Shown in pieces: positions 1 through 64,000 of a stretch of 64,000 bases of DNA. This DNA is from Cytophagales bacterium WSM2-2 (GTDB lineage Bacteria; Bacteroidota; Bacteroidia; Cytophagales; Cyclobacteriaceae): positions 186,001-250,000 of the forward strand of contig BNHL01000001.1 in assembly GCA_015472025.1 (NCBI GenBank), read 5' to 3'. The position numbers and the translations under genes were made by a program. The notes below the pieces were generated by a model. That model was not told the DNA's origin. It saw only the letters and a program-made list of their open reading frames with translations, and made no database searches. Within the stretch, counting starts at the first letter, position 1. Every line of letters begins with the position of its first letter.

Positions 1-207
1 TGAACCCGACATACCAATAAATTGCTCCGCAGAAATATTGGACGCAATCAGCGATGCACCGATCGCCCACCAGGTAAGTGATCCTTCTGCAAGGAAAAAA
101 TCTTTGGAGTCTGCTGTCGCTTTTTTCTTGCGTGAATAAATCCAGTAGCCATAGCCAGCCACTACAGCAAGATAGATGACAAAAACAATGTAGTCGTTTA
201 CTTTCAT
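1..207 (-). CDS. Sodium/solute symporter (SSS family), N-terminal fragment
   Basis: Only the first 69 codons lie in the window; the gene continues past base 1. The protein opens with a short hydrophilic stretch, a membrane segment (YIVFVIYLAVVAGYGYWIY), a lysine-rich turn, then FFLAEGSLTWWAIGASLIAS and NISAEQFIG. That N-terminus is characteristic of SSS-family sodium/sugar symporters of the vSGLT type, which import sugars across the inner membrane using the sodium gradient. The start is 11 bases past the galactokinase stop on the same strand, so the two are almost certainly one transcript, and galactose or a related sugar is the natural substrate guess. Family is seen; substrate is inferred from context. 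Confidence 0.85.
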   Translation of the reverse strand, partial: MKVNDYIVFVIYLAVVAGYGYWIYSRKKKATADSKDFFLAEGSLTWWAIGASLIASNISAEQFIGMSGS

Positions 208-218
208 TTTAGGTTAGG

Positions 219-1391
219 TTATCTTTCTCTCCAATCAAGTGATGTCTTTATTTTCCGTACCCCACTTGATAGTTCGATCTGATAAAAATCAGGTTCTTTT
301 TTGAAAGCCGCAAAATATTTTTCGCGGACATTGGATATAACGGACGTTTGTTGGTCTTTCCTTACGAGGTTAATAGTACATCCCCCAAAACCTCCTCCCA
401 TTTGCCGGGCACCGATCAACCTGTTATTACTTGCCCATTCCACCAGCCAATCCGACTCCGCACAGCTTACATCAAATTCTTTGCTTAGTCCCCAATGAGT
501 TTCATACATCAGTTTTCCAAAACCCGCGATATCACCAGACTTGAGAAGCACTGCCGCTTTTTGCGTGCGATCTATCTCCTTAACGATGTAGTGACATTTG
601 TTATAGACGTTATCGCTCATCTCCGTCCTTGCTTGCGCTAATGCCTCCAGGTTTACGTCCCGTAGTGATTTTACTTCCGGAAATTTTTTCTGAAGAATTC
701 TGACTCCTTCCTCACAAGCTGCGCGCCTGTCGTTGTACCCGGAGTCGTTAAGTGCATGTTTCACTTTTGTGTCAATCAGCAAAATAGCGTGATCCCCAAA
801 GTTCACATTCAAATATTCATGCTGGTTACTTCGACAATCCAGCAAAAGCACAGAGCCCTCATGCGAAAAAAGGCTGGCGTACATATCCATGATCCCACAT
901 TTCGTACCCGCAAACCGGTGCTCGGCTTCCTGTGCGATCAAAGCCAATTCAAGCCGGTCAAATCCAGAGTCAAAAATCTCATTTAACGCAAAACCAAAGC
1001 CACTACAAAGTGCGGCAGAAGATGATAGTCCGGCACCGGGGGGAATATTACTGCTGAACATACAATCCACAGCGCCCACTTCCTTACCACGCCTCACAAA
1101 TCCGTCAAGTACACCCATCAGGTAATTATGCCAGCGATTGCCAGGCGTCAATTCTTTTAGTGAGAATGAAAGCTGTTCGTCAAGATCTGCCGCTACTATA
1201 TTAAAGAGCCCGGTATCATTGGGTGCTATTGCAAAAACAAATTGCTTATTGATCGCGGCAGGCATCACAAACCCCTGGTTGTAGTCAGTATGCTCACCGA
1301 TGAGGTTGATCCTTCCGGGAGCAGCAAACACCTCTGGCCTTTTGCCGAAGTTCTTTTCAAATGAAGCGGCTACTTTATTGGAACTGTTCAT
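219..1391 (-). CDS. galK: Galactokinase
   Basis: GHMP-family kinase that phosphorylates galactose to galactose-1-phosphate with ATP, the first step of the Leloir pathway, in the cytoplasm. The 390-residue length fits the family. The N-terminal galactokinase signature GRINLIGEHTDYNQGFVMP is present, followed by the phosphate-binding loop PPGAGLSSSAAL near residue 117 and the C-terminal GHMP motif GARQMGGGFGGCTI near residue 334. It is the upstream gene of a pair with the sodium/sugar symporter, 11 bases apart, which suggests coupled uptake and phosphorylation. No other Leloir gene is in the window. The 153 bases between it and the divergent permease gene must hold both promoters; I could not pick out a clear one. 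Confidence 0.96.
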   Translation of the reverse strand: MNSSNKVAASFEKNFGKRPEVFAAPGRINLIGEHTDYNQGFVMPAAINKQFVFAIAPNDTGLFNIVAADLDEQLSFSLKELTPGNRWHNYLMGVLDGFVRRGKEVGAVDCMFSSNIPPGAGLSSSAALCSGFGFALNEIFDSGFDRLELALIAQEAEHRFAGTKCGIMDMYASLFSHEGSVLLLDCRSNQHEYLNVNFGDHAILLIDTKVKHALNDSGYNDRRAACEEGVRILQKKFPEVKSLRDVNLEALAQARTEMSDNVYNKCHYIVKEIDRTQKAAVLLKSGDIAGFGKLMYETHWGLSKEFDVSCAESDWLVEWASNNRLIGARQMGGGFGGCTINLVRKDQQTSVISNVREKYFAAFKKEPDFYQIELSSGVRKIKTSLDWRER

Positions 1392-1544
1392 GAATTTATA
1401 AAGGGGGCAAAGTTATTCCGAATTCGGACATTCAACCACGCAAATGAACATAATGAAAGTCTAATATCCTTTTAGAAACGATAAATCTGCAGGTTTTTCA
1501 TTGGCATAGGCTTTGACTTTCTCATCACGAAATCCCTAACCCCA

Positions 1545-4013
1545 ATGATTAAGTACCACCTGCTTCTCTTCGCCCGCAAACTGCAACGCCAGAAATTGTT
1601 TTCGTTTATCAACATCCTTGGCCTGTCGGTGGGGATGACGAGCGCGTTGTTGATGTACCTCTTTGTCAACAACGAGTTTAGCTACGATCGCTTCCATGTG
1701 AATGCCGACCGTATCTACCGCGTTAACCAGACGTTCATTTGGGGCGAAGGGAACAAAAATCAGTTTGCCAGCACCGGTCCGGGAGTAGCCTTTGCTCTAA
1801 AGGCGGAGATTCCCGAACTGGAAAAGATCACCAGTATCCATACGCCCGGAGATTTTTTGATGAGTTATACGAACGCTACGAAGGAAATCACTTCAATCAA
1901 CCAGGGAGGAATCTTCGCAGCTGATTCCAATTTCTTTGAAGTGTTCACTTTTCCTTTGATCAAAGGAAATCCTAAGACCGCTCTGCAAAATCCACAGACG
2001 ATGATCATGACCGAATCTACTGCAAAAAAGTACTTCGGAGATGAGGAACCATTGGGCAAGCTCGTGAGAGTAGGCGAAGGAAATGCGCAGAAGAATTATG
2101 AAGTCACAGGAATTGTTAAAGATATTCCTGATAATTCCTACATCAAATTTGATGTCATGCTTTCGATGACCAGCTTCCCGGTAGTGGAGAAAATGTATTG
2201 GAGCTGGGTGTGGACTCAGTTGGAGACCTACATGTTAGCTAAGCCTGGATCATCAGCCGAGCAGATTCGTGCACGCCTGAAAGATATTCCACGGAAATAT
2301 GCTGCCACTACGCTGGAGCGTGCCATGGGTATGTCGTTCGATGACTATATCAAAAGTGGCAAAGAGTGGAATCTTTACTTACAGCCTCTTACGGAAATTC
2401 ACCTGCCACAAGCGACAGTCTACAACCGACTTAATGATGCGGGTAATATTAAAATTGTTTATGCATTAATCGCGGCAGGTATTGTCATGGTGTTGCTCTC
2501 GTGCATCAACTTCATGAATTTGTCAACCTCGCAATATGTTCGCAAGGCGAAGGAAACTTCGTTAAGAAAATTACTGGGTTCCGCCCGTCATCAACTGAGC
2601 ACGGGGTTCTTTGCCGAAGCTTTTTTGTTTTGCCTCATCAGTTTGATGATTGGAATCTGTCTTACACAATTGGTGCTGCCTGCCTTTAATTACATTACCG
2701 GGAAGGAATTGCATCTCGATTTATTCTCTGATTGGAAAATACTTGCTGCTCTAGGCTCCATTCTTTTCTTCATGAGCGCACTCTCTGGTAGTTACCCGGC
2801 CATATTTCTCAGCGCATTCAACCCGGTGGAAGCATTGAAAGGGAAGCTGAAATCGGGAAAGGAAGGCCGCACACTGAGAAGTTCGATGGTTGTATTTCAA
2901 TTTATGATTTCGATGGTGCTTATCATCCTCACGGGAATGGTATCGAAGCAGCTTAAATACGTGGCTGAAAAAGATTTGGGCTTTGAGCGAGAGAATTTAC
3001 TCGTTGTCAGCAACGTGCAGTGGGTAAAGGGCAAAGAGACATTTATGCATGCGATGAGTCAGTCCAAAGGAATTGTGAACGCGAGCCTGAGTACATCGGT
3101 ACCACCACGTGTGTGGGGCGGTGATTCATTCCAGGCTAAAGGAAGTGACAAAAAAATACCTCTGAACTTTGCGAAAGCGGATGAAAACTATTTACCAACG
3201 TTGGGTGTATCTCTCAAGATTGGCCGCAACTTCAGCAAAGACATTCCGGGTGACTCTGCGAGAGTAATTCTAAATGAAACTGCTGTACAAGCTTTAGGCT
3301 GGGCGGTAGATGAATCAGTGATCGGCAAACAAATTGTTTATCCCGGAGAAGAGAACACACCCTTTGAAATCATTGGCGTGACCAACGACTATCATTTCTG
3401 GGCCCTGAATGCACCGATCGAGCCCATGGCTGTTTTTCACTACAAGCATCCGCTCTATGACGGTACCAGGCAATTTGCTGTGATGCGCGTTGCTGCACAA
3501 GGCAGTGAGGAGTTGCAGAAAACGATCGAAGGCATCAAAGCCAAGTGGGGAGAATTTGCCGGAGACAAACCATTCGAGTACTCTTTCGTAGATGATAATT
3601 TTGCAAATGCCTTCAAGAGCTCAAACCAGTTTGGAAATTCGCTGACTGTACTTTCAGGACTGGCTGTGCTTATCGCTGCACTTGGGTTGTTGGGAATGAC
3701 CATCTACACGCTAGAGCAACGCACCAAAGAAATTGGAATCCGTAAAGTGTCAGGGGCATCAGTAGCTAGTCTTGTATTACTTGTTTCAAAAGATTACAGC
3801 AAACTGATCATCATTGCATTTGTTCTTAGCTCGCCTCTCGCCTACTGGGTTGTGCAGCAATGGCTACAAGAGTTTCAATACAAGATTGCTCCTTCTCCTT
3901 TAATCTTTGTTTCAGTCGGAGCCGGAACGTTGCTCCTCGCTGCACTGATCACCAGTTATCATTCGATCAAGGCGGCCATGAGAAATCCGGTGGAAGTACT
4001 TAGAGACGAATAA
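1545..4013 (+). CDS. FtsX/MacB-type ABC transporter permease
   Basis: An 822-residue inner-membrane protein of the large FtsX-like permease family common in Bacteroidota. Residues 1-45 hold the typical start with one membrane segment (FINILGLSVGMTSALLMYLF), followed by a MacB-like periplasmic core containing YDRFH and RIYRVNQTF. Three membrane segments with the FtsX permease domain lie near 300-420, a second periplasmic domain follows, and three C-terminal membrane segments with a second FtsX domain (TKEIGIRKVSGAS) close the protein. Such proteins work with a separate ATPase to move or sense something across the envelope; none is adjacent, so the partner and cargo are unknown. The gene stands alone and ends just before a strong hairpin. 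Confidence 0.9.
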   Translation: MIKYHLLLFARKLQRQKLFSFINILGLSVGMTSALLMYLFVNNEFSYDRFHVNADRIYRVNQTFIWGEGNKNQFASTGPGVAFALKAEIPELEKITSIHTPGDFLMSYTNATKEITSINQGGIFAADSNFFEVFTFPLIKGNPKTALQNPQTMIMTESTAKKYFGDEEPLGKLVRVGEGNAQKNYEVTGIVKDIPDNSYIKFDVMLSMTSFPVVEKMYWSWVWTQLETYMLAKPGSSAEQIRARLKDIPRKYAATTLERAMGMSFDDYIKSGKEWNLYLQPLTEIHLPQATVYNRLNDAGNIKIVYALIAAGIVMVLLSCINFMNLSTSQYVRKAKETSLRKLLGSARHQLSTGFFAEAFLFCLISLMIGICLTQLVLPAFNYITGKELHLDLFSDWKILAALGSILFFMSALSGSYPAIFLSAFNPVEALKGKLKSGKEGRTLRSSMVVFQFMISMVLIILTGMVSKQLKYVAEKDLGFERENLLVVSNVQWVKGKETFMHAMSQSKGIVNASLSTSVPPRVWGGDSFQAKGSDKKIPLNFAKADENYLPTLGVSLKIGRNFSKDIPGDSARVILNETAVQALGWAVDESVIGKQIVYPGEENTPFEIIGVTNDYHFWALNAPIEPMAVFHYKHPLYDGTRQFAVMRVAAQGSEELQKTIEGIKAKWGEFAGDKPFEYSFVDDNFANAFKSSNQFGNSLTVLSGLAVLIAALGLLGMTIYTLEQRTKEIGIRKVSGASVASLVLLVSKDYSKLIIIAFVLSSPLAYWVVQQWLQEFQYKIAPSPLIFVSVGAGTLLLAALITSYHSIKAAMRNPVEVLRDE

Positions 4014-4040
4014 ATTTATCCAGATTAAGATACTATTGCT

Positions 4041-4076
4041 GATCGCAGCCCTGAGTAATCTCTCAGGGCTGCGATC
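4041..4076. terminator. Perfect 15-bp inverted repeat between convergent genes
   Basis: Bases 4041-4055 are exactly complementary to 4062-4076, with a six-base loop. It sits between the end of the permease gene (plus) and the end of the YfhO-like gene (minus), so a two-way terminator is the simplest reading. There is no T-run right after the stem on either strand, which is atypical for an intrinsic terminator. Confidence 0.6.
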
Positions 4077-4135
4077 TCACATTCATGTCAGATTCCTGAT
4101 AATCCAGAAGATTCGAATTGAGTTTCCATATTTGC

Positions 4136-6565
4136 TCAAGACTCTTTTTTAAGAGTCCAGCCGAAGCAACCTAATGCAATCAGTAATAACACCCAGCTAG
4201 ACGCTGCCGTCACTTTGTTTCCGACAACATAAGCCCTGGGCTCGAATTTGAATTCGATGGTATGTTTTCCCGCTGGAACAGCCAGCGAACGCAACACATA
4301 ATTCACACGGAAAATCTCAGATTCCTTTCCATCAATATAAGCCAGCCATCCTTTCGGATAATAGATTTCTGAGAATACGGCAATTCCATCAACGGATGAT
4401 TGCGACTCGTACTTCAGATAACGAGGATTGAATTCGGCAATCTTTATCGTTGCAGCACTATCAACAGCTAAGGGACCATTCTTTAAGGTAGTTCGTGTGA
4501 CAGCTACATCTGTGGTGTTGATCTCTCCTGTCTTTTTCAACTCTTCGTTAGCGGTGGAAACCTTAATTACCTCTTTTACAAACCAGGCATTTCCATTGGC
4601 TGAGGTATTTTGAATAATGTTCGTTGCATCAGGCCCATACACCAGGTACTTAGCATTGAGCATGTTCAGTACACCATATTCAGTGAAGGCCGTATTTCCC
4701 TTTTGAACATTCGCAATCAATCGCTGCGTTTCCGGTTGAATACAGGAGTCATACAAATCCTGCACGTACCTGAGTTTGGCACCATGATAACCTCCCAGTG
4801 AATTATGAAAATAGGAAGTTCGGGCCTCAGCCCATGCGTTTTGCAAATTGTACACCCGAAAGTAGTTCTTGTCATTTCGGATGGCGGCATCGGCACCGGT
4901 TTCGGTGAGCATGCCAGTGTCGTATTTGCGCTGGTATTTGTCACTTCCAAAATAACGCTTGTCAACAAATGACATATCCAATGTGACCAGAAGAGCAATG
5001 AATGCCAGAACTCCAAGCTCTGATAATTTTTTTCCCAGATCGAAATAGAGCATCACGAAGACAGGTAAGATGAATCCCAATGATCGAAACGCATCTGCAC
5101 GTACTAAACCTCTTCTATCAGCTTGAAGTGCTTTGGTAAACCAGGCCGGCAATTGTGATTCTCCCGGTCTGGAATAATCTCCCATTCCCGCGAAAAGAAT
5201 GACTAGCAAACACAAGCCTCCGGTAACTCCAATTGCAATCAGCACCTTCTTCTTGTTCTCTTTCGTCAATCCATCAGTCAAGAGTTTCTCAACACCGATC
5301 ATTCCCAATAAAGGCATGAGAAATAAAATGATGATCATGGCAAAAGTCACAGATCTGAATTTGTTGTATCCGGGGAAATAGTCAAACATAAAATAGTTGA
5401 AGGCGGAGAAATTCGCACCCCAACTCAGTAAAACACTCAGAACACTCAAGGGAAGAACCCACCACAGCCATTTTTTATCTACGAGAAGTATCCCTATCAC
5501 AAAAAGGAAAACAATAATCGCTCCTCCATAATAAGCAGCGCCAGTATCACCGGCATAGGCATAAGTATAATTTGCCAATCGGTTGGCCAATTGATTATCA
5601 CCACTATTGGCCAACGCTTTATATGATTCGCTGGACTGGTCTTCTACAAAAAAGTAGGATGCATTTCTTCCGTAAAAATCCGGGATAAACAATGTCATTG
5701 GTTCACCAATACCATCATTGTATTCAAAAGCTCTTGCTTTGGAAAGACCATCCGTACCCGCTGGAAGATCCGGCTTCGAGAGTTCAGATGGTCCGCGGAT
5801 TGAATAACGTGTGTATTCTGTAATCGCCCAGAATTGTCCGAAGAATGTGCCGGCAGCAATTGCCACTGCCGGAATAAGAATAACGGCATTTGTAAAAAAC
5901 TCTTTGATCTTTTTTTCCCGGTACGCCCAGATGAGCTGTATCAAACCGTAGCCTGACACGATCAAAACAAAATAGTAGGTCATCTGCAAGTGGTTTTCAC
6001 GCAAGTGAAGAGCTAGTCCAAGCATAGTAGTCGCAAAACCCAGCCATCGTTTTCCCGAGAAGGCAAGATGAATCCCTGCCATGATGAGTGGCAAGAATGC
6101 AATAGCAGCAATCCGTGCATTATGACCTGCTCCCAGGCCAATGACCATGTATGAAGAAAGTCCAAACGAAATAGCGCCAGCCATCGCGAGATACGGTCTG
6201 ACCCTGAAAGCCAGCAACATGATGTAATAGCACAAGAATGCCAGAAAAATATTGTTTACAGGGGACGGCAGATATAAAGATGCCAGACGTTTTACCCATG
6301 CCACGGGAGCATTACCCCACTGCACACTGACAAGATATGCGGGCATTCCACTAAACATGGAAGGAGCCCACAGCGCTTCCTCTCCCGTAGATTTGCGATA
6401 GTCAATAATAGACTTGCTTGAACCAAGGAATTGCTGGATGTCATGCTGAGCAAGCGCTTTGTTGTCGAAGAACAGGGGGCTAAAAAAAGTCAGCGTAATT
6501 ATCAAAAACGCAACCACAGCGGCCAGGTGAGGAACCACGTCTTTGCCAAAGTTTACTTTTTTCAT
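4136..6565 (-). CDS. YfhO-family polytopic membrane protein
   Basis: About 809 residues from the chosen ATG (MKKVNFGKD); an ATG 27 bases upstream would add a nine-residue tail without membrane character. The protein has an N-terminal membrane segment, a short loop containing AQHDIQQFLG and MFSGMPAYLVSVQWG, roughly a dozen membrane segments to about residue 530, then a C-terminal extracytoplasmic region ending in EIYYPKGWLAYIDG, HTIEFKFEPRAY and one last membrane helix. This is the YfhO layout, a GT-C-like family linked in Firmicutes to lipoteichoic acid glycosylation. Its role in Bacteroidota is not established; a lipid-linked glycosyltransferase of the envelope is a reasonable inference. It is monocistronic. 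Confidence 0.85.
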   Translation of the reverse strand: MKKVNFGKDVVPHLAAVVAFLIITLTFFSPLFFDNKALAQHDIQQFLGSSKSIIDYRKSTGEEALWAPSMFSGMPAYLVSVQWGNAPVAWVKRLASLYLPSPVNNIFLAFLCYYIMLLAFRVRPYLAMAGAISFGLSSYMVIGLGAGHNARIAAIAFLPLIMAGIHLAFSGKRWLGFATTMLGLALHLRENHLQMTYYFVLIVSGYGLIQLIWAYREKKIKEFFTNAVILIPAVAIAAGTFFGQFWAITEYTRYSIRGPSELSKPDLPAGTDGLSKARAFEYNDGIGEPMTLFIPDFYGRNASYFFVEDQSSESYKALANSGDNQLANRLANYTYAYAGDTGAAYYGGAIIVFLFVIGILLVDKKWLWWVLPLSVLSVLLSWGANFSAFNYFMFDYFPGYNKFRSVTFAMIIILFLMPLLGMIGVEKLLTDGLTKENKKKVLIAIGVTGGLCLLVILFAGMGDYSRPGESQLPAWFTKALQADRRGLVRADAFRSLGFILPVFVMLYFDLGKKLSELGVLAFIALLVTLDMSFVDKRYFGSDKYQRKYDTGMLTETGADAAIRNDKNYFRVYNLQNAWAEARTSYFHNSLGGYHGAKLRYVQDLYDSCIQPETQRLIANVQKGNTAFTEYGVLNMLNAKYLVYGPDATNIIQNTSANGNAWFVKEVIKVSTANEELKKTGEINTTDVAVTRTTLKNGPLAVDSAATIKIAEFNPRYLKYESQSSVDGIAVFSEIYYPKGWLAYIDGKESEIFRVNYVLRSLAVPAGKHTIEFKFEPRAYVVGNKVTAASSWVLLLIALGCFGWTLKKES

Positions 6566-6682
6566 CGGGCAGGTATAAAAATTGGTCGGCAAATTAACTA
6601 TTTACTTTATTCATCTGCTCACCTCCTGGTCATGATTTGCAAAGTTTATCACCTATATTGGATTCAAGGAAAAGCTATAATT

Positions 6683-7117
6683 ATGAAAAATATACTTGCC
6701 ATCGTGTTTTTCTCTGCGCTCATTGGTTGCAGTTCTAATTCACAAAATGAACGAACCTCTAATGAATCCTCCATCCGTGCTGTTCTCGACAAGCAGGTGG
6801 TCGCCTGGAACGATGCCAATATCAATGAGTTTATGAAAGGATACTGGAAATCCGATTCCATCTTATTTATCGGGAGCAAAATCACTTCAGGCTGGGACAG
6901 CACGTTGGTCCGTTATAAAAGAAGTTATCCGGATAAGGCGGCCATGGGCAAATTGCGGTTTGAAATCCTGCGCATGGACTTTACTTCTTCAGAAGCATGC
7001 CTGGTGACGGGACGCTATTTTCTCACACGTGAAAAAGACAACCCCAGCGGGATATTCACTTTACTATTCATGAGAAAGAACGGGCAGTGGGTGATCGTAT
7101 ATGATCACACTTCATAA
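6683..7117 (+). CDS. Small lipoprotein with SnoaL/DUF4440-like domain
   Basis: 144 residues from the ATG at 6683; a longer frame upstream overlaps the YfhO gene and lacks a signal, so I rejected it. The start gives a lipoprotein signal peptide (MKNILAIVFFSALIGCSSNS, lipobox LIGC). The mature part has the hallmarks of an NTF2-like cone fold of the DUF4440 group: an N-terminal helix with VLDKQVVAWNDANINEFMKG, then SDSILFIGSK, and a C-terminal strand series ending FTLLFMRKNGQWVIVYDHTS. Members bind small molecules or act as isomerases; no specific activity can be read here. It is likely exported and anchored in the envelope. Confidence 0.8.
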   Translation: MKNILAIVFFSALIGCSSNSQNERTSNESSIRAVLDKQVVAWNDANINEFMKGYWKSDSILFIGSKITSGWDSTLVRYKRSYPDKAAMGKLRFEILRMDFTSSEACLVTGRYFLTREKDNPSGIFTLLFMRKNGQWVIVYDHTS

Positions 7118-7169
7118 GCCCGGTCCCACCTCACTCATTCTTCGGGATAAATAAATCTGTTTTAATGCG

Positions 7170-7766
7170 CTAAAGTGCGCGCCAGTCATCTACTGTCTCA
7201 GTTAAAATCTCTTTTCTCCAATTTAGGGTAGCATAAAGATCACTCGGTAGCAAGTGATCTGCCTGTTCCTCTACCTTATAACTTACGATCGAAAGGTTCG
7301 GCTGAAGGCGAATAGTAAAAGTCTCTGCTTCTTCCGATGGTTCTCCGTGATCGAAAGCGACCACGAGATATTCACCAAACGACCTAAACAACCATAAAGG
7401 TGAAGTGACGTAGGTTAGCGCCATTACGTGCTTGCTCTTATCCGTGAGATCAGAATACACGATTTCCGTTTTGCAAATTTCGAAAGACGCTGCATTGCCC
7501 AAATTATCCTGTAAACCAGGTATTTTATTGCCCAGTTCTTTCACATACAACCCGATGGCAAAACCAACTTTATAGTGAAGTGAATTGGCTTTCGGGTTTG
7601 CTTCAATCATCTCAGCTACAGTAGTGAATTTCTTTTCACGGTTATAGACCGGGGCATGCATCAGTAATTCGGAATAAGTATCGTTAAAAACATTTTGCTC
7701 GAAGCCTGATTTTGCCGAACGATCAACAAGTTGCTTATAGCCCAATTTGACAATCACTTTATCCAT
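7170..7766 (-). CDS. Uncharacterised protein coupled to the dioxygenase-like gene
   Basis: 198 residues from the ATG at 7766, which overlaps the preceding stop codon by one base (TGATG), so translation is probably coupled. A GTG one codon earlier is possible but less likely. There is no signal peptide and no membrane segment. Recognisable stretches are HAPVYNREKKFTTVAEMIEA, LHYKVGFAIGLYVKEL and LTYVTSPLWLFRSFGEYLVV, suggesting a mixed alpha/beta soluble protein. I do not recognise a family. The strict coupling to the upstream intradiol-like gene is the only functional clue. Confidence 0.8.
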   Translation of the reverse strand: MDKVIVKLGYKQLVDRSAKSGFEQNVFNDTYSELLMHAPVYNREKKFTTVAEMIEANPKANSLHYKVGFAIGLYVKELGNKIPGLQDNLGNAASFEICKTEIVYSDLTDKSKHVMALTYVTSPLWLFRSFGEYLVVAFDHGEPSEEAETFTIRLQPNLSIVSYKVEEQADHLLPSDLYATLNWRKEILTETVDDWRAL

Positions 7767-8512
7767 CACGCAGAAACATAAATGGTGTGAGTGAGATCAT
7801 AACCTTTGGTAGTATCACCAGAAAGCGCACATAACTCATTTGTGTAACCATCGCTGAACACGTTGTCGGTAGCAAATGTGAGTGTGTTTTGCCCATGAGC
7901 GGAATACAATGATGTCTTGTACACTGCCTGCGTGACATCGTCCGGGAAAGCAATCTGGGTGGTAATCACCGAATCATTACCATTGCTGTTGGCAGAATTA
8001 GCTGCGGTATATATTTGGACATGGATGTGCGTCATGCGCCCAACATACCAGCCCGGGTAAATGGTGGTAAATTTCACTTGTCCGTTGCTGTCCGTAGTCT
8101 GCCGCCCGCGGAGAAATGTGAAGCCGGTGTAGTCTTTAGTACCCAGGTAGCCATTTTGACCTGCATACCCGGAATAATATCCGTCCTTATCACAATGCCA
8201 GATATCAACTACTACTCCTGCTAAAGGAGCGCAACTGTTTTTCGTATTCTTTACAGTAATGGTCATGTTCAGTAGCAGGCCGGTTTTTCCATCCGTGATG
8301 TCCACTCGTTGAATGGATGATCCTCGGCTCGTATATAATGGATAGGGTCCATCCGTTTCAGAGGGGCTAACGGTGCACGATGAGCTACCATTCGAACCGC
8401 TCGTAGTTGTAACTGGTGAAACATCATCCTTGTGGCAACCATTTAATGCCGGCAGCACTGTAGCTGTCAACCCAGCCAGACCAAGGCCTTTCAAAAATTC
8501 ATTGCGATCCAT
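7766..8512 (-). CDS. Intradiol ring-cleavage dioxygenase-like protein
   Basis: 248 residues starting with an export signal and a cysteine (LPALNGC near residue 26), so probably lipid-anchored. The body matches the protocatechuate 3,4-dioxygenase beta-subunit fold: TDGPYPLY near 53, VVDIWHCDKDGYYSGY at 101-116, FLRGRQTTDSNGQVKF, and IYPGWYVGRMTHIHVQIY at 151-168. Candidate Fe(III) ligands Tyr112, Tyr156, His162 and His164 are all present, with a shortened loop between the second Tyr and the His pair. The fold and metal site are therefore intact, but no aromatic-degradation genes are nearby. Exported members of this family are frequent in Bacteroidota and their substrates are not known to me. 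Confidence 0.88.
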   Translation of the reverse strand: MDRNEFLKGLGLAGLTATVLPALNGCHKDDVSPVTTTSGSNGSSSCTVSPSETDGPYPLYTSRGSSIQRVDITDGKTGLLLNMTITVKNTKNSCAPLAGVVVDIWHCDKDGYYSGYAGQNGYLGTKDYTGFTFLRGRQTTDSNGQVKFTTIYPGWYVGRMTHIHVQIYTAANSANSNGNDSVITTQIAFPDDVTQAVYKTSLYSAHGQNTLTFATDNVFSDGYTNELCALSGDTTKGYDLTHTIYVSA

Positions 8513-8534
8513 TTTTTAGTTTTTTTTTGCTTTG

Positions 8535-8566
8535 ATACGGTGAATCCTTCAAAGGATTAACCGTAT
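8535..8566 (-). terminator. Imperfect hairpin between response regulator and dioxygenase-like gene
   Basis: Arms 8535-8547 and 8554-8566 pair over 12 of 13 positions. On the minus strand the stem is followed by an A-rich, not T-rich, stretch, so it may be a weak terminator of the two-component operon or a leader hairpin of the dioxygenase-like gene 23 bases downstream. Confidence 0.45.
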
Positions 8567-8601
8567 TTTGAAAGTGCCTGCCAAAACAAATAATGTGTAG
8601 A

Positions 8602-9315
8602 TCAATTCCGCTGGTCGCGGTAGTGCTCTTCAAATGCAGCCGCAAATTTCTCACCGATCGGGATGGCCGTCTTACCAATAAAAACCTGTGATTTCTGGAA
8701 CGTGGTAATTTTATTGACGTTGACGATAAAGGAATGATGTATCCTGAAAAAGCTACCGGGTGGTAAAATGTTTTCCATGCCCTTAAGATTCTGCCGGGTG
8801 AGGATAGCTCTCGACTGTGAAGTCGTGAAAATCTTCACATAGTCTTTAAGACCTTCGATATAAAGAACATCATCTGAAAATAGTTTAATCTCCTTGTAAT
8901 TCGATCTCACAAAAAAGAAAGAAGATTTGCTCCGACTGGATTGACGAAGTTCAAAAAGCTCATGGGCCTTGGTAACCGCTTTTAGAAAACGTCCAAGCAA
9001 AACAGGCTTCAGCAGATAGTCAACCACATCGAGCTCGAAGCCCTCCAGGGCATACTGTTCATAGGCAGTAGTGATGATAACCATCGGAGGGTTTTTCAAC
9101 GTCTTCAGAAATTGTGTTCCTGTCATGTTTGGCATCTGAATGTCCAGGAACAACAAATCAATCCCCGATTGAATATGAGGTTTAGCCATTTCAGCTGATG
9201 AGCACGCTGCGATAAATTCCAGGAAACTAACTTTCCGGATTTCTTCCTCCATGAGTTTGAGTGCGAAAGGCTCATCATCAACAGCAATGCACTTCAGCCG
9301 AACGGGTTCTGTCAT
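8602..9315 (-). CDS. LytTR-family response regulator
   Basis: 237 residues. The N-terminal receiver domain has the acidic pocket AVDDEP (Asp13, Asp14), the phospho-acceptor Asp58 in LLFLDIQMPNMTG and the conserved Lys in VDYLLKPV. The C-terminal LytTR DNA-binding domain contains DVLYIEGLKDYVKIFTT, then GSFFRIHHSFIVNVNKI and KTAIPIGEKF. It acts in the cytoplasm as the output of the histidine kinase encoded immediately upstream (four bases apart, same strand). LytTR regulators usually bind pairs of short direct repeats at target promoters; the target is not evident here, though the dioxygenase-like pair just downstream is a candidate. Confidence 0.95.
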   Translation of the reverse strand: MTEPVRLKCIAVDDEPFALKLMEEEIRKVSFLEFIAACSSAEMAKPHIQSGIDLLFLDIQMPNMTGTQFLKTLKNPPMVIITTAYEQYALEGFELDVVDYLLKPVLLGRFLKAVTKAHELFELRQSSRSKSSFFFVRSNYKEIKLFSDDVLYIEGLKDYVKIFTTSQSRAILTRQNLKGMENILPPGSFFRIHHSFIVNVNKITTFQKSQVFIGKTAIPIGEKFAAAFEEHYRDQRN

Positions 9316-9319
9316 TTTA

Positions 9320-10378
9320 TCAGGAACTGAGCATCAACTCAAGTTCGAGATAAAAAACGGAATTCCTTTCAAAATATTTTAAGAGATGTCGCTTTGGATA
9401 ATGCAGTTCCAGGCGCCTCATTACATTGGTGAGGCCAATACCGTGATCCGATTCATCACTGGCCGCTATCCAGTTTTCACTTTTAAATACCAATCGGGAA
9501 TCTGCGAGTTGTAAAGAAATCGAGTTTTGGAAATCAGTATTGAAATCTCCGTGCTTAAAAAAATTCTCGACCAGAGGAAGAAGCAACAACGGCACGATTC
9601 GTTTGCCTGTTAAACTACCGTCAATTATAACATGAACCGGGTCATTCTTAGCAATTCGCATCTTTTGAAGCTCTATAAAATCACTGAGGTGCTCTATCTC
9701 TTTTTCCAAGTCCACCTGTTCGCTTTCTGTTTGATAAAGAATGTAACGCAGTAAGTGAGAAAGCTTCACTACAGCATCCTCGGCTTTGTCAGATTTGCTA
9801 CGCACAAGCCAGCGAATATTGTTAAGTGTGTTAAACAAAAAATGAGGACTGATCTGCAACTTGAGTGCAGTGAGCTCTGCTGCAATCTTTTGCAACGCCT
9901 GCTCCTTCTTTTCTTCTTGTGTCTTAACCCATTCCTCACGCCAAACCAAAAGTGAACTAGCTGTAGCCACGATAACTGTAATCAGGAAACTGGCAAAAGT
10001 CGGGCTCGCAAACATCATGGGTGGTGGCCCTGGTCTCGGCCCCATCCTGTCAGGACCCGGGGGTGGAGGCATTCGATGACCTCCCTCTACAAAATATTGG
10101 TGAAACCCTGCATTAAAAAAACTCACGACTATGATCAGAAAAATAAGAATAGCCAAAAATGCAGCCCAGCCTTTTTGTCTCAGAACGACCGGGGTGAGAT
10201 AGAATAAATTAAAGTAGAAAAAGAGAGCCAGCACTAGATTACGAACGGTCAGCGACAACACGCTTTGTGTTGAAAGCTCCATCCAGAAGGGGCGTGGCGA
10301 AAGCAGGACTGGTGCAGCAAAAAAGAGCGCCCAACCAAGCACATGAAATAACAAATTGATTCCGGAAAGTCTTTTCAA
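9320..10378 (-). CDS. LytS/YpdA-like sensor histidine kinase
   Basis: 352 residues. Four membrane segments occupy roughly residues 8-28, 40-63, 70-93 and 127-147, and the loop between the third and fourth is strikingly proline- and methionine-rich (HRMPPPPGPDRMGPRPGPPP, 101-120). A coiled linker leads to the His_kinase domain with phospho-acceptor His179 in LQISPHFLFNTLNNIRWL and the N-box PLLLLPLVENFFKHGDF; the G-box is SDHGIGLTNVMRRL. This is the standard Bacteroidota partner of LytTR regulators and forms an operon with the next gene. The stimulus is unknown; the Pro/Met loop is the likely outward-facing sensor part. Confidence 0.94.
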   Translation of the reverse strand: MKRLSGINLLFHVLGWALFFAAPVLLSPRPFWMELSTQSVLSLTVRNLVLALFFYFNLFYLTPVVLRQKGWAAFLAILIFLIIVVSFFNAGFHQYFVEGGHRMPPPPGPDRMGPRPGPPPMMFASPTFASFLITVIVATASSLLVWREEWVKTQEEKKEQALQKIAAELTALKLQISPHFLFNTLNNIRWLVRSKSDKAEDAVVKLSHLLRYILYQTESEQVDLEKEIEHLSDFIELQKMRIAKNDPVHVIIDGSLTGKRIVPLLLLPLVENFFKHGDFNTDFQNSISLQLADSRLVFKSENWIAASDESDHGIGLTNVMRRLELHYPKRHLLKYFERNSVFYLELELMLSS

Positions 10379-10420
10379 ATTATTTTATTTTAATCCAATT
10401 TATAAAGCCTTCACGTAAAC

Positions 10421-10455
10421 CAAAACCAGGGCCTTCGCTCATCACGAGGCCCTGG
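10421..10455 (-). terminator. Rho-independent-type terminator after the unknown lipoprotein gene
   Basis: A perfect 9-bp stem (10426-10434 with 10447-10455) lies 29 bases past the stop at 10485 on the minus strand and is followed by TTTTGG on that strand. Confidence 0.7.
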
Positions 10456-10484
10456 AGAAACCAACTTAAAACAAACCTCCCAGT

Positions 10485-11564
10485 CTAATTCCCTCCTATT
10501 GTTTTGGTAATTGCAACACCGTTAATGGTTATGGTGATACTCCTGTTGGAGCAAGAACCATCACCAAAGTCCACGATCACCGTTTGCGACCTATAATCCG
10601 TTTCCACAGTTCCGCTCACCGGCCAATGACGCGAAAGCTCGCAGGCCACGTTTTCAACAATCGGCTTCGTAGTATTATGAGAATAAATCGCGGTGCCATC
10701 ACTACTGGTCACTTGTACGCTTGCTGTCGTGACAATAGTTCCACTGGCAGGCTTGCGCGGACTCACTCCTGAAGTTATTGCTGTGATTCTCTCCCGCGAA
10801 CTACTCCAGGCAGCAACAGTCCCATCATTGAAAGTGATTTTCCCGCCAAACACAGTCGTTGTCGATGAGCCCTGACCTGTCGTAGCGTCAAAAGAATTAG
10901 TCCTGGTTTTCGTTCCTTCTATTTTATTGCCATTGACAGCATACCCATCAAAAGTAATTGTCTCCGTTACTTGCTGGCCACTTTTTGCGCGGGTGATGAC
11001 AATCTTTCCAACTCGGGTGATTGTGATCGAGTCATGTTGCTCTGTCACACCAGAACCAAAATTGATTTCTGTCTTAGCAATTTTTTTCAGTAGTGAATCG
11101 AATTGAGGAAACTGCCCACCAGAAAAACTAACTCCTTCAGGTCCTCCCTGAGATGGAACAGAAAGAGTAATCACATTTCCGCTGGCATCGTAGTTTGTAA
11201 TTTTTGCTCCTGCCCTTCCTGACATCCGGATGCCACGCATATCTCCTGCACTTTCTGCATCCACAATGGCAACTAATTCGTTGCTAGGCGTAAGGAAATT
11301 GGAGCCGTTAAGAAAACTGCCCATACCTCCGTTTTTGCAATGTCCCGGAGCAGGCCGGGTATGACTTGAGTCAACTGCTGCACCTGTGGCCGTAGTGGTT
11401 ACGGTAAAACTCGTTCCACTAGCCAGTTGTGAAGCAGTCTGTCCCACGGCCAGCATCGTGCTATTAGCCCCACTGTCAGATGCCGAGATATTTTCTTTGC
11501 TACAGCTGATAACTCCCCCTGCAATACCTAGTATTAGCAGTCCCCTCAAAATGTTTTTCTTCAT
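10485..11564 (-). CDS. Uncharacterised lipoprotein
   Basis: 359 residues from the ATG that begins MKKNILRGLLILGIAGGVIS; the next residue is the lipobox Cys20. A frame extension of 14 codons upstream is non-coding in character and was rejected. The mature protein is rich in Ser, Thr and Gly and predicted to be almost all beta-strand, with repeated patterns such as TITRVGKIVITRAKSGQQ, TKTRTNSFDATTGQGSSTTT and VIVDFGDGSCSNRSITITING near the end. A small KNGGMGSFLNGSNFL stretch lies near residue 77. I do not recognise a family. It is probably a surface or outer-membrane lipoprotein. It is monocistronic, with its own terminator. Confidence 0.85.
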   Translation of the reverse strand: MKKNILRGLLILGIAGGVISCSKENISASDSGANSTMLAVGQTASQLASGTSFTVTTTATGAAVDSSHTRPAPGHCKNGGMGSFLNGSNFLTPSNELVAIVDAESAGDMRGIRMSGRAGAKITNYDASGNVITLSVPSQGGPEGVSFSGGQFPQFDSLLKKIAKTEINFGSGVTEQHDSITITRVGKIVITRAKSGQQVTETITFDGYAVNGNKIEGTKTRTNSFDATTGQGSSTTTVFGGKITFNDGTVAAWSSSRERITAITSGVSPRKPASGTIVTTASVQVTSSDGTAIYSHNTTKPIVENVACELSRHWPVSGTVETDYRSQTVIVDFGDGSCSNRSITITINGVAITKTIGGN

Positions 11565-11660
11565 TGTATTTAAGTTATACCGCATAGACATAACATAAAT
11601 ACACATCGTTTAACCGGAAAATTTCCGGAATGCCTCATGTGTAGCTCAACAGGCAGAAAG

Positions 11661-11707
11661 TGTATATCTATTCCACTCCGGGCACACCGGCATGAAATAG
11701 ATATACA
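11661..11707 (-). terminator. Long inverted repeat after the S9 peptidase gene
   Basis: Bases 11661-11672 are exactly complementary to 11696-11707 (12 bp), and the 23-base loop holds a second small stem (CCGG with CCGG). It lies 14 bases past the peptidase stop on the minus strand. A terminator or 3' stability hairpin is likely, but no T-run follows directly. Confidence 0.5.
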
Positions 11708-11720
11708 ATAAGATGGAGCA

Positions 11721-13655
11721 TCAGTTTCCTCCTTGCGCGGATGCGCCCTTCAGGTATTTGTCGAGGAATTTTACAATCTCCTCGTTCGCCTTGATGTTGT
11801 TTTCTTTTTTCACAAAACCATGTCCTTCATCAGGGAACACAATATATTCCACGGATACACCGTTCTTCTTTGCGGCCGCAATGATTTCATCCGACTCTAC
11901 CTGGAGTACGCGTGGGTCATTGCTTCCCTGCAGTACGATGAACGGCTTGGTGATTTTATTTGCATGAAATAGCGGGCTCTTATTGTACAATGCCGCTGAA
12001 TCTTTTTTAGGGTCACCCATCTCGGTATAGAGCGCTTCGCGGAATGATGCCCACCACGGTGGAATGCTCTTCAACGTGCGCAGCCAGTTGGTCACGCCAA
12101 ACAAGTTAACACCCACTTTAAACTCTTCCGGAGTAAAAGTCAATGCAGCCATAGTCATATAACCGCCATAGCTTCCACCCATGATTCCAACTTTTTCCAT
12201 ATCCACGTAAGGAAGAGTTGCCAGGAGTTTTTTAGATTCAACACAATCTTTTAAGTCAGCATCGCCATGCTTGCGATCATCCGCTGCAAAAAATGTTTTG
12301 CCGTACCCCGAGCTGCCCCTATTATTCACTGCCAACACCACATATCCATGATTAACGATATGCTGCACCATCGCGCTGTAGTTCAAGCGAGTCTGGCCAC
12401 CAGGGCCACCATGTATCAATAAGATAGCGGGAGCTTTCTCACCCTCTGCCAATCCCTGCGGTTTGTAAAGCAAACATGGAACCTCCATTCCATCGTACGA
12501 CTTGAACCTGACCACTTCTCCGGCCACCAGGTGCAAAGGATCGATCTCTTTGCTCATTGTATTGGTCAGTTGTTTAAGTTCTTTTGTTTCAAAATTGTAA
12601 ACGAACAAATTGCTCGGTGACTTGGAGCTGCTTACATAGAATGACATTAGCTTTTCGCTGTCAGAAATATTTACGGCAGTAATATCTCCCTCAGGAAGCC
12701 CTGCAACTTGTATAGGCTGGTTTGTAGCACCATCGTAAATTTTGATTTCGGTCCGTGCATCATTATTAATCGCCACTACGCGGTATTTGCCATTGCGCGA
12801 TTGATAAGCGTACATCATGTCCCATGGCGCTTCCTCTATTTTTGTAATAGCACCTGAAGCAATATCATAACTGGCCAGGTACATAAACTCACTTCCCTCG
12901 TTAGTGAGGAAATACAACTTCTTTCCATCCAGGCTAAAGTACTGGGGTGAAAACTGCTTGTCACCTTTGTGTTCAGAAAGGAGTTTCACTTTACCTGTCT
13001 GCGTATCAAGCAAGTGCATGTTGGAGTTGTTTGTAGTAATGGTTTGCCCTAATGCGATATAACGATCGTCATTGGAGATGGCAGCAGGATTCAAACCTTG
13101 TTCATTTTTGTAGGCTACTGAGGCCGGGTATACTTTTGCTTCATTTTGCTTCCCGTCAATCTGTACTTTGTAAAGGTCGAAATACTTTTTGTCGCGGCTG
13201 TTGGAGCTATAATACAAGAGTTTCTTATCGTAGCTCCAGCCTGCAAAATTGGCTTTTGCCGTTGAGTCCTGGATCAGGTCATTGACGTTGCCTTCCGGGG
13301 TTTGCACGTAGATATGTGTGATTTCATTTCCACCTTTGTCACTGCCATATAAAATTCTGTTATCGTTGGGAAAATAGCCGTACGAGAAAATCGCATTGTC
13401 CACTGATTTAGTCAGTTGCTTCTTTTCACCGGTCTTGATATCAATTTCGAAGGCATTGAAGATGCCTGTTTCCTTGCTGTTGATGAGGATTTTCGACTCA
13501 TCGGAAGAAAATGCATTTCCTCCAATCTGAACGATGTCCATGAACTGTGCCATGGAATATAACGGAGGCTTTTTAGATTCCCCGGATTGACTACACCCGG
13601 CCATAATCATCAAAGCGACTAAAAATGACAAGACAGACAATGTTTTAAGCTTCAT
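11721..13655 (-). CDS. S9-family prolyl oligopeptidase-like peptidase
   Basis: 644 residues from the ATG giving a lipoprotein signal (MKLKTLSVLSFLVALMIMAG, then Cys21); a 13-codon upstream extension was rejected. Residues about 35-370 form a WD40/TolB-type beta-propeller with several blades (for example KLLYYSSNSRDKKYFDLYKV). The C-terminal alpha/beta hydrolase carries the oxyanion region LLIHGGPGG, the nucleophile in GIMGGSYGGYMTMAA, the Asp in LQGSNDPRVL and the His in FPDEGHGFVKKEN. It should cleave oligopeptides, or acylated or N-terminal dipeptides, in the periplasm. The gene is monocistronic, with the CAT tRNA 70 bases upstream of its start on the same strand. Confidence 0.94.
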   Translation of the reverse strand: MKLKTLSVLSFLVALMIMAGCSQSGESKKPPLYSMAQFMDIVQIGGNAFSSDESKILINSKETGIFNAFEIDIKTGEKKQLTKSVDNAIFSYGYFPNDNRILYGSDKGGNEITHIYVQTPEGNVNDLIQDSTAKANFAGWSYDKKLLYYSSNSRDKKYFDLYKVQIDGKQNEAKVYPASVAYKNEQGLNPAAISNDDRYIALGQTITTNNSNMHLLDTQTGKVKLLSEHKGDKQFSPQYFSLDGKKLYFLTNEGSEFMYLASYDIASGAITKIEEAPWDMMYAYQSRNGKYRVVAINNDARTEIKIYDGATNQPIQVAGLPEGDITAVNISDSEKLMSFYVSSSKSPSNLFVYNFETKELKQLTNTMSKEIDPLHLVAGEVVRFKSYDGMEVPCLLYKPQGLAEGEKAPAILLIHGGPGGQTRLNYSAMVQHIVNHGYVVLAVNNRGSSGYGKTFFAADDRKHGDADLKDCVESKKLLATLPYVDMEKVGIMGGSYGGYMTMAALTFTPEEFKVGVNLFGVTNWLRTLKSIPPWWASFREALYTEMGDPKKDSAALYNKSPLFHANKITKPFIVLQGSNDPRVLQVESDEIIAAAKKNGVSVEYIVFPDEGHGFVKKENNIKANEEIVKFLDKYLKGASAQGGN

Positions 13656-13724
13656 AAGGTTGAGTTTGGAATTAATGTAGCAAAACTGCCTCAAACCCGA
13701 AACAGAGAATAGATGAGTGGAAAG

Positions 13725-13798
13725 TGGGCCCTGCTGGGAACGATCCAGCGACCCTCAGATTATGAGTCTGATGCTCTAACCAGCTGAGCTAAGGGCCC
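13725..13798 (-). tRNA. tRNA with CAT anticodon (elongator Met or lysidine-modified Ile2)
   Basis: A 74-base cloverleaf: 7-bp acceptor stem GGGCCCT/AGGGCCC, D stem GCTC/GAGC, anticodon stem TCAGA/TCTGA with loop CTCATAA (anticodon CAT), variable loop GGGTC, T stem GCTGG/CCAGC and discriminator A. CCA is not encoded. The acceptor and anticodon arms look more like bacterial Ile2 (CAT read as LAU after lysidine) than like elongator Met, and it lacks initiator features, but I cannot decide by eye. The T loop is ATCGTTC: positions 54 and 58 are A and T, the reverse of the usual T54-A58. Confidence 0.93.
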
Positions 13799-13960
13799 TA
13801 AAAAAGAGTTGCAAGTTTAGCGATGGAAAAGAGATTTAGCAACTATTTTAATCATCCTTGTACCTTTCTAACCTCAAGATGGCTACCAGAATTGAGTTAA
13901 GGCCCCAGGGTTTGAAAAAGAGTTGCATTGTTCCGTATTTGCGGGCTTATCCAACAAACC

Positions 13961-14581
13961 TTGATCTCCAACGGAACTAAAAATCTCATCTTCGACCTGG
14001 GCGGGGTAATTATGGACCTCGATTTTTCTAAGACTTACGAGGCCTTCTCAAAGCTGGCGAAACTGCCTGTCCCTGCCTTAAAAGAAAAAATGCCTCAGGT
14101 GACTTTTTTCAATGAATATGAAAAAGGTCTTATAACCGATTTTGAATTCAGGCATCAACTTCGCTTGTTTCTTAATTCGGAAGTATCGGATCAGGAAATC
14201 GACATCGCGTGGAATGCCATGCTCCTCGACATCACCAGGGAACGACTTGATTTATTGACAAGACTTCAGTCGAAATACAACACGTTTTTACTCAGCAATA
14301 CGAACAGCATCCATCTTCGCGTTGTGAATGAAACCGTTTTCCGCTCTTCGGGGGTGAGAGAGCTCGATGCTTTTTTTCGCAAAGCTTACTATTCACACCT
14401 GATGCGTTTAAGAAAACCTGATCCGGAAATTTTCAAACAGGTGTTGAAAGAAAATAATCTTCAGGCTGCCGAGACGCTATTCATGGACGATATCGCTGAG
14501 AACATTAATGGCGCAAAATCCGTTGGCATCCAAACTATCCAAATCACTTCAACCAATCAGATTCTATCTTTGTTTGCATGA
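13961..14581 (+). CDS. HAD-superfamily phosphatase (YihX-like)
   Basis: 206 residues from a TTG at 13961; no ATG precedes the essential motif, and a TTG at 13928 would add 11 unlikely residues. Motif I is LIFDLGGVIMDLDF, with the first catalytic Asp but Gly in place of the second, as in YihX-type HAD-IA proteins. Motif II is FLLSNTNSIH, the Lys lies in LMRLRKPDPEIFKQ, and motif IV is ETLFMDDIAENINGAKSVGI. YihX removes phosphate from alpha-glucose-1-phosphate; substrate here is not determined. Its stop overlaps the start of the site-2 protease gene (ATGA), so the two are translationally coupled. Confidence 0.9.
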   Translation: MISNGTKNLIFDLGGVIMDLDFSKTYEAFSKLAKLPVPALKEKMPQVTFFNEYEKGLITDFEFRHQLRLFLNSEVSDQEIDIAWNAMLLDITRERLDLLTRLQSKYNTFLLSNTNSIHLRVVNETVFRSSGVRELDAFFRKAYYSHLMRLRKPDPEIFKQVLKENNLQAAETLFMDDIAENINGAKSVGIQTIQITSTNQILSLFA

Positions 14582-15717
14582 ACCCCAAGATCAAATCATA
14601 TTTAATTCATTCCGCTCTCTTCATCATCACTTTAATTACGACTACGTTGGCAGGGGCCGAATGGACCAACGGAAAATCGATATTGGCCGAAGGCTTTACG
14701 TGGGCTGACTTTGCCGGAGGCCTTCCTTATTCCATCTGTTTTTTGGCTATCCTCACATGCCACGAGTTTGGACATTACTTCACTGCCATTCATTATAGGG
14801 TACGGACCACCTTACCCTACTTCATTCCTCTTCCTCCATTCTTTCCTCTTTTTGGAACACTGGGTGCACTCATCCGGCTTAAGCAACCGGTTTACTCCAA
14901 CCGACAGCAATTTGATATTGGAATAGCCGGGCCGCTGGCAGGGTTTATCGTAGCACTTGGTTTTCTTATCTACGGCTTCGCCACCTTGCCTCCACCAGAA
15001 TATGTTTTTCAGTTTCACCCGGAATATCAAAAATACGGACTTGACTATGTCAACCATGTTTATGACCGGGCTGCTATGCCTGAACACACAATTGATGTCG
15101 TGATTGGCAAAAATATGCTCTTTGTTCTACTTGAAAGGATTTTTGCAGATCCGGTACGCATGCCCAACCCGCACGAGATCATGCATTATCCTTTTCTATT
15201 TGCAGGATTCCTTTCACTCATTTTCACCGGGTTAAATCTTTTACCCATTGGTCAACTGGATGGTGGGCATGTGCTGTACGGATTGGTGGGATATCGTTGG
15301 CATAGAATCATTGCTTCAGGAGTCTTCTTCGTTGTACTTTTTGTTTCGGGTCTTGGCTTTGTCGAATTGAACTTTTCTCTATTTCAGTGGTTCAACATAG
15401 CTTACCCGCTATTCTTATTCATCGCCATGCGGAGCCTCTTTGAAAAGAAACGTGACCGCGCTATGTATGCTTTGATCATATTCGCGGCTCAGTACATCAC
15501 ACGATATTTATTCCCGGGGTTTGGTGGCTACCCAGGGTGGTTTCTATTTGTAATGATAATCAGCACTTTAGTTGGGGTGCCGCATCCACCTTCTGAAATT
15601 GAACAACCCCTCGATACAAAAAGGAAAATTCTGGGATGGTTTGCCTTGCTGATTTTTATTCTTTGTATCGCTCCGGACCCGATAAATATGATCTTCCCGC
15701 CTACGGAAGCACCATAA
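14578..15717 (+). CDS. Site-2 protease family protein (M50 metalloprotease)
   Basis: 379 residues with about eight membrane segments. The zinc motif CHEFGHYF (His62, Glu63, His66) lies in an early membrane helix and the second metal-binding motif LLPIGQLDGGHVLYG near residue 222, as expected for intramembrane M50 proteases. A conserved PYFIPLPPFFPLFGTLGALI segment after the zinc site also fits bacterial members. Such enzymes cut membrane-anchored regulators; the target is unknown. It is coupled to the HAD gene by a four-base overlap. Its 3' end overlaps the 3' end of the convergent T9SS cargo gene by 17 bases. Confidence 0.93.
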   Translation: MNPKIKSYLIHSALFIITLITTTLAGAEWTNGKSILAEGFTWADFAGGLPYSICFLAILTCHEFGHYFTAIHYRVRTTLPYFIPLPPFFPLFGTLGALIRLKQPVYSNRQQFDIGIAGPLAGFIVALGFLIYGFATLPPPEYVFQFHPEYQKYGLDYVNHVYDRAAMPEHTIDVVIGKNMLFVLLERIFADPVRMPNPHEIMHYPFLFAGFLSLIFTGLNLLPIGQLDGGHVLYGLVGYRWHRIIASGVFFVVLFVSGLGFVELNFSLFQWFNIAYPLFLFIAMRSLFEKKRDRAMYALIIFAAQYITRYLFPGFGGYPGWFLFVMIISTLVGVPHPPSEIEQPLDTKRKILGWFALLIFILCIAPDPINMIFPPTEAP

Positions 15718-17641
15718 TTTTTTCGGTACGCCATTTCAAGCCATTAAAGTAGCGTACAATATAGAGCCCGGTAGATGGGCTTCCCAATGTGATCTGAGAC
15801 CTATCGAATGAGCCTTCCTGCAGAAACGATATCTGTTTGCCTGTTACATCAACAACCTGCAGATTCTGAACGACCCCGTCAAGATAGAATATACCCCGGT
15901 TAGGATTGGGGTAAGCAAAAAGTCGTTCCTCTGTTATTTCCGTCACCGTGTTGACTTGACCATTACCAAACACTGGCCTCATCATGAGGTTTCCGTGCAA
16001 GTCTGAATTCTTCTGCCAAACTCCAACTGTGTTATAAAATAATTTGGAACCAGAATCTGAGTTCTTATCAAAGCCAACACCGATAGTCGCAGTAGAGTTT
16101 TGCTTATAGCCGATAAAAAATTTATTCTTTACAAGAACCGGCTGACCCAGCCGTACGCGCACAAACTTGTTATTCTCCGTTCGCTGCACTGTATAATCCT
16201 GTTGCGTCAATGTGCGCGCCTTGGTTACTGTTGTATCCAGGACCTGGTTGTCATAAACTATCAGCTGGATTATCTGGTTGCTTTCATCTCCAACGTGCGG
16301 AAAATAAATATCCAGTGCCACCAGGGTATCAACCTTTCGATAGAGCATATCGTACTGGTACGCCAGGAACGTGCCTGGCTGAGTCAACGACACCGCATAT
16401 TCGGCACCGCCATCGTCATAAGCGTAATATTTGCTCAAAGAAAAACTGGTGCTGATGGTATCATTCTTCCTAAAGTCAAGTCCTTTATAAACCAGCGTAT
16501 CAAAATCGCCAATATTGCTATTGATTTTTTTCACGTTATCACCAGAGTTCAGTTTAAACTGAAATTTCAAGCCGATAGAATCAACTTTTGGGTCGAGTGA
16601 CAAGAATGAAGGAAGTTTGTTCAGTGTAACCTTTGTCGAGTGATCATTAAATATCTCAACAGCGGGAATTGAATCGAGAAGAGAAGAGTTTTTTGTCACG
16701 ACTTTATTAAGTCGGGTGGCAGTCACTAACCTGGCGATCAGGTTGGTTGGTTGAGGATAGTTAGCCGCAACAGTTTGATCTATGCGTTGGTTGGTGAGTG
16801 TGAGGGATGGCAGGTCCAGTAAACTATCGCCCTTCGACAACAAGTGTTTTACCGGAATTGCAAAGTATTGCTGAAAAACAGTAGTCAATGGCGTTGCGAT
16901 TGCCCTGTCGGGAATATCTGCGTATTGCGGTGCGTACTGTGTCTTGCCATTGCTTACGTACACATAATCCAGGTTCCATGTATCGAATGGTCCGGAAAGA
17001 CGGGCGAAATTTTGAAAACGAAATTGAAAATTTCCGTGGAAATAGCGACTATCAGTAATCGGCACCTTCACTTTGATAAATTTTGTGCGATCACCGGAAT
17101 AGGCGCTGTCATACCACACTTTCACCCAAACACTTGAGTCGTTCTTAAGCCACAGGGAAAATTCGTCATTCGGATCCGGTGCCTCACCATTACCTTGATA
17201 TTGATAGAAAAAAGAAATGTAAACGTTACTTCGCAACGAGGGAGCAATGTTATCCATTCTAAGCGGACGCGAAGTAAGCTTATCGGCCACTCCTTTAGCT
17301 AACGGCAGGTTAACACTATAGGGTCCTCCCAGTGAATCCAAACCATCAAAGGTGGCAACGTTTAATGAAGGTGGGTTGATTGCCATTCCATTGTTAACCC
17401 ATACCGAGTGACCGTATTGCCAGAGGCTGTCATTGGCAAATCTGGCGACCGAATCAACATGGTAAGGATTATTGAAAGAGAAGTCATCCCAGAACGGCAA
17501 CTCGACCGGTTTTAAACTTTGAATTCGGGCGGCTTTATGTTTTTTTCCCGGAATGGCAGAATGAACAATCGATGTTTGCTTCAATTGTGCTTCTGATGCA
17601 AACACGACCAGCAAAAAAATGAAACTCAGGTATAATCGCAT
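15701..17641 (-). CDS. Secreted protein with type IX secretion C-terminal domain
   Basis: 646 residues from the ATG at 17641, which follows the PASTA gene stop by one base and begins a clean signal peptide (MRLYLSFIFLLVVFASEA). The middle is beta-rich, with WDDFSFNNPYHVDSV, a jelly-roll-like stretch (FQFRFQNFARLSGPFDTWNL) and an ALDIYFPHVGDE segment. The last 80 residues are a T9SS sorting domain: FAYPNPNRGIFYLDGV, VVDVTGKQI, STGLYIVRYFNG, KIMVLP. It is probably displayed on or released from the cell surface; no catalytic motif is visible. It is the last gene of the ddl-PASTA group and overlaps the convergent M50 gene by 17 bases. Confidence 0.88.
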   Translation of the reverse strand: MRLYLSFIFLLVVFASEAQLKQTSIVHSAIPGKKHKAARIQSLKPVELPFWDDFSFNNPYHVDSVARFANDSLWQYGHSVWVNNGMAINPPSLNVATFDGLDSLGGPYSVNLPLAKGVADKLTSRPLRMDNIAPSLRSNVYISFFYQYQGNGEAPDPNDEFSLWLKNDSSVWVKVWYDSAYSGDRTKFIKVKVPITDSRYFHGNFQFRFQNFARLSGPFDTWNLDYVYVSNGKTQYAPQYADIPDRAIATPLTTVFQQYFAIPVKHLLSKGDSLLDLPSLTLTNQRIDQTVAANYPQPTNLIARLVTATRLNKVVTKNSSLLDSIPAVEIFNDHSTKVTLNKLPSFLSLDPKVDSIGLKFQFKLNSGDNVKKINSNIGDFDTLVYKGLDFRKNDTISTSFSLSKYYAYDDGGAEYAVSLTQPGTFLAYQYDMLYRKVDTLVALDIYFPHVGDESNQIIQLIVYDNQVLDTTVTKARTLTQQDYTVQRTENNKFVRVRLGQPVLVKNKFFIGYKQNSTATIGVGFDKNSDSGSKLFYNTVGVWQKNSDLHGNLMMRPVFGNGQVNTVTEITEERLFAYPNPNRGIFYLDGVVQNLQVVDVTGKQISFLQEGSFDRSQITLGSPSTGLYIVRYFNGLKWRTEKIMVLP

Positions 17642-17642
17642 G

Positions 17643-18452
17643 TCAGGGATTCCCTTCATCATCTTCTTTTTCGGGCGGCTTGTAGCCTTTGGGTGCAATC
17701 CAGAGATTTACCGGATGTCCTACACGTACTGAGTCACCAGCCGGGGGTTCTTGTTTGAAAACGAACGGGGCCACCCCTGTAGTATCTGCCCCATCAGCTA
17801 ATTCTACGCGACCGAGGTGAAGATTCCACCCGGATAATTTTTGCAATGCGGCTTCGTAAGAATCTCCAACCAGGTTTCCGATTGTGAAATCAGCGGGGCC
17901 GTTTCCGTCACCAACAACCAAATCGATAACAGAACCTTTAGGAATCCGGAGTCCTGCTTCGATTTTCCGTCCTCGGTATCTCAATTCACGCACAATCCTA
18001 AATGGACTCGGTTCGAAATAGATCTTTCCTAATTTCAATTCATTGCTTTTCAATACCGCCCGGGCATTCACCAACGAGCCATCAATCAGATCAGGCATTG
18101 GCATAGTGGGTGGTGACACCCGATTCAGTGACACATACACGATACGATTTTCTTTCACTTTCATTCCTGCCATTGGGAACTGTCGCAATACGCTTAAGGG
18201 TGGCAAAGTATCGGTATACGCGGAATCATTCACAGAAAAACGAAGGTCATGTTGTCGCAGAACTTTTTCCAGTTCCTCTACCTTAATTCCTCTCAGATCA
18301 GGCACGGTAACCCACTCGCCATGGTTAGTCGTGTTAGGCAGGTAGATGAAGAAGTAAGTGATGCAGAAAAATGCAACAATGCCGGCAATGATGCCAACAC
18401 TCCTGAGTAAATCTTTAACGGAGTCTCCTTTGAAATATTTATTGATATCCAT
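17643..18452 (-). CDS. PASTA-domain membrane protein
   Basis: 269 residues: a short cytoplasmic tail, one membrane segment (VGIIAGIVAFFCITYFFIYL) and three PASTA repeats outside, opening WVTVPDLRGIKVEELEKVLR, MPMPDLIDGSLVNARAVLK and FTIGNLVGDSYEAALQKLSG. A proline/acid tail (PPEKEDDEGN) ends it. There is no kinase domain. PASTA modules in other phyla bind peptidoglycan or stem peptides. The gene lies between D-Ala-D-Ala ligase (two bases upstream) and a T9SS cargo gene (one base downstream), so a cell-wall role is a fair inference. Confidence 0.92.
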   Translation of the reverse strand: MDINKYFKGDSVKDLLRSVGIIAGIVAFFCITYFFIYLPNTTNHGEWVTVPDLRGIKVEELEKVLRQHDLRFSVNDSAYTDTLPPLSVLRQFPMAGMKVKENRIVYVSLNRVSPPTMPMPDLIDGSLVNARAVLKSNELKLGKIYFEPSPFRIVRELRYRGRKIEAGLRIPKGSVIDLVVGDGNGPADFTIGNLVGDSYEAALQKLSGWNLHLGRVELADGADTTGVAPFVFKQEPPAGDSVRVGHPVNLWIAPKGYKPPEKEDDEGNP

Positions 18453-18454
18453 GA

Positions 18455-19531
18455 TTAATACTTCAATGACGATGAATAGCCGCGGGCTGCACGTTGCGAC
18501 TGTTTGAAGCGCGCCTCTGCTAACACGGCAAGTTTGGTAATCAGGTCTGTAAAGCTAATGCCCCTTTCCTTCCACATCATAGGAAACATACTGGAGTTGG
18601 TAAATCCGGGTATCGTATTGATTTCATTTACATAAATCTTCCCGTTTTTTGTGAGGAATAAATCCACACGCGCGAAGTCTTCGCAATACAACACCTGAAA
18701 TGCTTTCAGTGACAATTCCTGAATCTTCTGCGATGCGCTTTTATCCAGCTTAGCGGGTACGTCAATTTTCACTGCCTCCCCATCTACATATTTCGCATCG
18801 AAGGTATAAAACTCATAATTTTTACTGATAACGATCTCGCCTGGCAGCGATGCCTTTGCCGGGCTGTTCCCCAATACGGCACATTCGATCTCCCGCCCCT
18901 GAATAAATTTTTCAAACAAAATACAATCGTCATAGCGGAAGCCTTCTGCTACCGCTTTATCGAAATCTTTTTTCGCCTTTACTTTTGACACTCCCACTGA
19001 TGAACCCAGGCTTGCTGATTTTACCATGAAAGGAAGCCCCAATTTTTTTCTGACAGCTTCAAATTTCAAACTCTTACGATCAGTATAGAAGGCATACATA
19101 AATTCTGCCACGGGTAAGCCTGCCTCCTTCATCACTTTTTTTGCCACCAGCTTGTTCATTGACATTGATGAGCCCAGTACGCCAGTACCAATCATCGGCA
19201 AACTCATGGCTTTGAGAAGACCCTGAACGCTGCCGTCCTCCCCGTCTGTTCCATGCAAAACCGGAAAAACGATATCCGGGGTAAACGACCCGGACTTGGT
19301 TTTAAACTTAGGGCTTCCTGCATCCAGTCGCAGCGAGAGTTTCTCGCCTTTTTTAATTTCGGAGGTGACCTTGCGTGTTAGTCTCCAATCACCTTTTTCA
19401 GTAATGCCAATCAAATATGGTTTGAATTTCTTCTTATCGATGAATTCGAAAATATTGCGTGCAGAATTAATTGAAACACCATGCTCCACAGAGCGGCCGC
19501 CAAAGAGAATGGCTATCTTTTTTTTACTCAT
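18455..19531 (-). CDS. ddl: D-alanine--D-alanine ligase
   Basis: 358 residues from the ATG beginning MSKKKIAILFGGRSVEHGVS; an upstream extension of eight codons was rejected. ATP-grasp enzyme that joins two D-alanines for peptidoglycan precursor synthesis in the cytoplasm. Visible motifs: FGGRSVEHGVSINSA with the Glu of the first D-Ala site, FPVLHGTDGEDGSVQGLLK, PFMVKSASLGSSVGVSKV (nucleotide/phosphate loop), CILFEKFIQGREIECAVLG, and YVNEINTIPGFTNSSMFP with the metal-binding residues. Two bases separate it from the PASTA gene. It begins 39 bases past the M43 protease stop. Confidence 0.96.
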   Translation of the reverse strand: MSKKKIAILFGGRSVEHGVSINSARNIFEFIDKKKFKPYLIGITEKGDWRLTRKVTSEIKKGEKLSLRLDAGSPKFKTKSGSFTPDIVFPVLHGTDGEDGSVQGLLKAMSLPMIGTGVLGSSMSMNKLVAKKVMKEAGLPVAEFMYAFYTDRKSLKFEAVRKKLGLPFMVKSASLGSSVGVSKVKAKKDFDKAVAEGFRYDDCILFEKFIQGREIECAVLGNSPAKASLPGEIVISKNYEFYTFDAKYVDGEAVKIDVPAKLDKSASQKIQELSLKAFQVLYCEDFARVDLFLTKNGKIYVNEINTIPGFTNSSMFPMMWKERGISFTDLITKLAVLAEARFKQSQRAARGYSSSLKY

Positions 19532-19570
19532 GAAAGAGGTCCTGATTTCCTCCAAAGATACTTTTTTCGC

Positions 19571-22552
19571 TCAAAAGCCAAGCACAATTCTCGTTGACCT
19601 GGTGGAATGCGGGGTCTGAATTTTGACAATGTAAATACCTCTGCTGGCATTGGGCAAATCGATGGTATAAGTCTGATTGAGCGTGTCGGGCAGAAGATCA
19701 TCTGTAATCACCCTTCCTACCATATCGTAGGTCTGCATCCGCACCAATTGTTTTTCAGGTAAGTTAAAAGTCACGTTCACAGGAACTCCCATTCCACCAT
19801 ACACCGAATACTCAGGGTCAACTGAAACCGGATTTAGATTGTCGTCAGCAAAGAATTCGATGTTATCAATGTAAAAGTTATTACCATTGGAATTAGTGAT
19901 TACAAATGCAATTCGTGCATTCGCCTTTCCGGCAAAGTCATCCAAACTAATGTAATTTTTTCTCCACTGAACGTCAGCCGTTGGCAGCCAGGGTGAACTT
20001 GTTGTTGCAATCGATAGTGATGAAGCACTGGTACTAAAAAGTAAATTATCAAAATTCGTCCCACAATCGGTGGACCCGTACACTTGCAATGTCTCACTTC
20101 CGGGGCCACGATATCCATAACTGTTTTCAAAGAAGACACTAGCCTTTTGCGCATTTGAAAAATCAAGCACCGGAGATACAAGCCAAGCCTGTTGGCCAAC
20201 AGCGGTATTAGAATAAGCCGCATATTCCATTGACAACTGTTTCGATGATGTGGTCGAAGTTGAAATCCAGGGTGCGCCTCCCACGGTTCTACTCACCGAA
20301 GTCCAACCTTCAAGTCCATTATTAAAATTCTCCCGCAACGGAACGATGTCTGCAGATGCATTGACCGTAATATTGATTTTTGTACTGTCGTTGGGCACCG
20401 TTAAGGACGGAATTCCATTCGGTGAATTTAATGCGATCGCAAGCGTATTGCTCCCATTGTTCAATGTCACCGCCGGCAATGAAACATTTTTCGTTTCATT
20501 GGGATTTATGGTCAAGTTTATGGTAGCTGTCGATTTTTGACTATTCACATAGGTATTAGCAACTAGTGAACTGATCGTAGTGTTGCCATTGTTGGTGACA
20601 CTCACTACGGGCGAAAGCCCCGTTGAGCACACAACAGGTGAAGGACTCACTAAGGTATTGAGGGTAAATTGAGTAATAGGTGTGTTCAGCACCACCACAT
20701 TGTCGAGATAGAGGTTGTTGCCGTAGTCATTTATTCCTACAAAGGCGATCTGGATTTTCTGACCGATAAACTGACTAAGGGATAACCCAACATTTTTCCA
20801 TTGTGAAGACGTTGGTGTGAACGATGAACTCGTTGCGGTAGCTGTTGTAAGTGCACTCCCTGTTTTGTTAAAAATTTCTACGGCTGAACTAAAATCACAA
20901 GATGTGGCTACCAACACTTTCAACACCTCGTTGCTTCCGCCTGTGTAGGTTGCATAAGCATAATCAAAGCTGAGCGAGCCAACTGTGGCAGACGTCAGGT
21001 CAATGACTGGTGTGATGAGCCAGTCTGATGCGCCCTGATTTTCGTAGTCATAGCAATCAATATACATCGCCTGATTGGATCCAATTGTTACGTTCTTCCA
21101 TGTAATCAAACCATCTGGATTATTAATTGTCCAGTTCGCAGGCAAAGGCAAAGAGTTAAATGGCTCTGTCATCGGCAAAGGGACAGCGACAGGAACTGCG
21201 ACTGAAGTAGCTGTTGAATTATTCGCAGAGTTACCATCCACACCTGCATTTGTTTGAATTACCTGAAACGAGAAATTATAAGACGAACCTGCTGTTACGG
21301 CTATTGGCGAAAAATTAAGAACAGAGGTTCCTGCTGGCGCCAGCGTTACTGAAAATGTTTTTGTTTCAACAGAATTCCCATTCAATGAAAAACTAATCTG
21401 GCATGAAGTCACATTGTTCGAGCCATAGTTTTGTATGGTGATTGATGGCGTCACGTTTCCACAGGCGGAAATGCCAGGAGTAACAATGTTTTTAATACCA
21501 ACGTCATTGGCCAGTGGCGCAGGTGCCAACAAACCATGTGAAGTCAATAAACTTAACCTGCGCGGACTGTTATTAATGACTATATCCATCCGATCGACTT
21601 GCCCCTTGGAAAAAAGGTTCATGCAAGCATCGTCCGTGTAGTTCATGTAGTTACCAAACATCGCACTGGCGCTACAGTCAGTTACTGAAGTACCCGGGCA
21701 CGAATCAATAAAATTAGTGTCCTGAGTTGGTGTATCGCTAACATAGTCTGTTCCGAAACAATTAAATACATCGCCCCAAACATGACGCAGGCCAAAAAAA
21801 TGCCCTACCTCATGTGTTGTGGTTCTACCGATATTGTATTTAGGCATAAGGTTAAAACTGCTTCCACCAGCCGCCTGATTTGTACCGTATGTGCGATAGT
21901 GAATTATAATACCATCCGTGATGCGATCGCTGGATGATTCATCTAGCCCTTGCAACGTTGAAGACACGGGAGTTTGTGTGAATCCGAGGACGCCTCCGCT
22001 CATATTGGCTATCCATATATTAAGGTAATCTTCGGCAGGCCAGTAGCTCAAGGCTTTGAGTGTGTAGTTATCTGACAGAGACCAACTATTCCTGTTTCCG
22101 TTGACCCTGACAATACCAGTTGTAGCTTGCCCGTTAGGATCTTGTTTAGCCATAACGAAAGTAATAGGAAAACTGCCTGCTACAGGCTTGAATTCATTTA
22201 ACGTGCTTGCCGCATCGGCATTCATCCGTTGAAAATCATCATTCAGTACCTGAATTTGGGAGAGGATCTGAGCATCCGAAATATTCGTGCCCGAACCCAC
22301 TGCTTCCCCATTGTTGATTACATGTACGACAATGGGTATTGTATAACTAGCTGATTCAATTCTATTGGTTTGCAATCCATTTTTCTTTTGAACCATCTTT
22401 TTTTGAAGCCAGGATTCAAATTGGTCGATCGATTCCCGGGAGGGATTTCTAATCTGGAGGCTTTTTTCATATTCGACGGTAGCACAATGGATTTGGGCTA
22501 ATATAGGGAATGAGCCAATAAGCAAAAGAAGACAAAGTACAGGTCGAAGCAT
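19571..22552 (-). CDS. Secreted M43-family zinc metalloprotease with T9SS sorting domain
   Basis: 993 residues from the ATG at 22552 (MLRPVLCLLLLIGSFPILAQ signal peptide); a TTG two codons earlier is less likely. The peptidase domain (about 60-345) has the extended zinc motif TTHEVGHFFGLRHVWGD (HExxHxxGxxH) and CSASAMFGNYMNYTDD with the Met-turn, the pappalysin/M43 pattern. Two copies of a MAM/jelly-roll-like module follow (WLITPVIDLTSATVGSLSFD and WLVSPVLDFSNAQKASVFFE), separated by CARDB-like beta domains. The last 80 residues are a T9SS domain ending RGIYIVKIQTPHSTRSTRIV. It is expected to be an exported extracellular protease. Confidence 0.93.
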   Translation of the reverse strand: MLRPVLCLLLLIGSFPILAQIHCATVEYEKSLQIRNPSRESIDQFESWLQKKMVQKKNGLQTNRIESASYTIPIVVHVINNGEAVGSGTNISDAQILSQIQVLNDDFQRMNADAASTLNEFKPVAGSFPITFVMAKQDPNGQATTGIVRVNGNRNSWSLSDNYTLKALSYWPAEDYLNIWIANMSGGVLGFTQTPVSSTLQGLDESSSDRITDGIIIHYRTYGTNQAAGGSSFNLMPKYNIGRTTTHEVGHFFGLRHVWGDVFNCFGTDYVSDTPTQDTNFIDSCPGTSVTDCSASAMFGNYMNYTDDACMNLFSKGQVDRMDIVINNSPRRLSLLTSHGLLAPAPLANDVGIKNIVTPGISACGNVTPSITIQNYGSNNVTSCQISFSLNGNSVETKTFSVTLAPAGTSVLNFSPIAVTAGSSYNFSFQVIQTNAGVDGNSANNSTATSVAVPVAVPLPMTEPFNSLPLPANWTINNPDGLITWKNVTIGSNQAMYIDCYDYENQGASDWLITPVIDLTSATVGSLSFDYAYATYTGGSNEVLKVLVATSCDFSSAVEIFNKTGSALTTATATSSSFTPTSSQWKNVGLSLSQFIGQKIQIAFVGINDYGNNLYLDNVVVLNTPITQFTLNTLVSPSPVVCSTGLSPVVSVTNNGNTTISSLVANTYVNSQKSTATINLTINPNETKNVSLPAVTLNNGSNTLAIALNSPNGIPSLTVPNDSTKINITVNASADIVPLRENFNNGLEGWTSVSRTVGGAPWISTSTTSSKQLSMEYAAYSNTAVGQQAWLVSPVLDFSNAQKASVFFENSYGYRGPGSETLQVYGSTDCGTNFDNLLFSTSASSLSIATTSSPWLPTADVQWRKNYISLDDFAGKANARIAFVITNSNGNNFYIDNIEFFADDNLNPVSVDPEYSVYGGMGVPVNVTFNLPEKQLVRMQTYDMVGRVITDDLLPDTLNQTYTIDLPNASRGIYIVKIQTPHSTRSTRIVLGF

Positions 22553-22647
22553 AAGCAAGCAAGATAACCGTAAACGAATAAAAGTTAATCAGAGTATACT
22601 TCGAAAGGTAAACTCTTTTTATTTGGACGCTTGCTTAGTCAATTAGT

Positions 22648-22908
22648 TTAACTGAGGTTGATCACCTCGATTGATTTGATTTCTGGCACCGAACGTTTAA
22701 TAGCCTCTTCGACTCCCGCTTTAAACGTCATAGTAGACATTGGACATGATCCGCAGTTTCCTACAAATTCCAGCTTCAGGACTTTTTCGTCCGATACGCC
22801 AAGTACGCGAATATTGCCTCCGTCCGCCTCAAGGTAAGGCCGAATATTGTCCAGCGATGCTTCGATGCGCATCGTAATGTCTTCCAGATTTGTTTCAACA
22901 CTATTCAT
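22648..22908 (-). CDS. NifU C-terminal-domain (NFU) iron-sulfur protein
   Basis: 86 residues. The NFU domain shows IRPYLEADGGNIRVLGV and the cluster-binding CxxC in FVGNCGSCPMSTMTFKAGVE, with the C-terminal SVPEIKSIEVINL. NFU proteins carry a 4Fe-4S cluster to client enzymes in the cytoplasm. The start codon overlaps the stop of the upstream mrp gene by one base (TAATG), so the two Fe-S genes are coupled. The domain is present alone, without the NifU scaffold part. Confidence 0.95.
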   Translation of the reverse strand: MNSVETNLEDITMRIEASLDNIRPYLEADGGNIRVLGVSDEKVLKLEFVGNCGSCPMSTMTFKAGVEEAIKRSVPEIKSIEVINLS

Positions 22909-24002
22909 TAGGCAATCAATTCAACTTTCTTGGTCGAGGCAAAGGTAGCATTTCTTATGGCAACCTGTCGCGCGAGGCTCTCAGCCAGGTTGCGGAAAAC
23001 ATCGGCAGTTGCTCCCTCTTTCATTACGGCAGGCAAACCACTATCACCGCTTTCGCGAATACCCTGCACGAGTGGAATCTGACCCAGCAATGGAACACCA
23101 AACTTCTCTGCTAAGTTCTTCCCTCCTTCTTTTCCGAAAATAAAGTATTTGTTGTCCGGAAGCTCTTCGGGAGTGAAATAAGCCATATTCTCGATCACAC
23201 CCAGTATAGGTACATTAATCTGTGGTTGCTTGAACATGGCCAACCCCTTCATCGCATCGGCAAGCGCTACTTTTTGTGGCGTAGTAACGATAACTGCACC
23301 GGTGACCGGCACGGTTTGTACCAAAGTCAAATGAATATCGCTGGTACCGGGAGGCAGGTCAATCAACAAATAGTCAAGCTCACCCCAGTCTGCATCGCTG
23401 ATGAATTGTTTGAGGGCAGCACTCGCCATCGGCCCGCGCCATACTACTGCACTTTCAGGCGGAGCCAGGAAGCCTATCGAAATCAGCTTCACACCGTATT
23501 GTTCCAGCGGAACGATAATATTTTTTCCGTTGACATTTTTCACTTCCGGCTGTTCACGTTCACAGTTGAACATCACCGGAATAGATGGTCCGAAAATGTC
23601 AGCATCGATCAGTCCCACTTTTGCTCCCGATTGCGCCAGAGCTACCGCCAGGTTGGTAGTAACAGTAGACTTGCCAACGCCTCCCTTGCCGGAAGCTATG
23701 GCGATAATATTTTTTACGCCAGTTAACAGCTGTGCATTGTCACGCAGAGTTGTGACTGATGAAGTCATTCTGATCTCAATCTGCGTTTTTTCTCCAACCA
23801 CTTTCTTAACTGCATCTTCACAATCCTTCCTGATTTTCTCTTTCAAAGGACAGGCAGGCGTAGTGAGCACAACTGTGAAAGAAACCTTACCGTCGGTGAT
23901 GGCAATGTCCTTCACCATACCCAAAGTGACCAGGTCCTTTTTTAGGTCGGGATCATTGACTGTCGAGAGGGCTTTCGTGATATCTGATTGCGTATAAGTC
24001 AT
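22908..24002 (-). CDS. mrp: Mrp/NBP35-family ATP-binding iron-sulfur carrier
   Basis: 364 residues. The N-terminal 90 residues are a MIP18/DUF59 domain (ALSTVNDPDLKKDLVTLGMV, TTPACPLKEKI). The P-loop ATPase follows, with IAIASGKGGVGKSTVTTNLA (deviant Walker A), GLIDADIFGPSIP, LDYLLIDLPPGTSDIHLTL and VIVTTPQKVALADA. Mrp proteins load or transfer Fe-S clusters in the cytoplasm. The short CxxC of some Mrp proteins is not visible near ENMAYFTPEE, which is common in the phylum. It forms a coupled pair with the NFU gene. Its promoter must lie in the 125 bases shared with the divergent CAP gene. Confidence 0.95.
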   Translation of the reverse strand: MTYTQSDITKALSTVNDPDLKKDLVTLGMVKDIAITDGKVSFTVVLTTPACPLKEKIRKDCEDAVKKVVGEKTQIEIRMTSSVTTLRDNAQLLTGVKNIIAIASGKGGVGKSTVTTNLAVALAQSGAKVGLIDADIFGPSIPVMFNCEREQPEVKNVNGKNIIVPLEQYGVKLISIGFLAPPESAVVWRGPMASAALKQFISDADWGELDYLLIDLPPGTSDIHLTLVQTVPVTGAVIVTTPQKVALADAMKGLAMFKQPQINVPILGVIENMAYFTPEELPDNKYFIFGKEGGKNLAEKFGVPLLGQIPLVQGIRESGDSGLPAVMKEGATADVFRNLAESLARQVAIRNATFASTKKVELIA

Positions 24003-24127
24003 AAGAACAATAAACTCTAAACTATTATATCAAAAATTAGTTCGCAAGGTAATGAGAAATAAGAGCTGGAGCACTTAAAACAGTAAACTGTCACAAATTT
24101 CAATTAAATTGAATAAAGTCGATTCGT

Positions 24128-24658
24128 ATGAAGTTGATCTATTCCATTTTCATGTTGCTCCTTATAACCTTGCCCGCTTCCGGGCAAAATGTACCAGAGG
24201 CTACCGGCTCAAAGGTCTCGCAGAAAGACGCGCAATCGGCTTTGGATTTTCACAACAAAGTGCGAAAAGACGTGGGGTGTCCTCCACTCGAGTGGTCGGC
24301 TGAACTTGCAATGTATGCTCAAGCCTGGGCAGATAATCTTGCAAAAGAAGACTGCAAAATGAAGCATCGTCCGCGCGAAGGAAAGTGGAAGCAAATCCAT
24401 GGCGAAAATATTTATTGGGGTAGTGCATCGTATTTCACTGCATTGAATGCTTCTGAAAACTGGTACAGTGAAATCAAAGTTTACAAGCACGTGCCAATAA
24501 CCGCTGAGAATTTTCACCCAATAGGACATTATACCCAAATGGTTTGGAAAACAACCACAAAAGTAGGTCTCGGGCAAGCGGTGTGTAAAAACGGGGAAAC
24601 GATTGTTGTTGGAAACTACGATCCGCCAGGGAATTATATAGGGCAGAAAGCATACTAA
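24128..24658 (+). CDS. CAP-domain (SCP/PR-1-like) secreted protein
   Basis: 176 residues with a signal peptide (MKLIYSIFMLLLITLPASGQ). The CAP domain has LDFHNKVRKDVGCPPLEWSA at its start, then AQAWADNLAKEDCKMKHRP, HGENIYWGS, and the family signatures IGHYTQMVWKTTTKVGLGQA and VVGNYDPPGNYIGQ. The two central His and Glu of the CAP tetrad can be assigned (KMKHRP, HGENI, IGHYTQMVW). Bacterial CAP proteins are exported and of diverse or unknown function. The gene is alone, divergent from mrp; dnaG follows with its own promoter. Confidence 0.92.
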   Translation: MKLIYSIFMLLLITLPASGQNVPEATGSKVSQKDAQSALDFHNKVRKDVGCPPLEWSAELAMYAQAWADNLAKEDCKMKHRPREGKWKQIHGENIYWGSASYFTALNASENWYSEIKVYKHVPITAENFHPIGHYTQMVWKTTTKVGLGQAVCKNGETIVVGNYDPPGNYIGQKAY

Positions 24659-24668
24659 AATTCTAACC

Positions 24669-24699
24669 TTGCTGCTCGAATCGGCAACTGCTATCTTTG
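24669..24699 (+). promoter_or_regulatory. Bacteroidota-type promoter for dnaG
   Basis: TTG at 24669-24671 (-33 element), 20 bases, then TATCTTTG at 24692-24699, a full match to TAnnTTTG. The dnaG start is 22 bases downstream. Confidence 0.65.
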
Positions 24700-24721
24700 C
24701 CTTTCTTTAACGCCCAGGGAC

Positions 24722-26650
24722 TTGATCACGCGCGAAACCATTGATGAAATAAAAAACCGCATCGATATCTACGATGTCGTGAGTGATTTCGTGTCGTTGA
24801 AAAAATCGGGACAAAATTTCAAAGGGCTCAGTCCATTCAACAATGAAAAGACCCCCTCCTTCTTCGTAGTTCCCGCCAAGGGTATTTTCAAAGATTTCAG
24901 TAGCGGCAAAGGCGGTGATGCTTTCACATTCGTGATGGAACACGAAAAGCTGAGTTATGCTGAAGCCATTCGCTACCTGGCCAAAAAATACGGAGTTGAG
25001 ATTAAAGAAGATCGTTCCTCAGCCGAATCGAAGGAAGTACAAAGCGAGCGGGAGGCATTGTATATTCTCATGTCCTTTGCCAAAGACTATTACAAAAACA
25101 CGTTAACCGAAGCTGAGGAGGGTCGCAGCATTGGCCTTAGTTATTTCCGCGAACGCGGTTTCAATGATCGAACGATCGAGAAATTTGAACTCGGCTATGC
25201 CCTTGAAGGATGGGAACATTTCAGCAAAGAAGCCATAGCCAAGGGGTACAATAAGGAGCTCCTTGAAAAAACCGGTCTCGTTGTAAAAAAAGAAGACGGC
25301 AGCAGTTACGATCGCTTCCGTGGTCGAGTCATTTTTCCTGTACACGGCCTCGCGGGCAAGGTGATCGCTTTCGGTGCACGCATGCTGGGCAAAGAAAAAA
25401 ATCAGCCCAAGTACATCAATTCACCAGAAACAGAAATCTACCATAAGAGTGACGTGCTCTATGGGCTGTACCAGGGGAAAAATGCAATTCGCCAGCATGA
25501 CGTATGCTATCTCGTTGAAGGGTATACAGACGTGATCTCCATGCATCAGGCGGACGTGGAGAATGTAGTCGCCTCCAGTGGCACTGCACTTACCGAAAGT
25601 CAGATCAAACTCATTCGCCGGTTTACTGAAAACATTACGGTCTTATTTGACGGAGACAACGCGGGTATTAAAGCAGCCCTGCGCGGCATCGACATGATCT
25701 TGCGCGGTGGCCTTAACGTTCGCGTATTGCTATTTCCTGATGGAGAAGACCCGGATAGTTTTTCAAGAAAAGTAGGTACTACCGAATTTCAAAAATACCT
25801 CAAGGACCATACACAGGATTTCGTTTCTTTCAAAGCTGGCCTTTATGCGAAGGAAGCTGCCGGAGATCCGATACGTAAAGCTGAGTCGATCAAGGAAATT
25901 GTTTCGAGCATCGCGGTCATTCCCGATCCGATCAAACGGTCGGTCTACATTCAGGAGACAAGCAACCTGTTGAAAATCAGTGAGCCTGTTCTGCTTACGG
26001 AACTGAATAAAATCCTGATCCAGGAGCGAAGGAAAAACGAAAAAGAGAACATCCGGCAACAGATAGCTCCGGAACCTGATATTCCTGTAGAAGACATTGG
26101 AGGTCAGACAAAAATAGATGCGCAAAGTCTGGTCTACTACCAGGAACGAGAGACAATCCGGTTACTCCTGAACTATGCTGATCAGACTGTGGAAGAATCA
26201 AAACTGGGTGAATTTCTATTGCATGAACTGGAAGATGTGGAATTCTCAAATGAGGTTTACAAAGCAATCTATTTAAAATTCAAAGAAGCTGCGGAACTAC
26301 AGAAACCCATCGACAGTCATTTTTTCTTAACCGAAGGGAACGATGCAATGAAAGTTGCCGTTTCTGATTTAATTACACCCCGTTATGATATCAGCCCGCA
26401 TTGGGGGGATAAGTACCATATCCATATTCCAAGAGAAAAAGAAGTACTCAACGAAATGGCGCTTTCGAATGTACTGCGATTGAAATTCAGGGTTGTACAA
26501 AAGATGATGGAGGATAATTTACTTCAAGTCAAGCGGGCAGAAGAAGAAGGAAATTGGGATGAACTCGATAAAGCACTCGAAGTACAGACCGGACTGAAAA
26601 AAGCCGAGAGTGAACTGGCAGGAAGTCTGGGAATTGTTGTAGCGAAATAG
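24722..26650 (+). CDS. dnaG: DNA primase
   Basis: 642 residues from a TTG start; the N-terminus [20 protein letters not shown] is the usual one and no nearby ATG fits. It makes RNA primers for the replication fork. The N-terminal domain keeps the fold ([40 protein letters not shown]) but the zinc ligands are gone: the positions of CPFH read S37-N40 and those of the second pair are Asp58 and Ser61. The catalytic TOPRIM domain is intact ([50 protein letters not shown]). A C-terminal helicase-interacting region follows from about residue 450. It has its own promoter and is followed 29 bases later by ribBA. Confidence 0.96.
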
Positions 26651-26679
26651 TAATCAACTATCAAAGAAGTAGAAACAAG

Positions 26680-27900
26680 ATGGGTTCCGAGAAAATTAAA
26701 ATAGACACCATTGAAGATGCCATTGAGGACATCAGGAATGGTAAATTGATCATCGTAGTGGACGATGAGGATCGCGAAAATGAAGGCGACTTTATTTGCG
26801 CGGCCGAATGCGTTACTCCCGAGATAATCAACTTCATGTCAAAAGAAGGCAGAGGGTTGATCTGTGCACCATTGGTCGAAGATCGTTGTGAAGAACTGAA
26901 ACTTGAATTGATGGTAGGAAAAAATACGGCTGTATTCGAAACTCCCTTTACAGTCTCTATCGACCTGATCGGTCACGGATGCACTACAGGAATTTCTGCT
27001 CATGATCGTTTCAAAACCGTCAAAGCCCTTGTTGATCCTGAAACCAAACCCGAAGAACTTGGCAAGCCCGGTCACATCTTTCCATTGAAAGCTAAGAAGG
27101 AAGGTGTCCTTCGCAGAAGTGGCCACACAGAAGCTGCTATCGATTTTGCAAAACTGGCAGGCTTCCGTCCTGCCGGAGTTCTGGTTGAAATCATGAATGA
27201 AGATGGCACCATGGCGCGTCTCCCTGATTTGCGCAAAGTTGCCGATAAGTTCAAGCTTAAGCTTGTCACGATTAAAGATTTGATTGCTTTTCGAATGAAA
27301 ATGGAGAGCCAGATCAATAGACAGATTGATGTGAATATGCCAACAGCCTACGGTGACTTCAAAATGGTCGCTTATGAGGAACCCGCCACACACGAAATCC
27401 ACATGGCACTCGTTAAAGGGTCGTGGGAAAAAGATGAACCTGTGTTGGTGCGTGTTCACTCATCTTGCGTAACAGGAGATATATTCGGGTCATGCCGTTG
27501 CGACTGTGGTTCACAACTTCACAGCGCCATGCAAATGGTTGAGAGTGAAGGCAAAGGTGTGGTATTATATATGAAGCAAGAAGGCCGTGGTATTGGGTTG
27601 CTTAACAAGTTGAAAGCCTATAAACTTCAAGAGCAAGGGCTTGACACAGTTGAGGCCAATCTTCAGTTGGGTTTCGATATGGATAACCGGGACTACGGAA
27701 TTGGGGCTCAGATTTTACATGACCTCGGAATCTCAAAAATCCGGCTTATCACAAATAATCCCAAGAAAAGAGTCGGCTTGATGGGTTATGGACTTGAGAT
27801 CGTAGAAAACATTCCGATTGAAATTGCTTCTAACCCGCATAATGAAAAATACTTGCAGACCAAGCGCGACAAACTCGGTCACATGATTATGAAAAAATAA
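26680..27900 (+). CDS. ribBA: Bifunctional DHBP synthase / GTP cyclohydrolase II
   Basis: 406 residues joining two riboflavin pathway enzymes. Residues 1-205 are 3,4-dihydroxy-2-butanone-4-phosphate synthase, which acts on ribulose-5-phosphate ([46 protein letters not shown]). Residues 206-406 are GTP cyclohydrolase II with the zinc motif [20 protein letters not shown] and the catalytic stretch [17 protein letters not shown], ending with [13 protein letters not shown]. Both active sites look complete. Its stop overlaps the next start by one base (TAATG), placing it in an operon with an unknown exported protein and surE. No FMN riboswitch is visible in the short leader. Confidence 0.97.
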
Positions 27901-28505
27901 TGAAGCGGTTTCTTACCTACTTGCTTGTTCTATTGCCTGGCCTCGCAAATGCTCAGACCTTTTCCTACGAACTTTGGCATGATGGTAAAGTCGTTTTGGA
28001 AACGGGTGATACAATCCGTGGAAATATCAAGTACGACCTTCAAGATATGCTTCAGGTCAAGCATGACAATCGCCTCGAAAGTTTTTCAGCACGCAAGGCA
28101 GTCTTCTACGAGATTTTTGATGCTGTCTACAAACGTTACAGACACTTTTATTCGTTGCCTTTTGCGGTCACAGGTGCTTACAAAACGCCTACTTTTTTTG
28201 AAGTCCTGACTGAGGGAAAAATTACCGTCCTTAGCAGAGAACGAATTGAATACCGTACTTACTCCTCTCCCTTCTTTTATGGAGGGTACTCTTCACGAAT
28301 GGTGCTGGTGAATATGTTCTACCTCCTGAAAGAGAATGGCAACATTGAAGAATTTGCCGGCAAAAAAAACGATTGGTATGACCTGATGAAAAACCGGGAG
28401 AACGATGTGCGTGAATACGTGAGGGAAAATAAACTTGACTTCGACCGTAAATACCAGCTCAAACAGATCATTGATTATTATAATTCTTTCTTCAACTCGA
28501 AATAA
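27900..28505 (+). CDS. Uncharacterised exported protein
   Basis: 201 residues with a signal peptide cut after LLPGLANAQ. The mature part is beta-rich, with GKVVLETGDTIRGNIKYDLQ near 29-48 and a tyrosine-rich core (YEIFDAVYKRYRHFYSLPF, YRTYSSPFFYGGYSSRM), then a charged helical tail (NREDVREYVRE-like, ending YYNSFFNSK). The GDTIRGNIKYD start resembles small Bacteroidota periplasmic proteins of unknown role. It is translationally coupled to ribBA by a one-base overlap, with surE five bases after. I do not recognise a named family. Confidence 0.87.
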   Translation: MKRFLTYLLVLLPGLANAQTFSYELWHDGKVVLETGDTIRGNIKYDLQDMLQVKHDNRLESFSARKAVFYEIFDAVYKRYRHFYSLPFAVTGAYKTPTFFEVLTEGKITVLSRERIEYRTYSSPFFYGGYSSRMVLVNMFYLLKENGNIEEFAGKKNDWYDLMKNRENDVREYVRENKLDFDRKYQLKQIIDYYNSFFNSK

Positions 28506-28510
28506 ACTTC

Positions 28511-29290
28511 ATGCAAAGACCTTTGATTTTAGTCTCAAACGATGACGGCATCACTTCTCGTGGTATTTTAAATTTAATAAATGTGATGAAAGAGCTGGGT
28601 GAAGTTCTCGTTGTCGCACCGAACAGTCCACAGTCTGGAATGGGTCACGCTATTACTGTTGGCGACACTCTCCGGTTGACGGAATCATTCCTATTTCCGG
28701 GTGTGAAAGCATACGAGTGCAGCGGAACACCTGCGGATTGCGTGAAGATGGCGCGACATTTTGTGCTGAAAGGAACCCGGCAGCCGGATATTGTTGTGAG
28801 TGGTGTGAACCATGGCAGCAATACTTCTATCAGCGTACTTTATTCAGGAACTATGTCTGCTGCAATTGAAGGCGCCATTGAAGGCACTCCCGCCATCGGA
28901 TTTTCTCTTTGCGATTACAGTCACGATGCTGATTTCTCCCATACACTGGAGTACATCAAAAAAATTACCCAGCAGGTCTTGAAAAAAGGGCTACCAAAAG
29001 GCACTGCCTTGAATGTAAACTTTCCACCAAAGCGAAAAGAATCACTGAAAGGTGTACGTATTTGCCGTCAGGCGAATGCCAAATGGGTTGAAGATTTTGA
29101 TCAGCGCTTTGACCCCAATGGAAGAAGCTATTTCTGGATGACAGGAAATTTTGTGAATTTTGATAAGGGCGAAGACAACGATGAGTGGGCCATCGCCAAT
29201 AACTACGTTTCGGTAGTACCCTGCCAGTTTGATTTGACAGCACACCAGGCAATCCCGGTCTTGAACGAGGATTGGGACATTCTTGGATAG
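28511..29290 (+). CDS. surE: 5'/3'-nucleotidase SurE
   Basis: 259 residues. SurE hydrolyses nucleoside monophosphates and short polyphosphates in the cytoplasm, using a divalent metal. The metal-binding N-terminus ILVSNDDGITSRGILNL is intact, followed by VVAPNSPQSGMGHAIT, the ECSGTPADCVKMA segment and VVSGVNHGSNTSISVLYSGT, all SurE hallmarks. The length is typical. It is the last gene of the ribBA group and ends six bases from the convergent ElyC-like gene, leaving no room for a separate terminator. Confidence 0.96.
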   Translation: MQRPLILVSNDDGITSRGILNLINVMKELGEVLVVAPNSPQSGMGHAITVGDTLRLTESFLFPGVKAYECSGTPADCVKMARHFVLKGTRQPDIVVSGVNHGSNTSISVLYSGTMSAAIEGAIEGTPAIGFSLCDYSHDADFSHTLEYIKKITQQVLKKGLPKGTALNVNFPPKRKESLKGVRICRQANAKWVEDFDQRFDPNGRSYFWMTGNFVNFDKGEDNDEWAIANNYVSVVPCQFDLTAHQAIPVLNEDWDILG

Positions 29291-29296
29291 AGAGAA

Positions 29297-30064
29297 TTAA
29301 ATGTATCCGGCCAGTTTGTAAGCAACCATTCCCGTCCATTCTTTGATAAGGACTTGCCAGATGCTCATCGCTTCAATTTTGGGGATGAGCAACGCATCAA
29401 TCGAAAACCAGCGGTAGTGCGAGATGAAATCCACGGTGAAACAATCCGTCTCCCATCCTACTTTTTTAAAACATGCTGCAGACCTCCTCATGTGGTAAGC
29501 CGAAGTGACCAACAGGCACTCTGACGGAGTGCTTTGCCCCTGCAGCATCTTTTTTATTGCAACAGCAGACTCATATGTGTTACGTGATTCTGCTTCCATT
29601 ACAATATCCGTATCGGGAACTCCCATCAATCGTAGTGCGTCCGCTACTTCATGGGCTTCCTTTCTTTCAGTATCTGACAGGCTACCGCTGCCGCCCGACA
29701 CTAATATTTTTTTAATCTTGCCCATTTTGTAGAGCTGCAGCGTATGTGTTACCCTGTCTGCTCCTCCTTGAAAATAAACGCGATCCGGTGGACCGGTTTC
29801 ATGTTTAGTGACACCTGTCAATATAATTCCCCAAGTGTACGTCTTATTTACATCTTTCATGAGCGTCACCGGAACTTCCCATAAACGAATAGCTTCATTG
29901 GCAATAAATTCATTCGAGAAGAAAAAGAGGAAAATAATTCCGAGGATGAAGGCCCTTTTCTTTAGCCGTTGCCTCTTTGTAAAAGCAGATACCAAAAATA
30001 AAACACAGATGACGGTGAGCGGTCTCGCCAAATAAGACAACGTCTTGGACAGAAAAAAAAACAT
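29297..30064 (-). CDS. ElyC/SanA/YdcF-family (DUF218) membrane protein
   Basis: 255 residues with two N-terminal membrane segments (residues about 5-25 and 35-53) and a DUF218 domain outside. Visible signatures are GIILTGVTKHETGP, KILVSGGSGSLSDTERKEAH, IVMEAESRNTYESAVAIKKM and LLVTSAYHMRRSAACFKKVG. In E. coli, ElyC affects peptidoglycan and lipid-carrier metabolism. The start codon directly abuts the stop of the upstream ABC transporter gene (no gap), so the two are probably co-transcribed. Confidence 0.92.
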   Translation of the reverse strand: MFFFLSKTLSYLARPLTVICVLFLVSAFTKRQRLKKRAFILGIIFLFFFSNEFIANEAIRLWEVPVTLMKDVNKTYTWGIILTGVTKHETGPPDRVYFQGGADRVTHTLQLYKMGKIKKILVSGGSGSLSDTERKEAHEVADALRLMGVPDTDIVMEAESRNTYESAVAIKKMLQGQSTPSECLLVTSAYHMRRSAACFKKVGWETDCFTVDFISHYRWFSIDALLIPKIEAMSIWQVLIKEWTGMVAYKLAGYI

Positions 30065-33000
30065 CTACATGCGTTTGGGTATTTTGCTATATACGTTGCC
30101 AATGCCATCAATGATTCTCAACAAGACCTCAAAGTACAGGGTTATTGATAATATCAACGTCATCAGCCAAATAACTATCAAGTTGAAATAAATTGTATCG
30201 ATGGGATTAAAGAAATGTTTTGCCGGCATGTAAAATTGAGCATCGAAGTCGAATGTATGGTCGGGATCGGGGTCTTTGTAAATCGGATATATCTTCTGTA
30301 CAAGTTTCCCATTATTCTCAATGATCCTGTTCAATTCAGAAGTATTTTTTACCAATTCGGTAATTGCCTCATTCTGATAAGAATTTTTCTCGTCCTCAAA
30401 ATCTTTCTCTTTTGCTGCCGTTTTGGTTCTCCTGTTAATGATGTCGTCTTTGTGTTTATCCGCTTTTGAATAGCGGTTGTTATAGAATTTCTTCAATGCT
30501 TCAAAGAAAATCTGTGTCTCGGCATGTGTGAGTGAATCATACTTGCCCGGAGCCAAAGCATCGAGATACTTAAAGTTATCTTTCCCGATGACAAAAAGTT
30601 CATCGCGTATTTCTGTCTGGAGCAACCTCAGGTCTTTGTTTACAATTTCCTGGATAGCGGGCTGAGGGTTTTTATAATTAAGATTTACGAAATCCAACCT
30701 GCTTTCCAACTCGGGGATATAGTAAACTTTCTTGTAGTCGGCATCGGCCATGATCTTATCATACAGGTAGAACTGCTGTTCAAATTCATTGTCCTTGTAT
30801 TGCGTTACCATGGCTGCTTCAAATGCCCATCGTGATGCCATCAGGTCTCCAACCATTGGCACCGTGGCCGTATTGCCGATAACCGGATTGAGTTTATCGA
30901 ACTTCACCACAACACCGCTGAGAATCAACTGCGGGATCAGAAGTATAGGAATCAGAATATAGATCGTCACTGCCGAGTTGAAGGCCGATGAGATATTCAA
31001 TCCAAGCAAATTGGCAAAGCACGAGGTTGTGAACATAATTGCCCAATGTGGTAAGAACATTCCTTTGATTTGCAACATGTAGTTACCGACGAGCACAAAC
31101 AAAAAAGTCTGAATAGCTGATATAGCAAACAAAATTGAAATCTTGGAAATGATATAACTGCTTCTGTTGAGGTGAAGAAATTTCTCTCTCTTCAAAATCT
31201 TGCGGTCACGAATAATTTCTTCGGCACTTACTGTAAGACCCATGAAAAGCGCTACAATGACGCTCATGAAGAAGTAAGCCGGCAAGTTCAAGTTCTTACT
31301 AAAAATATAACCGGTGTTGATTTGATCATCTGTATTGTAGTAACGAACGATGAACGCAAGTATAAACGCCAGTGCCGGAGCCTCGAGAAGGTTAATGATA
31401 AGGTATTGCGTATTGCTCAGTTTCGACAAAATGTCGCGCAGCGAAAACAAATGCGTTTGCTTAAACCAGCTGGGTATGCGCAAAGTAGAGTGTGGTGTCT
31501 CATTTTTCTGAGCCACTGTAGGCAGTTTTACTTTCTCCCGGTAGATTTTATTCCATTGTTCCGCAGAGAATTTACGCTCATTGGTAAAGTTGCCGAACTC
31601 ATTGATCACTTTGGTTTCAATGATGTTAAAAATCTGTTCGGGGTTAACATTCCCACACGTGTGACATTCGCCTTCATCGCTGTTCACCATGTTGATGTTA
31701 CGCTTAAAATAAATCACAGCGTCCACCGGGTTTCCATAATAGATCTGGTAGCCGCCGGTGTCAAGGATCACGAGGTGATCGAACATTTTAAAAATGTCAG
31801 AAGAAGGCTGATGGATTACTGCAAAGACCAGCTTCCCCTTCAACGACAATTCCTTCAGCAAATCAATAATGTTCTCTGAATCGCGGGAGGAAAGTCCGGA
31901 CGTGGGCTCATCCACAAAAAGTACAGCTGGCTCGCGAAGCAACTCTAACCCGATATTAACCCGTTTCCGCTGCCCCCCACTTATTGTCTTCTGAAGGGGT
32001 GATCCCACTTTTAGATCTTTTGCTTCATTCAAGCCGAGATCGTCAAGCGTCTTTAGTACGAGGTTATCGATCTCTTCTTCGTTGAGGTGGCTAAAGCAAA
32101 GCTTGGATGCAAAGTAAAGATTTTGGTACACTGTCAGATCCTCAATGAGCAGGTCGTCCTGAGGCACAAATCCAATCACACCTTCAATTTTCTCAGGCTC
32201 GCGGTGAATGTCGATGCCATTGATCAGCACCTGTCCTTTGGAAGGTTTTTCATTTCCATTGAGAACGTGAAGCAAGGTACTTTTACCTGCACCACTAGCC
32301 CCCATCAATGCAACCAGGTTACCAGACTCCTCCGCGATGGTAACATCACGTAATCCAAGTCTGCCATTTTTGAATTGAAAGGATATATTCTTTGCTTCAA
32401 AGCTTGTCTTTGGCCCTTTGCTGGTATTCTTAAATGCTGCCAGAACAGCTCCATAATAGATCGCTTCTGCAGCTCCCCAACGCACTGTACTGCCCGTAGC
32501 TAGTACACTGACCTTACCGGGCTTCAGCGGCACCCCGTTCAAAATAACATCCGACTTTCCATGGTACTTTAAGAAATAGAGTTCAACTCCGGGCACATGC
32601 AGGATTGTCATAAATCCATCCAATTCCGCCCGCTGAATATGCTTCCCACTATTTTTCTTCGAGCTTGAAATGATCAGGAGATTTTCGGAATCAGCCTTCA
32701 CCTCATCCTGGAGAACCACGAATTGCTTGACGAGGTCAAAGTCCTTCGAGCTAATGTTAAATCTTTCACAAATGATGGCGGCTAATTTATCTTCCCGTTC
32801 GGAAATTGTTCCATCAGCCAGAACGATGCTCATCAACTCGAGCATAACTACCATCTTCTGCTTCTGAGTGACTTCCTGATTGATCGCTGCACAAATGGCA
32901 GTGATCATTTCGTTTTCTTTTTCAGCGCTCAGTTTATCTGAAATCTCCTGTGCGTACTCGTCAAACAGCCGGATGTGGCGTTCCATGGAGGGCCTGCTCA

Positions 33001-33112
33001 AGTGATCTTCTAAAAATGCGTGAATGTATTCGCGTTCTTGTGCGGTAATAGAGTCTTCTTTGGCCACGAAGGCAAAAAGCTTAATGATGGCCTTAAGAAC
33101 TGGTTCGCTCAT
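30065..33112 (-). CDS. ABCG-like transporter (ATPase plus ABC-2 permease) with TerB- and FHA-like N-terminus
   Basis: 1015 residues from the ATG beginning MSEPVLKAIIKLFAFVAKED; an extension of 27 codons upstream was rejected. Residues 1-140 resemble a TerB-like helical domain, 143-225 an FHA-like beta domain (LNGVPLKPGKVSVLATGSTV), 235-470 an ABC ATPase with Walker A GASGAGKSTLLHVLNG, signature ISGGQRKRVNIGLELL and Walker B AVLFVDEPTSGLSS. A cysteine pair (GECHTCGN) follows near 500. The rest is an ABC-2 permease with about six membrane segments and a large charged loop before the last helix. The ATPase-then-permease order matches the eukaryotic ABCG/White group. Cargo is unknown. ElyC-like gene follows without a gap. 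Confidence 0.92.
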   Translation of the reverse strand: MSEPVLKAIIKLFAFVAKEDSITAQEREYIHAFLEDHLSRPSMERHIRLFDEYAQEISDKLSAEKENEMITAICAAINQEVTQKQKMVVMLELMSIVLADGTISEREDKLAAIICERFNISSKDFDLVKQFVVLQDEVKADSENLLIISSSKKNSGKHIQRAELDGFMTILHVPGVELYFLKYHGKSDVILNGVPLKPGKVSVLATGSTVRWGAAEAIYYGAVLAAFKNTSKGPKTSFEAKNISFQFKNGRLGLRDVTIAEESGNLVALMGASGAGKSTLLHVLNGNEKPSKGQVLINGIDIHREPEKIEGVIGFVPQDDLLIEDLTVYQNLYFASKLCFSHLNEEEIDNLVLKTLDDLGLNEAKDLKVGSPLQKTISGGQRKRVNIGLELLREPAVLFVDEPTSGLSSRDSENIIDLLKELSLKGKLVFAVIHQPSSDIFKMFDHLVILDTGGYQIYYGNPVDAVIYFKRNINMVNSDEGECHTCGNVNPEQIFNIIETKVINEFGNFTNERKFSAEQWNKIYREKVKLPTVAQKNETPHSTLRIPSWFKQTHLFSLRDILSKLSNTQYLIINLLEAPALAFILAFIVRYYNTDDQINTGYIFSKNLNLPAYFFMSVIVALFMGLTVSAEEIIRDRKILKREKFLHLNRSSYIISKISILFAISAIQTFLFVLVGNYMLQIKGMFLPHWAIMFTTSCFANLLGLNISSAFNSAVTIYILIPILLIPQLILSGVVVKFDKLNPVIGNTATVPMVGDLMASRWAFEAAMVTQYKDNEFEQQFYLYDKIMADADYKKVYYIPELESRLDFVNLNYKNPQPAIQEIVNKDLRLLQTEIRDELFVIGKDNFKYLDALAPGKYDSLTHAETQIFFEALKKFYNNRYSKADKHKDDIINRRTKTAAKEKDFEDEKNSYQNEAITELVKNTSELNRIIENNGKLVQKIYPIYKDPDPDHTFDFDAQFYMPAKHFFNPIDTIYFNLIVIWLMTLILSITLYFEVLLRIIDGIGNVYSKIPKRM

Positions 33113-33191
33113 GCTTAGGCTAAGTTTATTTTTTAAATATAAGAAAGATGAAGGATACGCCAACTTAAATCTGAGAGTCTGGCGGAAAAAC

Positions 33192-33210
33192 AAAAAGCCG
33201 GTTACCCGGC
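33192..33210 (-). terminator. Intrinsic terminator of the 33.2-34.1 kb lipoprotein gene
   Basis: Stem GCCGG/CCGGC (33197-33201 with 33206-33210), loop of four, followed on the minus strand by TTTTT. It lies 25 bases past the lipoprotein stop and before the ABC transporter start. Confidence 0.8.
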
Positions 33211-33235
33211 CTTTTCTTTAGTGTTAAAAAATCTA

Positions 33236-34114
33236 TTACTCGACAATCGATTTTCTCAGTTTTTCTACCGTAACAGTAATCTCAGCGAGATTTTTATCGG
33301 AAAGGATTTTATCTGCCTGGTTGTTTCTAAGCTTCTCTTCGATGTTCAACTCACGATAGCTGGCTTCCAGTGAATTCAGGTCAGCCAGAATTGTGGTAAC
33401 CGGCTCTGTTTGTTCTACCGAACCAAGCATTTTAATCAATTCGCCAACGGATTCGCGTTGTTGCAATACCACCCGGATCAAGGGAGTAAGCACGAGCATT
33501 CGGTTTTCTTCATTAAGATCCTTTGGATATGATTTAATCAGGGCAGTGGAAATATATAGTCCTTCTACAAAACTGCCGGTAATCATTAAAGCAGCGGGCT
33601 TAATACGATTATCACTCTTAAGGTATTTTTCAGTTTCATGAATAGCGTGGTCAACCAGCTCAGTGAGGGAGTCCTTCTTAGTGATATTAGCCTCGAAACG
33701 CTTGAGCACCTCTTGATCAAACTGAGCCAGGATACCAAGTCCATTGGCCAGCTTTTTGGCTGCATTAACAAAATCAATAGCATCCTGAGTTTTATCATAC
33801 GAAATCAAGTACCCGATATCAGATGCATAAACACCCAGGTTAAGCGCGGTCTTATCATTGCGAGTGAGGTACTGATCTGCTTTTTTGCGATCACTCAACA
33901 AGTTTTGATTGTATTCTGCGCCCGTCTGCTGCAGCAGATAGGGTATTTCTGAAGGTGACGGAATATTATAGGCTACATCTTTAATCTCTTCGGTGAGTGA
34001 TTCCTCTGCCTGCTTGAATTCATCAGAGTTTTCTTTGTCATCTTTCTTGGAACCACAAGCCCATAGACCAAGAGTTAAGACGAGTAATACTATTCCGTAA
34101 CGGGTAACTTTCAT
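33236..34114 (-). CDS. Uncharacterised alpha-helical lipoprotein
   Basis: 292 residues from the ATG giving a lipoprotein signal (MKVTRYGIVLLVLTLGLWAC, Cys20); an upstream in-frame ATG adds eight lysine-rich residues and is less likely. The mature protein is highly charged and helical, with YNIPSPSEIPYLLQQTGAEY near 58, LGVYASDIGYLISYDKTQDA, then long helices to IEEKLRNNQADKILSDKNLA. This composition and the SPSEIPYLL stretch recur in Bacteroidota lipoproteins of unknown role. No catalytic motif is visible. Monocistronic, with its own terminator. Confidence 0.85.
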   Translation of the reverse strand: MKVTRYGIVLLVLTLGLWACGSKKDDKENSDEFKQAEESLTEEIKDVAYNIPSPSEIPYLLQQTGAEYNQNLLSDRKKADQYLTRNDKTALNLGVYASDIGYLISYDKTQDAIDFVNAAKKLANGLGILAQFDQEVLKRFEANITKKDSLTELVDHAIHETEKYLKSDNRIKPAALMITGSFVEGLYISTALIKSYPKDLNEENRMLVLTPLIRVVLQQRESVGELIKMLGSVEQTEPVTTILADLNSLEASYRELNIEEKLRNNQADKILSDKNLAEITVTVEKLRKSIVE

Positions 34115-34252
34115 AGTTTTTGGTTTTTTAACCTTCAATTTTAATACAATTTTTCAAAAGGATGAACTGCTCAGATGTATTTTATGCGAGTATTAAGGTT
34201 GAACGGACAATTATACCGTGAGAAGGATTATCGTGACTTATAACTAAGCTGA

Positions 34253-36166
34253 TCAGAGCCGAAGCCTAACAAACGCTTCCATGGCTGCATATTCAGCAAG
34301 CCCCAGTTTATTATAGATTTGGGCCGTAGCCCTGTTACGGTCCTCCGCTCTTTGCCAGAATTCCCGGGCGTCATCTCCCTGATATACTACACCATCCTTT
34401 TGTGACTGGTGCTTGAAGACCCCAATGCGCTTGCGCATTACCTGGTCAGGGCTCATTGGCACGGCCATTTCAATCAAGTCAATATCCCATTCGGCCCATG
34501 CGCCCTTGTACAGCCATGTCCAGCAGTCTTTCATGAATGGCTCGCCCTTCAGTCGCTTCAATGCCTCTATCACTGCATCCAGGCAAACTTTATGAGTGCC
34601 ATGCGGGTCGGCAAGGTCACCGGCAGCATAGATCTGGTGAGGCTTGATTTTGCGAATCAGTTCGGTGACTACGGAAAAATCTTCCTCGCTCAATGGTTTT
34701 TTCTGAACCGCACCTGTCTCATAAAATGGCATATTCAGAAAATGAATATTCTCCGGAGCCACCCCAACGAACCGGCACGTGTTTTTTGCTTCACTCACAC
34801 GGATCAGGCCCTTGATTGCACGGACTTCATCTGTGTCTTTTTCTCCCGTCCTTTTCTTTTGCAAGAACCCGTTAGCTTCGTAATACAACTTATCAATAGG
34901 TTCGTTTGTCAAAGAAAATTTCTGATTGAAATCACGCATGAATTCGATGAATCGAAGCGCTTCATCATCGGCCACGGCTATGTTACCCGATGTCTGGTAT
35001 GCAACATGCACTTCATGTCCCTGATCAACAAGCCGCTGAAATGTTCCGCCCATTGAAATAATGTCATCATCAGGATGCGGACTGAAAATGAGGACGCGCT
35101 TACTGGCGGGCACTGCGCGCTCCGGGCGATGCGTATCATCTGCATTGGGTTTGCCTCCAGGCCAGCCAGTAATGGTATGTTGTACCCAATTGAACACCTC
35201 TATATTTATCTCATAAGCCTGGCCATATCTTGCAAGAAGTTCGCTCAATCCATTTTCGTTATAATCTTCATTCGTTAACATCAGGATTGACTTGCCAATA
35301 GCGAGTGCCAGTTGTGTTACCGCTTTTTTAATCATCGGCTTATCCCATTCTACAGAATCAAACAGCCATGGGGTCTTACGCCTGCTCAAAGCTGAAGCAC
35401 AAGATTCGTCCATTACAATTTGGGCGTTGGAATGTCCTTGCAGATATGAAGCTGGAATGTGCTCTGCTACGGGACCTTCCACAGCCTGCCTGATTATTGG
35501 CGACTTATGCTCGCCCCATGCAATCAATACAATTCGCTTCGCCTGCATAATTTTCTTTATGCCAAGCGTTATTGCTTTTCGGGGCACATTGGCAAGTCCA
35601 CCAAAGTCCAATCCGGCATCCGAACGGGTTGTGAAATCAAGAGTTATCAACCGCGTCTGAGATTCTATATGTGAACCAGGTTCATTGAAGCCGATGTGGC
35701 CGTTTCGACCTATCCCTAGCAATTGAAAATCGAGCCCGCCTGTTTCGGAGATTTGCTTCTCGTAGCGCTCGCAAAAGGATTTGATATTGTCCATCCCGAT
35801 CGTGCCATCTGGCACAAAATACTGTCCCTTGGGTATATCGACATAGTCAAACAAATTCTCTTTCATAAACCGATGATAACTCTGCGGAGCGGTGGGCTGC
35901 ATCGGATAATACTCGTCAAGGTTAAAGGAGATCACGTTTTTAAAACTCAATCCTTCTTCTTTATGCATACGAATCAGCTCTGCATAAACTTTCTTCGGGG
36001 AAGATCCTGTTGCCAATCCCAGGACAGCTTTCTTCCCTTCTTTTTGTTTGGCACGAATAAGCTCAGCTATCTCCTTGGCCACCGACTTGGAGGCTGTGTC
36101 GGCAGACGGATAGATAGAGGTTGGAATCTTTTCGAAGTTGATGTGAAGATTGGTTCCGTTGTTCAT
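34253..36166 (-). CDS. nagB: NagB-like glucosamine-6-phosphate deaminase fused to a PIG-L deacetylase domain
   Basis: 637 residues. Residues 1-290 are a NagB-type sugar-phosphate isomerase domain: LATGSSPKKVY (phosphate loop), FNLDEYYPM with Asp84, GIGRNGHIGFNEPGSH with His157 and Glu162. The Asp that completes the NagB triad (Asp141 in E. coli) is Asn155 here. Residues 356-637 are a PIG-L/LmbE zinc deacetylase domain with SPHPDDD (364-368) and the second metal motif DPHGTHKV (His522, His525). NagB turns glucosamine-6-P into fructose-6-P and ammonia; PIG-L enzymes remove N-acetyl groups from GlcNAc-type substrates. It follows the LacI regulator by nine bases on the same strand. The fusion form is known in Bacteroidota. 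Confidence 0.93.
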   Translation of the reverse strand: MNNGTNLHINFEKIPTSIYPSADTASKSVAKEIAELIRAKQKEGKKAVLGLATGSSPKKVYAELIRMHKEEGLSFKNVISFNLDEYYPMQPTAPQSYHRFMKENLFDYVDIPKGQYFVPDGTIGMDNIKSFCERYEKQISETGGLDFQLLGIGRNGHIGFNEPGSHIESQTRLITLDFTTRSDAGLDFGGLANVPRKAITLGIKKIMQAKRIVLIAWGEHKSPIIRQAVEGPVAEHIPASYLQGHSNAQIVMDESCASALSRRKTPWLFDSVEWDKPMIKKAVTQLALAIGKSILMLTNEDYNENGLSELLARYGQAYEINIEVFNWVQHTITGWPGGKPNADDTHRPERAVPASKRVLIFSPHPDDDIISMGGTFQRLVDQGHEVHVAYQTSGNIAVADDEALRFIEFMRDFNQKFSLTNEPIDKLYYEANGFLQKKRTGEKDTDEVRAIKGLIRVSEAKNTCRFVGVAPENIHFLNMPFYETGAVQKKPLSEEDFSVVTELIRKIKPHQIYAAGDLADPHGTHKVCLDAVIEALKRLKGEPFMKDCWTWLYKGAWAEWDIDLIEMAVPMSPDQVMRKRIGVFKHQSQKDGVVYQGDDAREFWQRAEDRNRATAQIYNKLGLAEYAAMEAFVRLRL

Positions 36167-36175
36167 TTAGCTTTA

Positions 36176-37279
36176 TTAATTAGTATGAATCTTCGTTATT
36201 TCTGTAGGATGATGCTCAATATGGTCACCCAGGTAAGAGCGCAGGTTTTGTCTCGTAATCACTTCCAGTGGGAATAAGTTGATTGGCTTGATCTCTTTCT
36301 TAAATATCAAATGGTTTGCCAGACAACTGATACCTTCGATCGCTTGTTGCTCAGGTTTCTGGTGGATGAGGAAGTCGATAATCCCCGACTTCAGGTATTC
36401 AATATTTTTAGACAGTAGATCATATCCCACCAGCCGTATGCCGTTCTTGCCATGGCTCTTCAAAAATGACGCGGCCGTCTCTGTTCCTTTGGATGAACTG
36501 ACGAAGATTCCCTTGAGGTCAGGCTTGTTTAACAAAACAGCCAGTTTCTTTTTAAATGAAAAATCCGATGAGCTCGTTCTGTTTAAAGACTCGATGGTTG
36601 AACCGGAAGGGAAAAACTCTTTGACATAATCCCTGAATCCTTTTTCCTTTTGGAGTAAGTGCACCGAGTCTTCCAGATCTTCATCCACGTGCAATACACC
36701 AAACGTACCCGCGTCCTTTTGACCAATGCAAAGAAGCTCTGCAGCTACCCTTCCGCTCTGGTAAAGATCCTGACCGATAAAAGAGAGGGCGTTCGATTCA
36801 GTGATATTGGTATTGAATAGTGCAAACGGAATTCCTTTTTTCTGAACTTGTTCAAAGAAAGGGAGGGTTTCATTATAAAATATAGGTGCAACAAGAATTC
36901 CGTCAGGTCTTGTTTTTATGACCTTCAGGGAGACATCCTCAAAAGAACTTTTGTTCTCAAGGTCGAATCCGTAGGTGTTAATATGAACGCTATAATGCGA
37001 CCATTCCTTTTTTGACTGGATGATTCCCTTGTATACCATGCCCCAATAAGGATCCTGTTCGTGGTTGGGCAACAGCGCGGCAATCTTGTACGCTTTGTTC
37101 GATCCGAGGGTGCGTGCAATCAGGTTGGGCCTGTATTCATTTTTAGTAAGTGCCGCTTTTACTTTCTTCAACGCCTTGGCTGATACCTTACCCCGATTGT
37201 GCAAAACACGATCCACCGTGCCCACGGAAACCCCCGCGGCCTTCGCAATATCCTTGATCCGTATAGCCCGCTTTGCCAT
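36176..37279 (-). CDS. LacI-family transcriptional regulator
   Basis: 367 residues. The N-terminal LacI headpiece is RIKDIAKAAGVSVGTVDRVL followed by HNRGKVSAKALKKVKAAL and the hinge. A periplasmic-binding-protein-like sensor domain follows (NKAYKIAALLPNHEQDPYWG, PDGILVAPIFYNETLPFFEQ, GRVAAELLC). Effector is likely a sugar or amino sugar. It heads an operon with the NagB/PIG-L gene and faces the susC-susD pair across 175 bases containing two palindromes of the LacI operator type. Self-regulation is likely, since its TATATTTG promoter element lies between them. Confidence 0.95.
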   Translation of the reverse strand: MAKRAIRIKDIAKAAGVSVGTVDRVLHNRGKVSAKALKKVKAALTKNEYRPNLIARTLGSNKAYKIAALLPNHEQDPYWGMVYKGIIQSKKEWSHYSVHINTYGFDLENKSSFEDVSLKVIKTRPDGILVAPIFYNETLPFFEQVQKKGIPFALFNTNITESNALSFIGQDLYQSGRVAAELLCIGQKDAGTFGVLHVDEDLEDSVHLLQKEKGFRDYVKEFFPSGSTIESLNRTSSSDFSFKKKLAVLLNKPDLKGIFVSSSKGTETAASFLKSHGKNGIRLVGYDLLSKNIEYLKSGIIDFLIHQKPEQQAIEGISCLANHLIFKKEIKPINLFPLEVITRQNLRSYLGDHIEHHPTEITKIHTN

Positions 37280-37327
37280 AATTCGTATTACACTGCAAAA
37301 GAAGTGTTTTTTTGCACACTTTTAATG

Positions 37328-37339
37328 TGTGCGCGCACA
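37328..37339. promoter_or_regulatory. Palindromic operator 1 (12 bp, LacI-type)
   Basis: TGTGCGCGCACA, a perfect palindrome centred on a CG step as in LacI-family operators. Its centre is 20 bp, about two helical turns, from that of operator 2. It overlaps the lacI -7 element by two bases. Confidence 0.75.
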
Positions 37340-37345
37340 AATATA
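37338..37345 (-). promoter_or_regulatory. Probable -7 element of the lacI-nagB promoter
   Basis: TATATTTG on the minus strand is a full match to TAnnTTTG. No convincing TTTG is seen about 19 bases upstream, but the element sits between two operators, 59 bases from the lacI start. Confidence 0.55.
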
Positions 37346-37346
37346 G

Positions 37347-37360
37347 TGTGTGCGCACACA
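37347..37360. promoter_or_regulatory. Palindromic operator 2 (14 bp, LacI-type)
   Basis: TGTGTGCGCACACA, a perfect palindrome sharing the TGTGNGC-type half with operator 1. It ends 15 bases before the susC -33 element, so a bound regulator would sit next to, not on, that promoter. Confidence 0.8.
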
Positions 37361-37375
37361 TTTTATCAGTTTTCC

Positions 37376-37406
37376 TTTGGTTTATTCGCATTTAACATTA
37401 GGTTTA
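37376..37406 (+). promoter_or_regulatory. Probable susC promoter
   Basis: TTTG at 37376-37379, 19 bases, then TAGGTTTA at 37399-37406, which matches TAnnTTTG except for the last base. The susC start is 49 bases downstream. Confidence 0.6.
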
Positions 37407-37454
37407 CAATGAAGTAAAATCCTATTCATTAAAAACCCTAAATCAAATTCATGT

Positions 37455-40400
37455 ATGAAATTTTACCAAAGCATCCTGTTGTCGCTGTGTTTTACATGGC
37501 TGACAACAGTGGCTCTGGCACAGTCGCGCACTGTGACAGGGACTGTTAAAGACCCCAATGGAGCTGGCTTGCCAGGCGTTACCATTCAGGTCAAAGGCAC
37601 CGCTTCGGGAACTGTTTCTGACAGTGATGGAAAATATGCCATCGCAGTCGGAGGAGAAAATGCTGTCGTGGTATTTTCTTTCATTGGCTTCGCTACACAG
37701 GAAATCCAGGTGGGAAGCCAATCTGTGATTGATGTCTCGCTTGCGGAAGACACCAAGCAATTGCAGGAAGTAATAGTAACAGCACTCGGAGTCGAAAAAG
37801 ATTCCAAAACTCTGGGCTATTCAGTAACGAAAGTGGACGCTTCGTCCATTACTCAAGCCCGCGAGACAAACATGATCAACTCACTTGAAGGAAGAGTAGC
37901 CGGTGTCAACATCAGTGGAACAAATGGCGGCCCAGGATCTTCAAGTAGTATCGTGATCCGAGGAATTAACTCGTTGGGCGGATCGAACCCACTCTTTGTA
38001 ATTAACGGGGTGCCGATAGACAATACCACGCGAGGAAGTGCTGGACAGTATGGTGGAGTAGACCAAGGAGATGGGATTTCCAATTTAAACCCGGACGACA
38101 TTAAAGAACTCACGGTACTAAAAGGAGCAACGGCTTCGGCCTTGTATGGATCTAGGGCTGCCAACGGTGTGATCATAATCACTACTAAAACTGGCAAGGA
38201 TCGCAAAGGCTTTGGTCTTGAATACAACGGCAATCTCACTTTTGATCAGGCTATCAACTATCATGACTTTCAGGATCAGTATGGCCAAGGGCTCAACGGA
38301 CTTAAGCCTGTAGATCAGACATCGGCATACAATAGTGGCCAGTCAAGCTGGGGAGCCAAATTAGATGGAAGCTCCGTTCCGCAATTTGATGGTGTATCAA
38401 GACCTTATTCTGCACAGAAGGATAATTTCAAAAATTTCTACAGAACAGGGAGCACTTTCACTAATACCATTTCTATTGGAAACAGCAATGAAAATGGTAG
38501 CTATCGTTTTTCTGCCTCTGACCTTGCCAACAAATCAATTGTCCCCAATTCAGGTTTGAGCAGAAATACCTTCAACCTGAATGTCAACTACAAAATCGTT
38601 CCGAAACTAACGTTTGACTTGATGTCCAACTACATCATCGAAAATTTTCTGAACAGACCCAACCTGAGTGATTCTCCAGGAAATCCAAACTTTGGTATTT
38701 CATTTTTACCTACAAGTCTGAACGCATCTGTTTTGAGTCCAGGAACAGTGGCGAATGGAAATGAAAGTAATTTCTCAAGCAATGTTTACGTCACTAATCC
38801 TTATTTCGCGGTGAATAAATTCATCAACAATACTAGCCGCAACAGGGTCATTAACGTGGTTTCGTTGAAGTATTCATTTACAAATTGGTTGACGTTACAA
38901 GGTCGTGTAGGAAATGATATCTATTTTGATAATTATACTTCCGTGACGCCAACGGGTACAGCCTATCTCCCCAAAGGAGGAATGAATCAGGTAAATTCCA
39001 AAGGAATTGAGACCAATGCTGATTTTCTCCTGACTGCTAATAAAAAAATAACCGATGATATTACCTTGACGGGATCAATTGGTGGCAACCTGAGAAAAAG
39101 TTCTCTTGAAAAACATACTGTTTCTGGCCAGGAATTTGCCATCCATTATTTATACACAACTCAAAATCTCGTGTCCAGATCCCCACTCGATGAACTTTAT
39201 CGGCGAGAGGTGCAGTCCTATTATTATACAGCAGAATTTAGTTATAAAAATTTTCTGACACTGAATACTACAGGTCGGCAGGATAAATTTAGCGTCCTAG
39301 ATGGCCGATCAATTTTCTATCCTTCGGTAGGTGCAAGTTTTGTATTCTCTGATTTACTGAATTTTCCTAAGCTAAGCTTTGGGAAATTCCGCGCTTCCTG
39401 GGCCAACAGTACCGGGAACCCAGATCAATATATTTACTCCACCAATCTTTACTATAGCATCAATTCATCTAGCAATGGGCATCCCATTGGAACAATAAAT
39501 AATGTAAATATCCCCGACAAAAACCTCAAGCCTTTCTTAATGAAAGAATTTGAATTTGGTTTAGACTTGCGATTTCTTGACAACAGAATTGGATTAGATA
39601 TTTCGTATTATAATCGCAAAACCACTCAAGAACTTATCAATGCCACAACATCAGTTACTTCAGGATATGTAGGTGCCGCATTCAATGCTGCTGATCTGCA
39701 GAACTCAGGCATTGAACTGATGTTGAGGGGTACACCCGTAAAGTCATCAAATCTGACCTGGAATGTCTCATTCAACTTTACGAAGAATACTAATGAAGTG
39801 ACCTCCCTCGCGAACGGTCTGACTGATATCACCGTACAAGGTGGTATTTCACGTTCAGGAAACGCATTCATCAATCACGAGGTAGGTAAAGCAGCCTCAC
39901 AAGTGATGGCCTTCGATTATAAACGAGATGCTAACGGAAATATCGCTTATGATGATAGCGGCCTTCCGATACAAGGTAAGCTGACTGCCTATGGATCTGG
40001 TTATCATAATACGTTTGGTGGTATCATGAATGAGTTCGTCTATAAGGGTTTTAATATTGCATTTCTGATCGATTATAAATACGGTGGCAAAATCTTCTCA
40101 GCCACCGATTACTATGCATACATCTTCGGGCTGCACAAAAATACGTTGGTGGGTCGCGAAGGAGAAAGCATCGTAGGTGTTGGAGTCAATGATAAGACCG
40201 GTCTGGCAAATACGGTATCTGCCAAACCCTGGGATTACGACCAGGCAATCGCTACAAATGTATCATCTCAATTCGTGTATGACGCCAGTTTTATCAAGCT
40301 AAGGCAAATAACTATCGGATATAAATTGCCTCAAGCATTATTCAATGGAACGCCTATTAAGGGAGCTACCTTTTCACTTGTGGCCCGCAACTTGGCAATC

Positions 40401-40526
40401 CTGATGAAACACACACCAAACATTGATCCCGAGTCGAACTACAGTAACACGGTTGGACAAGGACTGGAGTTAGCAGGAGTCCCTCCCGCCCGGAATATAG
40501 GATTCAATCTGAATCTAAAGTTTTAG
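37455..40526 (+). CDS. SusC/RagA-family TonB-linked outer membrane protein
   Basis: 1023 residues. A signal peptide (LSLCFTWLTTVALAQ) precedes a CarboxypepD-reg-like domain (VTGTVKDPNGAGLPGVTIQV, GTVSDSDGKYAI), then the plug with the TonB box region QEVIVTALG and GVNISGTNGGPGSSSSIVIR, LFVINGVPIDN and LKGATASALYGSRAANGVI, all SusC signatures. The remainder is a 22-stranded barrel ending NIGFNLNLKF. It imports glycan fragments through the outer membrane, using TonB energy, with the SusD lipoprotein as lid. The susD gene starts 21 bases after its stop. Substrate is inferred from the divergent lacI-nagB pair to contain amino sugar. Confidence 0.97.
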   Translation: MKFYQSILLSLCFTWLTTVALAQSRTVTGTVKDPNGAGLPGVTIQVKGTASGTVSDSDGKYAIAVGGENAVVVFSFIGFATQEIQVGSQSVIDVSLAEDTKQLQEVIVTALGVEKDSKTLGYSVTKVDASSITQARETNMINSLEGRVAGVNISGTNGGPGSSSSIVIRGINSLGGSNPLFVINGVPIDNTTRGSAGQYGGVDQGDGISNLNPDDIKELTVLKGATASALYGSRAANGVIIITTKTGKDRKGFGLEYNGNLTFDQAINYHDFQDQYGQGLNGLKPVDQTSAYNSGQSSWGAKLDGSSVPQFDGVSRPYSAQKDNFKNFYRTGSTFTNTISIGNSNENGSYRFSASDLANKSIVPNSGLSRNTFNLNVNYKIVPKLTFDLMSNYIIENFLNRPNLSDSPGNPNFGISFLPTSLNASVLSPGTVANGNESNFSSNVYVTNPYFAVNKFINNTSRNRVINVVSLKYSFTNWLTLQGRVGNDIYFDNYTSVTPTGTAYLPKGGMNQVNSKGIETNADFLLTANKKITDDITLTGSIGGNLRKSSLEKHTVSGQEFAIHYLYTTQNLVSRSPLDELYRREVQSYYYTAEFSYKNFLTLNTTGRQDKFSVLDGRSIFYPSVGASFVFSDLLNFPKLSFGKFRASWANSTGNPDQYIYSTNLYYSINSSSNGHPIGTINNVNIPDKNLKPFLMKEFEFGLDLRFLDNRIGLDISYYNRKTTQELINATTSVTSGYVGAAFNAADLQNSGIELMLRGTPVKSSNLTWNVSFNFTKNTNEVTSLANGLTDITVQGGISRSGNAFINHEVGKAASQVMAFDYKRDANGNIAYDDSGLPIQGKLTAYGSGYHNTFGGIMNEFVYKGFNIAFLIDYKYGGKIFSATDYYAYIFGLHKNTLVGREGESIVGVGVNDKTGLANTVSAKPWDYDQAIATNVSSQFVYDASFIKLRQITIGYKLPQALFNGTPIKGATFSLVARNLAILMKHTPNIDPESNYSNTVGQGLELAGVPPARNIGFNLNLKF

Positions 40527-40547
40527 TCATCATTAATTAAAAGGATT

Positions 40548-42155
40548 ATGAAAACGAAATTATTTATAAGGAACACATTAGTAATCTTAGTATTGCTGAT
40601 TGCCACACAGTGTACTTCAGATTTAGCAAAGTTAAACGTAGACCCGACCACAGCTACGGAAGATAATTTTGATCCCAATTTTTTACTTACAACAGCTCAA
40701 GTAAGTTTTACCGGAAGTGCCGATTTCAGCTATGAAACATGGCGCGCCCAGCTTATCCACTTCAGTGTTATGATGCAACATTTTTCTCATGTGGCCGGCT
40801 ATTGGGTAGGTGATAAATACTTGCTTAACCAAGCATACAATGAAGCTTACTTTATTGAAGCATTTGCTGGTGGGGGAGCCAATCTGGGCCAAGTCCAGAA
40901 TATCGTATCCGTTCTTTCTATTTCCAAAGGCAGGCCTCTATACAGTAATATATACCAGATTGCCAGAATATGGAAAGTAGTGATCTTTCATCGACTGACC
41001 GACATCTATGGTGATATCCCTTACTTTGATGCTGCGCAAGGTTACTATAAAGGTATTCTCAAACCTGCGTACGACAGTCAATCCGACATTTACGCAGATA
41101 TGCTGAAAGAACTGGATGAGGCTGCTGCCGCCCTCGACCCCTCCAAGGATGCACCAACAGGTGATTTGATTTACAACGGCAACATTAGTCAATGGAAAAA
41201 ATTTGCTTATTCAATGATGCTTCGTTTGGGGACTCGTCTGAGTAAGGTTGATCCAACCAACTCTAAAAAGTGGATTGAAAAAGCAGCGGCAGGTGGTGTA
41301 TTCTCTAGTATCAATGACAACGCGTTCATCATTGCTGACCCGTCCAATGGTAGGGCCAGTACAAACAGAATAAGCCAAGTCCTAAACCTCCCCTACGAGA
41401 TACCAAACATCCGATGGAGCAAGGCATTTGTTGATTTCTTAAAAAACAACAACGACCCACGCTTGTCTGCGCTTTCAGAGCTGCCTCCTCCTGCTCCCGA
41501 CAATAACACGTTGAAGATTGTGGGCGATACGAATCCCGCCAACCAGCTTGGCATGCCTAACGGATATGATCTATTGGGTGGTGCTACAGATATCAGCAAA
41601 GCTCCCGGTTATCCTGGTGCGGTAGCTGGTGATCCGCTGGGCAAATATTCCCGTCCACGTAATACAATCCTTGCCAAAGATGGTGGACCAACCTTCATCA
41701 TCACTTACGCTGAAACTGAGTTGATGTTAGCTGAGGCAGCGCAACTGGGTTACACAGTGACCGGAAGCGCCAGCACTCACTACAATAACGGTGTTACTGC
41801 TGCAATGTCACAGCTCGCGCAGTTCGATGCAGCTGCCACGATTCCTGCAGCATCCATCACTACATACCTGACGGCCAATCCATACAATCCTGCAAATGGC
41901 ATTCAGATGATCAATACGCAGTACTGGGCTGCAACCATCCTCAATGACTATGAGACATTTGCTAACTGGAGAAGAAGTGGCTTCCCTGCACTAACTCCAG
42001 TGAATTATCCTAACAACGTTACCGGTGGTACAATCCCGCGGAGACTAATCTACCCGCAATCTGAAGCTGCTCTTAACGGAGACAACTACAACACTGCCAT
42101 TGTCAAGATCAATGGTGGAAACACATTGGTTGGTAGAGTTTGGTGGGATAAATAA
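40548..42155 (+). CDS. SusD/RagB-family nutrient-binding lipoprotein
   Basis: 535 residues with a lipoprotein signal (VILVLLIATQCTSD, Cys22), expected on the outer face of the outer membrane as partner of the SusC protein. It belongs to the SusD-like group with the N-terminal NVDPTTATEDNFDPNFLLTT and the tetratricopeptide helical bundle (IYQIARIWKVVIFHRLTDIY, YADMLKELDEAAAAL). Further landmarks are WKKFAYSMMLRLGTRLSKVD, ITYAETELMLAEAAQLGY and FANWRRSGFPALTPV. It binds the glycan and closes over the SusC pore. The pair ends at a strong terminator; no glycoside hydrolase is co-transcribed. Confidence 0.96.
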   Translation: MKTKLFIRNTLVILVLLIATQCTSDLAKLNVDPTTATEDNFDPNFLLTTAQVSFTGSADFSYETWRAQLIHFSVMMQHFSHVAGYWVGDKYLLNQAYNEAYFIEAFAGGGANLGQVQNIVSVLSISKGRPLYSNIYQIARIWKVVIFHRLTDIYGDIPYFDAAQGYYKGILKPAYDSQSDIYADMLKELDEAAAALDPSKDAPTGDLIYNGNISQWKKFAYSMMLRLGTRLSKVDPTNSKKWIEKAAAGGVFSSINDNAFIIADPSNGRASTNRISQVLNLPYEIPNIRWSKAFVDFLKNNNDPRLSALSELPPPAPDNNTLKIVGDTNPANQLGMPNGYDLLGGATDISKAPGYPGAVAGDPLGKYSRPRNTILAKDGGPTFIITYAETELMLAEAAQLGYTVTGSASTHYNNGVTAAMSQLAQFDAAATIPAASITTYLTANPYNPANGIQMINTQYWAATILNDYETFANWRRSGFPALTPVNYPNNVTGGTIPRRLIYPQSEAALNGDNYNTAIVKINGGNTLVGRVWWDK

Positions 42156-42177
42156 TGTTTTGGTGTTTTTAGTTTTA

Positions 42178-42212
42178 AGAGGGCTCTTTCCCGTTGAGCC
42201 CTCTTTTTTTTT
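42178..42212 (+). terminator. Intrinsic terminator after susD
   Basis: Perfect 9-bp stem (42178-42186 with 42196-42204), nine-base loop, followed by a run of T to 42212. It is 23 bases past the susD stop. Confidence 0.92.
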
Positions 42213-42231
42213 GTCCGTCATCAATCGCAAT

Positions 42232-42258
42232 AAAAAAGGCCACTCAACGGTGGCCTTT
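42232..42258 (-). terminator. Intrinsic terminator of the small lipoprotein gene
   Basis: Perfect 9-bp stem (42235-42243 with 42250-42258) with a T-run on the minus strand, 20 bases past the stop of the convergent lipoprotein gene. Confidence 0.85.
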
Positions 42259-42277
42259 CATTTTCTAACTTGAAAGA

Positions 42278-42706
42278 TTAGTCGTCATCCTCATCTTTAT
42301 GCTCCTCGCCTTCATCGTGGCCATGGCCTTCCCAGCCCTCCATAATTTTATGAAACTGCTCATGTAGCTCAGTGAGTTTTTGTTTGATCGACTCATCGGT
42401 CGCACCTTTTGCAATTTCATCAGCAAGAGCCCTGGTATCGGTTTTTAATTTTTCCAGTTTTCCTTTCATCTCATCGTTGTTGACTTTTTCAGGAAGGGTA
42501 GCGGCAGCCCAACTTGCAGCTTCGTCAGCCATCTGTGAAGCCAGTTTTTTTACTGGCGCCACATTCCCTGAATCCAGCGGGTGAAAGGAGGCAGCCATAA
42601 TTTTGTGAAATGAATCAAGTTCCTTCCATCGGGCTGATTCCGATTTTTTCTCTTTGGTCGAGCAGGCGAAGCATAAAAGCAACGCACAGGCAAATAGTCT
42701 ATTCAT
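42278..42706 (-). CDS. Small helical lipoprotein with His/Asp/Glu-rich tail
   Basis: 142 residues. Lipoprotein signal MNRLFACALLLCFACSTKEK with the lipobox Cys15. The mature part is helical and charged (WKELDSFHKIMAASFHPLDS, KLKTDTRALADEIAK, LTELHEQFHKIMEGW) and ends with an acidic, histidine-containing tail (GHGHDEGEEHKDEDDD). The tail could bind divalent metal ions; this is inference. Repeated use of FHKIM at both ends of the helical part hints at an internal two-helix repeat. I do not recognise a family name. Confidence 0.85.
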   Translation of the reverse strand: MNRLFACALLLCFACSTKEKKSESARWKELDSFHKIMAASFHPLDSGNVAPVKKLASQMADEAASWAAATLPEKVNNDEMKGKLEKLKTDTRALADEIAKGATDESIKQKLTELHEQFHKIMEGWEGHGHDEGEEHKDEDDD

Positions 42707-42776
42707 GTTTTTAGATTAAGAAAACAAAAATAAATAAAATTGAGGTAGCGGAAAGAAAAGCCGAATCCGCATGACC

Positions 42777-43514
42777 TTATGAACGCTTCCAGGAAAGCAC
42801 CAACAGCATGCCACTCACTAAAGTCGCTTCAGCCACAGCCGTCCATTCGTTAGCGTTATTGAACTGAAATGCCCGGGGGATGTGCAATAGTAAAAGCCAC
42901 GCGAACACCATCCACCCCGACAACGTTGCCGCCAGATGCATTTTAATCCCAGTGATCAATCCCAATCCTCCAGCGATTAAAGCAACTCCTGCAAAGTAGG
43001 CCCAGAAAAGCTGGCCGGGAATCCACCCTGGAACGAGATACTTTACAAATTCAGCAAAAATGAAATGTTGGACTCCCGCTGTAAACAAGAATATTCCGAG
43101 GAAGTATCTTTCAATGGTGATCGTCAGACCCAATAAACCCGAAGGAGACTTGATCGTCGCAGCCATTGCCAGAGCGCACCCCCCAATGGTGAGTGCCTTG
43201 TTGGTACTAGTGAGAATAACTCCATAGTCGAAATGTGCGAGAAGAATGTAAATATTTCGAAGGGCCGCCCACAGAAGTATTACCGCACCAGTAATAAATG
43301 GGATCAGCCAGCCTTTCCTGAGGATAATGCAAATTCCGGTTGCCAAAGCCAAAATACCTAAAGCATAAACAAGCACGCACTCACCGGGAGTACCCGAAGG
43401 CCAGGCTGGTGCACGGCCGGTGACAAATGATTTAAATACAAAGTGCTCGATGCCAAAAGCGATGAATGCAAGGGCAACTAAAATCGTTCCGAAAGAGCTG
43501 GTGATTTTATTCAT
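42777..43514 (-). CDS. DoxX-like integral membrane protein with internal repeat
   Basis: 245 residues with seven to eight membrane segments and few charged residues. Two related halves are visible: GIEHFVFKSFVTGRAPAW at 21-38 and GVQHFIFAEFVKYLVPGW at 147-164 share eight of 18 positions, each followed by a hydrophobic pair of helices (ALGILALATGICIILRKGW; FAGVALIAGGLGLITGI). This matches duplicated DoxX/SURF4-like four-helix units. Function of the family is not settled; DoxX is linked to thiosulfate:quinone oxidoreductase and redox stress. Monocistronic. Confidence 0.85.
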   Translation of the reverse strand: MNKITSSFGTILVALAFIAFGIEHFVFKSFVTGRAPAWPSGTPGECVLVYALGILALATGICIILRKGWLIPFITGAVILLWAALRNIYILLAHFDYGVILTSTNKALTIGGCALAMAATIKSPSGLLGLTITIERYFLGIFLFTAGVQHFIFAEFVKYLVPGWIPGQLFWAYFAGVALIAGGLGLITGIKMHLAATLSGWMVFAWLLLLHIPRAFQFNNANEWTAVAEATLVSGMLLVLSWKRS

Positions 43515-43634
43515 AATAAATAATGTAAAAGCAAGCTATCAAAATACTCTTCACCCTCCATCCCCTGTACATCGGGATAAATGATGTGGCGATGTGAATG
43601 TCGTTTTAGTAACTTCATTTTCTCATTCTTACTT

Positions 43635-46421
43635 ATGATCCGGGTTAACCATCACATTTTCTTTGTCATCATTTTGTTTGCCTTTGGTGTATTCAACAAC
43701 CTCTGCGCACAGAAGCTTAAATCGATCTCCATTGACCAACTCAGAATGGTGTCAGCCGAAGATGCTAATGGCAAAAAATTTCCAGTCAATACACCGGTCG
43801 TTTCATATCAAGTTAAAAAACGTGACGTTTTTATTGCGGCAAATTCAGTTCAAGTGACATCAACTGCGGCCGGATCTTTTGCCCAATCGCTGAAATACAT
43901 TCTTACATTTCAAAATACGACTAAAGACACATTGACCATTGACAATGTTGTGCCGCTCGGTGAATCGAAAGAAAGAGTTTACATCACTGGGCTTGGAGAT
44001 CATGGACTATCACGAACTCATCTTTTTGTTCCCGGAAGAGAACCTGTCAATGTTATTGTTCCCGACAATGCCTGGGAGCTTGGTTATTCATCTTTGAAAC
44101 TGAACCAAGAACAAAACCTTTGTGCCCTTGCCCGGCGAGACGTATCCTCCATTCAAAAAGGAAAAAGAAAAAGGTTTGAAACACAACTTTTTCCCGGTGG
44201 GTCGGTGAGTTATATGCTGTACTTCGACATCTTTTCAGGTGATTGGCAGGACGGTATTCGGAAAGTTTTCCAGGAGAAGATGCTTTATGATGTCGAGCGT
44301 TTTGATGAATCACTTTACAACCGGGGTGATCTCGCCTGGATTCAGAAGGCCTATGTCATTCACTTGATGATGACATGGGACAAAAGCTACTTCGACTATG
44401 TCACGAGCAAATTCAATCTTAAGGAATTTGTCAGGAAGGGTAAGACAATTTATGGTGGAGACGACATTGTTTGTCTCTGGCCTACGTGGCCGACTCTGGG
44501 CATGGACCAACGAAATCAATTTGACCTGTACCGTGACTTGCCCGGTGGATTGGCCGCAGTGCGCTCACTTGCTGACACTCTACGAAAGATGGGGACAAAA
44601 TTCTTCATCGCTTACAATCCGTGGGATGCAAGCACACGAACAGAAGGGCATCTCCAAGGCCTGGAAAACCTCATCCGTGAAACTTCTCCTGATGGTGTTG
44701 TACTTGACACACAAGGGGAATCAAGTAAAGAACTGCAGGCTGCAGCAGATAAAGCGAAGAGTGGCGTGATCATGTACAGTGAAGGAATGGCTGTACCTAA
44801 AAATATGAGCGGAATTGTGTCAGGTAGAGTGCATAATGCGTTGTACTATCCTCCACTACTCAACCTGAACAAAATCATCCGGCCTGACTTTGCTATTTTC
44901 CGCGTAGCCGAAGTTTGTAAAGAGCCAATCATCAGGGAATATGCGACTTCTTTTTTTAACGGATATGGAACAGAGATCAACCAATTCGCTCCGGGACATC
45001 CCGATTGGGAGCAAGAACAATACAGGTTCCTTGGCAAGACTTCGATGATCCTCCGTGAGAACAGTGAAAATTTTGTATCAAAAGACTACACGCCACTAGT
45101 CAGCACAACACACGACAGTATTTGGGTGAACCGTTGGTTGAAGGACGGCAAAACGATCTACACTGTTTTCAGTCTCAAGCCAGAAGGATACTCCGGACCG
45201 CTATTCAATGTTCAACCCCGAGACGGTTTTCATTTTGTTGACCTGTGGCATCATAGCTTGTTGAGTCCCCTTCAAAAAGGATCTGCGTTTTATATTTCTG
45301 CAGAGGCAAATTCATTCGATGCAAAATACCTTGGAACAAATAATGAAGGAGCTGTCGATTGCATTGCCGAGCTACCAGAAATTATTAAAGCGAAGCGTGA
45401 GGGCAATCTCCTCGCCTATTCATCCACAGTGGAATGCACCCTAAAAATTTGGGCAGGTAATCCGTCTTACGACAAGAAGCCTTTGCTCATGAAATCCCGG
45501 GAGGGGATTGTAAACATTAAAGAGACGTTCGGAAGTTATGAGGGGAACCTGATAGTTCAGGCATTTAGAAATGATCAATTGCTTGATGAAACTGTTGTAG
45601 CGATTGCATCAGGAGAACCATTACTCATCAGTAAAATCGAAAAGGCAATTGCTTCATCATTCCCAAAAGGGATGGTAAAAATTCCTGCAGGAAAATTTAC
45701 TTACAAATCGACACACGGTGACGAATTCATCCGGTACCCCAATGACTTTGAAGGGAAAACTTTTGATATGCCGGAATTTTACATGGACCAATTTCCCGTC
45801 ACCAACCGGGAGTTCAAAGAGTTTCTTGAGGCCACTCATTATTCTCCAGGCGATACCAGCAATTTTCTGAAACACTGGAAAAAGAAAATGATTCCAAAAG
45901 GAGAAGAAAATTTCCCGGTAGTCTATGTGACGCGCGAAGATGCATTGGCTTATGCCAGATGGGCCAATAAACGACTCCCGACCGAAATTGAATGGCAATA
46001 CGCAGCACAAGTCGGCAAAAATTCCGATTGGCCCTGGAAGCAGACGAAACCTGTCAGCCGAAAAGAAGAAGTAGTGACCGAAACACTCACCGTTTTTTCT
46101 TTGGAAGGAATTGATCCGAAGATGTGCAACCTGGGCGATGGAAAACTATACCCGGTCGGAAAGTATCCTGCAGGTGCAAACGTCTATGGATTGAATGACC
46201 TCGTGGGTTGCGTCTGGCAACTCACCAACGATCTCTATGAAAGCGGAAGTTACCGTTATGTCATGATGAAAGGCGGAAGCTACTTCAAGCCAAGCTCAAG
46301 CTGGTGGTATGTGCAAGGTGGGCCTCGCGAGCTTCATTATAAGCAGTACCTGTTACGGGTTTCTCCAGGATTTGAACGAAACGCCACTGTTGGATTCCGC
46401 TGTGTTGCAGACATGCACTAG
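43635..46421 (+). CDS. Secreted TIM-barrel glycosidase-like protein fused to an FGE/sulfatase-modifying-fold domain
   Basis: 928 residues from the ATG that starts a signal peptide (MIRVNHHIFFVIILFAFGVF); an upstream in-frame ATG is not preceded by coding character. Residues 30-200 form a beta-sandwich (YILTFQNTTKDTLTIDNVVP). Residues 205-480 look like a glycosidase TIM barrel: YGGDDIVCLWPTWPTLGM, LRKMGTKFFIAYNPWD, SPDGVVLDTQGES and GVIMYSEGMAVP, with Asp358 and Glu383 as candidate catalytic acids. Residues 675-928 are an FGE-sulfatase domain (MVKIPAGKF, FYMDQFPVTNREFKEFLEAT, RLPTEIEWQYAA, YGLNDLVGCVWQLTND, MMKGGSY, VGFRCVAD). The two active-site cysteines of true FGE are absent after KGGSY. 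Substrate unknown. A sugar isomerase-like gene follows. Confidence 0.83.
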   Translation: MIRVNHHIFFVIILFAFGVFNNLCAQKLKSISIDQLRMVSAEDANGKKFPVNTPVVSYQVKKRDVFIAANSVQVTSTAAGSFAQSLKYILTFQNTTKDTLTIDNVVPLGESKERVYITGLGDHGLSRTHLFVPGREPVNVIVPDNAWELGYSSLKLNQEQNLCALARRDVSSIQKGKRKRFETQLFPGGSVSYMLYFDIFSGDWQDGIRKVFQEKMLYDVERFDESLYNRGDLAWIQKAYVIHLMMTWDKSYFDYVTSKFNLKEFVRKGKTIYGGDDIVCLWPTWPTLGMDQRNQFDLYRDLPGGLAAVRSLADTLRKMGTKFFIAYNPWDASTRTEGHLQGLENLIRETSPDGVVLDTQGESSKELQAAADKAKSGVIMYSEGMAVPKNMSGIVSGRVHNALYYPPLLNLNKIIRPDFAIFRVAEVCKEPIIREYATSFFNGYGTEINQFAPGHPDWEQEQYRFLGKTSMILRENSENFVSKDYTPLVSTTHDSIWVNRWLKDGKTIYTVFSLKPEGYSGPLFNVQPRDGFHFVDLWHHSLLSPLQKGSAFYISAEANSFDAKYLGTNNEGAVDCIAELPEIIKAKREGNLLAYSSTVECTLKIWAGNPSYDKKPLLMKSREGIVNIKETFGSYEGNLIVQAFRNDQLLDETVVAIASGEPLLISKIEKAIASSFPKGMVKIPAGKFTYKSTHGDEFIRYPNDFEGKTFDMPEFYMDQFPVTNREFKEFLEATHYSPGDTSNFLKHWKKKMIPKGEENFPVVYVTREDALAYARWANKRLPTEIEWQYAAQVGKNSDWPWKQTKPVSRKEEVVTETLTVFSLEGIDPKMCNLGDGKLYPVGKYPAGANVYGLNDLVGCVWQLTNDLYESGSYRYVMMKGGSYFKPSSSWWYVQGGPRELHYKQYLLRVSPGFERNATVGFRCVADMH

Positions 46422-46464
46422 CAATCACCTTGTGCTTTCGGCGGGATCGCCTTATCTTCAAAAA

Positions 46465-47373
46465 ATGAATCGAAGAGATTTTTTAACTACAGCAACCACC
46501 GGGGCAGCGTTACTCGCTTCACCCTTACAATCAACCGGACAATTTATGAAGACCAAATCAGCAGCGGGCTATCAACTCCTCGTCCTTGGAACAAATTGGG
46601 GTTGGCCCGGAACCCATGAAGAGTTTTGTGTGAAAGCGAAAGCTGCGGGTTATGATGGAGCCGAAGTGTGGTGGATTGCAGACGAAAAAAGTCGGAATAA
46701 CCTACTGGAGTCACTGACCAAACACGGACTTAAGGCCGCTGTACTTTGGGGAAGCGGTGAAAGCGATTTTCAAAAACATGAGGTCGACTTCCAAAAGACA
46801 TTCAAGAGCATCCTGGATATAAAACCGCTTTATATCAATTGTCATTCAGGGCGTGATTTCTTTAGCGCTGAACAGAACCAGAAGATCATCGACTATAGTT
46901 ATGCGACTTCGGCCTCATCGGGAGTGCCCGTATATCATGAAACACACCGGGGCAGAGCGTTATATGCAACTACATCCACAAGAGGATTTATTGAAAAGAG
47001 TTCACAGTTAAAGATCACACTAGATATTTCACACTGGTGTAACGTACATGAGTCCATGCTTGGAGATCAGCCCGAAGCTGTAAACCTTGCGCTCTCACGC
47101 ACTGAGCATATCCATGCACGTATAGGCCATCCTGAAGGACCTCAGGTGAATGACCCGCGTGCCCCCGAGTGGAAGGAGATTGTACAAACTCATTTCAACT
47201 GGTGGGATAAAGTTGTAGAACGAAAGAAGAAAGAAGGTGGAAGAATGACGTTCCTCACTGAGTTTGGGCCACCACATTATATGCCGGCCTTGCCCTACAC
47301 CGTGCAGCCTCTGGCAAGCCAATGGGACGTGAATGTATATATGATGAGAATGATAAGGGAGCGTTATTCATGA
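46465..47373 (+). CDS. Sugar phosphate isomerase/epimerase-like TIM-barrel protein, exported
   Basis: 302 residues from the ATG at 46465, 43 bases after the fusion gene. The N-terminus (MNRRDFLTTATTGAALLASP) has a Tat-like signal with the RRDF motif. The body is an AP-endonuclease-2-like TIM barrel: WGWPGTHEEFCVKAKAAGYD, GAEVWWIADEKS, LYINCHSGRDFFSAEQ, YHETHRGRALYATTSTRGF, LKITLDISHWCNVHES, HIHARIGHPEGPQV and FLTEFGPPHYMP. The conserved Glu and His ligands of the metal site (YHETH, DISHW, HIHARIG, TEFGP) are present. Family enzymes interconvert keto- and aldo-sugars; substrate unknown, probably linked to the preceding glycosidase-like gene. Confidence 0.88.
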   Translation: MNRRDFLTTATTGAALLASPLQSTGQFMKTKSAAGYQLLVLGTNWGWPGTHEEFCVKAKAAGYDGAEVWWIADEKSRNNLLESLTKHGLKAAVLWGSGESDFQKHEVDFQKTFKSILDIKPLYINCHSGRDFFSAEQNQKIIDYSYATSASSGVPVYHETHRGRALYATTSTRGFIEKSSQLKITLDISHWCNVHESMLGDQPEAVNLALSRTEHIHARIGHPEGPQVNDPRAPEWKEIVQTHFNWWDKVVERKKKEGGRMTFLTEFGPPHYMPALPYTVQPLASQWDVNVYMMRMIRERYS

Positions 47374-47383
47374 TGCCTTAAAA

Positions 47384-47412
47384 CAAAAAACCCCAGTTGC
47401 CCGGGGTCTTTT
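47384..47412. terminator. Bidirectional intrinsic terminator
   Basis: Stem ACCCC/GGGGT (47390-47394 with 47403-47407), with an A-run before and CTTTTT after, between convergent genes ending at 47373 (plus) and 47431 (minus). Confidence 0.85.
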
Positions 47413-47430
47413 TCACACAAACAAACCTTA

Positions 47431-47952
47431 TCAGATCAAGATTGCCATACTCGTAAGAGTTGAAGCAACTTTAAGATTGGAGGCTTCGATAGCAGCCTGG
47501 TTAAGTTCAAATTTCAGTTTTTCATCCACTGTCTTGAAGTTGATGCAACTTCCTTTGGAGCCCAGACCGTTACGGTCGGTGACAACTAATGTGCCCTTGC
47601 CCTTTACTTTAGCATTGATAGCATCAAATTCACCACTTTTAGTACGGTCGATAAATACCACCTGGCAGTCGGTCAATTCCGATGCATCCTTGAATTTCTT
47701 AATAACATAAGTCTTAGCGCCCTTAGGCTTACCACCATACCATGTGGTAAGCGTATTGAACATGTCATTGTTTCCTACCACTCCAATGACGAACTCCTTG
47801 CTCGCGTCATTCGCAGGCCACTGGACATATTTTACAAAATTGAAAACCATCATGGAATATATCTCATGCATGGGGCGCGCGTCCTGCGCATTAGCGAAAG
47901 TGCTGGCCAACATTACTACCAACGCTACTGCTGCTACTTTTACCGTTTTCAT
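47431..47952 (-). CDS. YfiR-family (DUF4154) periplasmic protein
   Basis: 173 residues with a signal peptide (VAAVALVVMLASTFANAQDA). The mature protein has the YfiR layout: YSMMVFNFVKYVQWP near the start, FVIGVVGNNDMFNTLTTWY, YVIKKFKDASELTDCQVVFI, TLVVTDRNGLGSKGSCINF and the C-terminal LKFELNQAAIEASNLKVAST. In Pseudomonas, YfiR restrains the diguanylate cyclase YfiN from the periplasm; in Bacteroidota the family often lies beside histidine kinases or stands alone, as here, so its partner cannot be named. Two cysteines (in TDCQ and KGSCIN) could form the disulfide known for YfiR. Confidence 0.88.
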   Translation of the reverse strand: MKTVKVAAVALVVMLASTFANAQDARPMHEIYSMMVFNFVKYVQWPANDASKEFVIGVVGNNDMFNTLTTWYGGKPKGAKTYVIKKFKDASELTDCQVVFIDRTKSGEFDAINAKVKGKGTLVVTDRNGLGSKGSCINFKTVDEKLKFELNQAAIEASNLKVASTLTSMAILI

Positions 47953-48290
47953 TTTCTTCTTGTTTTTGTGTGTGATTACGATACAAATGTAGAGTGGCGC
48001 CCTGCCGTGGAAAGCCCTACATCGGGGTGATACTTTCGGATGTAAGGTTTACTGCTTTTTTATTATCCAGTGGTACATTTCAATGCTTATCTGGCAGAGT
48101 TAATGCCTTACATACAGAATTTAGGCCGCTTGGCAGGCTCAATGCCCCATTAGCCATCCACGCTGCGCAACCTTTCAAGTGTAATGAATCGGGGTTAGAG
48201 GGCATCAGAAGGGGTTGTAATCTAAAAAAGGTACTTTTTCCAATCGGGCTATCGCCTGTTTGTTCCTTTCGGATAGTGTCTGTTTGACAC
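47953..48290. other. 338-base stretch without a convincing gene
   Basis: It holds the promoter region of the YfiR-like gene on its left. Three copies of a short CCTTACAT-like word occur (about 48010-48115, one inverted), and a small hairpin AGTGTC/GACACT lies at the right end, at the stop of the XRE gene. Open frames here have no coding character. Confidence 0.5.
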
Positions 48291-48644
48291 TTATACGTCT
48301 TTACTTTTGGATAACTCGTCCAGCAGGTGATGTACCTCGTCCAGCTTGCGCAAGGGAAGGGATTTGATCTTGTGCATGATGTTGCTATTGGTCCTTTCAC
48401 GCTTTAATCGATTCAACGCGTGGTCATCGCCTACGCCAACACTTCCTGTCCACGTAAAAAGCTCGTCTATAGTGCAATTCAGGACAATACATATCTTCTC
48501 GAGTATGGTAATGCGGATAGTACCAAGGTTACTGCTGAGCAATTTAGTGGCATGGGCACGGGAAAATCCGGACTTAACAAGGAAAGTGTAAGGTCTGTCA
48601 TAGCCTTTGGCCTCCAGAATGTGGTAAAGATCGAATTTGAGCAT
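48291..48644 (-). CDS. XRE-family helix-turn-helix regulator
   Basis: 117 residues from the ATG beginning MLKFDLYHILEAKGYDRPYT; the frame extends 29 codons upstream without coding character. The Cro/CI-type HTH spans about residues 3-65, with FLVKSGFSRAHATKLLSSNL as helices 2-3 and ICIVLNCTIDELFTW as the typical end of the fold. The remaining 50 residues are basic and helical (NRLKRERTNSNIMHKIKSLP). It is a cytoplasmic DNA-binding protein; target unknown, with self-control and control of the divergent small genes the natural guesses. Confidence 0.88.
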   Translation of the reverse strand: MLKFDLYHILEAKGYDRPYTFLVKSGFSRAHATKLLSSNLGTIRITILEKICIVLNCTIDELFTWTGSVGVGDDHALNRLKRERTNSNIMHKIKSLPLRKLDEVHHLLDELSKSKDV

Positions 48645-48788
48645 GGAAATGTTGGCTTGTTGTAATCTGTTTGATGAAATAGGGAAGCAATATTCATCAC
48701 CAACTGCAGACCTTTCATGACATTTGTTCACATCTCAAGTTCTTTATAACCGAACGCATTAATATTTATTTAAATCCTAAAGACAGGC

Positions 48789-49070
48789 ATGCACAATTGT
48801 CTAACCAACGTGCAAACAATACAAACAAGGCAGCTGAAATATGAAAATAATGTGCACGATCAACGGATAAACGTGTCCGAATCATCAACATACTTGCTTT
48901 CACTGCTGACAATGTTGTATGAATTACAGAATTTAGTGAGTGATTGTATCGACAAGATCGATGTAACCATGACAGACCGCTATGTTTTACTAAACATGCC
49001 TGATACTTTTGGAAACAAGTTGAAGCATTTACATATTAGCTTGGATTATTTACAAACCATGAACAACTAA
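48789..49070 (+). CDS. Small uncharacterised protein
   Basis: 93 residues, no signal peptide, mostly helical, with SSTYLLSLLTMLYELQNLVS in the middle and MTDRYVLLNMPDTFGNKLKH near the end. It is read toward a GyrI-like gene that starts three bases after its stop, which supports it being real, and is divergent from the XRE regulator. I do not recognise it. Codon use is somewhat AT-richer than in the surrounding genes by eye. Confidence 0.55.
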   Translation: MHNCLTNVQTIQTRQLKYENNVHDQRINVSESSTYLLSLLTMLYELQNLVSDCIDKIDVTMTDRYVLLNMPDTFGNKLKHLHISLDYLQTMNN

Positions 49071-49073
49071 CCA

Positions 49074-49508
49074 ATGCATATCGAAGTTATTGAACAACCC
49101 ATTACGTTTGATTTGTACGGCTTGTCGGCCTTTGTGCAAAACAATGACTATGCTAAAACAGGCAAGCGACTGATGGACGAACTTTGGAAGGTAATTGCTG
49201 CCAACAAGCTACCTCACAAAGGCATTAACATCTGGGCTTACTTTGCCAACCACGAAATGATGACGGCCGTGGAGTTAAAACAAGCGGTCGACCTTACTGG
49301 AATTCTCGAGCACCGAATGATTCAATTGGAAAGGTACGCCTATAGCAAACACGTTGGCTCTTACCAGTTGATACCAAAGGCCTATTCCGAAATGGAGAAT
49401 GAACTGGCAAAGCGCGGACTAAAACATACGGTTCCCATGCTGGAGGTATATGGACACTGGCAGGAAGATGAAAGAAAATTGGAAACAGAATTGATTTGGA
49501 AGGTGTGA
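49074..49508 (+). CDS. GyrI-like/AraC effector-binding-domain protein
   Basis: 144 residues. The pattern of an N-terminal strand (IEVIEQPITFDLYGLSAFVQ), a helix with GKRLMDELWKVIAANKLPHK, a strand pair (INIWAYFANHEM), the central MIQLERYAYSKHVGSYQLIP and a helix/strand end (YSEMENELAKRG, PMLEVYGHWQ, KLETELIWKV) fits the GyrI-like small-molecule-binding fold. Such stand-alone domains bind drugs or other hydrophobic ligands in the cytoplasm. It lies three bases after the small gene upstream, so they are likely co-transcribed. Family assignment is by pattern only. Confidence 0.75.
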   Translation: MHIEVIEQPITFDLYGLSAFVQNNDYAKTGKRLMDELWKVIAANKLPHKGINIWAYFANHEMMTAVELKQAVDLTGILEHRMIQLERYAYSKHVGSYQLIPKAYSEMENELAKRGLKHTVPMLEVYGHWQEDERKLETELIWKV

Positions 49509-49516
49509 AATGTTTG

Positions 49517-50209
49517 TCATTTCCTCCCTGATATAAAAATTACTGCACCAGAAAATTCCTTTCGGAAATTCACGTGCAAATCTTTCGCTTTCAACAATTC
49601 AATCAGCACTTCGGGTTGAACGTGTGTTTTCAGATTTTGAAGCAAGGCTCTGGCAGGTTCGATATCCGAAATAAAAAAATAACAAAGTAGCTTGTAGATA
49701 GACTGGAGATAAGCTGTCATAAGCAATCGCAGGAATCTGTTTTCAGGCAATTGAAACTCAACGAATGAAAAAGTGCCTTGTTCATTCATCAATTGACAGA
49801 TCAAATCAACAAAAGCCGGGTACGCTGAAGGTGAAATACATTTCAATCCATACGAGCAAAGAATGTGATCTCCTTTGAGCGCTAAAGAATGATTTTTTAG
49901 AATATTGGTTTCGATAAAATGAACATGGGGATACCTGCTATTCTTTTTCTGTGCGCAATTGATCATTCTTTTCGAAGCATCCAATCCCACATAGGCAATT
50001 CCGCTTTTCTCGATAGCAAGGTGAAATAGATTGTTCCCAGTGCCACACATCAGGTCTATCACCGAGGACTCTTTTTTAATACATGCTGCTTCAATCGCTT
50101 TGGTCCTTAACCTGCCGGCTAATCCGAACGAAATAACGTCAGTGATCCAATAGTGCGGGGCAATGGCATCAAATACTTCCCGGTAGCGGAATACAAAATC
50201 AGACGTCAT
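49517..50209 (-). CDS. Class I SAM-dependent methyltransferase
   Basis: 230 residues. SAM-binding motif I is VIDLMCGTGNNLFHLAI near residue 51, with the acidic residue of motif II in YVGLDASKRMINCAQKK and a motif IV-like ILCSYGLKCISPSAYP. The N-terminal YREVFDAIAPHYWITDVISF is the UbiE-like pattern. The substrate is unknown; quinone, lipid or small-molecule methylation are the options for this subgroup. Its ATG overlaps the upstream stop by one base (TAATG), so it is translationally coupled to the membrane protein gene. Confidence 0.9.
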   Translation of the reverse strand: MTSDFVFRYREVFDAIAPHYWITDVISFGLAGRLRTKAIEAACIKKESSVIDLMCGTGNNLFHLAIEKSGIAYVGLDASKRMINCAQKKNSRYPHVHFIETNILKNHSLALKGDHILCSYGLKCISPSAYPAFVDLICQLMNEQGTFSFVEFQLPENRFLRLLMTAYLQSIYKLLCYFFISDIEPARALLQNLKTHVQPEVLIELLKAKDLHVNFRKEFSGAVIFISGRK

Positions 50210-51165
50210 TATTTTGATTCAGCCAACGCCCTGATGTCTTCGAGCACGTGCCTGTGCATAGCGTTTACCAGGTAATCCGACCACCATTGCCAGTAAAAGG
50301 CCGGGGTGATGCGATACTTGTACTTTGTATTCGCTATCAGCTGGCATTGATTTTCACTGATTGGTTTGATAATAAATTCCCCGTAAGAAGCATCGAAATA
50401 GCCTTGAAGGTGGGGTGCATCGAGTGAATCATAGAAAGTAAGTTCTTTCATCGTCCGGACTTCGTCAGGTATCGAGAAACGTATTTGCCGGAGGCTGTCC
50501 AGTTTTTCAATAGCAAGTGCGGCAAATCCATTACTAAGCTCACAGTTCAAAAAACATTTTTTATTGTTGTCATAACTCAGCTGCATAGAAGTGGGGTGGC
50601 TCACTCCAGCCCTGAAAAACAAATTGCCGTGGGCAGTAAACCTAACGCGGTGAGAGAGCACATCCCAAATTTTTGCCTGCGAAGCATGGATGAGAATAGT
50701 TTCTGTTGCAAGCGATTCAATCCCGTCCTTATCAACAGTATCGTAATAAGTGAATGAAGTGTTCAGCAGCAGAACGAACCCGATCATGTGGGTCAGGTAC
50801 ATGTTTCTGATTGCATAACCTATGAGCGCTCCCAGAAATGCGGGGAGTATCAGAATACCCTCGGCCATAAGAATACATATCGCTCCTTCCAGTCCTGCCA
50901 AAATTAGAAGTATACTACCTACGGCCAGTAAGGCCAGAATGAGGAATGAACCTTTGAGAAATCCCCGCGAACGAAATGTTTTTGAGTAGTATCCGCCAGT
51001 TACCCCCAGGGAGAATGGTACTGCAAGGAAGAGTGTCCATCCATAAACCCCTGTCCTCAATAAGACAACAAAGAGCAAGACAAGAAATACACACTGGAAT
51101 GCAAGGAAAACACGAAGTTGTTTTTTCTCAACTGAATTAGAGGGTGGCGGGGTCTGGGTTTCCAA
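50209..51165 (-). CDS. Membrane protein with C-terminal SRPBCC-like domain
   Basis: 318 residues. Residues 18-145 hold four or five membrane segments (FLAFQCVFLVLLFVVLL, GWTLFLAVPFSLGVTGGYY, GSFLILALLAVGSILLILAG, ILMAEGILILPAFLGALIGY, LTHMIGFVLLLNTSF). Residues 160-318 look like a START/SRPBCC helix-grip domain: TETILIHASQAKIWDVLSH, FFRAGVSHPTSMQL, GYFDASYGEFIIKPISENQC and a C-terminal helix RHVLEDIRALAESK. Lipid or other hydrophobic ligand binding is typical of the fold. It is coupled to the methyltransferase, which may act on the bound ligand (inference). Confidence 0.82.
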   Translation of the reverse strand: METQTPPPSNSVEKKQLRVFLAFQCVFLVLLFVVLLRTGVYGWTLFLAVPFSLGVTGGYYSKTFRSRGFLKGSFLILALLAVGSILLILAGLEGAICILMAEGILILPAFLGALIGYAIRNMYLTHMIGFVLLLNTSFTYYDTVDKDGIESLATETILIHASQAKIWDVLSHRVRFTAHGNLFFRAGVSHPTSMQLSYDNNKKCFLNCELSNGFAALAIEKLDSLRQIRFSIPDEVRTMKELTFYDSLDAPHLQGYFDASYGEFIIKPISENQCQLIANTKYKYRITPAFYWQWWSDYLVNAMHRHVLEDIRALAESK

Positions 51166-51294
51166 AAATGAGTTGCTTTAGGTTGCTGCGAAATTAAAAT
51201 GAAAGTTTAAGAAATACTTCCTCTAAAGCGAAACACTTATTTGCCGTAGTCTTTCCTGATACCTACAGCATTTTCTTACAGCAGGCCATTTGCA

Positions 51295-52908
51295 TTAATA
51301 AGATGAGGCTTCCTGAATTAATCGCTGGATTTCGTTGCCTTGATCTTCCCGTTGGGATTCGTTCCACCGGAAATGCCTTGTCAATTCATCCATGACAGGT
51401 TCAAACACTCGCTTTGCTCGTGGCAAATCGAAATAGAGCATTCCCGTCCTGCGGACCAAAAAATCAGAGGCGGATACCAGCATTTCATTTTCAAGACAGA
51501 AATCAAGCTCTGCCATTGTTAGCCGCCATTCATTGTCTGAACTTCCTTTCTCAATCAAAGAAATAATTTCTTCAGTCTGTTGTCCGTAAGTGCTCACTAA
51601 ATAATCGGTGTAGTCTCCCAGCTGAAAAACCTTTAATCTTTTTTCTGTTTCATTCCTGTACCTCCTCACCTCATCTACATTTTTAAATGAAGCGCGTGTC
51701 AATTTAATTGACCTCGTAAGACATGACAGCAGCTTTCTCTCTTCGAATTTTTTCTCCACAACAAGGTCGACAACCCGTTCGGCCATCTTTCGATAACCAG
51801 TGAGCTTCCCTCCCGCAATTGAAATCAATCCTGATGGCGACTCAAAAATCTCATCTTTACGCGAAAGCTCCGAAGCGCTTTTTCCTTCTTCATGAATCAA
51901 CGGACGCAATCCGGCCCAACTCGATTCAACGTCTTCGGATTTCAGTTGTGAATTGATAAAAGTTTGATTCACTGCCCGGAGCAAATACTCAACGTCCTCT
52001 TTTTCTGTATGTACTCCATCAATAAGCCCTGCGTAGTTGGTGTCAGTTGTACCAATGTAAGTTGTCCTGCCGCGGGGAATAGCAAAAATCATCCGTCCAT
52101 CACCAACATCAAAATAAATTGCCTGAGTAACCGGCAATTTTTCGCGTGGCACAACAATGTGAACGCCTTTGGTCAGGTGTAACTTTTTACCTGTTTTTGA
52201 TTTGTCTTTCTCTCGAAGGGTGTCGACCCATGGCCCGGCAGCATTGACCACCATCGCAGCATGAATTTCGAAGGCGCCTCCACTCACGTGATCAATCGCT
52301 TTTACACCCGTTACCTTTCCATTTTCATAAATAAAGTCTGTTGCTTCGCAATAGTTGGCAATGGTTGCCTTGTGTACACTTGCTGTCTTGATGATCTCAA
52401 TGGTGAGTCGTGCATCATCGGTGCGGTATTCTGCATAGATGGCTCCACCCTTAACATCCTGTGGATTGAGCAAGGGCTCTCTCGATAACGTTTGCTTGCG
52501 AGTCAGCATCTTGCGTTGGTCTTCCGGCTTAACACCGGCAAGCCAATCATAGAGTTTAAGCCCAACTGAAGTGAGTACGCTCCCCAAACCACGCTTCTCA
52601 TATAAAGGCAGAAGCATTTTTTCAGGAATCACTAAATGAGGAGCCAACTGATGGACTACTGCTCTTTCACTTCCCACTTCTTTCACCAGTCCGAATTCGA
52701 GTTGTTTGAGATAGCGCAATCCACCGTGAATCAATTTGGTAGAACGACTGCTGGTGCCGTAGGCAAAATCTTTTTTTTCGATCAACGCTGTTTTCAATCC
52801 ACGCGATGCCGCATCAAGGGCAATGCCCGCGCCGGTAATTCCTCCACCTATAATCAACAAATCTAAAGACTCTGATTTTAGTTTTTCTAATGATGCCTCT
52901 CGATTCAT
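51295..52908 (-). CDS. glpD: Glycerol-3-phosphate dehydrogenase (FAD)
   Basis: 537 residues. The N-terminal dinucleotide-binding motif LLIIGGGITGAGIALDAASR is followed by the FAD-G3P signature FAYGTSSRSTKLIHGGLRYL. Further landmarks: GGAIYAEYRTDDARLTIEII, VNAAGPWVDTL, FAIPRGRTTYIGTTDTNY and a C-terminal DAO_C domain with EMLVSASDFLVRRTGMLYFD. It oxidises glycerol-3-phosphate to dihydroxyacetone phosphate at the inner membrane and passes electrons to quinone. It is the last gene of the leftward glpF-glpK-glpD group, 62 bases from glpK. Confidence 0.96.
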   Translation of the reverse strand: MNREASLEKLKSESLDLLIIGGGITGAGIALDAASRGLKTALIEKKDFAYGTSSRSTKLIHGGLRYLKQLEFGLVKEVGSERAVVHQLAPHLVIPEKMLLPLYEKRGLGSVLTSVGLKLYDWLAGVKPEDQRKMLTRKQTLSREPLLNPQDVKGGAIYAEYRTDDARLTIEIIKTASVHKATIANYCEATDFIYENGKVTGVKAIDHVSGGAFEIHAAMVVNAAGPWVDTLREKDKSKTGKKLHLTKGVHIVVPREKLPVTQAIYFDVGDGRMIFAIPRGRTTYIGTTDTNYAGLIDGVHTEKEDVEYLLRAVNQTFINSQLKSEDVESSWAGLRPLIHEEGKSASELSRKDEIFESPSGLISIAGGKLTGYRKMAERVVDLVVEKKFEERKLLSCLTRSIKLTRASFKNVDEVRRYRNETEKRLKVFQLGDYTDYLVSTYGQQTEEIISLIEKGSSDNEWRLTMAELDFCLENEMLVSASDFLVRRTGMLYFDLPRAKRVFEPVMDELTRHFRWNESQREDQGNEIQRLIQEASSY

Positions 52909-52970
52909 AAGTGCATTGCTCGTTCTTCGTTACTCTTGGACACCATTCAAGATATTGTTGAATACTCCGT

Positions 52971-54452
<1,482 letters not shown>

Positions 54453-54473
54453 CTACTATTATTTCAAACTACA

Positions 54474-54532
54474 AATTGCAGATTACAAAGCCGAGAAGCG
54501 AATTTGTAATTTGAATTCTGTAATCTGTAATT
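54474..54532 (-). repeat. Long imperfect inverted repeat between glpF and glpK
   Basis: Bases 54474-54487 pair with 54519-54532 at 13 of 14 positions, with the inner 31 bases able to pair in part. It begins right after the glpF stop, and its far end is 21 bases before the glpK start. It lacks a T-run, so attenuation or mRNA end protection is as likely as termination. Confidence 0.65.
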
Positions 54533-54533
54533 C

Positions 54534-55238
54534 TTAAAAAATCGAATTATAAATAACAGCGCCAAGCAATCCACCTATCATCGGCCCTATTACGGGAATC
54601 CATGCATAGCTCCAGTCTGAGTTTCCCTTTCCATGAATTGGCAAAATGAAGTGTGCAATACGAGGGCCAAGGTCCCGGGCTGGATTGATTGCAAAACCGG
54701 TCGTCCCTCCAAGGCTTAAACCAATCGAAACAATCAGCAGCCCTACAACAATCGGGTTAATTCCATCGGCAAAATTATTTGCTCCAATAAAAAGAAGCGC
54801 CAACACAAGTACTGCCGTGCCAATCACTTCACTTATCAAATTTGAGATAGTGTTGCGGATGGCAGGTGCTGTACAAAACACAGCCCGTTTGGTATCGGCA
54901 TCAGGAGTTTCCTTCCAGTGTGGCATATAATGCAACCAGACTAAAACAGCGCCAACAAATGCTCCTGCCAACTGAGCCAAAATGTAACCCGCTACCTTAT
55001 CATATGAAAACGCACCCTTGAAAGCCAGAGCCAGCGTTACCGCGGGGTTGAGATGAGCCCCGCTGATACTTCCAACAGCATAAATGGAAAGCGTGACTGC
55101 GAGTCCCCAACCGAGTACAATCGTGAACCATCCTGCATTTTCAGATTTCGATTTTTTTAACAAGACACCGGCAACAACACCGTTGCCCATCAAGACAAGA
55201 AACAGGGTTCCAAAAAATTCAGCGAAGTACGAAGTCAT
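54534..55238 (-). CDS. glpF: Glycerol uptake facilitator (aquaglyceroporin)
   Basis: 234 residues with six membrane segments and two half-helices carrying the NPA-type motifs SGAHLNPAVTLALAF and GFAINPARDLGPRIAHF. The Asp after the second NPA (NPARD) is the mark of glycerol-conducting members. It lets glycerol diffuse across the inner membrane. It is the first gene of the operon with glpK and glpD. The intergenic region to the divergent lpxC gene is 118 bases and must hold its promoter. Confidence 0.96.
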   Translation of the reverse strand: MTSYFAEFFGTLFLVLMGNGVVAGVLLKKSKSENAGWFTIVLGWGLAVTLSIYAVGSISGAHLNPAVTLALAFKGAFSYDKVAGYILAQLAGAFVGAVLVWLHYMPHWKETPDADTKRAVFCTAPAIRNTISNLISEVIGTAVLVLALLFIGANNFADGINPIVVGLLIVSIGLSLGGTTGFAINPARDLGPRIAHFILPIHGKGNSDWSYAWIPVIGPMIGGLLGAVIYNSIF

Positions 55239-55307
55239 AACAATCGATTGATTAGGTAATAGGTAAAACTAAGACTAATTGGCGTGAAGCACATGGATTT
55301 AAGTCCT

Positions 55308-55338
55308 TTTGGATTATCCCTTAATTGCCTTAAATTTG
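55308..55338 (+). promoter_or_regulatory. Promoter of the lpxC/fabZ-lpxA operon
   Basis: TTTG at 55308-55311, exactly 19 bases, then TAAATTTG at 55331-55338: a full match to the Bacteroidota -33/-7 pattern, 19 bases before the start codon. Confidence 0.8.
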
Positions 55339-55356
55339 CGCACTTTTCACAATTGA

Positions 55357-56754
55357 ATGCTTAATCACAAGCAACAAACAATTCAGAAGTCGGTAACGAT
55401 CTCTGGTGTGGGGCTCCACACAGGGGTTCAGGCTACCATGACTTTCATGCCCGCAAAGCCGAACCATGGAATCAAATTCCAGCGTATCGACTTGCCTGGT
55501 TCCCCCATTGTCGAGGCAGACTGCGACCGTGTGGTGGATGTTTCAAGGGGTACCACAATTGAACAAAGTGGTGCGCGCATCAGCACTATTGAGCATACCC
55601 TGGCCGCCCTGGTAGGTCTAGAAATCGACAATGTTTTGATTCAGATCGATGGGCCTGAAGCTCCGATCATGGACGGAAGTTCTATTGAATTTGTCAATGT
55701 ATTAAAAGAAGCCGGTACCGAAGAGCAAAACGCCCTACGCGATTTCTTCGAAGTGCAGGATTCTATATTCTACCGTGAAGCAGCACGAAACGTTGAAATT
55801 GCAGCTCTTCCTCTCGATGATTACAGGGTAACCGTAATGGTGGACTACAACTCCCCGGTGTTGGGAAGTCAGCATGCCTCCATCACCAGCATTCAACAGT
55901 TTGAAAAAGAGATAGCATCATGCCGCACGTTCTGCTTTTTGCATGAACTGGAGATGCTCTATAAAAACAACCTGATCCGCGGTGGTGATTTGAATAACGC
56001 CATTGTAATTGTTGACCGGGTGGTTGAACCACACGAATTGGACAACATAGCGCGGATGCTGAACAAGCCTAAAGTTGAAGTAAAGAAAGAAGGCATCCTC
56101 AATAATATAGAGCTTCGCTACAACAATGAGCCTGCCCGCCACAAGCTGCTGGACATCATCGGTGACCTGGCGCTTGCCGGTCGGCCGCTGAAAGCGCAAA
56201 TCCTTGCAGCACGCCCCGGTCATGCGGCCAATGTAGCCTTTGCTAAAAAACTAAAGAAATTAATGCAGGAGGCCGACAAGAAAGGAGTCCCAAAGTACAA
56301 CCCTTCCCTGCCGCCCGTGATGGATATCAACAAGATCACGGCAACGCTTCCGCACCGCTATCCATTCCTTCTCATCGACAAGATCATCTACCTCGATAAA
56401 GAGCGGGTGATTGGTGTGAAGAACGTGACAATGAATGAGAACTATTTCCAGGGGCATTTTCCACGCAACCCCGTGATGCCTGGTGTACTCCAGGTAGAAG
56501 CCATGGCCCAGATTGGCGGGATACTAGTATTAAATACCGTTCCTGACCCGGAAAATTACTGGACTTACTTTTTAGGAATCGATGAATTCCGTTTCCGTAA
56601 GATGGTTTTACCTGGAGATACTCTAGTGATACAATGTGACCTTCTTGCTCCCATCCGGAGAGGAATCGCAAAAATGACGGGCCGAGGCTATGTCGGTAAT
56701 ACGTTGGTTTGTGAGGGCACTATGACCGCCAGCATCGTGAGAAAAGATTTATGA
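55357..56754 (+). CDS. lpxC/fabZ: Bifunctional LpxC deacetylase / FabZ dehydratase
   Basis: 465 residues joining two enzymes, a fusion typical of Bacteroidota. Residues 1-310 are LpxC, the zinc UDP-3-O-acyl-GlcNAc deacetylase committing step of lipid A synthesis: KSVTISGVGLHTGVQ, STIEHTLAALVGLEIDNVLI, MDGSSIEFV, HKLLDIIGDLAL and the catalytic His in RPGHAANVAFAKKL. Residues 320-465 are FabZ, the 3-hydroxyacyl-ACP dehydratase: LPHRYPFLLIDKI, GHFPRNPVMPGVLQVEAMAQ (catalytic His and Glu), FRFRKMVLPGDTL. Coupled to lpxA by a four-base overlap (ATGA). Confidence 0.97.
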   Translation: MLNHKQQTIQKSVTISGVGLHTGVQATMTFMPAKPNHGIKFQRIDLPGSPIVEADCDRVVDVSRGTTIEQSGARISTIEHTLAALVGLEIDNVLIQIDGPEAPIMDGSSIEFVNVLKEAGTEEQNALRDFFEVQDSIFYREAARNVEIAALPLDDYRVTVMVDYNSPVLGSQHASITSIQQFEKEIASCRTFCFLHELEMLYKNNLIRGGDLNNAIVIVDRVVEPHELDNIARMLNKPKVEVKKEGILNNIELRYNNEPARHKLLDIIGDLALAGRPLKAQILAARPGHAANVAFAKKLKKLMQEADKKGVPKYNPSLPPVMDINKITATLPHRYPFLLIDKIIYLDKERVIGVKNVTMNENYFQGHFPRNPVMPGVLQVEAMAQIGGILVLNTVPDPENYWTYFLGIDEFRFRKMVLPGDTLVIQCDLLAPIRRGIAKMTGRGYVGNTLVCEGTMTASIVRKDL

Positions 56755-57551
56755 GCCAATACCCCCTAGCTAACGTTCATCCCGATGCCAAAATCGGAAA
56801 CAACGTAACCATCGAGCCATTTGCGACTGTAAAGAGTGACGTAGCTATTGGCGATGGCTGCTGGATTGGCGCTAACGTTGTTCTCTGGGAAGGAACACGG
56901 TTAGGAAAAAATGTAAAAATCTATCCTGGTGCTTCAATCTCTTCTGTTCCACAGGATTTAAAATTTGCTGGCGAAAGAACAGAAACTATCATTGGCGATA
57001 ATACTTCGATCCGCGAGTTTGTCACCATAAGCCGTGGCACTAACGATAAACTGAAAACAGAGGTTGGAAAAAATTGCCTCCTGATGGCGTATGTGCACGT
57101 AGCTCATGATTGCATCATTGGCAATAACTGTGTTTTGGTCAATGCGGTACAGGTAGCAGGTCACGTTACCATCGAAGATTGGGCCATAATTGGCGGTGCC
57201 AGCGCAGTTCACCAATTTGTTAAAGTTGGAGCTCATGTGATGGTTTCCGGTGGATCATTGGTTAGAAAAGACATTCCTCCATTTACCAAAGCTGCACGCG
57301 AGCCTCTTACCTATTGCGGTATCAACACAATTGGTCTTCGCAGGCGCGGGTTTGATTCAGACAAAATCACAGAAATACAGGAGATCTATCGTTATATTTT
57401 CTTGAAAGGACTCAACAACTCCAAGGCCCTTGATCTTGTAGAAAAGGATCTTCCTTCAAGCCCGGAGCGTGACAACATCATCAGGTTTATCCGTGAATCT
57501 GACCGCGGAATCATGAAGGGATTTTCATCCGGCACTTCGTCATTTGAATGA
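56751..57551 (+). CDS. lpxA: UDP-N-acetylglucosamine acyltransferase
   Basis: 266 residues. The left-handed beta-helix of hexapeptide repeats spans about 1-190 (AKIGNNVTIEPFATVKSDVA, NVVLWEGTRLGKNVKIYPGA), with the catalytic His in AYVHVAHDCIIGNNCVLVNA and the acyl-binding QFVKVGAHVMVSGGS. A C-terminal helical domain has INTIGLRRRGFDSDKI. It transfers 3-hydroxyacyl from ACP to UDP-GlcNAc as the first lipid A step. Overlaps both neighbours by four bases. Confidence 0.97.
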   Translation: MSQYPLANVHPDAKIGNNVTIEPFATVKSDVAIGDGCWIGANVVLWEGTRLGKNVKIYPGASISSVPQDLKFAGERTETIIGDNTSIREFVTISRGTNDKLKTEVGKNCLLMAYVHVAHDCIIGNNCVLVNAVQVAGHVTIEDWAIIGGASAVHQFVKVGAHVMVSGGSLVRKDIPPFTKAAREPLTYCGINTIGLRRRGFDSDKITEIQEIYRYIFLKGLNNSKALDLVEKDLPSSPERDNIIRFIRESDRGIMKGFSSGTSSFE

Positions 57552-58147
57552 ACGTCACTGCCACGAATCTCGGCAAGCGGTTCAACCGCGAATGGGTATT
57601 CAGAAATTTCAACTTCGAATTCAGTTCAGGGAAAACGTACGCCATCACCGGGCCAAACGGCTGCGGTAAATCCACGATGATGCAGGTATTGTGGGGACAG
57701 ATGCATCCGAGTGCAGGAATTCTCCAGTATTCAGACGTTGAGCCTTCCGAAATCTATAAATCCGTAGCTATTGCTGCTCCCTACATGGATTTAATTGATG
57801 AGCTTACAACAGAAGAAATGATCCTTTTCCATTTCAAGTTTAAAAAGAGCAGGCTCCCTGTAGGAGACATCCTGAAAAATAGCGGACTTGGAGCTTCACG
57901 GAATAAACCAATTCAATCCTTTTCTTCAGGAATGAGGCAACGGCTGAAGCTGACACTGGCTTTCTATTCCGAGGCAGATCTGATCTTCCTCGATGAGCCA
58001 TGTACAAATCTTGACAAGACATCAATCGAATGGTATCACGATCATCTCAGGCAACTCCCCGCTAACTCTATAATTTTTATTGCATCCAACCAGGAACAAG
58101 AATATCCCGCATCTGCCGTTATGATTGACATTATGTCGTACAAATAG
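57548..58147 (+). CDS. Single-domain ABC transporter ATPase
   Basis: 199 residues, a short ABC ATPase: Walker A ITGPNGCGKSTMMQVLWG, signature FSSGMRQRLKLTLAFYS, Walker B ADLIFLDEPCTNLD, H-loop region replaced by SIIFIASNQEQEY (the usual His is Asn). It overlaps lpxA by four bases, so it is produced with the lipid A enzymes. No permease gene is next to it. The H-loop change and the missing partner argue for a regulatory or unusual transport role, or a permease elsewhere. Confidence 0.9.
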   Translation: MNVTATNLGKRFNREWVFRNFNFEFSSGKTYAITGPNGCGKSTMMQVLWGQMHPSAGILQYSDVEPSEIYKSVAIAAPYMDLIDELTTEEMILFHFKFKKSRLPVGDILKNSGLGASRNKPIQSFSSGMRQRLKLTLAFYSEADLIFLDEPCTNLDKTSIEWYHDHLRQLPANSIIFIASNQEQEYPASAVMIDIMSYK

Positions 58148-58251
58148 GGTTACTTCATAGGGGCCGATCAGATTAAAAATACTGTAAAACAACGCCAAAC
58201 AGGCTGTTTCTTTTTAAAACTAATTGATTTTTGTAAGTTTAACCGATAAAT

Positions 58252-58731
58252 ATGATGAACATGAAGGCATTTCGTTCTTTAATTGCAGTTGCTTCTTTAG
58301 CCGCTCTTTTTGTATTGTCTGGCTGTCCAGGCTCAAAAAATAATCCTGAAAGCACACAGGACAAACAATTTGGATTACTTTCCAAGACCTGGAAAGTAAG
58401 TAGTGTAAGCTTGGGGGGTGTAGACAAAACAGGAGAATGGACTGGATTTCAGCTTGCCATCTCCGGTACAAAAGGAGCTACAAGTTTTTCATATAGCTGT
58501 ACAAGCAGACCAACGTTAAGTCCTTGGAAAGCCAGCGGAACGTGGGCTTTCGGAACCAACCCTGTAACACAGATTGTCCGTGATGGTGGTACTGCCGATG
58601 AGCAGGCTATTACTTACACCGTTGATGCTACAGGTGCAAATCTTGAGCTTGATTTTTCATACTCTGGTTCCGGCTATACTCGCGTTGGCGTTGTTAGCGG
58701 AAACTGGGTATTTAAGTTGACTTCGAACTAA
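58252..58731 (+). CDS. Uncharacterised small lipoprotein
   Basis: 159 residues; any of three closely spaced in-frame ATGs (58252, 58255, 58261) could start it. Lipoprotein signal with lipobox VLSGC. The mature part looks like a small beta-barrel: LSKTWKVSSVSLGGVDKTGE, WTGFQLAISGTKGATSFSYS, ASGTWAFGTNPVTQIVRDGG and VGVVSGNWVFKLTSN. This resembles lipocalin-like Bacteroidota lipoproteins in a general way. Function unknown. The SRP RNA gene starts 32 bases after it. Confidence 0.82.
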   Translation: MMNMKAFRSLIAVASLAALFVLSGCPGSKNNPESTQDKQFGLLSKTWKVSSVSLGGVDKTGEWTGFQLAISGTKGATSFSYSCTSRPTLSPWKASGTWAFGTNPVTQIVRDGGTADEQAITYTVDATGANLELDFSYSGSGYTRVGVVSGNWVFKLTSN

Positions 58732-58763
58732 GTTCTCTTCCCAAGATTTATTACTTTTGCAGC

Positions 58764-58854
58764 GGCAAACTGGCACGACCAGCTCCTGCTGAACTCCCCC
58801 AGGACCGGAAGGTAGCAAGGGTAGGCGGTTGTAGCGGTGCGATGTTGGTTTGCC
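58764..58854 (+). ncRNA. ffs: Signal recognition particle RNA (small bacterial type)
   Basis: The ends pair (GGCAAAC with GTTTGCC), and the middle carries the conserved SRP core CCAGGACCGGAAGGTAGCAA with the GGAA tetraloop and the AGCA side of the symmetric loop. It forms the particle with Ffh to target membrane proteins. A perfect TACTTTTG (-7 type) lies at 58752-58759 and a T-rich stretch follows the end. Confidence 0.93.
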
Positions 58855-58858
58855 ATTT

Positions 58859-59785
58859 TTATTTTCCTACCACCTTCTTCCCCATTCCTTTAACGGCCGA
58901 GGTGCAGAAAAACCCAACTACTTTACTTCCACCTGAGTTGGTATTATAAACATTGCTTGTGACGTTAGCCAATGGTTGTGCAAACAGCTCTCCAAAACCA
59001 CCATTACGTTGCGTTTGTACAGACACTTGCTGCAGGTGATTAAATGCTTCCAATGTAATGGAGTGAATCTCCACGTACGCTGAGTCGCCGGGTACATATG
59101 GTTTCAAAAGCCTGTTTTTGTCTTGAGGGTCAGTATCAAATGGATTCATCGAACGTCTGATCGGAGGGATAAGTGTCACTCCATCAAAATTCCCACCGGC
59201 TGAAAATCCTGCATCGTAAGCAATACTGATTTCTGAAGGCTTACCCAAAAGGACCCCATTCTTATAAGTGCGTATCCAATACAAGTCACCAGGCCCTACA
59301 AGATCGTCTGCCCAAAATTCCCCGATATAAGATCCATCTGGAAATTGCTGAGGGTTTTTGGTCGAAAATGAAATGCTGTCGATCTTGGTTGTGCGCCTCA
59401 TTACTGAATTAGCTTCGAAAGTTTCCCCACCAACCTGAACAGTGAGTTTGTACTTCCTTCCCACCTCCCCAAATTTTTGCCCGATGGCTGGCGTCCATTG
59501 ATAAAGGCCGGAGTTTGTACCATTGTCAAGGAAATTGTAAACAGCGCCAAGGTCATCCGTAATAGTAACGGTAGCTCCACTTACAGCAGGAGGTATGGTG
59601 GCATCAAAATAAGATTGAGTCTTTGAAAGCTGAACTACCTGGGCACCTGGTTTGTCATTAAGCCATGCCTCCACTACAAGCAGTGGTGGTGCATTCTGTA
59701 ATTCAGGAGAAATTGTCTTCTCACAAGAACTAAAGATCAATGAAAGCACCAAGGCAAATGACAATATGGATATATTCTTTTTCAT
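58859..59785 (-). CDS. DUF4249-family lipoprotein
   Basis: 308 residues. Lipoprotein signal (ILSFALVLSLIFSSCEKTIS). The DUF4249 pattern is seen in PPLLVVEAWLNDKPGAQVVQ, LSKTQSYFDATIPPAVSGAT, VTITDDLGAVYNF and YKLTVQVGGETFEANSVMRR; the C-terminal half carries LEAFNHLQQVSVQTQRNGG. These lipoproteins almost always follow a TonB-dependent receptor gene, as here (six bases apart), and are thought to be its surface partner, in a way that recalls SusD. Ligand unknown. Confidence 0.93.
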   Translation of the reverse strand: MKKNISILSFALVLSLIFSSCEKTISPELQNAPPLLVVEAWLNDKPGAQVVQLSKTQSYFDATIPPAVSGATVTITDDLGAVYNFLDNGTNSGLYQWTPAIGQKFGEVGRKYKLTVQVGGETFEANSVMRRTTKIDSISFSTKNPQQFPDGSYIGEFWADDLVGPGDLYWIRTYKNGVLLGKPSEISIAYDAGFSAGGNFDGVTLIPPIRRSMNPFDTDPQDKNRLLKPYVPGDSAYVEIHSITLEAFNHLQQVSVQTQRNGGFGELFAQPLANVTSNVYNTNSGGSKVVGFFCTSAVKGMGKKVVGK

Positions 59786-59791
59786 GCTATA

Positions 59792-62179
59792 TCAAAAATT
59801 AAAGTTGTAAGAGAAGGCAGGAACCATTGATCCTATAATAGAAACCTGTGTGGCCTGCGACTGGATCGGCTGGCCTTGTGGCAACCGCTGGTCGTATTGT
59901 GAAAAGTAAATTGAGAATGGATTCTGCCTCGCATAGACATTGTAAATGCTGAACACCCAGTAATCGTGGTTTTTACGTGGCTTGCCGTTCTTTTCGCGCT
60001 TGCCGTCAATTCGCAACGAAACATCAAGCCGGTGATACGCGGGGACACGTACATTGTTCCGGGTATCATAGGCATTCAAGGGAATCAAAATCCCGTTCTC
60101 TACATAACGCGATGTAGGGAATGTGGCTGGTGTGCCTGACAGGAATACAAAGTTGGCAGAGAAAGACATGCGTTGATCCACTTCATAAAATAAGGCCAAT
60201 TTCAGATTGTGCCGTTGATCATAACGGGTGGGATACCAGTCGTTATTATTGATGCCGTTTACTTTCATTTCCGTTTTAGCGAGCGTATAGCTCACCCATC
60301 CGTTAAATCTGCCCGTCTTTTTGTGCAGATAAAACTCAAGTCCGTAAGCCCTTCCCTGACCACTGAGCAAATCTCCTTCAATGAATTTATTGATAAGCAG
60401 GTCAGCCCCGTTGATGTAGTCTATTTGATTTTCCGTGGTTCTGAGATAAGATTCTACTGAAGCTTCCCACTGATGGTCTTTGCCAATAGTTCTGAAGTAG
60501 CCTAGTGCATACTGGTCACCGATCTCGGGCAAAATTGTCTTTGATGTGGGCGTCCAGACATCCAGAGGATTGGAAGCTGTCGTATTAGATATTAAATGGA
60601 GGTATTGTACCATCCGATTATAGCTGGCCTTAATTGAGCTTATTTGATTGATCTGGTACTTGGCTGAGAGGCGGGGCTGAAAATTATTGAACTGGACTAC
60701 GGTCTCACCATTCTTATAGACCTCATAAGACTTCACACTTCTCCGAATACCGGGAACAGTGTCATTATACTGGTAGACTGTATCCGGCCCGAGTGTTCTG
60801 AAGTGCGAAAACCGGAGTCCGTATTCCAGCGAAACTTTGTCGCTCAAACGTTGATTGTTGCTGGCATAGAGAGATGCCTCCATATTGTATTTCTTGGGAA
60901 GGCTCACATCCCGCTCCGCTCCATTGGTGACACCGATAGTGTTGGCAGGAACGAAATAGTAGTAGATACCCTCAGCACCAAAGGAGAATTCATTGTTGCT
61001 GTTGATATAGTAAGTGAACTCTGGCTTAGCTATAAAATTTGTTATCGAAGAATTCCAGATAAACCTGTTGTTAGCATCATTGCTGAATTTGAGATGATAA
61101 GAATATTCACTGTAGACACCAGTGAGATTGGCAAACAAGCGTTTGTTGAATAAATGGTTCCACCTGGCAGTTGCTGTCTGATTGCCCCAGCTGAAACCCT
61201 GGTCTTTTGCAAAAAAGAAATTATCCCTTCCAAAATATCCCGAAAGAAAAACACGGTCGCGATTGCTGAAGCGGTAATTAGCTTTTGCAGTAAGGTCATA
61301 AAAATTAAGTGTAGCACCATCCTGCAGCGCTTTCACAAATGGTCTGGCCAGCACATCAATGTAGGAACGCCTTGCTGCTAAAATAAATGAACCCTTGTTC
61401 TTAAGAATAGGACCCTCAAAGGCAACGCGGCTGAAAATGGTGCCAACCCCTCCGGACAATTCAAACTTCTTATTGTTTCCTTCCTTCATCCTGACATCCA
61501 ATATAGACGAGAGCCTTCCGCCAAAGCGGGACGGAATCCCACCCTTGTAGAGTTTCGTGTCAATGACGGCATCAGGATTGAAAACCGAGAAGAAACCAAG
61601 CATATGTGACGCGTTGTATACCGGAGCTTCGTCCAGCAATATCAGGTTCTGCCCCACGCTTCCTCCGCGTGAATTATACCCGGTCGCCCCCTCTCCTACC
61701 GAGCTGATGCCGGGAATCATCTGTATTGCTTTGATTACGTCTACTTCGCCAAGAAAGGCGGGAATCTTCTTAATGGTTTTAATATCGAGCTCGGCAGTAC
61801 TCATCTCCGTACTTTGTACTTTGTACAACGGATCATCTTTTTCAGTCTTCACAACTACTTCTTCGAGCTGAATGGACTCCTCCGACAATTCAATGTCCAG
61901 ACGTTGGTCTTCCTGAAGAGATACTTGCTTTTCGACTTTGGTATACCCTACATAGCTAAAGATAATCGTATAAGTACCCGACGGTACCGTGATCGAATAA
62001 AAGCCGTAGGCATTGGCTTCCGCGCCTGTGTTCAACTCCTTAATGAACAATGTTGCACCAATAAGCGCTTCGCCATTAGAAGCATCCTTGATACTGCCGT
62101 TCAAAGTATGCTTGGTTTGAGTAAATCCTGAAACAACAACCAGAACCAGAAGTGAAGTGAAGTGTAAGCGTATAGGCAT
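59792..62179 (-). CDS. TonB-dependent receptor with CarboxypepD-reg-like domain
   Basis: 795 residues. Signal peptide, then a CarboxypepD_reg-like domain (HTLNGSIKDASNGEALIGAT, NAYGFYSITVPSGTYTI), the region QLEEVVVKTEKDD, the plug (VDVIKAIQMIPGISSVGEGA, GYNSRGGSVGQNLILLDEAP) and a barrel ending SMVPAFSYNFNF. Landmarks typical of the DUF4249-linked receptors include MLGFFSVFNPDAVIDTKLYK and GGIPSRFGGRLSSILDVRMK. It takes up an unknown ligand with TonB energy. It is the first gene of the pair. Confidence 0.95.
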   Translation of the reverse strand: MPIRLHFTSLLVLVVVSGFTQTKHTLNGSIKDASNGEALIGATLFIKELNTGAEANAYGFYSITVPSGTYTIIFSYVGYTKVEKQVSLQEDQRLDIELSEESIQLEEVVVKTEKDDPLYKVQSTEMSTAELDIKTIKKIPAFLGEVDVIKAIQMIPGISSVGEGATGYNSRGGSVGQNLILLDEAPVYNASHMLGFFSVFNPDAVIDTKLYKGGIPSRFGGRLSSILDVRMKEGNNKKFELSGGVGTIFSRVAFEGPILKNKGSFILAARRSYIDVLARPFVKALQDGATLNFYDLTAKANYRFSNRDRVFLSGYFGRDNFFFAKDQGFSWGNQTATARWNHLFNKRLFANLTGVYSEYSYHLKFSNDANNRFIWNSSITNFIAKPEFTYYINSNNEFSFGAEGIYYYFVPANTIGVTNGAERDVSLPKKYNMEASLYASNNQRLSDKVSLEYGLRFSHFRTLGPDTVYQYNDTVPGIRRSVKSYEVYKNGETVVQFNNFQPRLSAKYQINQISSIKASYNRMVQYLHLISNTTASNPLDVWTPTSKTILPEIGDQYALGYFRTIGKDHQWEASVESYLRTTENQIDYINGADLLINKFIEGDLLSGQGRAYGLEFYLHKKTGRFNGWVSYTLAKTEMKVNGINNNDWYPTRYDQRHNLKLALFYEVDQRMSFSANFVFLSGTPATFPTSRYVENGILIPLNAYDTRNNVRVPAYHRLDVSLRIDGKREKNGKPRKNHDYWVFSIYNVYARQNPFSIYFSQYDQRLPQGQPIQSQATQVSIIGSMVPAFSYNFNF

Positions 62180-62364
62180 AAGGGCGGTAAAATTAAATAA
62201 TCAAGTGGTAAACGTATTACTATCTTAAATGTTTTGGAGTTATACTTATCAAATGACAACTGATAAGCCACTTCCCCCTATTCAGATTTCATTCTTAATT
62301 ATTAAATAACATCTCGCATCCATCTAGCAAATCAATTAGCTTTGCAATACTTAAACCATTGCAA

Positions 62365-63021
62365 ATGAAGTTCTTTATTGACACAGCGAATCTTAACGAA
62401 ATCAAAGAGGCACACAACCTGGGAGTCCTCGATGGAGTTACTACCAATCCTTCACTCATGGCCAAAGAAGGCATTGCCGGTAAAGAGAAGGTAATGGCCC
62501 ATTACAAAGCCATTTGTAGCATTGTTGACAACAACGTAAGTGCCGAGGTAATTGCTACGGAATTTGATGCCATCATCGCAGAAGGTAAGGAGCTAGCCAA
62601 AATCGACAGTAAGATCGTGGTCAAAGTACCCATGATCAAGGACGGAGTTAAAGCGATTAAAAAATTTACCAGTGAGGGTATTCGTACTAACTGTACATTA
62701 GTATTTTCTGCTGGTCAGGCCTTGCTTGCTGCTAAAGCCGGTGCAAGCTACGTATCACCTTTTATTGGACGGTTGGATGATATCTCACAAGATGGCCTTG
62801 AGTTGATTGCACAGATACGCTTGATCTATGACAATTACGGATACAAAACCGAAGTTCTGGCTGCGAGTATCCGTCACACGATGCACTTGATCAAGTGTGC
62901 TGAAATTGGCTCAGATGTAGTTACCTGCCCCTTAAAGGTAATTACGGATTTACTCAACCACCCGCTTACTGATAGTGGCCTCGCCAAGTTTCTAGCTGAT
63001 CATAAAAAAGTGAACGGTTGA
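62365..63021 (+). CDS. Transaldolase / fructose-6-phosphate aldolase family enzyme
   Basis: 218 residues from the ATG at 62365 (MKFFIDTANLNEIKEAHNLG); a TTG two codons earlier was rejected. Small transaldolases (TalC/MipB/FSA type) have this length. Motifs: GVLDGVTTNPSLMAKEG, KIVVKVPMIKDGVKAIK with the Schiff-base Lys, TLVFSAGQALLAAKAGASYV, SPFIGRLDDISQDG and AASIRHTMHLIKCAEIGSDV. It shuttles three-carbon units in the pentose phosphate pathway or cleaves fructose-6-phosphate; sequence alone does not separate the two. TAGCTTTG at 62337-62344 is a candidate -7 element. Confidence 0.94.
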   Translation: MKFFIDTANLNEIKEAHNLGVLDGVTTNPSLMAKEGIAGKEKVMAHYKAICSIVDNNVSAEVIATEFDAIIAEGKELAKIDSKIVVKVPMIKDGVKAIKKFTSEGIRTNCTLVFSAGQALLAAKAGASYVSPFIGRLDDISQDGLELIAQIRLIYDNYGYKTEVLAASIRHTMHLIKCAEIGSDVVTCPLKVITDLLNHPLTDSGLAKFLADHKKVNG

Positions 63022-63031
63022 ATTTTTCCGG

Positions 63032-63370
63032 ATGCTGACCCTTCATAACCTGAAGATGAATGTAATCGAGACTGCTCCCAATGGAGTTGTTAACCGCGAT
63101 ACGATCTTCTCTTTCAGGCAAGACGGAGAGATTGTTTCATCCGAATACAAAGGCGGCCATGTGGTCACTGGATTCCTTGTTGGAAAAATGACTGGTGAGA
63201 CATTGAATTTTTCCTACTGCCAGCTTCAGGACAACGGCATGCTCGACAATGGTTTTTCGACTTGTGAAGTACGTAAGTCCCCTGCCGGTAAGATCCAGCT
63301 CGTTGAAAATTTTGAATGGAAATCCCGGCCGGGAGAAAAGGGAGTTAATATTTTTGAAGAAATAAGTTGA
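63032..63370 (+). CDS. Small conserved protein (often labelled N-acetylglutamate synthase)
   Basis: 112 residues, no signal. The pattern TIFSFRQDGEIVSSEYKGGH, VTGFLVGKMTGETLNFSYCQ, LDNGFSTCEVRKSPAGKIQL and NFEWKSRPGEKGVNIFEEI matches a group of short proteins widely found in bacteria. They are often named N-acetylglutamate synthase in databases without support from the sequence; no acetyltransferase fold is visible. It lies between the transaldolase and ftsE with short gaps (10 and 2 bases), so it may be co-transcribed. Confidence 0.82.
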   Translation: MLTLHNLKMNVIETAPNGVVNRDTIFSFRQDGEIVSSEYKGGHVVTGFLVGKMTGETLNFSYCQLQDNGMLDNGFSTCEVRKSPAGKIQLVENFEWKSRPGEKGVNIFEEIS

Positions 63371-63372
63371 CT

Positions 63373-64000
63373 ATGTTTTCCACCGATCCTGTTGTTCGCG
63401 TTCGCGAAGCTTCTGTTTTTCAGGGCAAAAGCACGGTGCTTGACAATATCACCTTTGAAATTGAAAAAGGTGAATTTGTTTTCCTGATCGGGAGAACCGG
63501 TTCTGGCAAATCTTCTTTATTAAAAACCATGTATGCAGACCTTCCGCTGCGACTGGGTGATATTGACGTTGCCGGCTACAATATCCGGGGTATCAAAAAC
63601 AATGAGGTGCCGATGCTTCGGAGAAAAGTGGGGATCATCTTCCAGGATTTTCAACTGCTTCAGGATCGTTCAATTTCGGAAAACCTCATTTTCGTAATGA
63701 AAGCCACTGGCTGGTCCGACAATGCCAAAATGAAAAATCGTCTGGCCGAAGTGCTGATGCAGGTCGGCCTCGGGTCTGTAGAAAAGAAAATGCCTCATCA
63801 GCTTTCAGGCGGAGAACAGCAACGCGTGGTAATTGCCCGCGCGTTGATCAATGAACCCGTAATCCTGATTGCGGATGAACCTACCGGGAACCTCGACCCT
63901 GAAGTTTCAAACGGAATCCTGAAAGTCTTCCAACAAATTAATAGAAGCGGAACAGCTATTCTGATGGCCACTCATAGTTACGGATTGATCAAAAAATTCC
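63373..64000 (+). CDS. ftsE: Cell-division ATP-binding protein FtsE, 3' part missing
   Basis: 209 codons visible; the gene runs off the window. ABC ATPase with Walker [20 protein letters not shown], the FtsE-type [20 protein letters not shown] (Q-loop), signature [20 protein letters not shown], Walker [16 protein letters not shown] and the H-loop [11 protein letters not shown]. In Bacteroidota, FtsE typically has this N-terminus ([20 protein letters not shown]). With FtsX, it controls cell-wall hydrolases at the septum. Starts two bases after the upstream stop. Confidence 0.93.

Follow-up and report, generated by a model that had tools for sequence, protein, structure and literature searches.

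How can one pair of regulator sites serve two promoters that fire in opposite directions, one for the regulator and a catabolic gene and the other for an importer? SusCD importers are known mostly as targets of hybrid two-component, ECF or SusR regulation. The window analyzed here, a 64-kb stretch of the genome of Cytophagales bacterium WSM2-2, raises this question where lacI (36176-37279, minus strand) and susC (37455-40526, plus strand) diverge, with two palindromic operators in the DNA between them. The data are compatible with a reading, given a probability of about 0.5, in which LacI dimers on both dyads would combine occlusion of lacI-nagB with contact activation of susCD.

Paired operators between lacI and susC

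The regulator is a protein of 367 aa that, as in the LacI/GalR family, joins an N-terminal LacI helix-turn-helix (PF00356, 53.7 bits against a cut-off of 27) to a sensor domain resembling periplasmic-binding proteins (Peripla_BP_4, PF13407, 124.7 bits against 35.1), and its gene has a palindromic, CG-centered operator nearby. None of the 19 named NCBIfam LacI equivalogs listed (RbsR, GntR, CcpA, GalR, PurR and others) exceeds its cut-off, the best reaching 73.5 bits against 382. On the same strand, nagB (34253-36166) starts 9 bp past the end of lacI, and its product, which resembles glucosamine-6-phosphate deaminase and also has a PIG-L domain, scores 1043 bits with NCBIfam PRK02122; nagB-like ORFs of a length similar to this fusion with a GlcNAc-PI de-N-acetylase domain (637-640 aa) recur in the loci of relatives. 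In the opposite direction, susC encodes a SusC/RagA TonB-linked receptor (TIGR04056, 597 bits against a cut-off of 368) and adjoins the lipoprotein gene susD (40548-42155, plus strand; SusD-like_2, PF12771, 256 bits against 27), so that a SusCD pair of two typical proteins is present. Elsewhere in the window, positions 43581-46421 encode a protein of 946 aa whose only Pfam match at E 0.001 is a C-terminal FGE-sulfatase domain (residues 696-942).

The initial annotation had placed two palindromes in this region, with centers 20 bp apart. Both are present in the sequence: operator 1, TGTGTGCGCGCACA, occupies 37326-37339 (center 37332.5, on the predicted lacI start), and operator 2, the perfect dyad TGTGTGCGCACACA, occupies 37347-37360 (center 37353.5). 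The distance of 20 bp, however, holds only for the literal string TGTGCGCGCACA, which at 37328-37339 represents operator 1 with its frame displaced by 1 bp. This literal frame was rejected because the dyad common to relatives, in which the half-sites TGTGTGC and GCACACA meet, has CG at its center; operator 1 is therefore taken as 37326-37339 and the spacing as 21 bp, which corresponds to two helix turns.

A chance origin of these matches is excluded. With up to two mismatches, TGTGTGCGCACACA has three overlapping matches in the window, all at operators 1 and 2, against a mean of 0.14 and a largest value of 1 in 100 shuffles; with up to one mismatch, the 14-mer occurs in the 5.55-Mb genome at these two operators only. 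At two mismatches, 11 forward matches are found genome-wide, of which 3 lie here and the 8 elsewhere are background when set against 7 in the reversed control. The search for further genomic copies, which had been proposed as a way to define the regulon, thus yields no additional site above background, so the regulon looks local in this genome. Scanning the genome for twins with a gap of 7 and up to three mismatches recovers the operator pair plus a single three-mismatch match that shares operator 1, with 1 match in the control. A weak third site (37305-37318) lies one more 21-bp step into the lacI leader; this half-site was taken as chance, given its three mismatches and a reversed control that also gives 1.

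Promoter geometry and the sign at susC

Toward lacI, the operators coincide with the promoter. The -7 element TATATTTG (37338-37345, minus strand) is wedged between them and overlaps operator 1 by 2 bp, as the initial annotation had described, and a weak -33 element, ACTG, lies at 37367-37370 (minus strand) with a spacer of 21. In the available text of a study of F. johnsoniae (PMC6847099), the Bacteroidota -7 element has six nearly invariant bases, from T-12 to G-5, and by the numbering of that study the lacI start is predicted at about 37333, inside operator 1, with operator 2 centered at about -20.5. Operator 2 thereby sits inside the -33/-7 spacer of lacI and, at the same time, 15 bp upstream of the susC promoter.

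Near relatives keep this arrangement: the -7 element is wedged between the operators at the same place in L044, L045 and L052, and L044 and L045 have TTTG as the -33 element with a spacer of 19. Looser occluding cases are found at L049 and L062 with the best promoter and at L053 and L054 with the second-best promoter. The occluding arrangement is present at 8 of 14 lacI-direction sites and at none of 11 in genus g35, which we take to be Hymenobacter, and at 6 of the 14 sites (L046, L047, L048, L050, L051 and L068) no clear promoter between the operators was found. As such, autorepression by occlusion is not general across relatives. For the window itself, a separate nagB promoter inside lacI was considered and rejected, since the best score in the 435 bases before nagB is 7.7 against a shuffled mean of 7.9 and 69% of shuffles do as well. 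The self-repression of lacI-nagB that had been predicted initially is backed by the geometry, by its conservation in near relatives and by the lack of a separate nagB promoter, and these supports favor plain occlusion as a predicted route to lacI-nagB autorepression.

Toward susC, the same operators lie upstream. The promoter, TTTG-N19-TAGGTTTA, consists of a -33 element at 37376-37379 and a -7 element at 37399-37406 (both plus strand) and falls outside both operators, where the initial annotation had put it (37376-37406). If the first T of the -7 element is counted as -12, again by F. johnsoniae numbering (PMC6847099), transcription would start at about 37411, which places operator 2 at about -57.5 and operator 1 at about -78.5. 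A susC-direction promoter that overlaps the operators was rejected as the weaker one in the window (7.7 vs 9.5) and in L044 (8.3 vs 9.5); at the second susC of L048 the operator-overlapping promoter scores higher (9.0 vs 8.7), and the upstream geometry appears there with the second-best promoter only.

The upstream distance recurs widely. It is the same at the susC genes of L044, L045, L046, L049, L051, L052 and L054 and at the first copy in L048, and operator-to-promoter distances of 13-17 bp recur at susC and nagB genes of relatives. Specifically, the best promoter has its -7 element starting 44-47 bp from the center of the proximal operator at 8 of 10 susC sites (a set from which two near relatives, the matching L045 and the missing L050, were dropped; the full set by best promoter gives 9 of 12), against a mean of 0.41 and a largest value of 3 in 300 shuffles. 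The spacing is absent at L050, L053 and the single-operator L096, and also at L059, L105 and L110. At L059 and L105, 78-79 bp separate the susC promoter from the recognized operator, 31-32 bp or about three helical turns beyond the usual distance, and the proximal site has perhaps decayed.

An order-wide scan for an operator followed, after any gap of 0-30, by TTG, N19-20 and TAnnTTT gives 25 matches in 16 of 390 genomes, compared with 2 in the control. In all of them the operator center lies 44-48 bp from the -7 element, with gaps of 15-19, and 21 of the 25 fall at -58.5 or -59.5, which was counted against activation beside the contact repression of gal P1 by GalR from -60.5. These matches come from four genera (20 in g35, 2 each in g71 and g108, 1 in g1) and do not represent 25 independent events, and one of them, which in G252 reads from the other strand a site already counted, may be due to chance. 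Some susC genes moreover have operators of their own: in G331 and G144 a second operator pair precedes the susC promoter by 14 bp, separated from the lacI pair by 409 and 302 bp (the G144 contig ends before it reaches susC, and the promoter there is identical to that of G331), and in G286 an operator pair precedes a second, non-divergent susC (L048:14181). Because the upstream geometry recurs in relatives, including at these separate pairs, susC is very probably a direct target of the LacI regulator. The initial expectation of a neighbor effect, possibly activation, on susC seems thereby to be exceeded, given the dedicated pairs and the conserved distance, while its second part stays at the level of a possibility. 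A fixed operator-to-promoter distance, as in class I-like regulators that act by upstream contact, is found here with exceptions and suggests direct contact with RNA polymerase.

In the favored mechanism, the LacI protein would bind as two dimers to the two 14-bp dyads on one face of the helix. On the lacI side, operator 2 between the -33 and -7 elements and operator 1 over the predicted start would exclude RNA polymerase and so repress lacI-nagB. Toward susC, where the pair lies upstream of the -33 element, the bound LacI would contact RNA polymerase and activate susCD, with LacI binding presumably changed by an amino-sugar phosphate. The sites, their spacing, their co-occurrence with LacI and the two recurrent geometries are computed, and from these features we infer binding, contact, sign, effector and transcript starts. 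As to the sign at susC, contact activation is slightly favored over contact inhibition, a narrow commitment made at roughly even odds.

Contact inhibition is the most serious competitor, and we place it close behind, at somewhat less than an even chance. It holds that LacI at about -57.5 represses susC through RNA polymerase, with one sign everywhere and an amino-sugar phosphate that induces all of the genes. Either sign is possible near this position because GalR, bound at -60.5, represses gal P1 by contact and activates P2, which starts 5 bp upstream, according to the accessible part of PMC4693257. The nagB genes speak for inhibition: the operator stands directly before TATATTTG, in occluding geometry, in G286 and G253 and has upstream geometry in other families, and if regulation of nagB has a single sign throughout, repression would follow for the upstream site. 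The cores of upstream-type nagB promoters in g35 also score high (9.0-9.7), which was counted against activation, as repressed promoters are often of this kind. On the other side, the best promoter in g35 loci has upstream spacing at 9 of 9 nagB and 9 of 12 susC sites (18 of 21 together, with L059 and L105 counted as misses) and the occluding lacI-direction arrangement at 0 of 11, a distribution more usual for an activator. The rule for CcpA points the same way: from positions upstream of -35 its sites generally activate, lev being an exception (PMC3463425, as far as its available text goes).

The -7 element itself bears on the choice as well. TAGGTTTA at the window susC is poor, which was counted for activation; G at -10/-9 of the element is virtually absent in F. 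johnsoniae in the accessible portion of PMC6847099. G at -9, considered as a mark of activator dependence, is found in 21 of the 25 scan matches, a figure for which GC-rich loci offer only 1 comparator; among the non-operator promoters of AT-rich loci, none of 7 perfect ones and 5 of 19 imperfect ones have it. An operator at nagB is present at none of 29 loci from 27 LacI-less g35 genomes (31 searched) versus 12 of 14 LacI-plus loci, a comparison that speaks for neither sign because the nagB promoters of LacI-less genomes are altogether different. If contact activation is nonetheless correct, one phased pair could form a reciprocal switch that represses the regulator and nagB and activates the importer, with an activation module conserved across several families; we offer this extended proposal tentatively. 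Such a switch, if true, would favor import when the cell is starved of amino sugars and catabolism when it is fed.

Far less probable is that the operators serve lacI only and that susC, with a promoter that adjoins them by accident, is a bystander. In this genome the pair does sit squarely on the lacI promoter, as this explanation would have it, but the second pairs of G331 and G144 at the same distance from susC, the pair before the non-divergent susC of G286 and the recurrence of the spacing across the order all argue against it.

The regulator link across the order

The least probable alternative, that the palindromes belong to a regulator other than this LacI, could draw on the six further LacI helix-turn-helix genes in the genome and on the fact that binding by this LacI is a prediction, but it conflicts with the restriction of exact twin pairs to genomes with a homolog, with the proximity of most exact core sites to a homolog and with the covariation of helix and hinge residues with the operator. 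Of the 390 genomes of the order that were sampled, 75 contain a homolog of the regulator (E <= 1e-20). A search for the exact twin pattern, with gaps of 0-30 allowed, gives 10 pairs in 8 of the 390 genomes and none in the reversed control; all 8 belong to the 75. The gaps are 7 (five pairs), 17 (three) and 18 (two), that is, the centers are 21, 31 or 32 bp apart and never otherwise spaced. Looser pairs in the fetched loci, leaving out those inside ORFs and counting in frame duplicates, have center spacings of 21 (13), 31 (14), 32 (8) and others (9). When up to three mismatches are allowed, the 75 homolog genomes contain 36 pairs with a gap of 7 and the reversed control 12, so background accounts for part of these weak pairs.

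Exact copies of the core GTGTGCGCACAC were found at 45 places, spread over 25 of the 75 homolog genomes, compared with 2 places in the control. Of these copies, 38 have a regulator homolog within 15 kb; the remaining seven are in G250 (three), G180, G049, G326 and G139, and in the last two genomes they fall inside ORFs. Similarly, 15 of the 16 genomes positive in the promoter scan have a regulator homolog, the exception being G193 (84% complete), in which none was found at E 1e-20.

Operator presence also covaries with residues of the recognition helix and the hinge, a link that is not to be read as a measured probability. Among 44 GTVDRV-type homologs in the fetched loci (three more distant ATVDRV proteins stand outside this number), 27 have a site scoring at least 12/14 within 700 bp upstream. 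The hinge G is present in 27 of 27 with an operator versus 3 of 17 without, and V or I in the helix in 25 of 27 versus 4 of 17, proportions whose tests are overstated by the relatedness of the rows. Raising the threshold from 12 to 13 gives 19 of 19 versus 11 of 25 for the hinge G. Operator labels set by hand (30 with, 14 without) give 28 of 30 versus 1 of 14 for V or I and 30 versus 0 for the hinge G; the labels set by score threshold are weaker and agree.

Two departures from the common pattern were seen among the homologs. G229 has two paralogous lacI-susC loci (L053 and L054), each with its own twin operators; L054 combines the helix residue E with the site TGTGTCCGCACACA, which in L062 goes with I, and a specificity swap in L054 is only a guess. 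Homologs at L065, L072, L077 and L079 lack sites with a TGCGCA center and have TGTGTTCGAACACA-like or CGTGTACGTACACA sites nearby, which suggests a sister regulon with a different operator center.

Function and known systems

The genes that adjoin the operators or the regulator in relatives give a first indication of function. By Pfam, a set of 20 proteins (one without a match) includes ROK kinase, MFS and SSF transporters, GH3, GH18, GH92, GH2 with an exo-beta-glucosaminidase domain, alpha-L-fucosidase, an HGSNAT-type acetyltransferase, CBM9 and Asparaginase_2, a family that includes aspartylglucosaminidases. Together with nagB, this gene content suggests the use of GlcNAc-containing glycans, perhaps N-glycans; it also makes GlcN-6-P or GlcNAc-6-P a likelier effector, which is still a guess. 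At L100 and L101, SusCD proteins 44-49% identical to the window pair are encoded divergently from a gene cluster, with operators 32 bp apart in between, and the cluster at L100 runs in the order fucosidase, ROK, CBM9, asparaginase.

A conserved one-component LacI module at a fixed promoter distance would provide a model for regulator contact with the unusual RNA polymerase of Bacteroidota and, if true, a compact inducible part for use in these bacteria. Operator anatomy of this kind was not found for Bacteroidota in the available text of the mostly open literature covered, RegPrecise aside (PMC3878776, PMC12125979, PMC5507952, PMC3463425, PMC7366714, PMC6847099 and PMC4693257), and an earlier description is possible.

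Three known systems invite comparison. The LacI-type regulators KdgR, UxaR, UxmR and UxuR of Bacteroides and the ROK protein NanR are likewise sugar regulators of Bacteroidota defined by comparative genomics; in the accessible part of that work (PMC3878776), however, hexuronates are attributed to the LacI members, a ROK protein is given for GlcNAc, and no such operator anatomy appears. The cre sites of CcpA in B. subtilis resemble the present operators in being 14-bp sites with a central CG, and they are said to activate from upstream of -35 and to repress where they overlap the promoter (PMC3463425, available text), but CcpA is a global regulator that works with HPr-Ser-P, whereas the regulator of the window looks local and has a Peripla_BP_4 sensor. 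A further likeness is with GalR at the gal promoters of E. coli, where a dimer of the LacI/GalR family at an upstream operator (-60.5) contacts RNA polymerase and the promoter decides the sign (PMC4693257, in the part available). There, the two operators are 113 bp apart and are joined by a DNA loop with HU, while in the window the dyads are spaced by 21 bp, the promoter is of the Bacteroidota type, and lacI and susC diverge.
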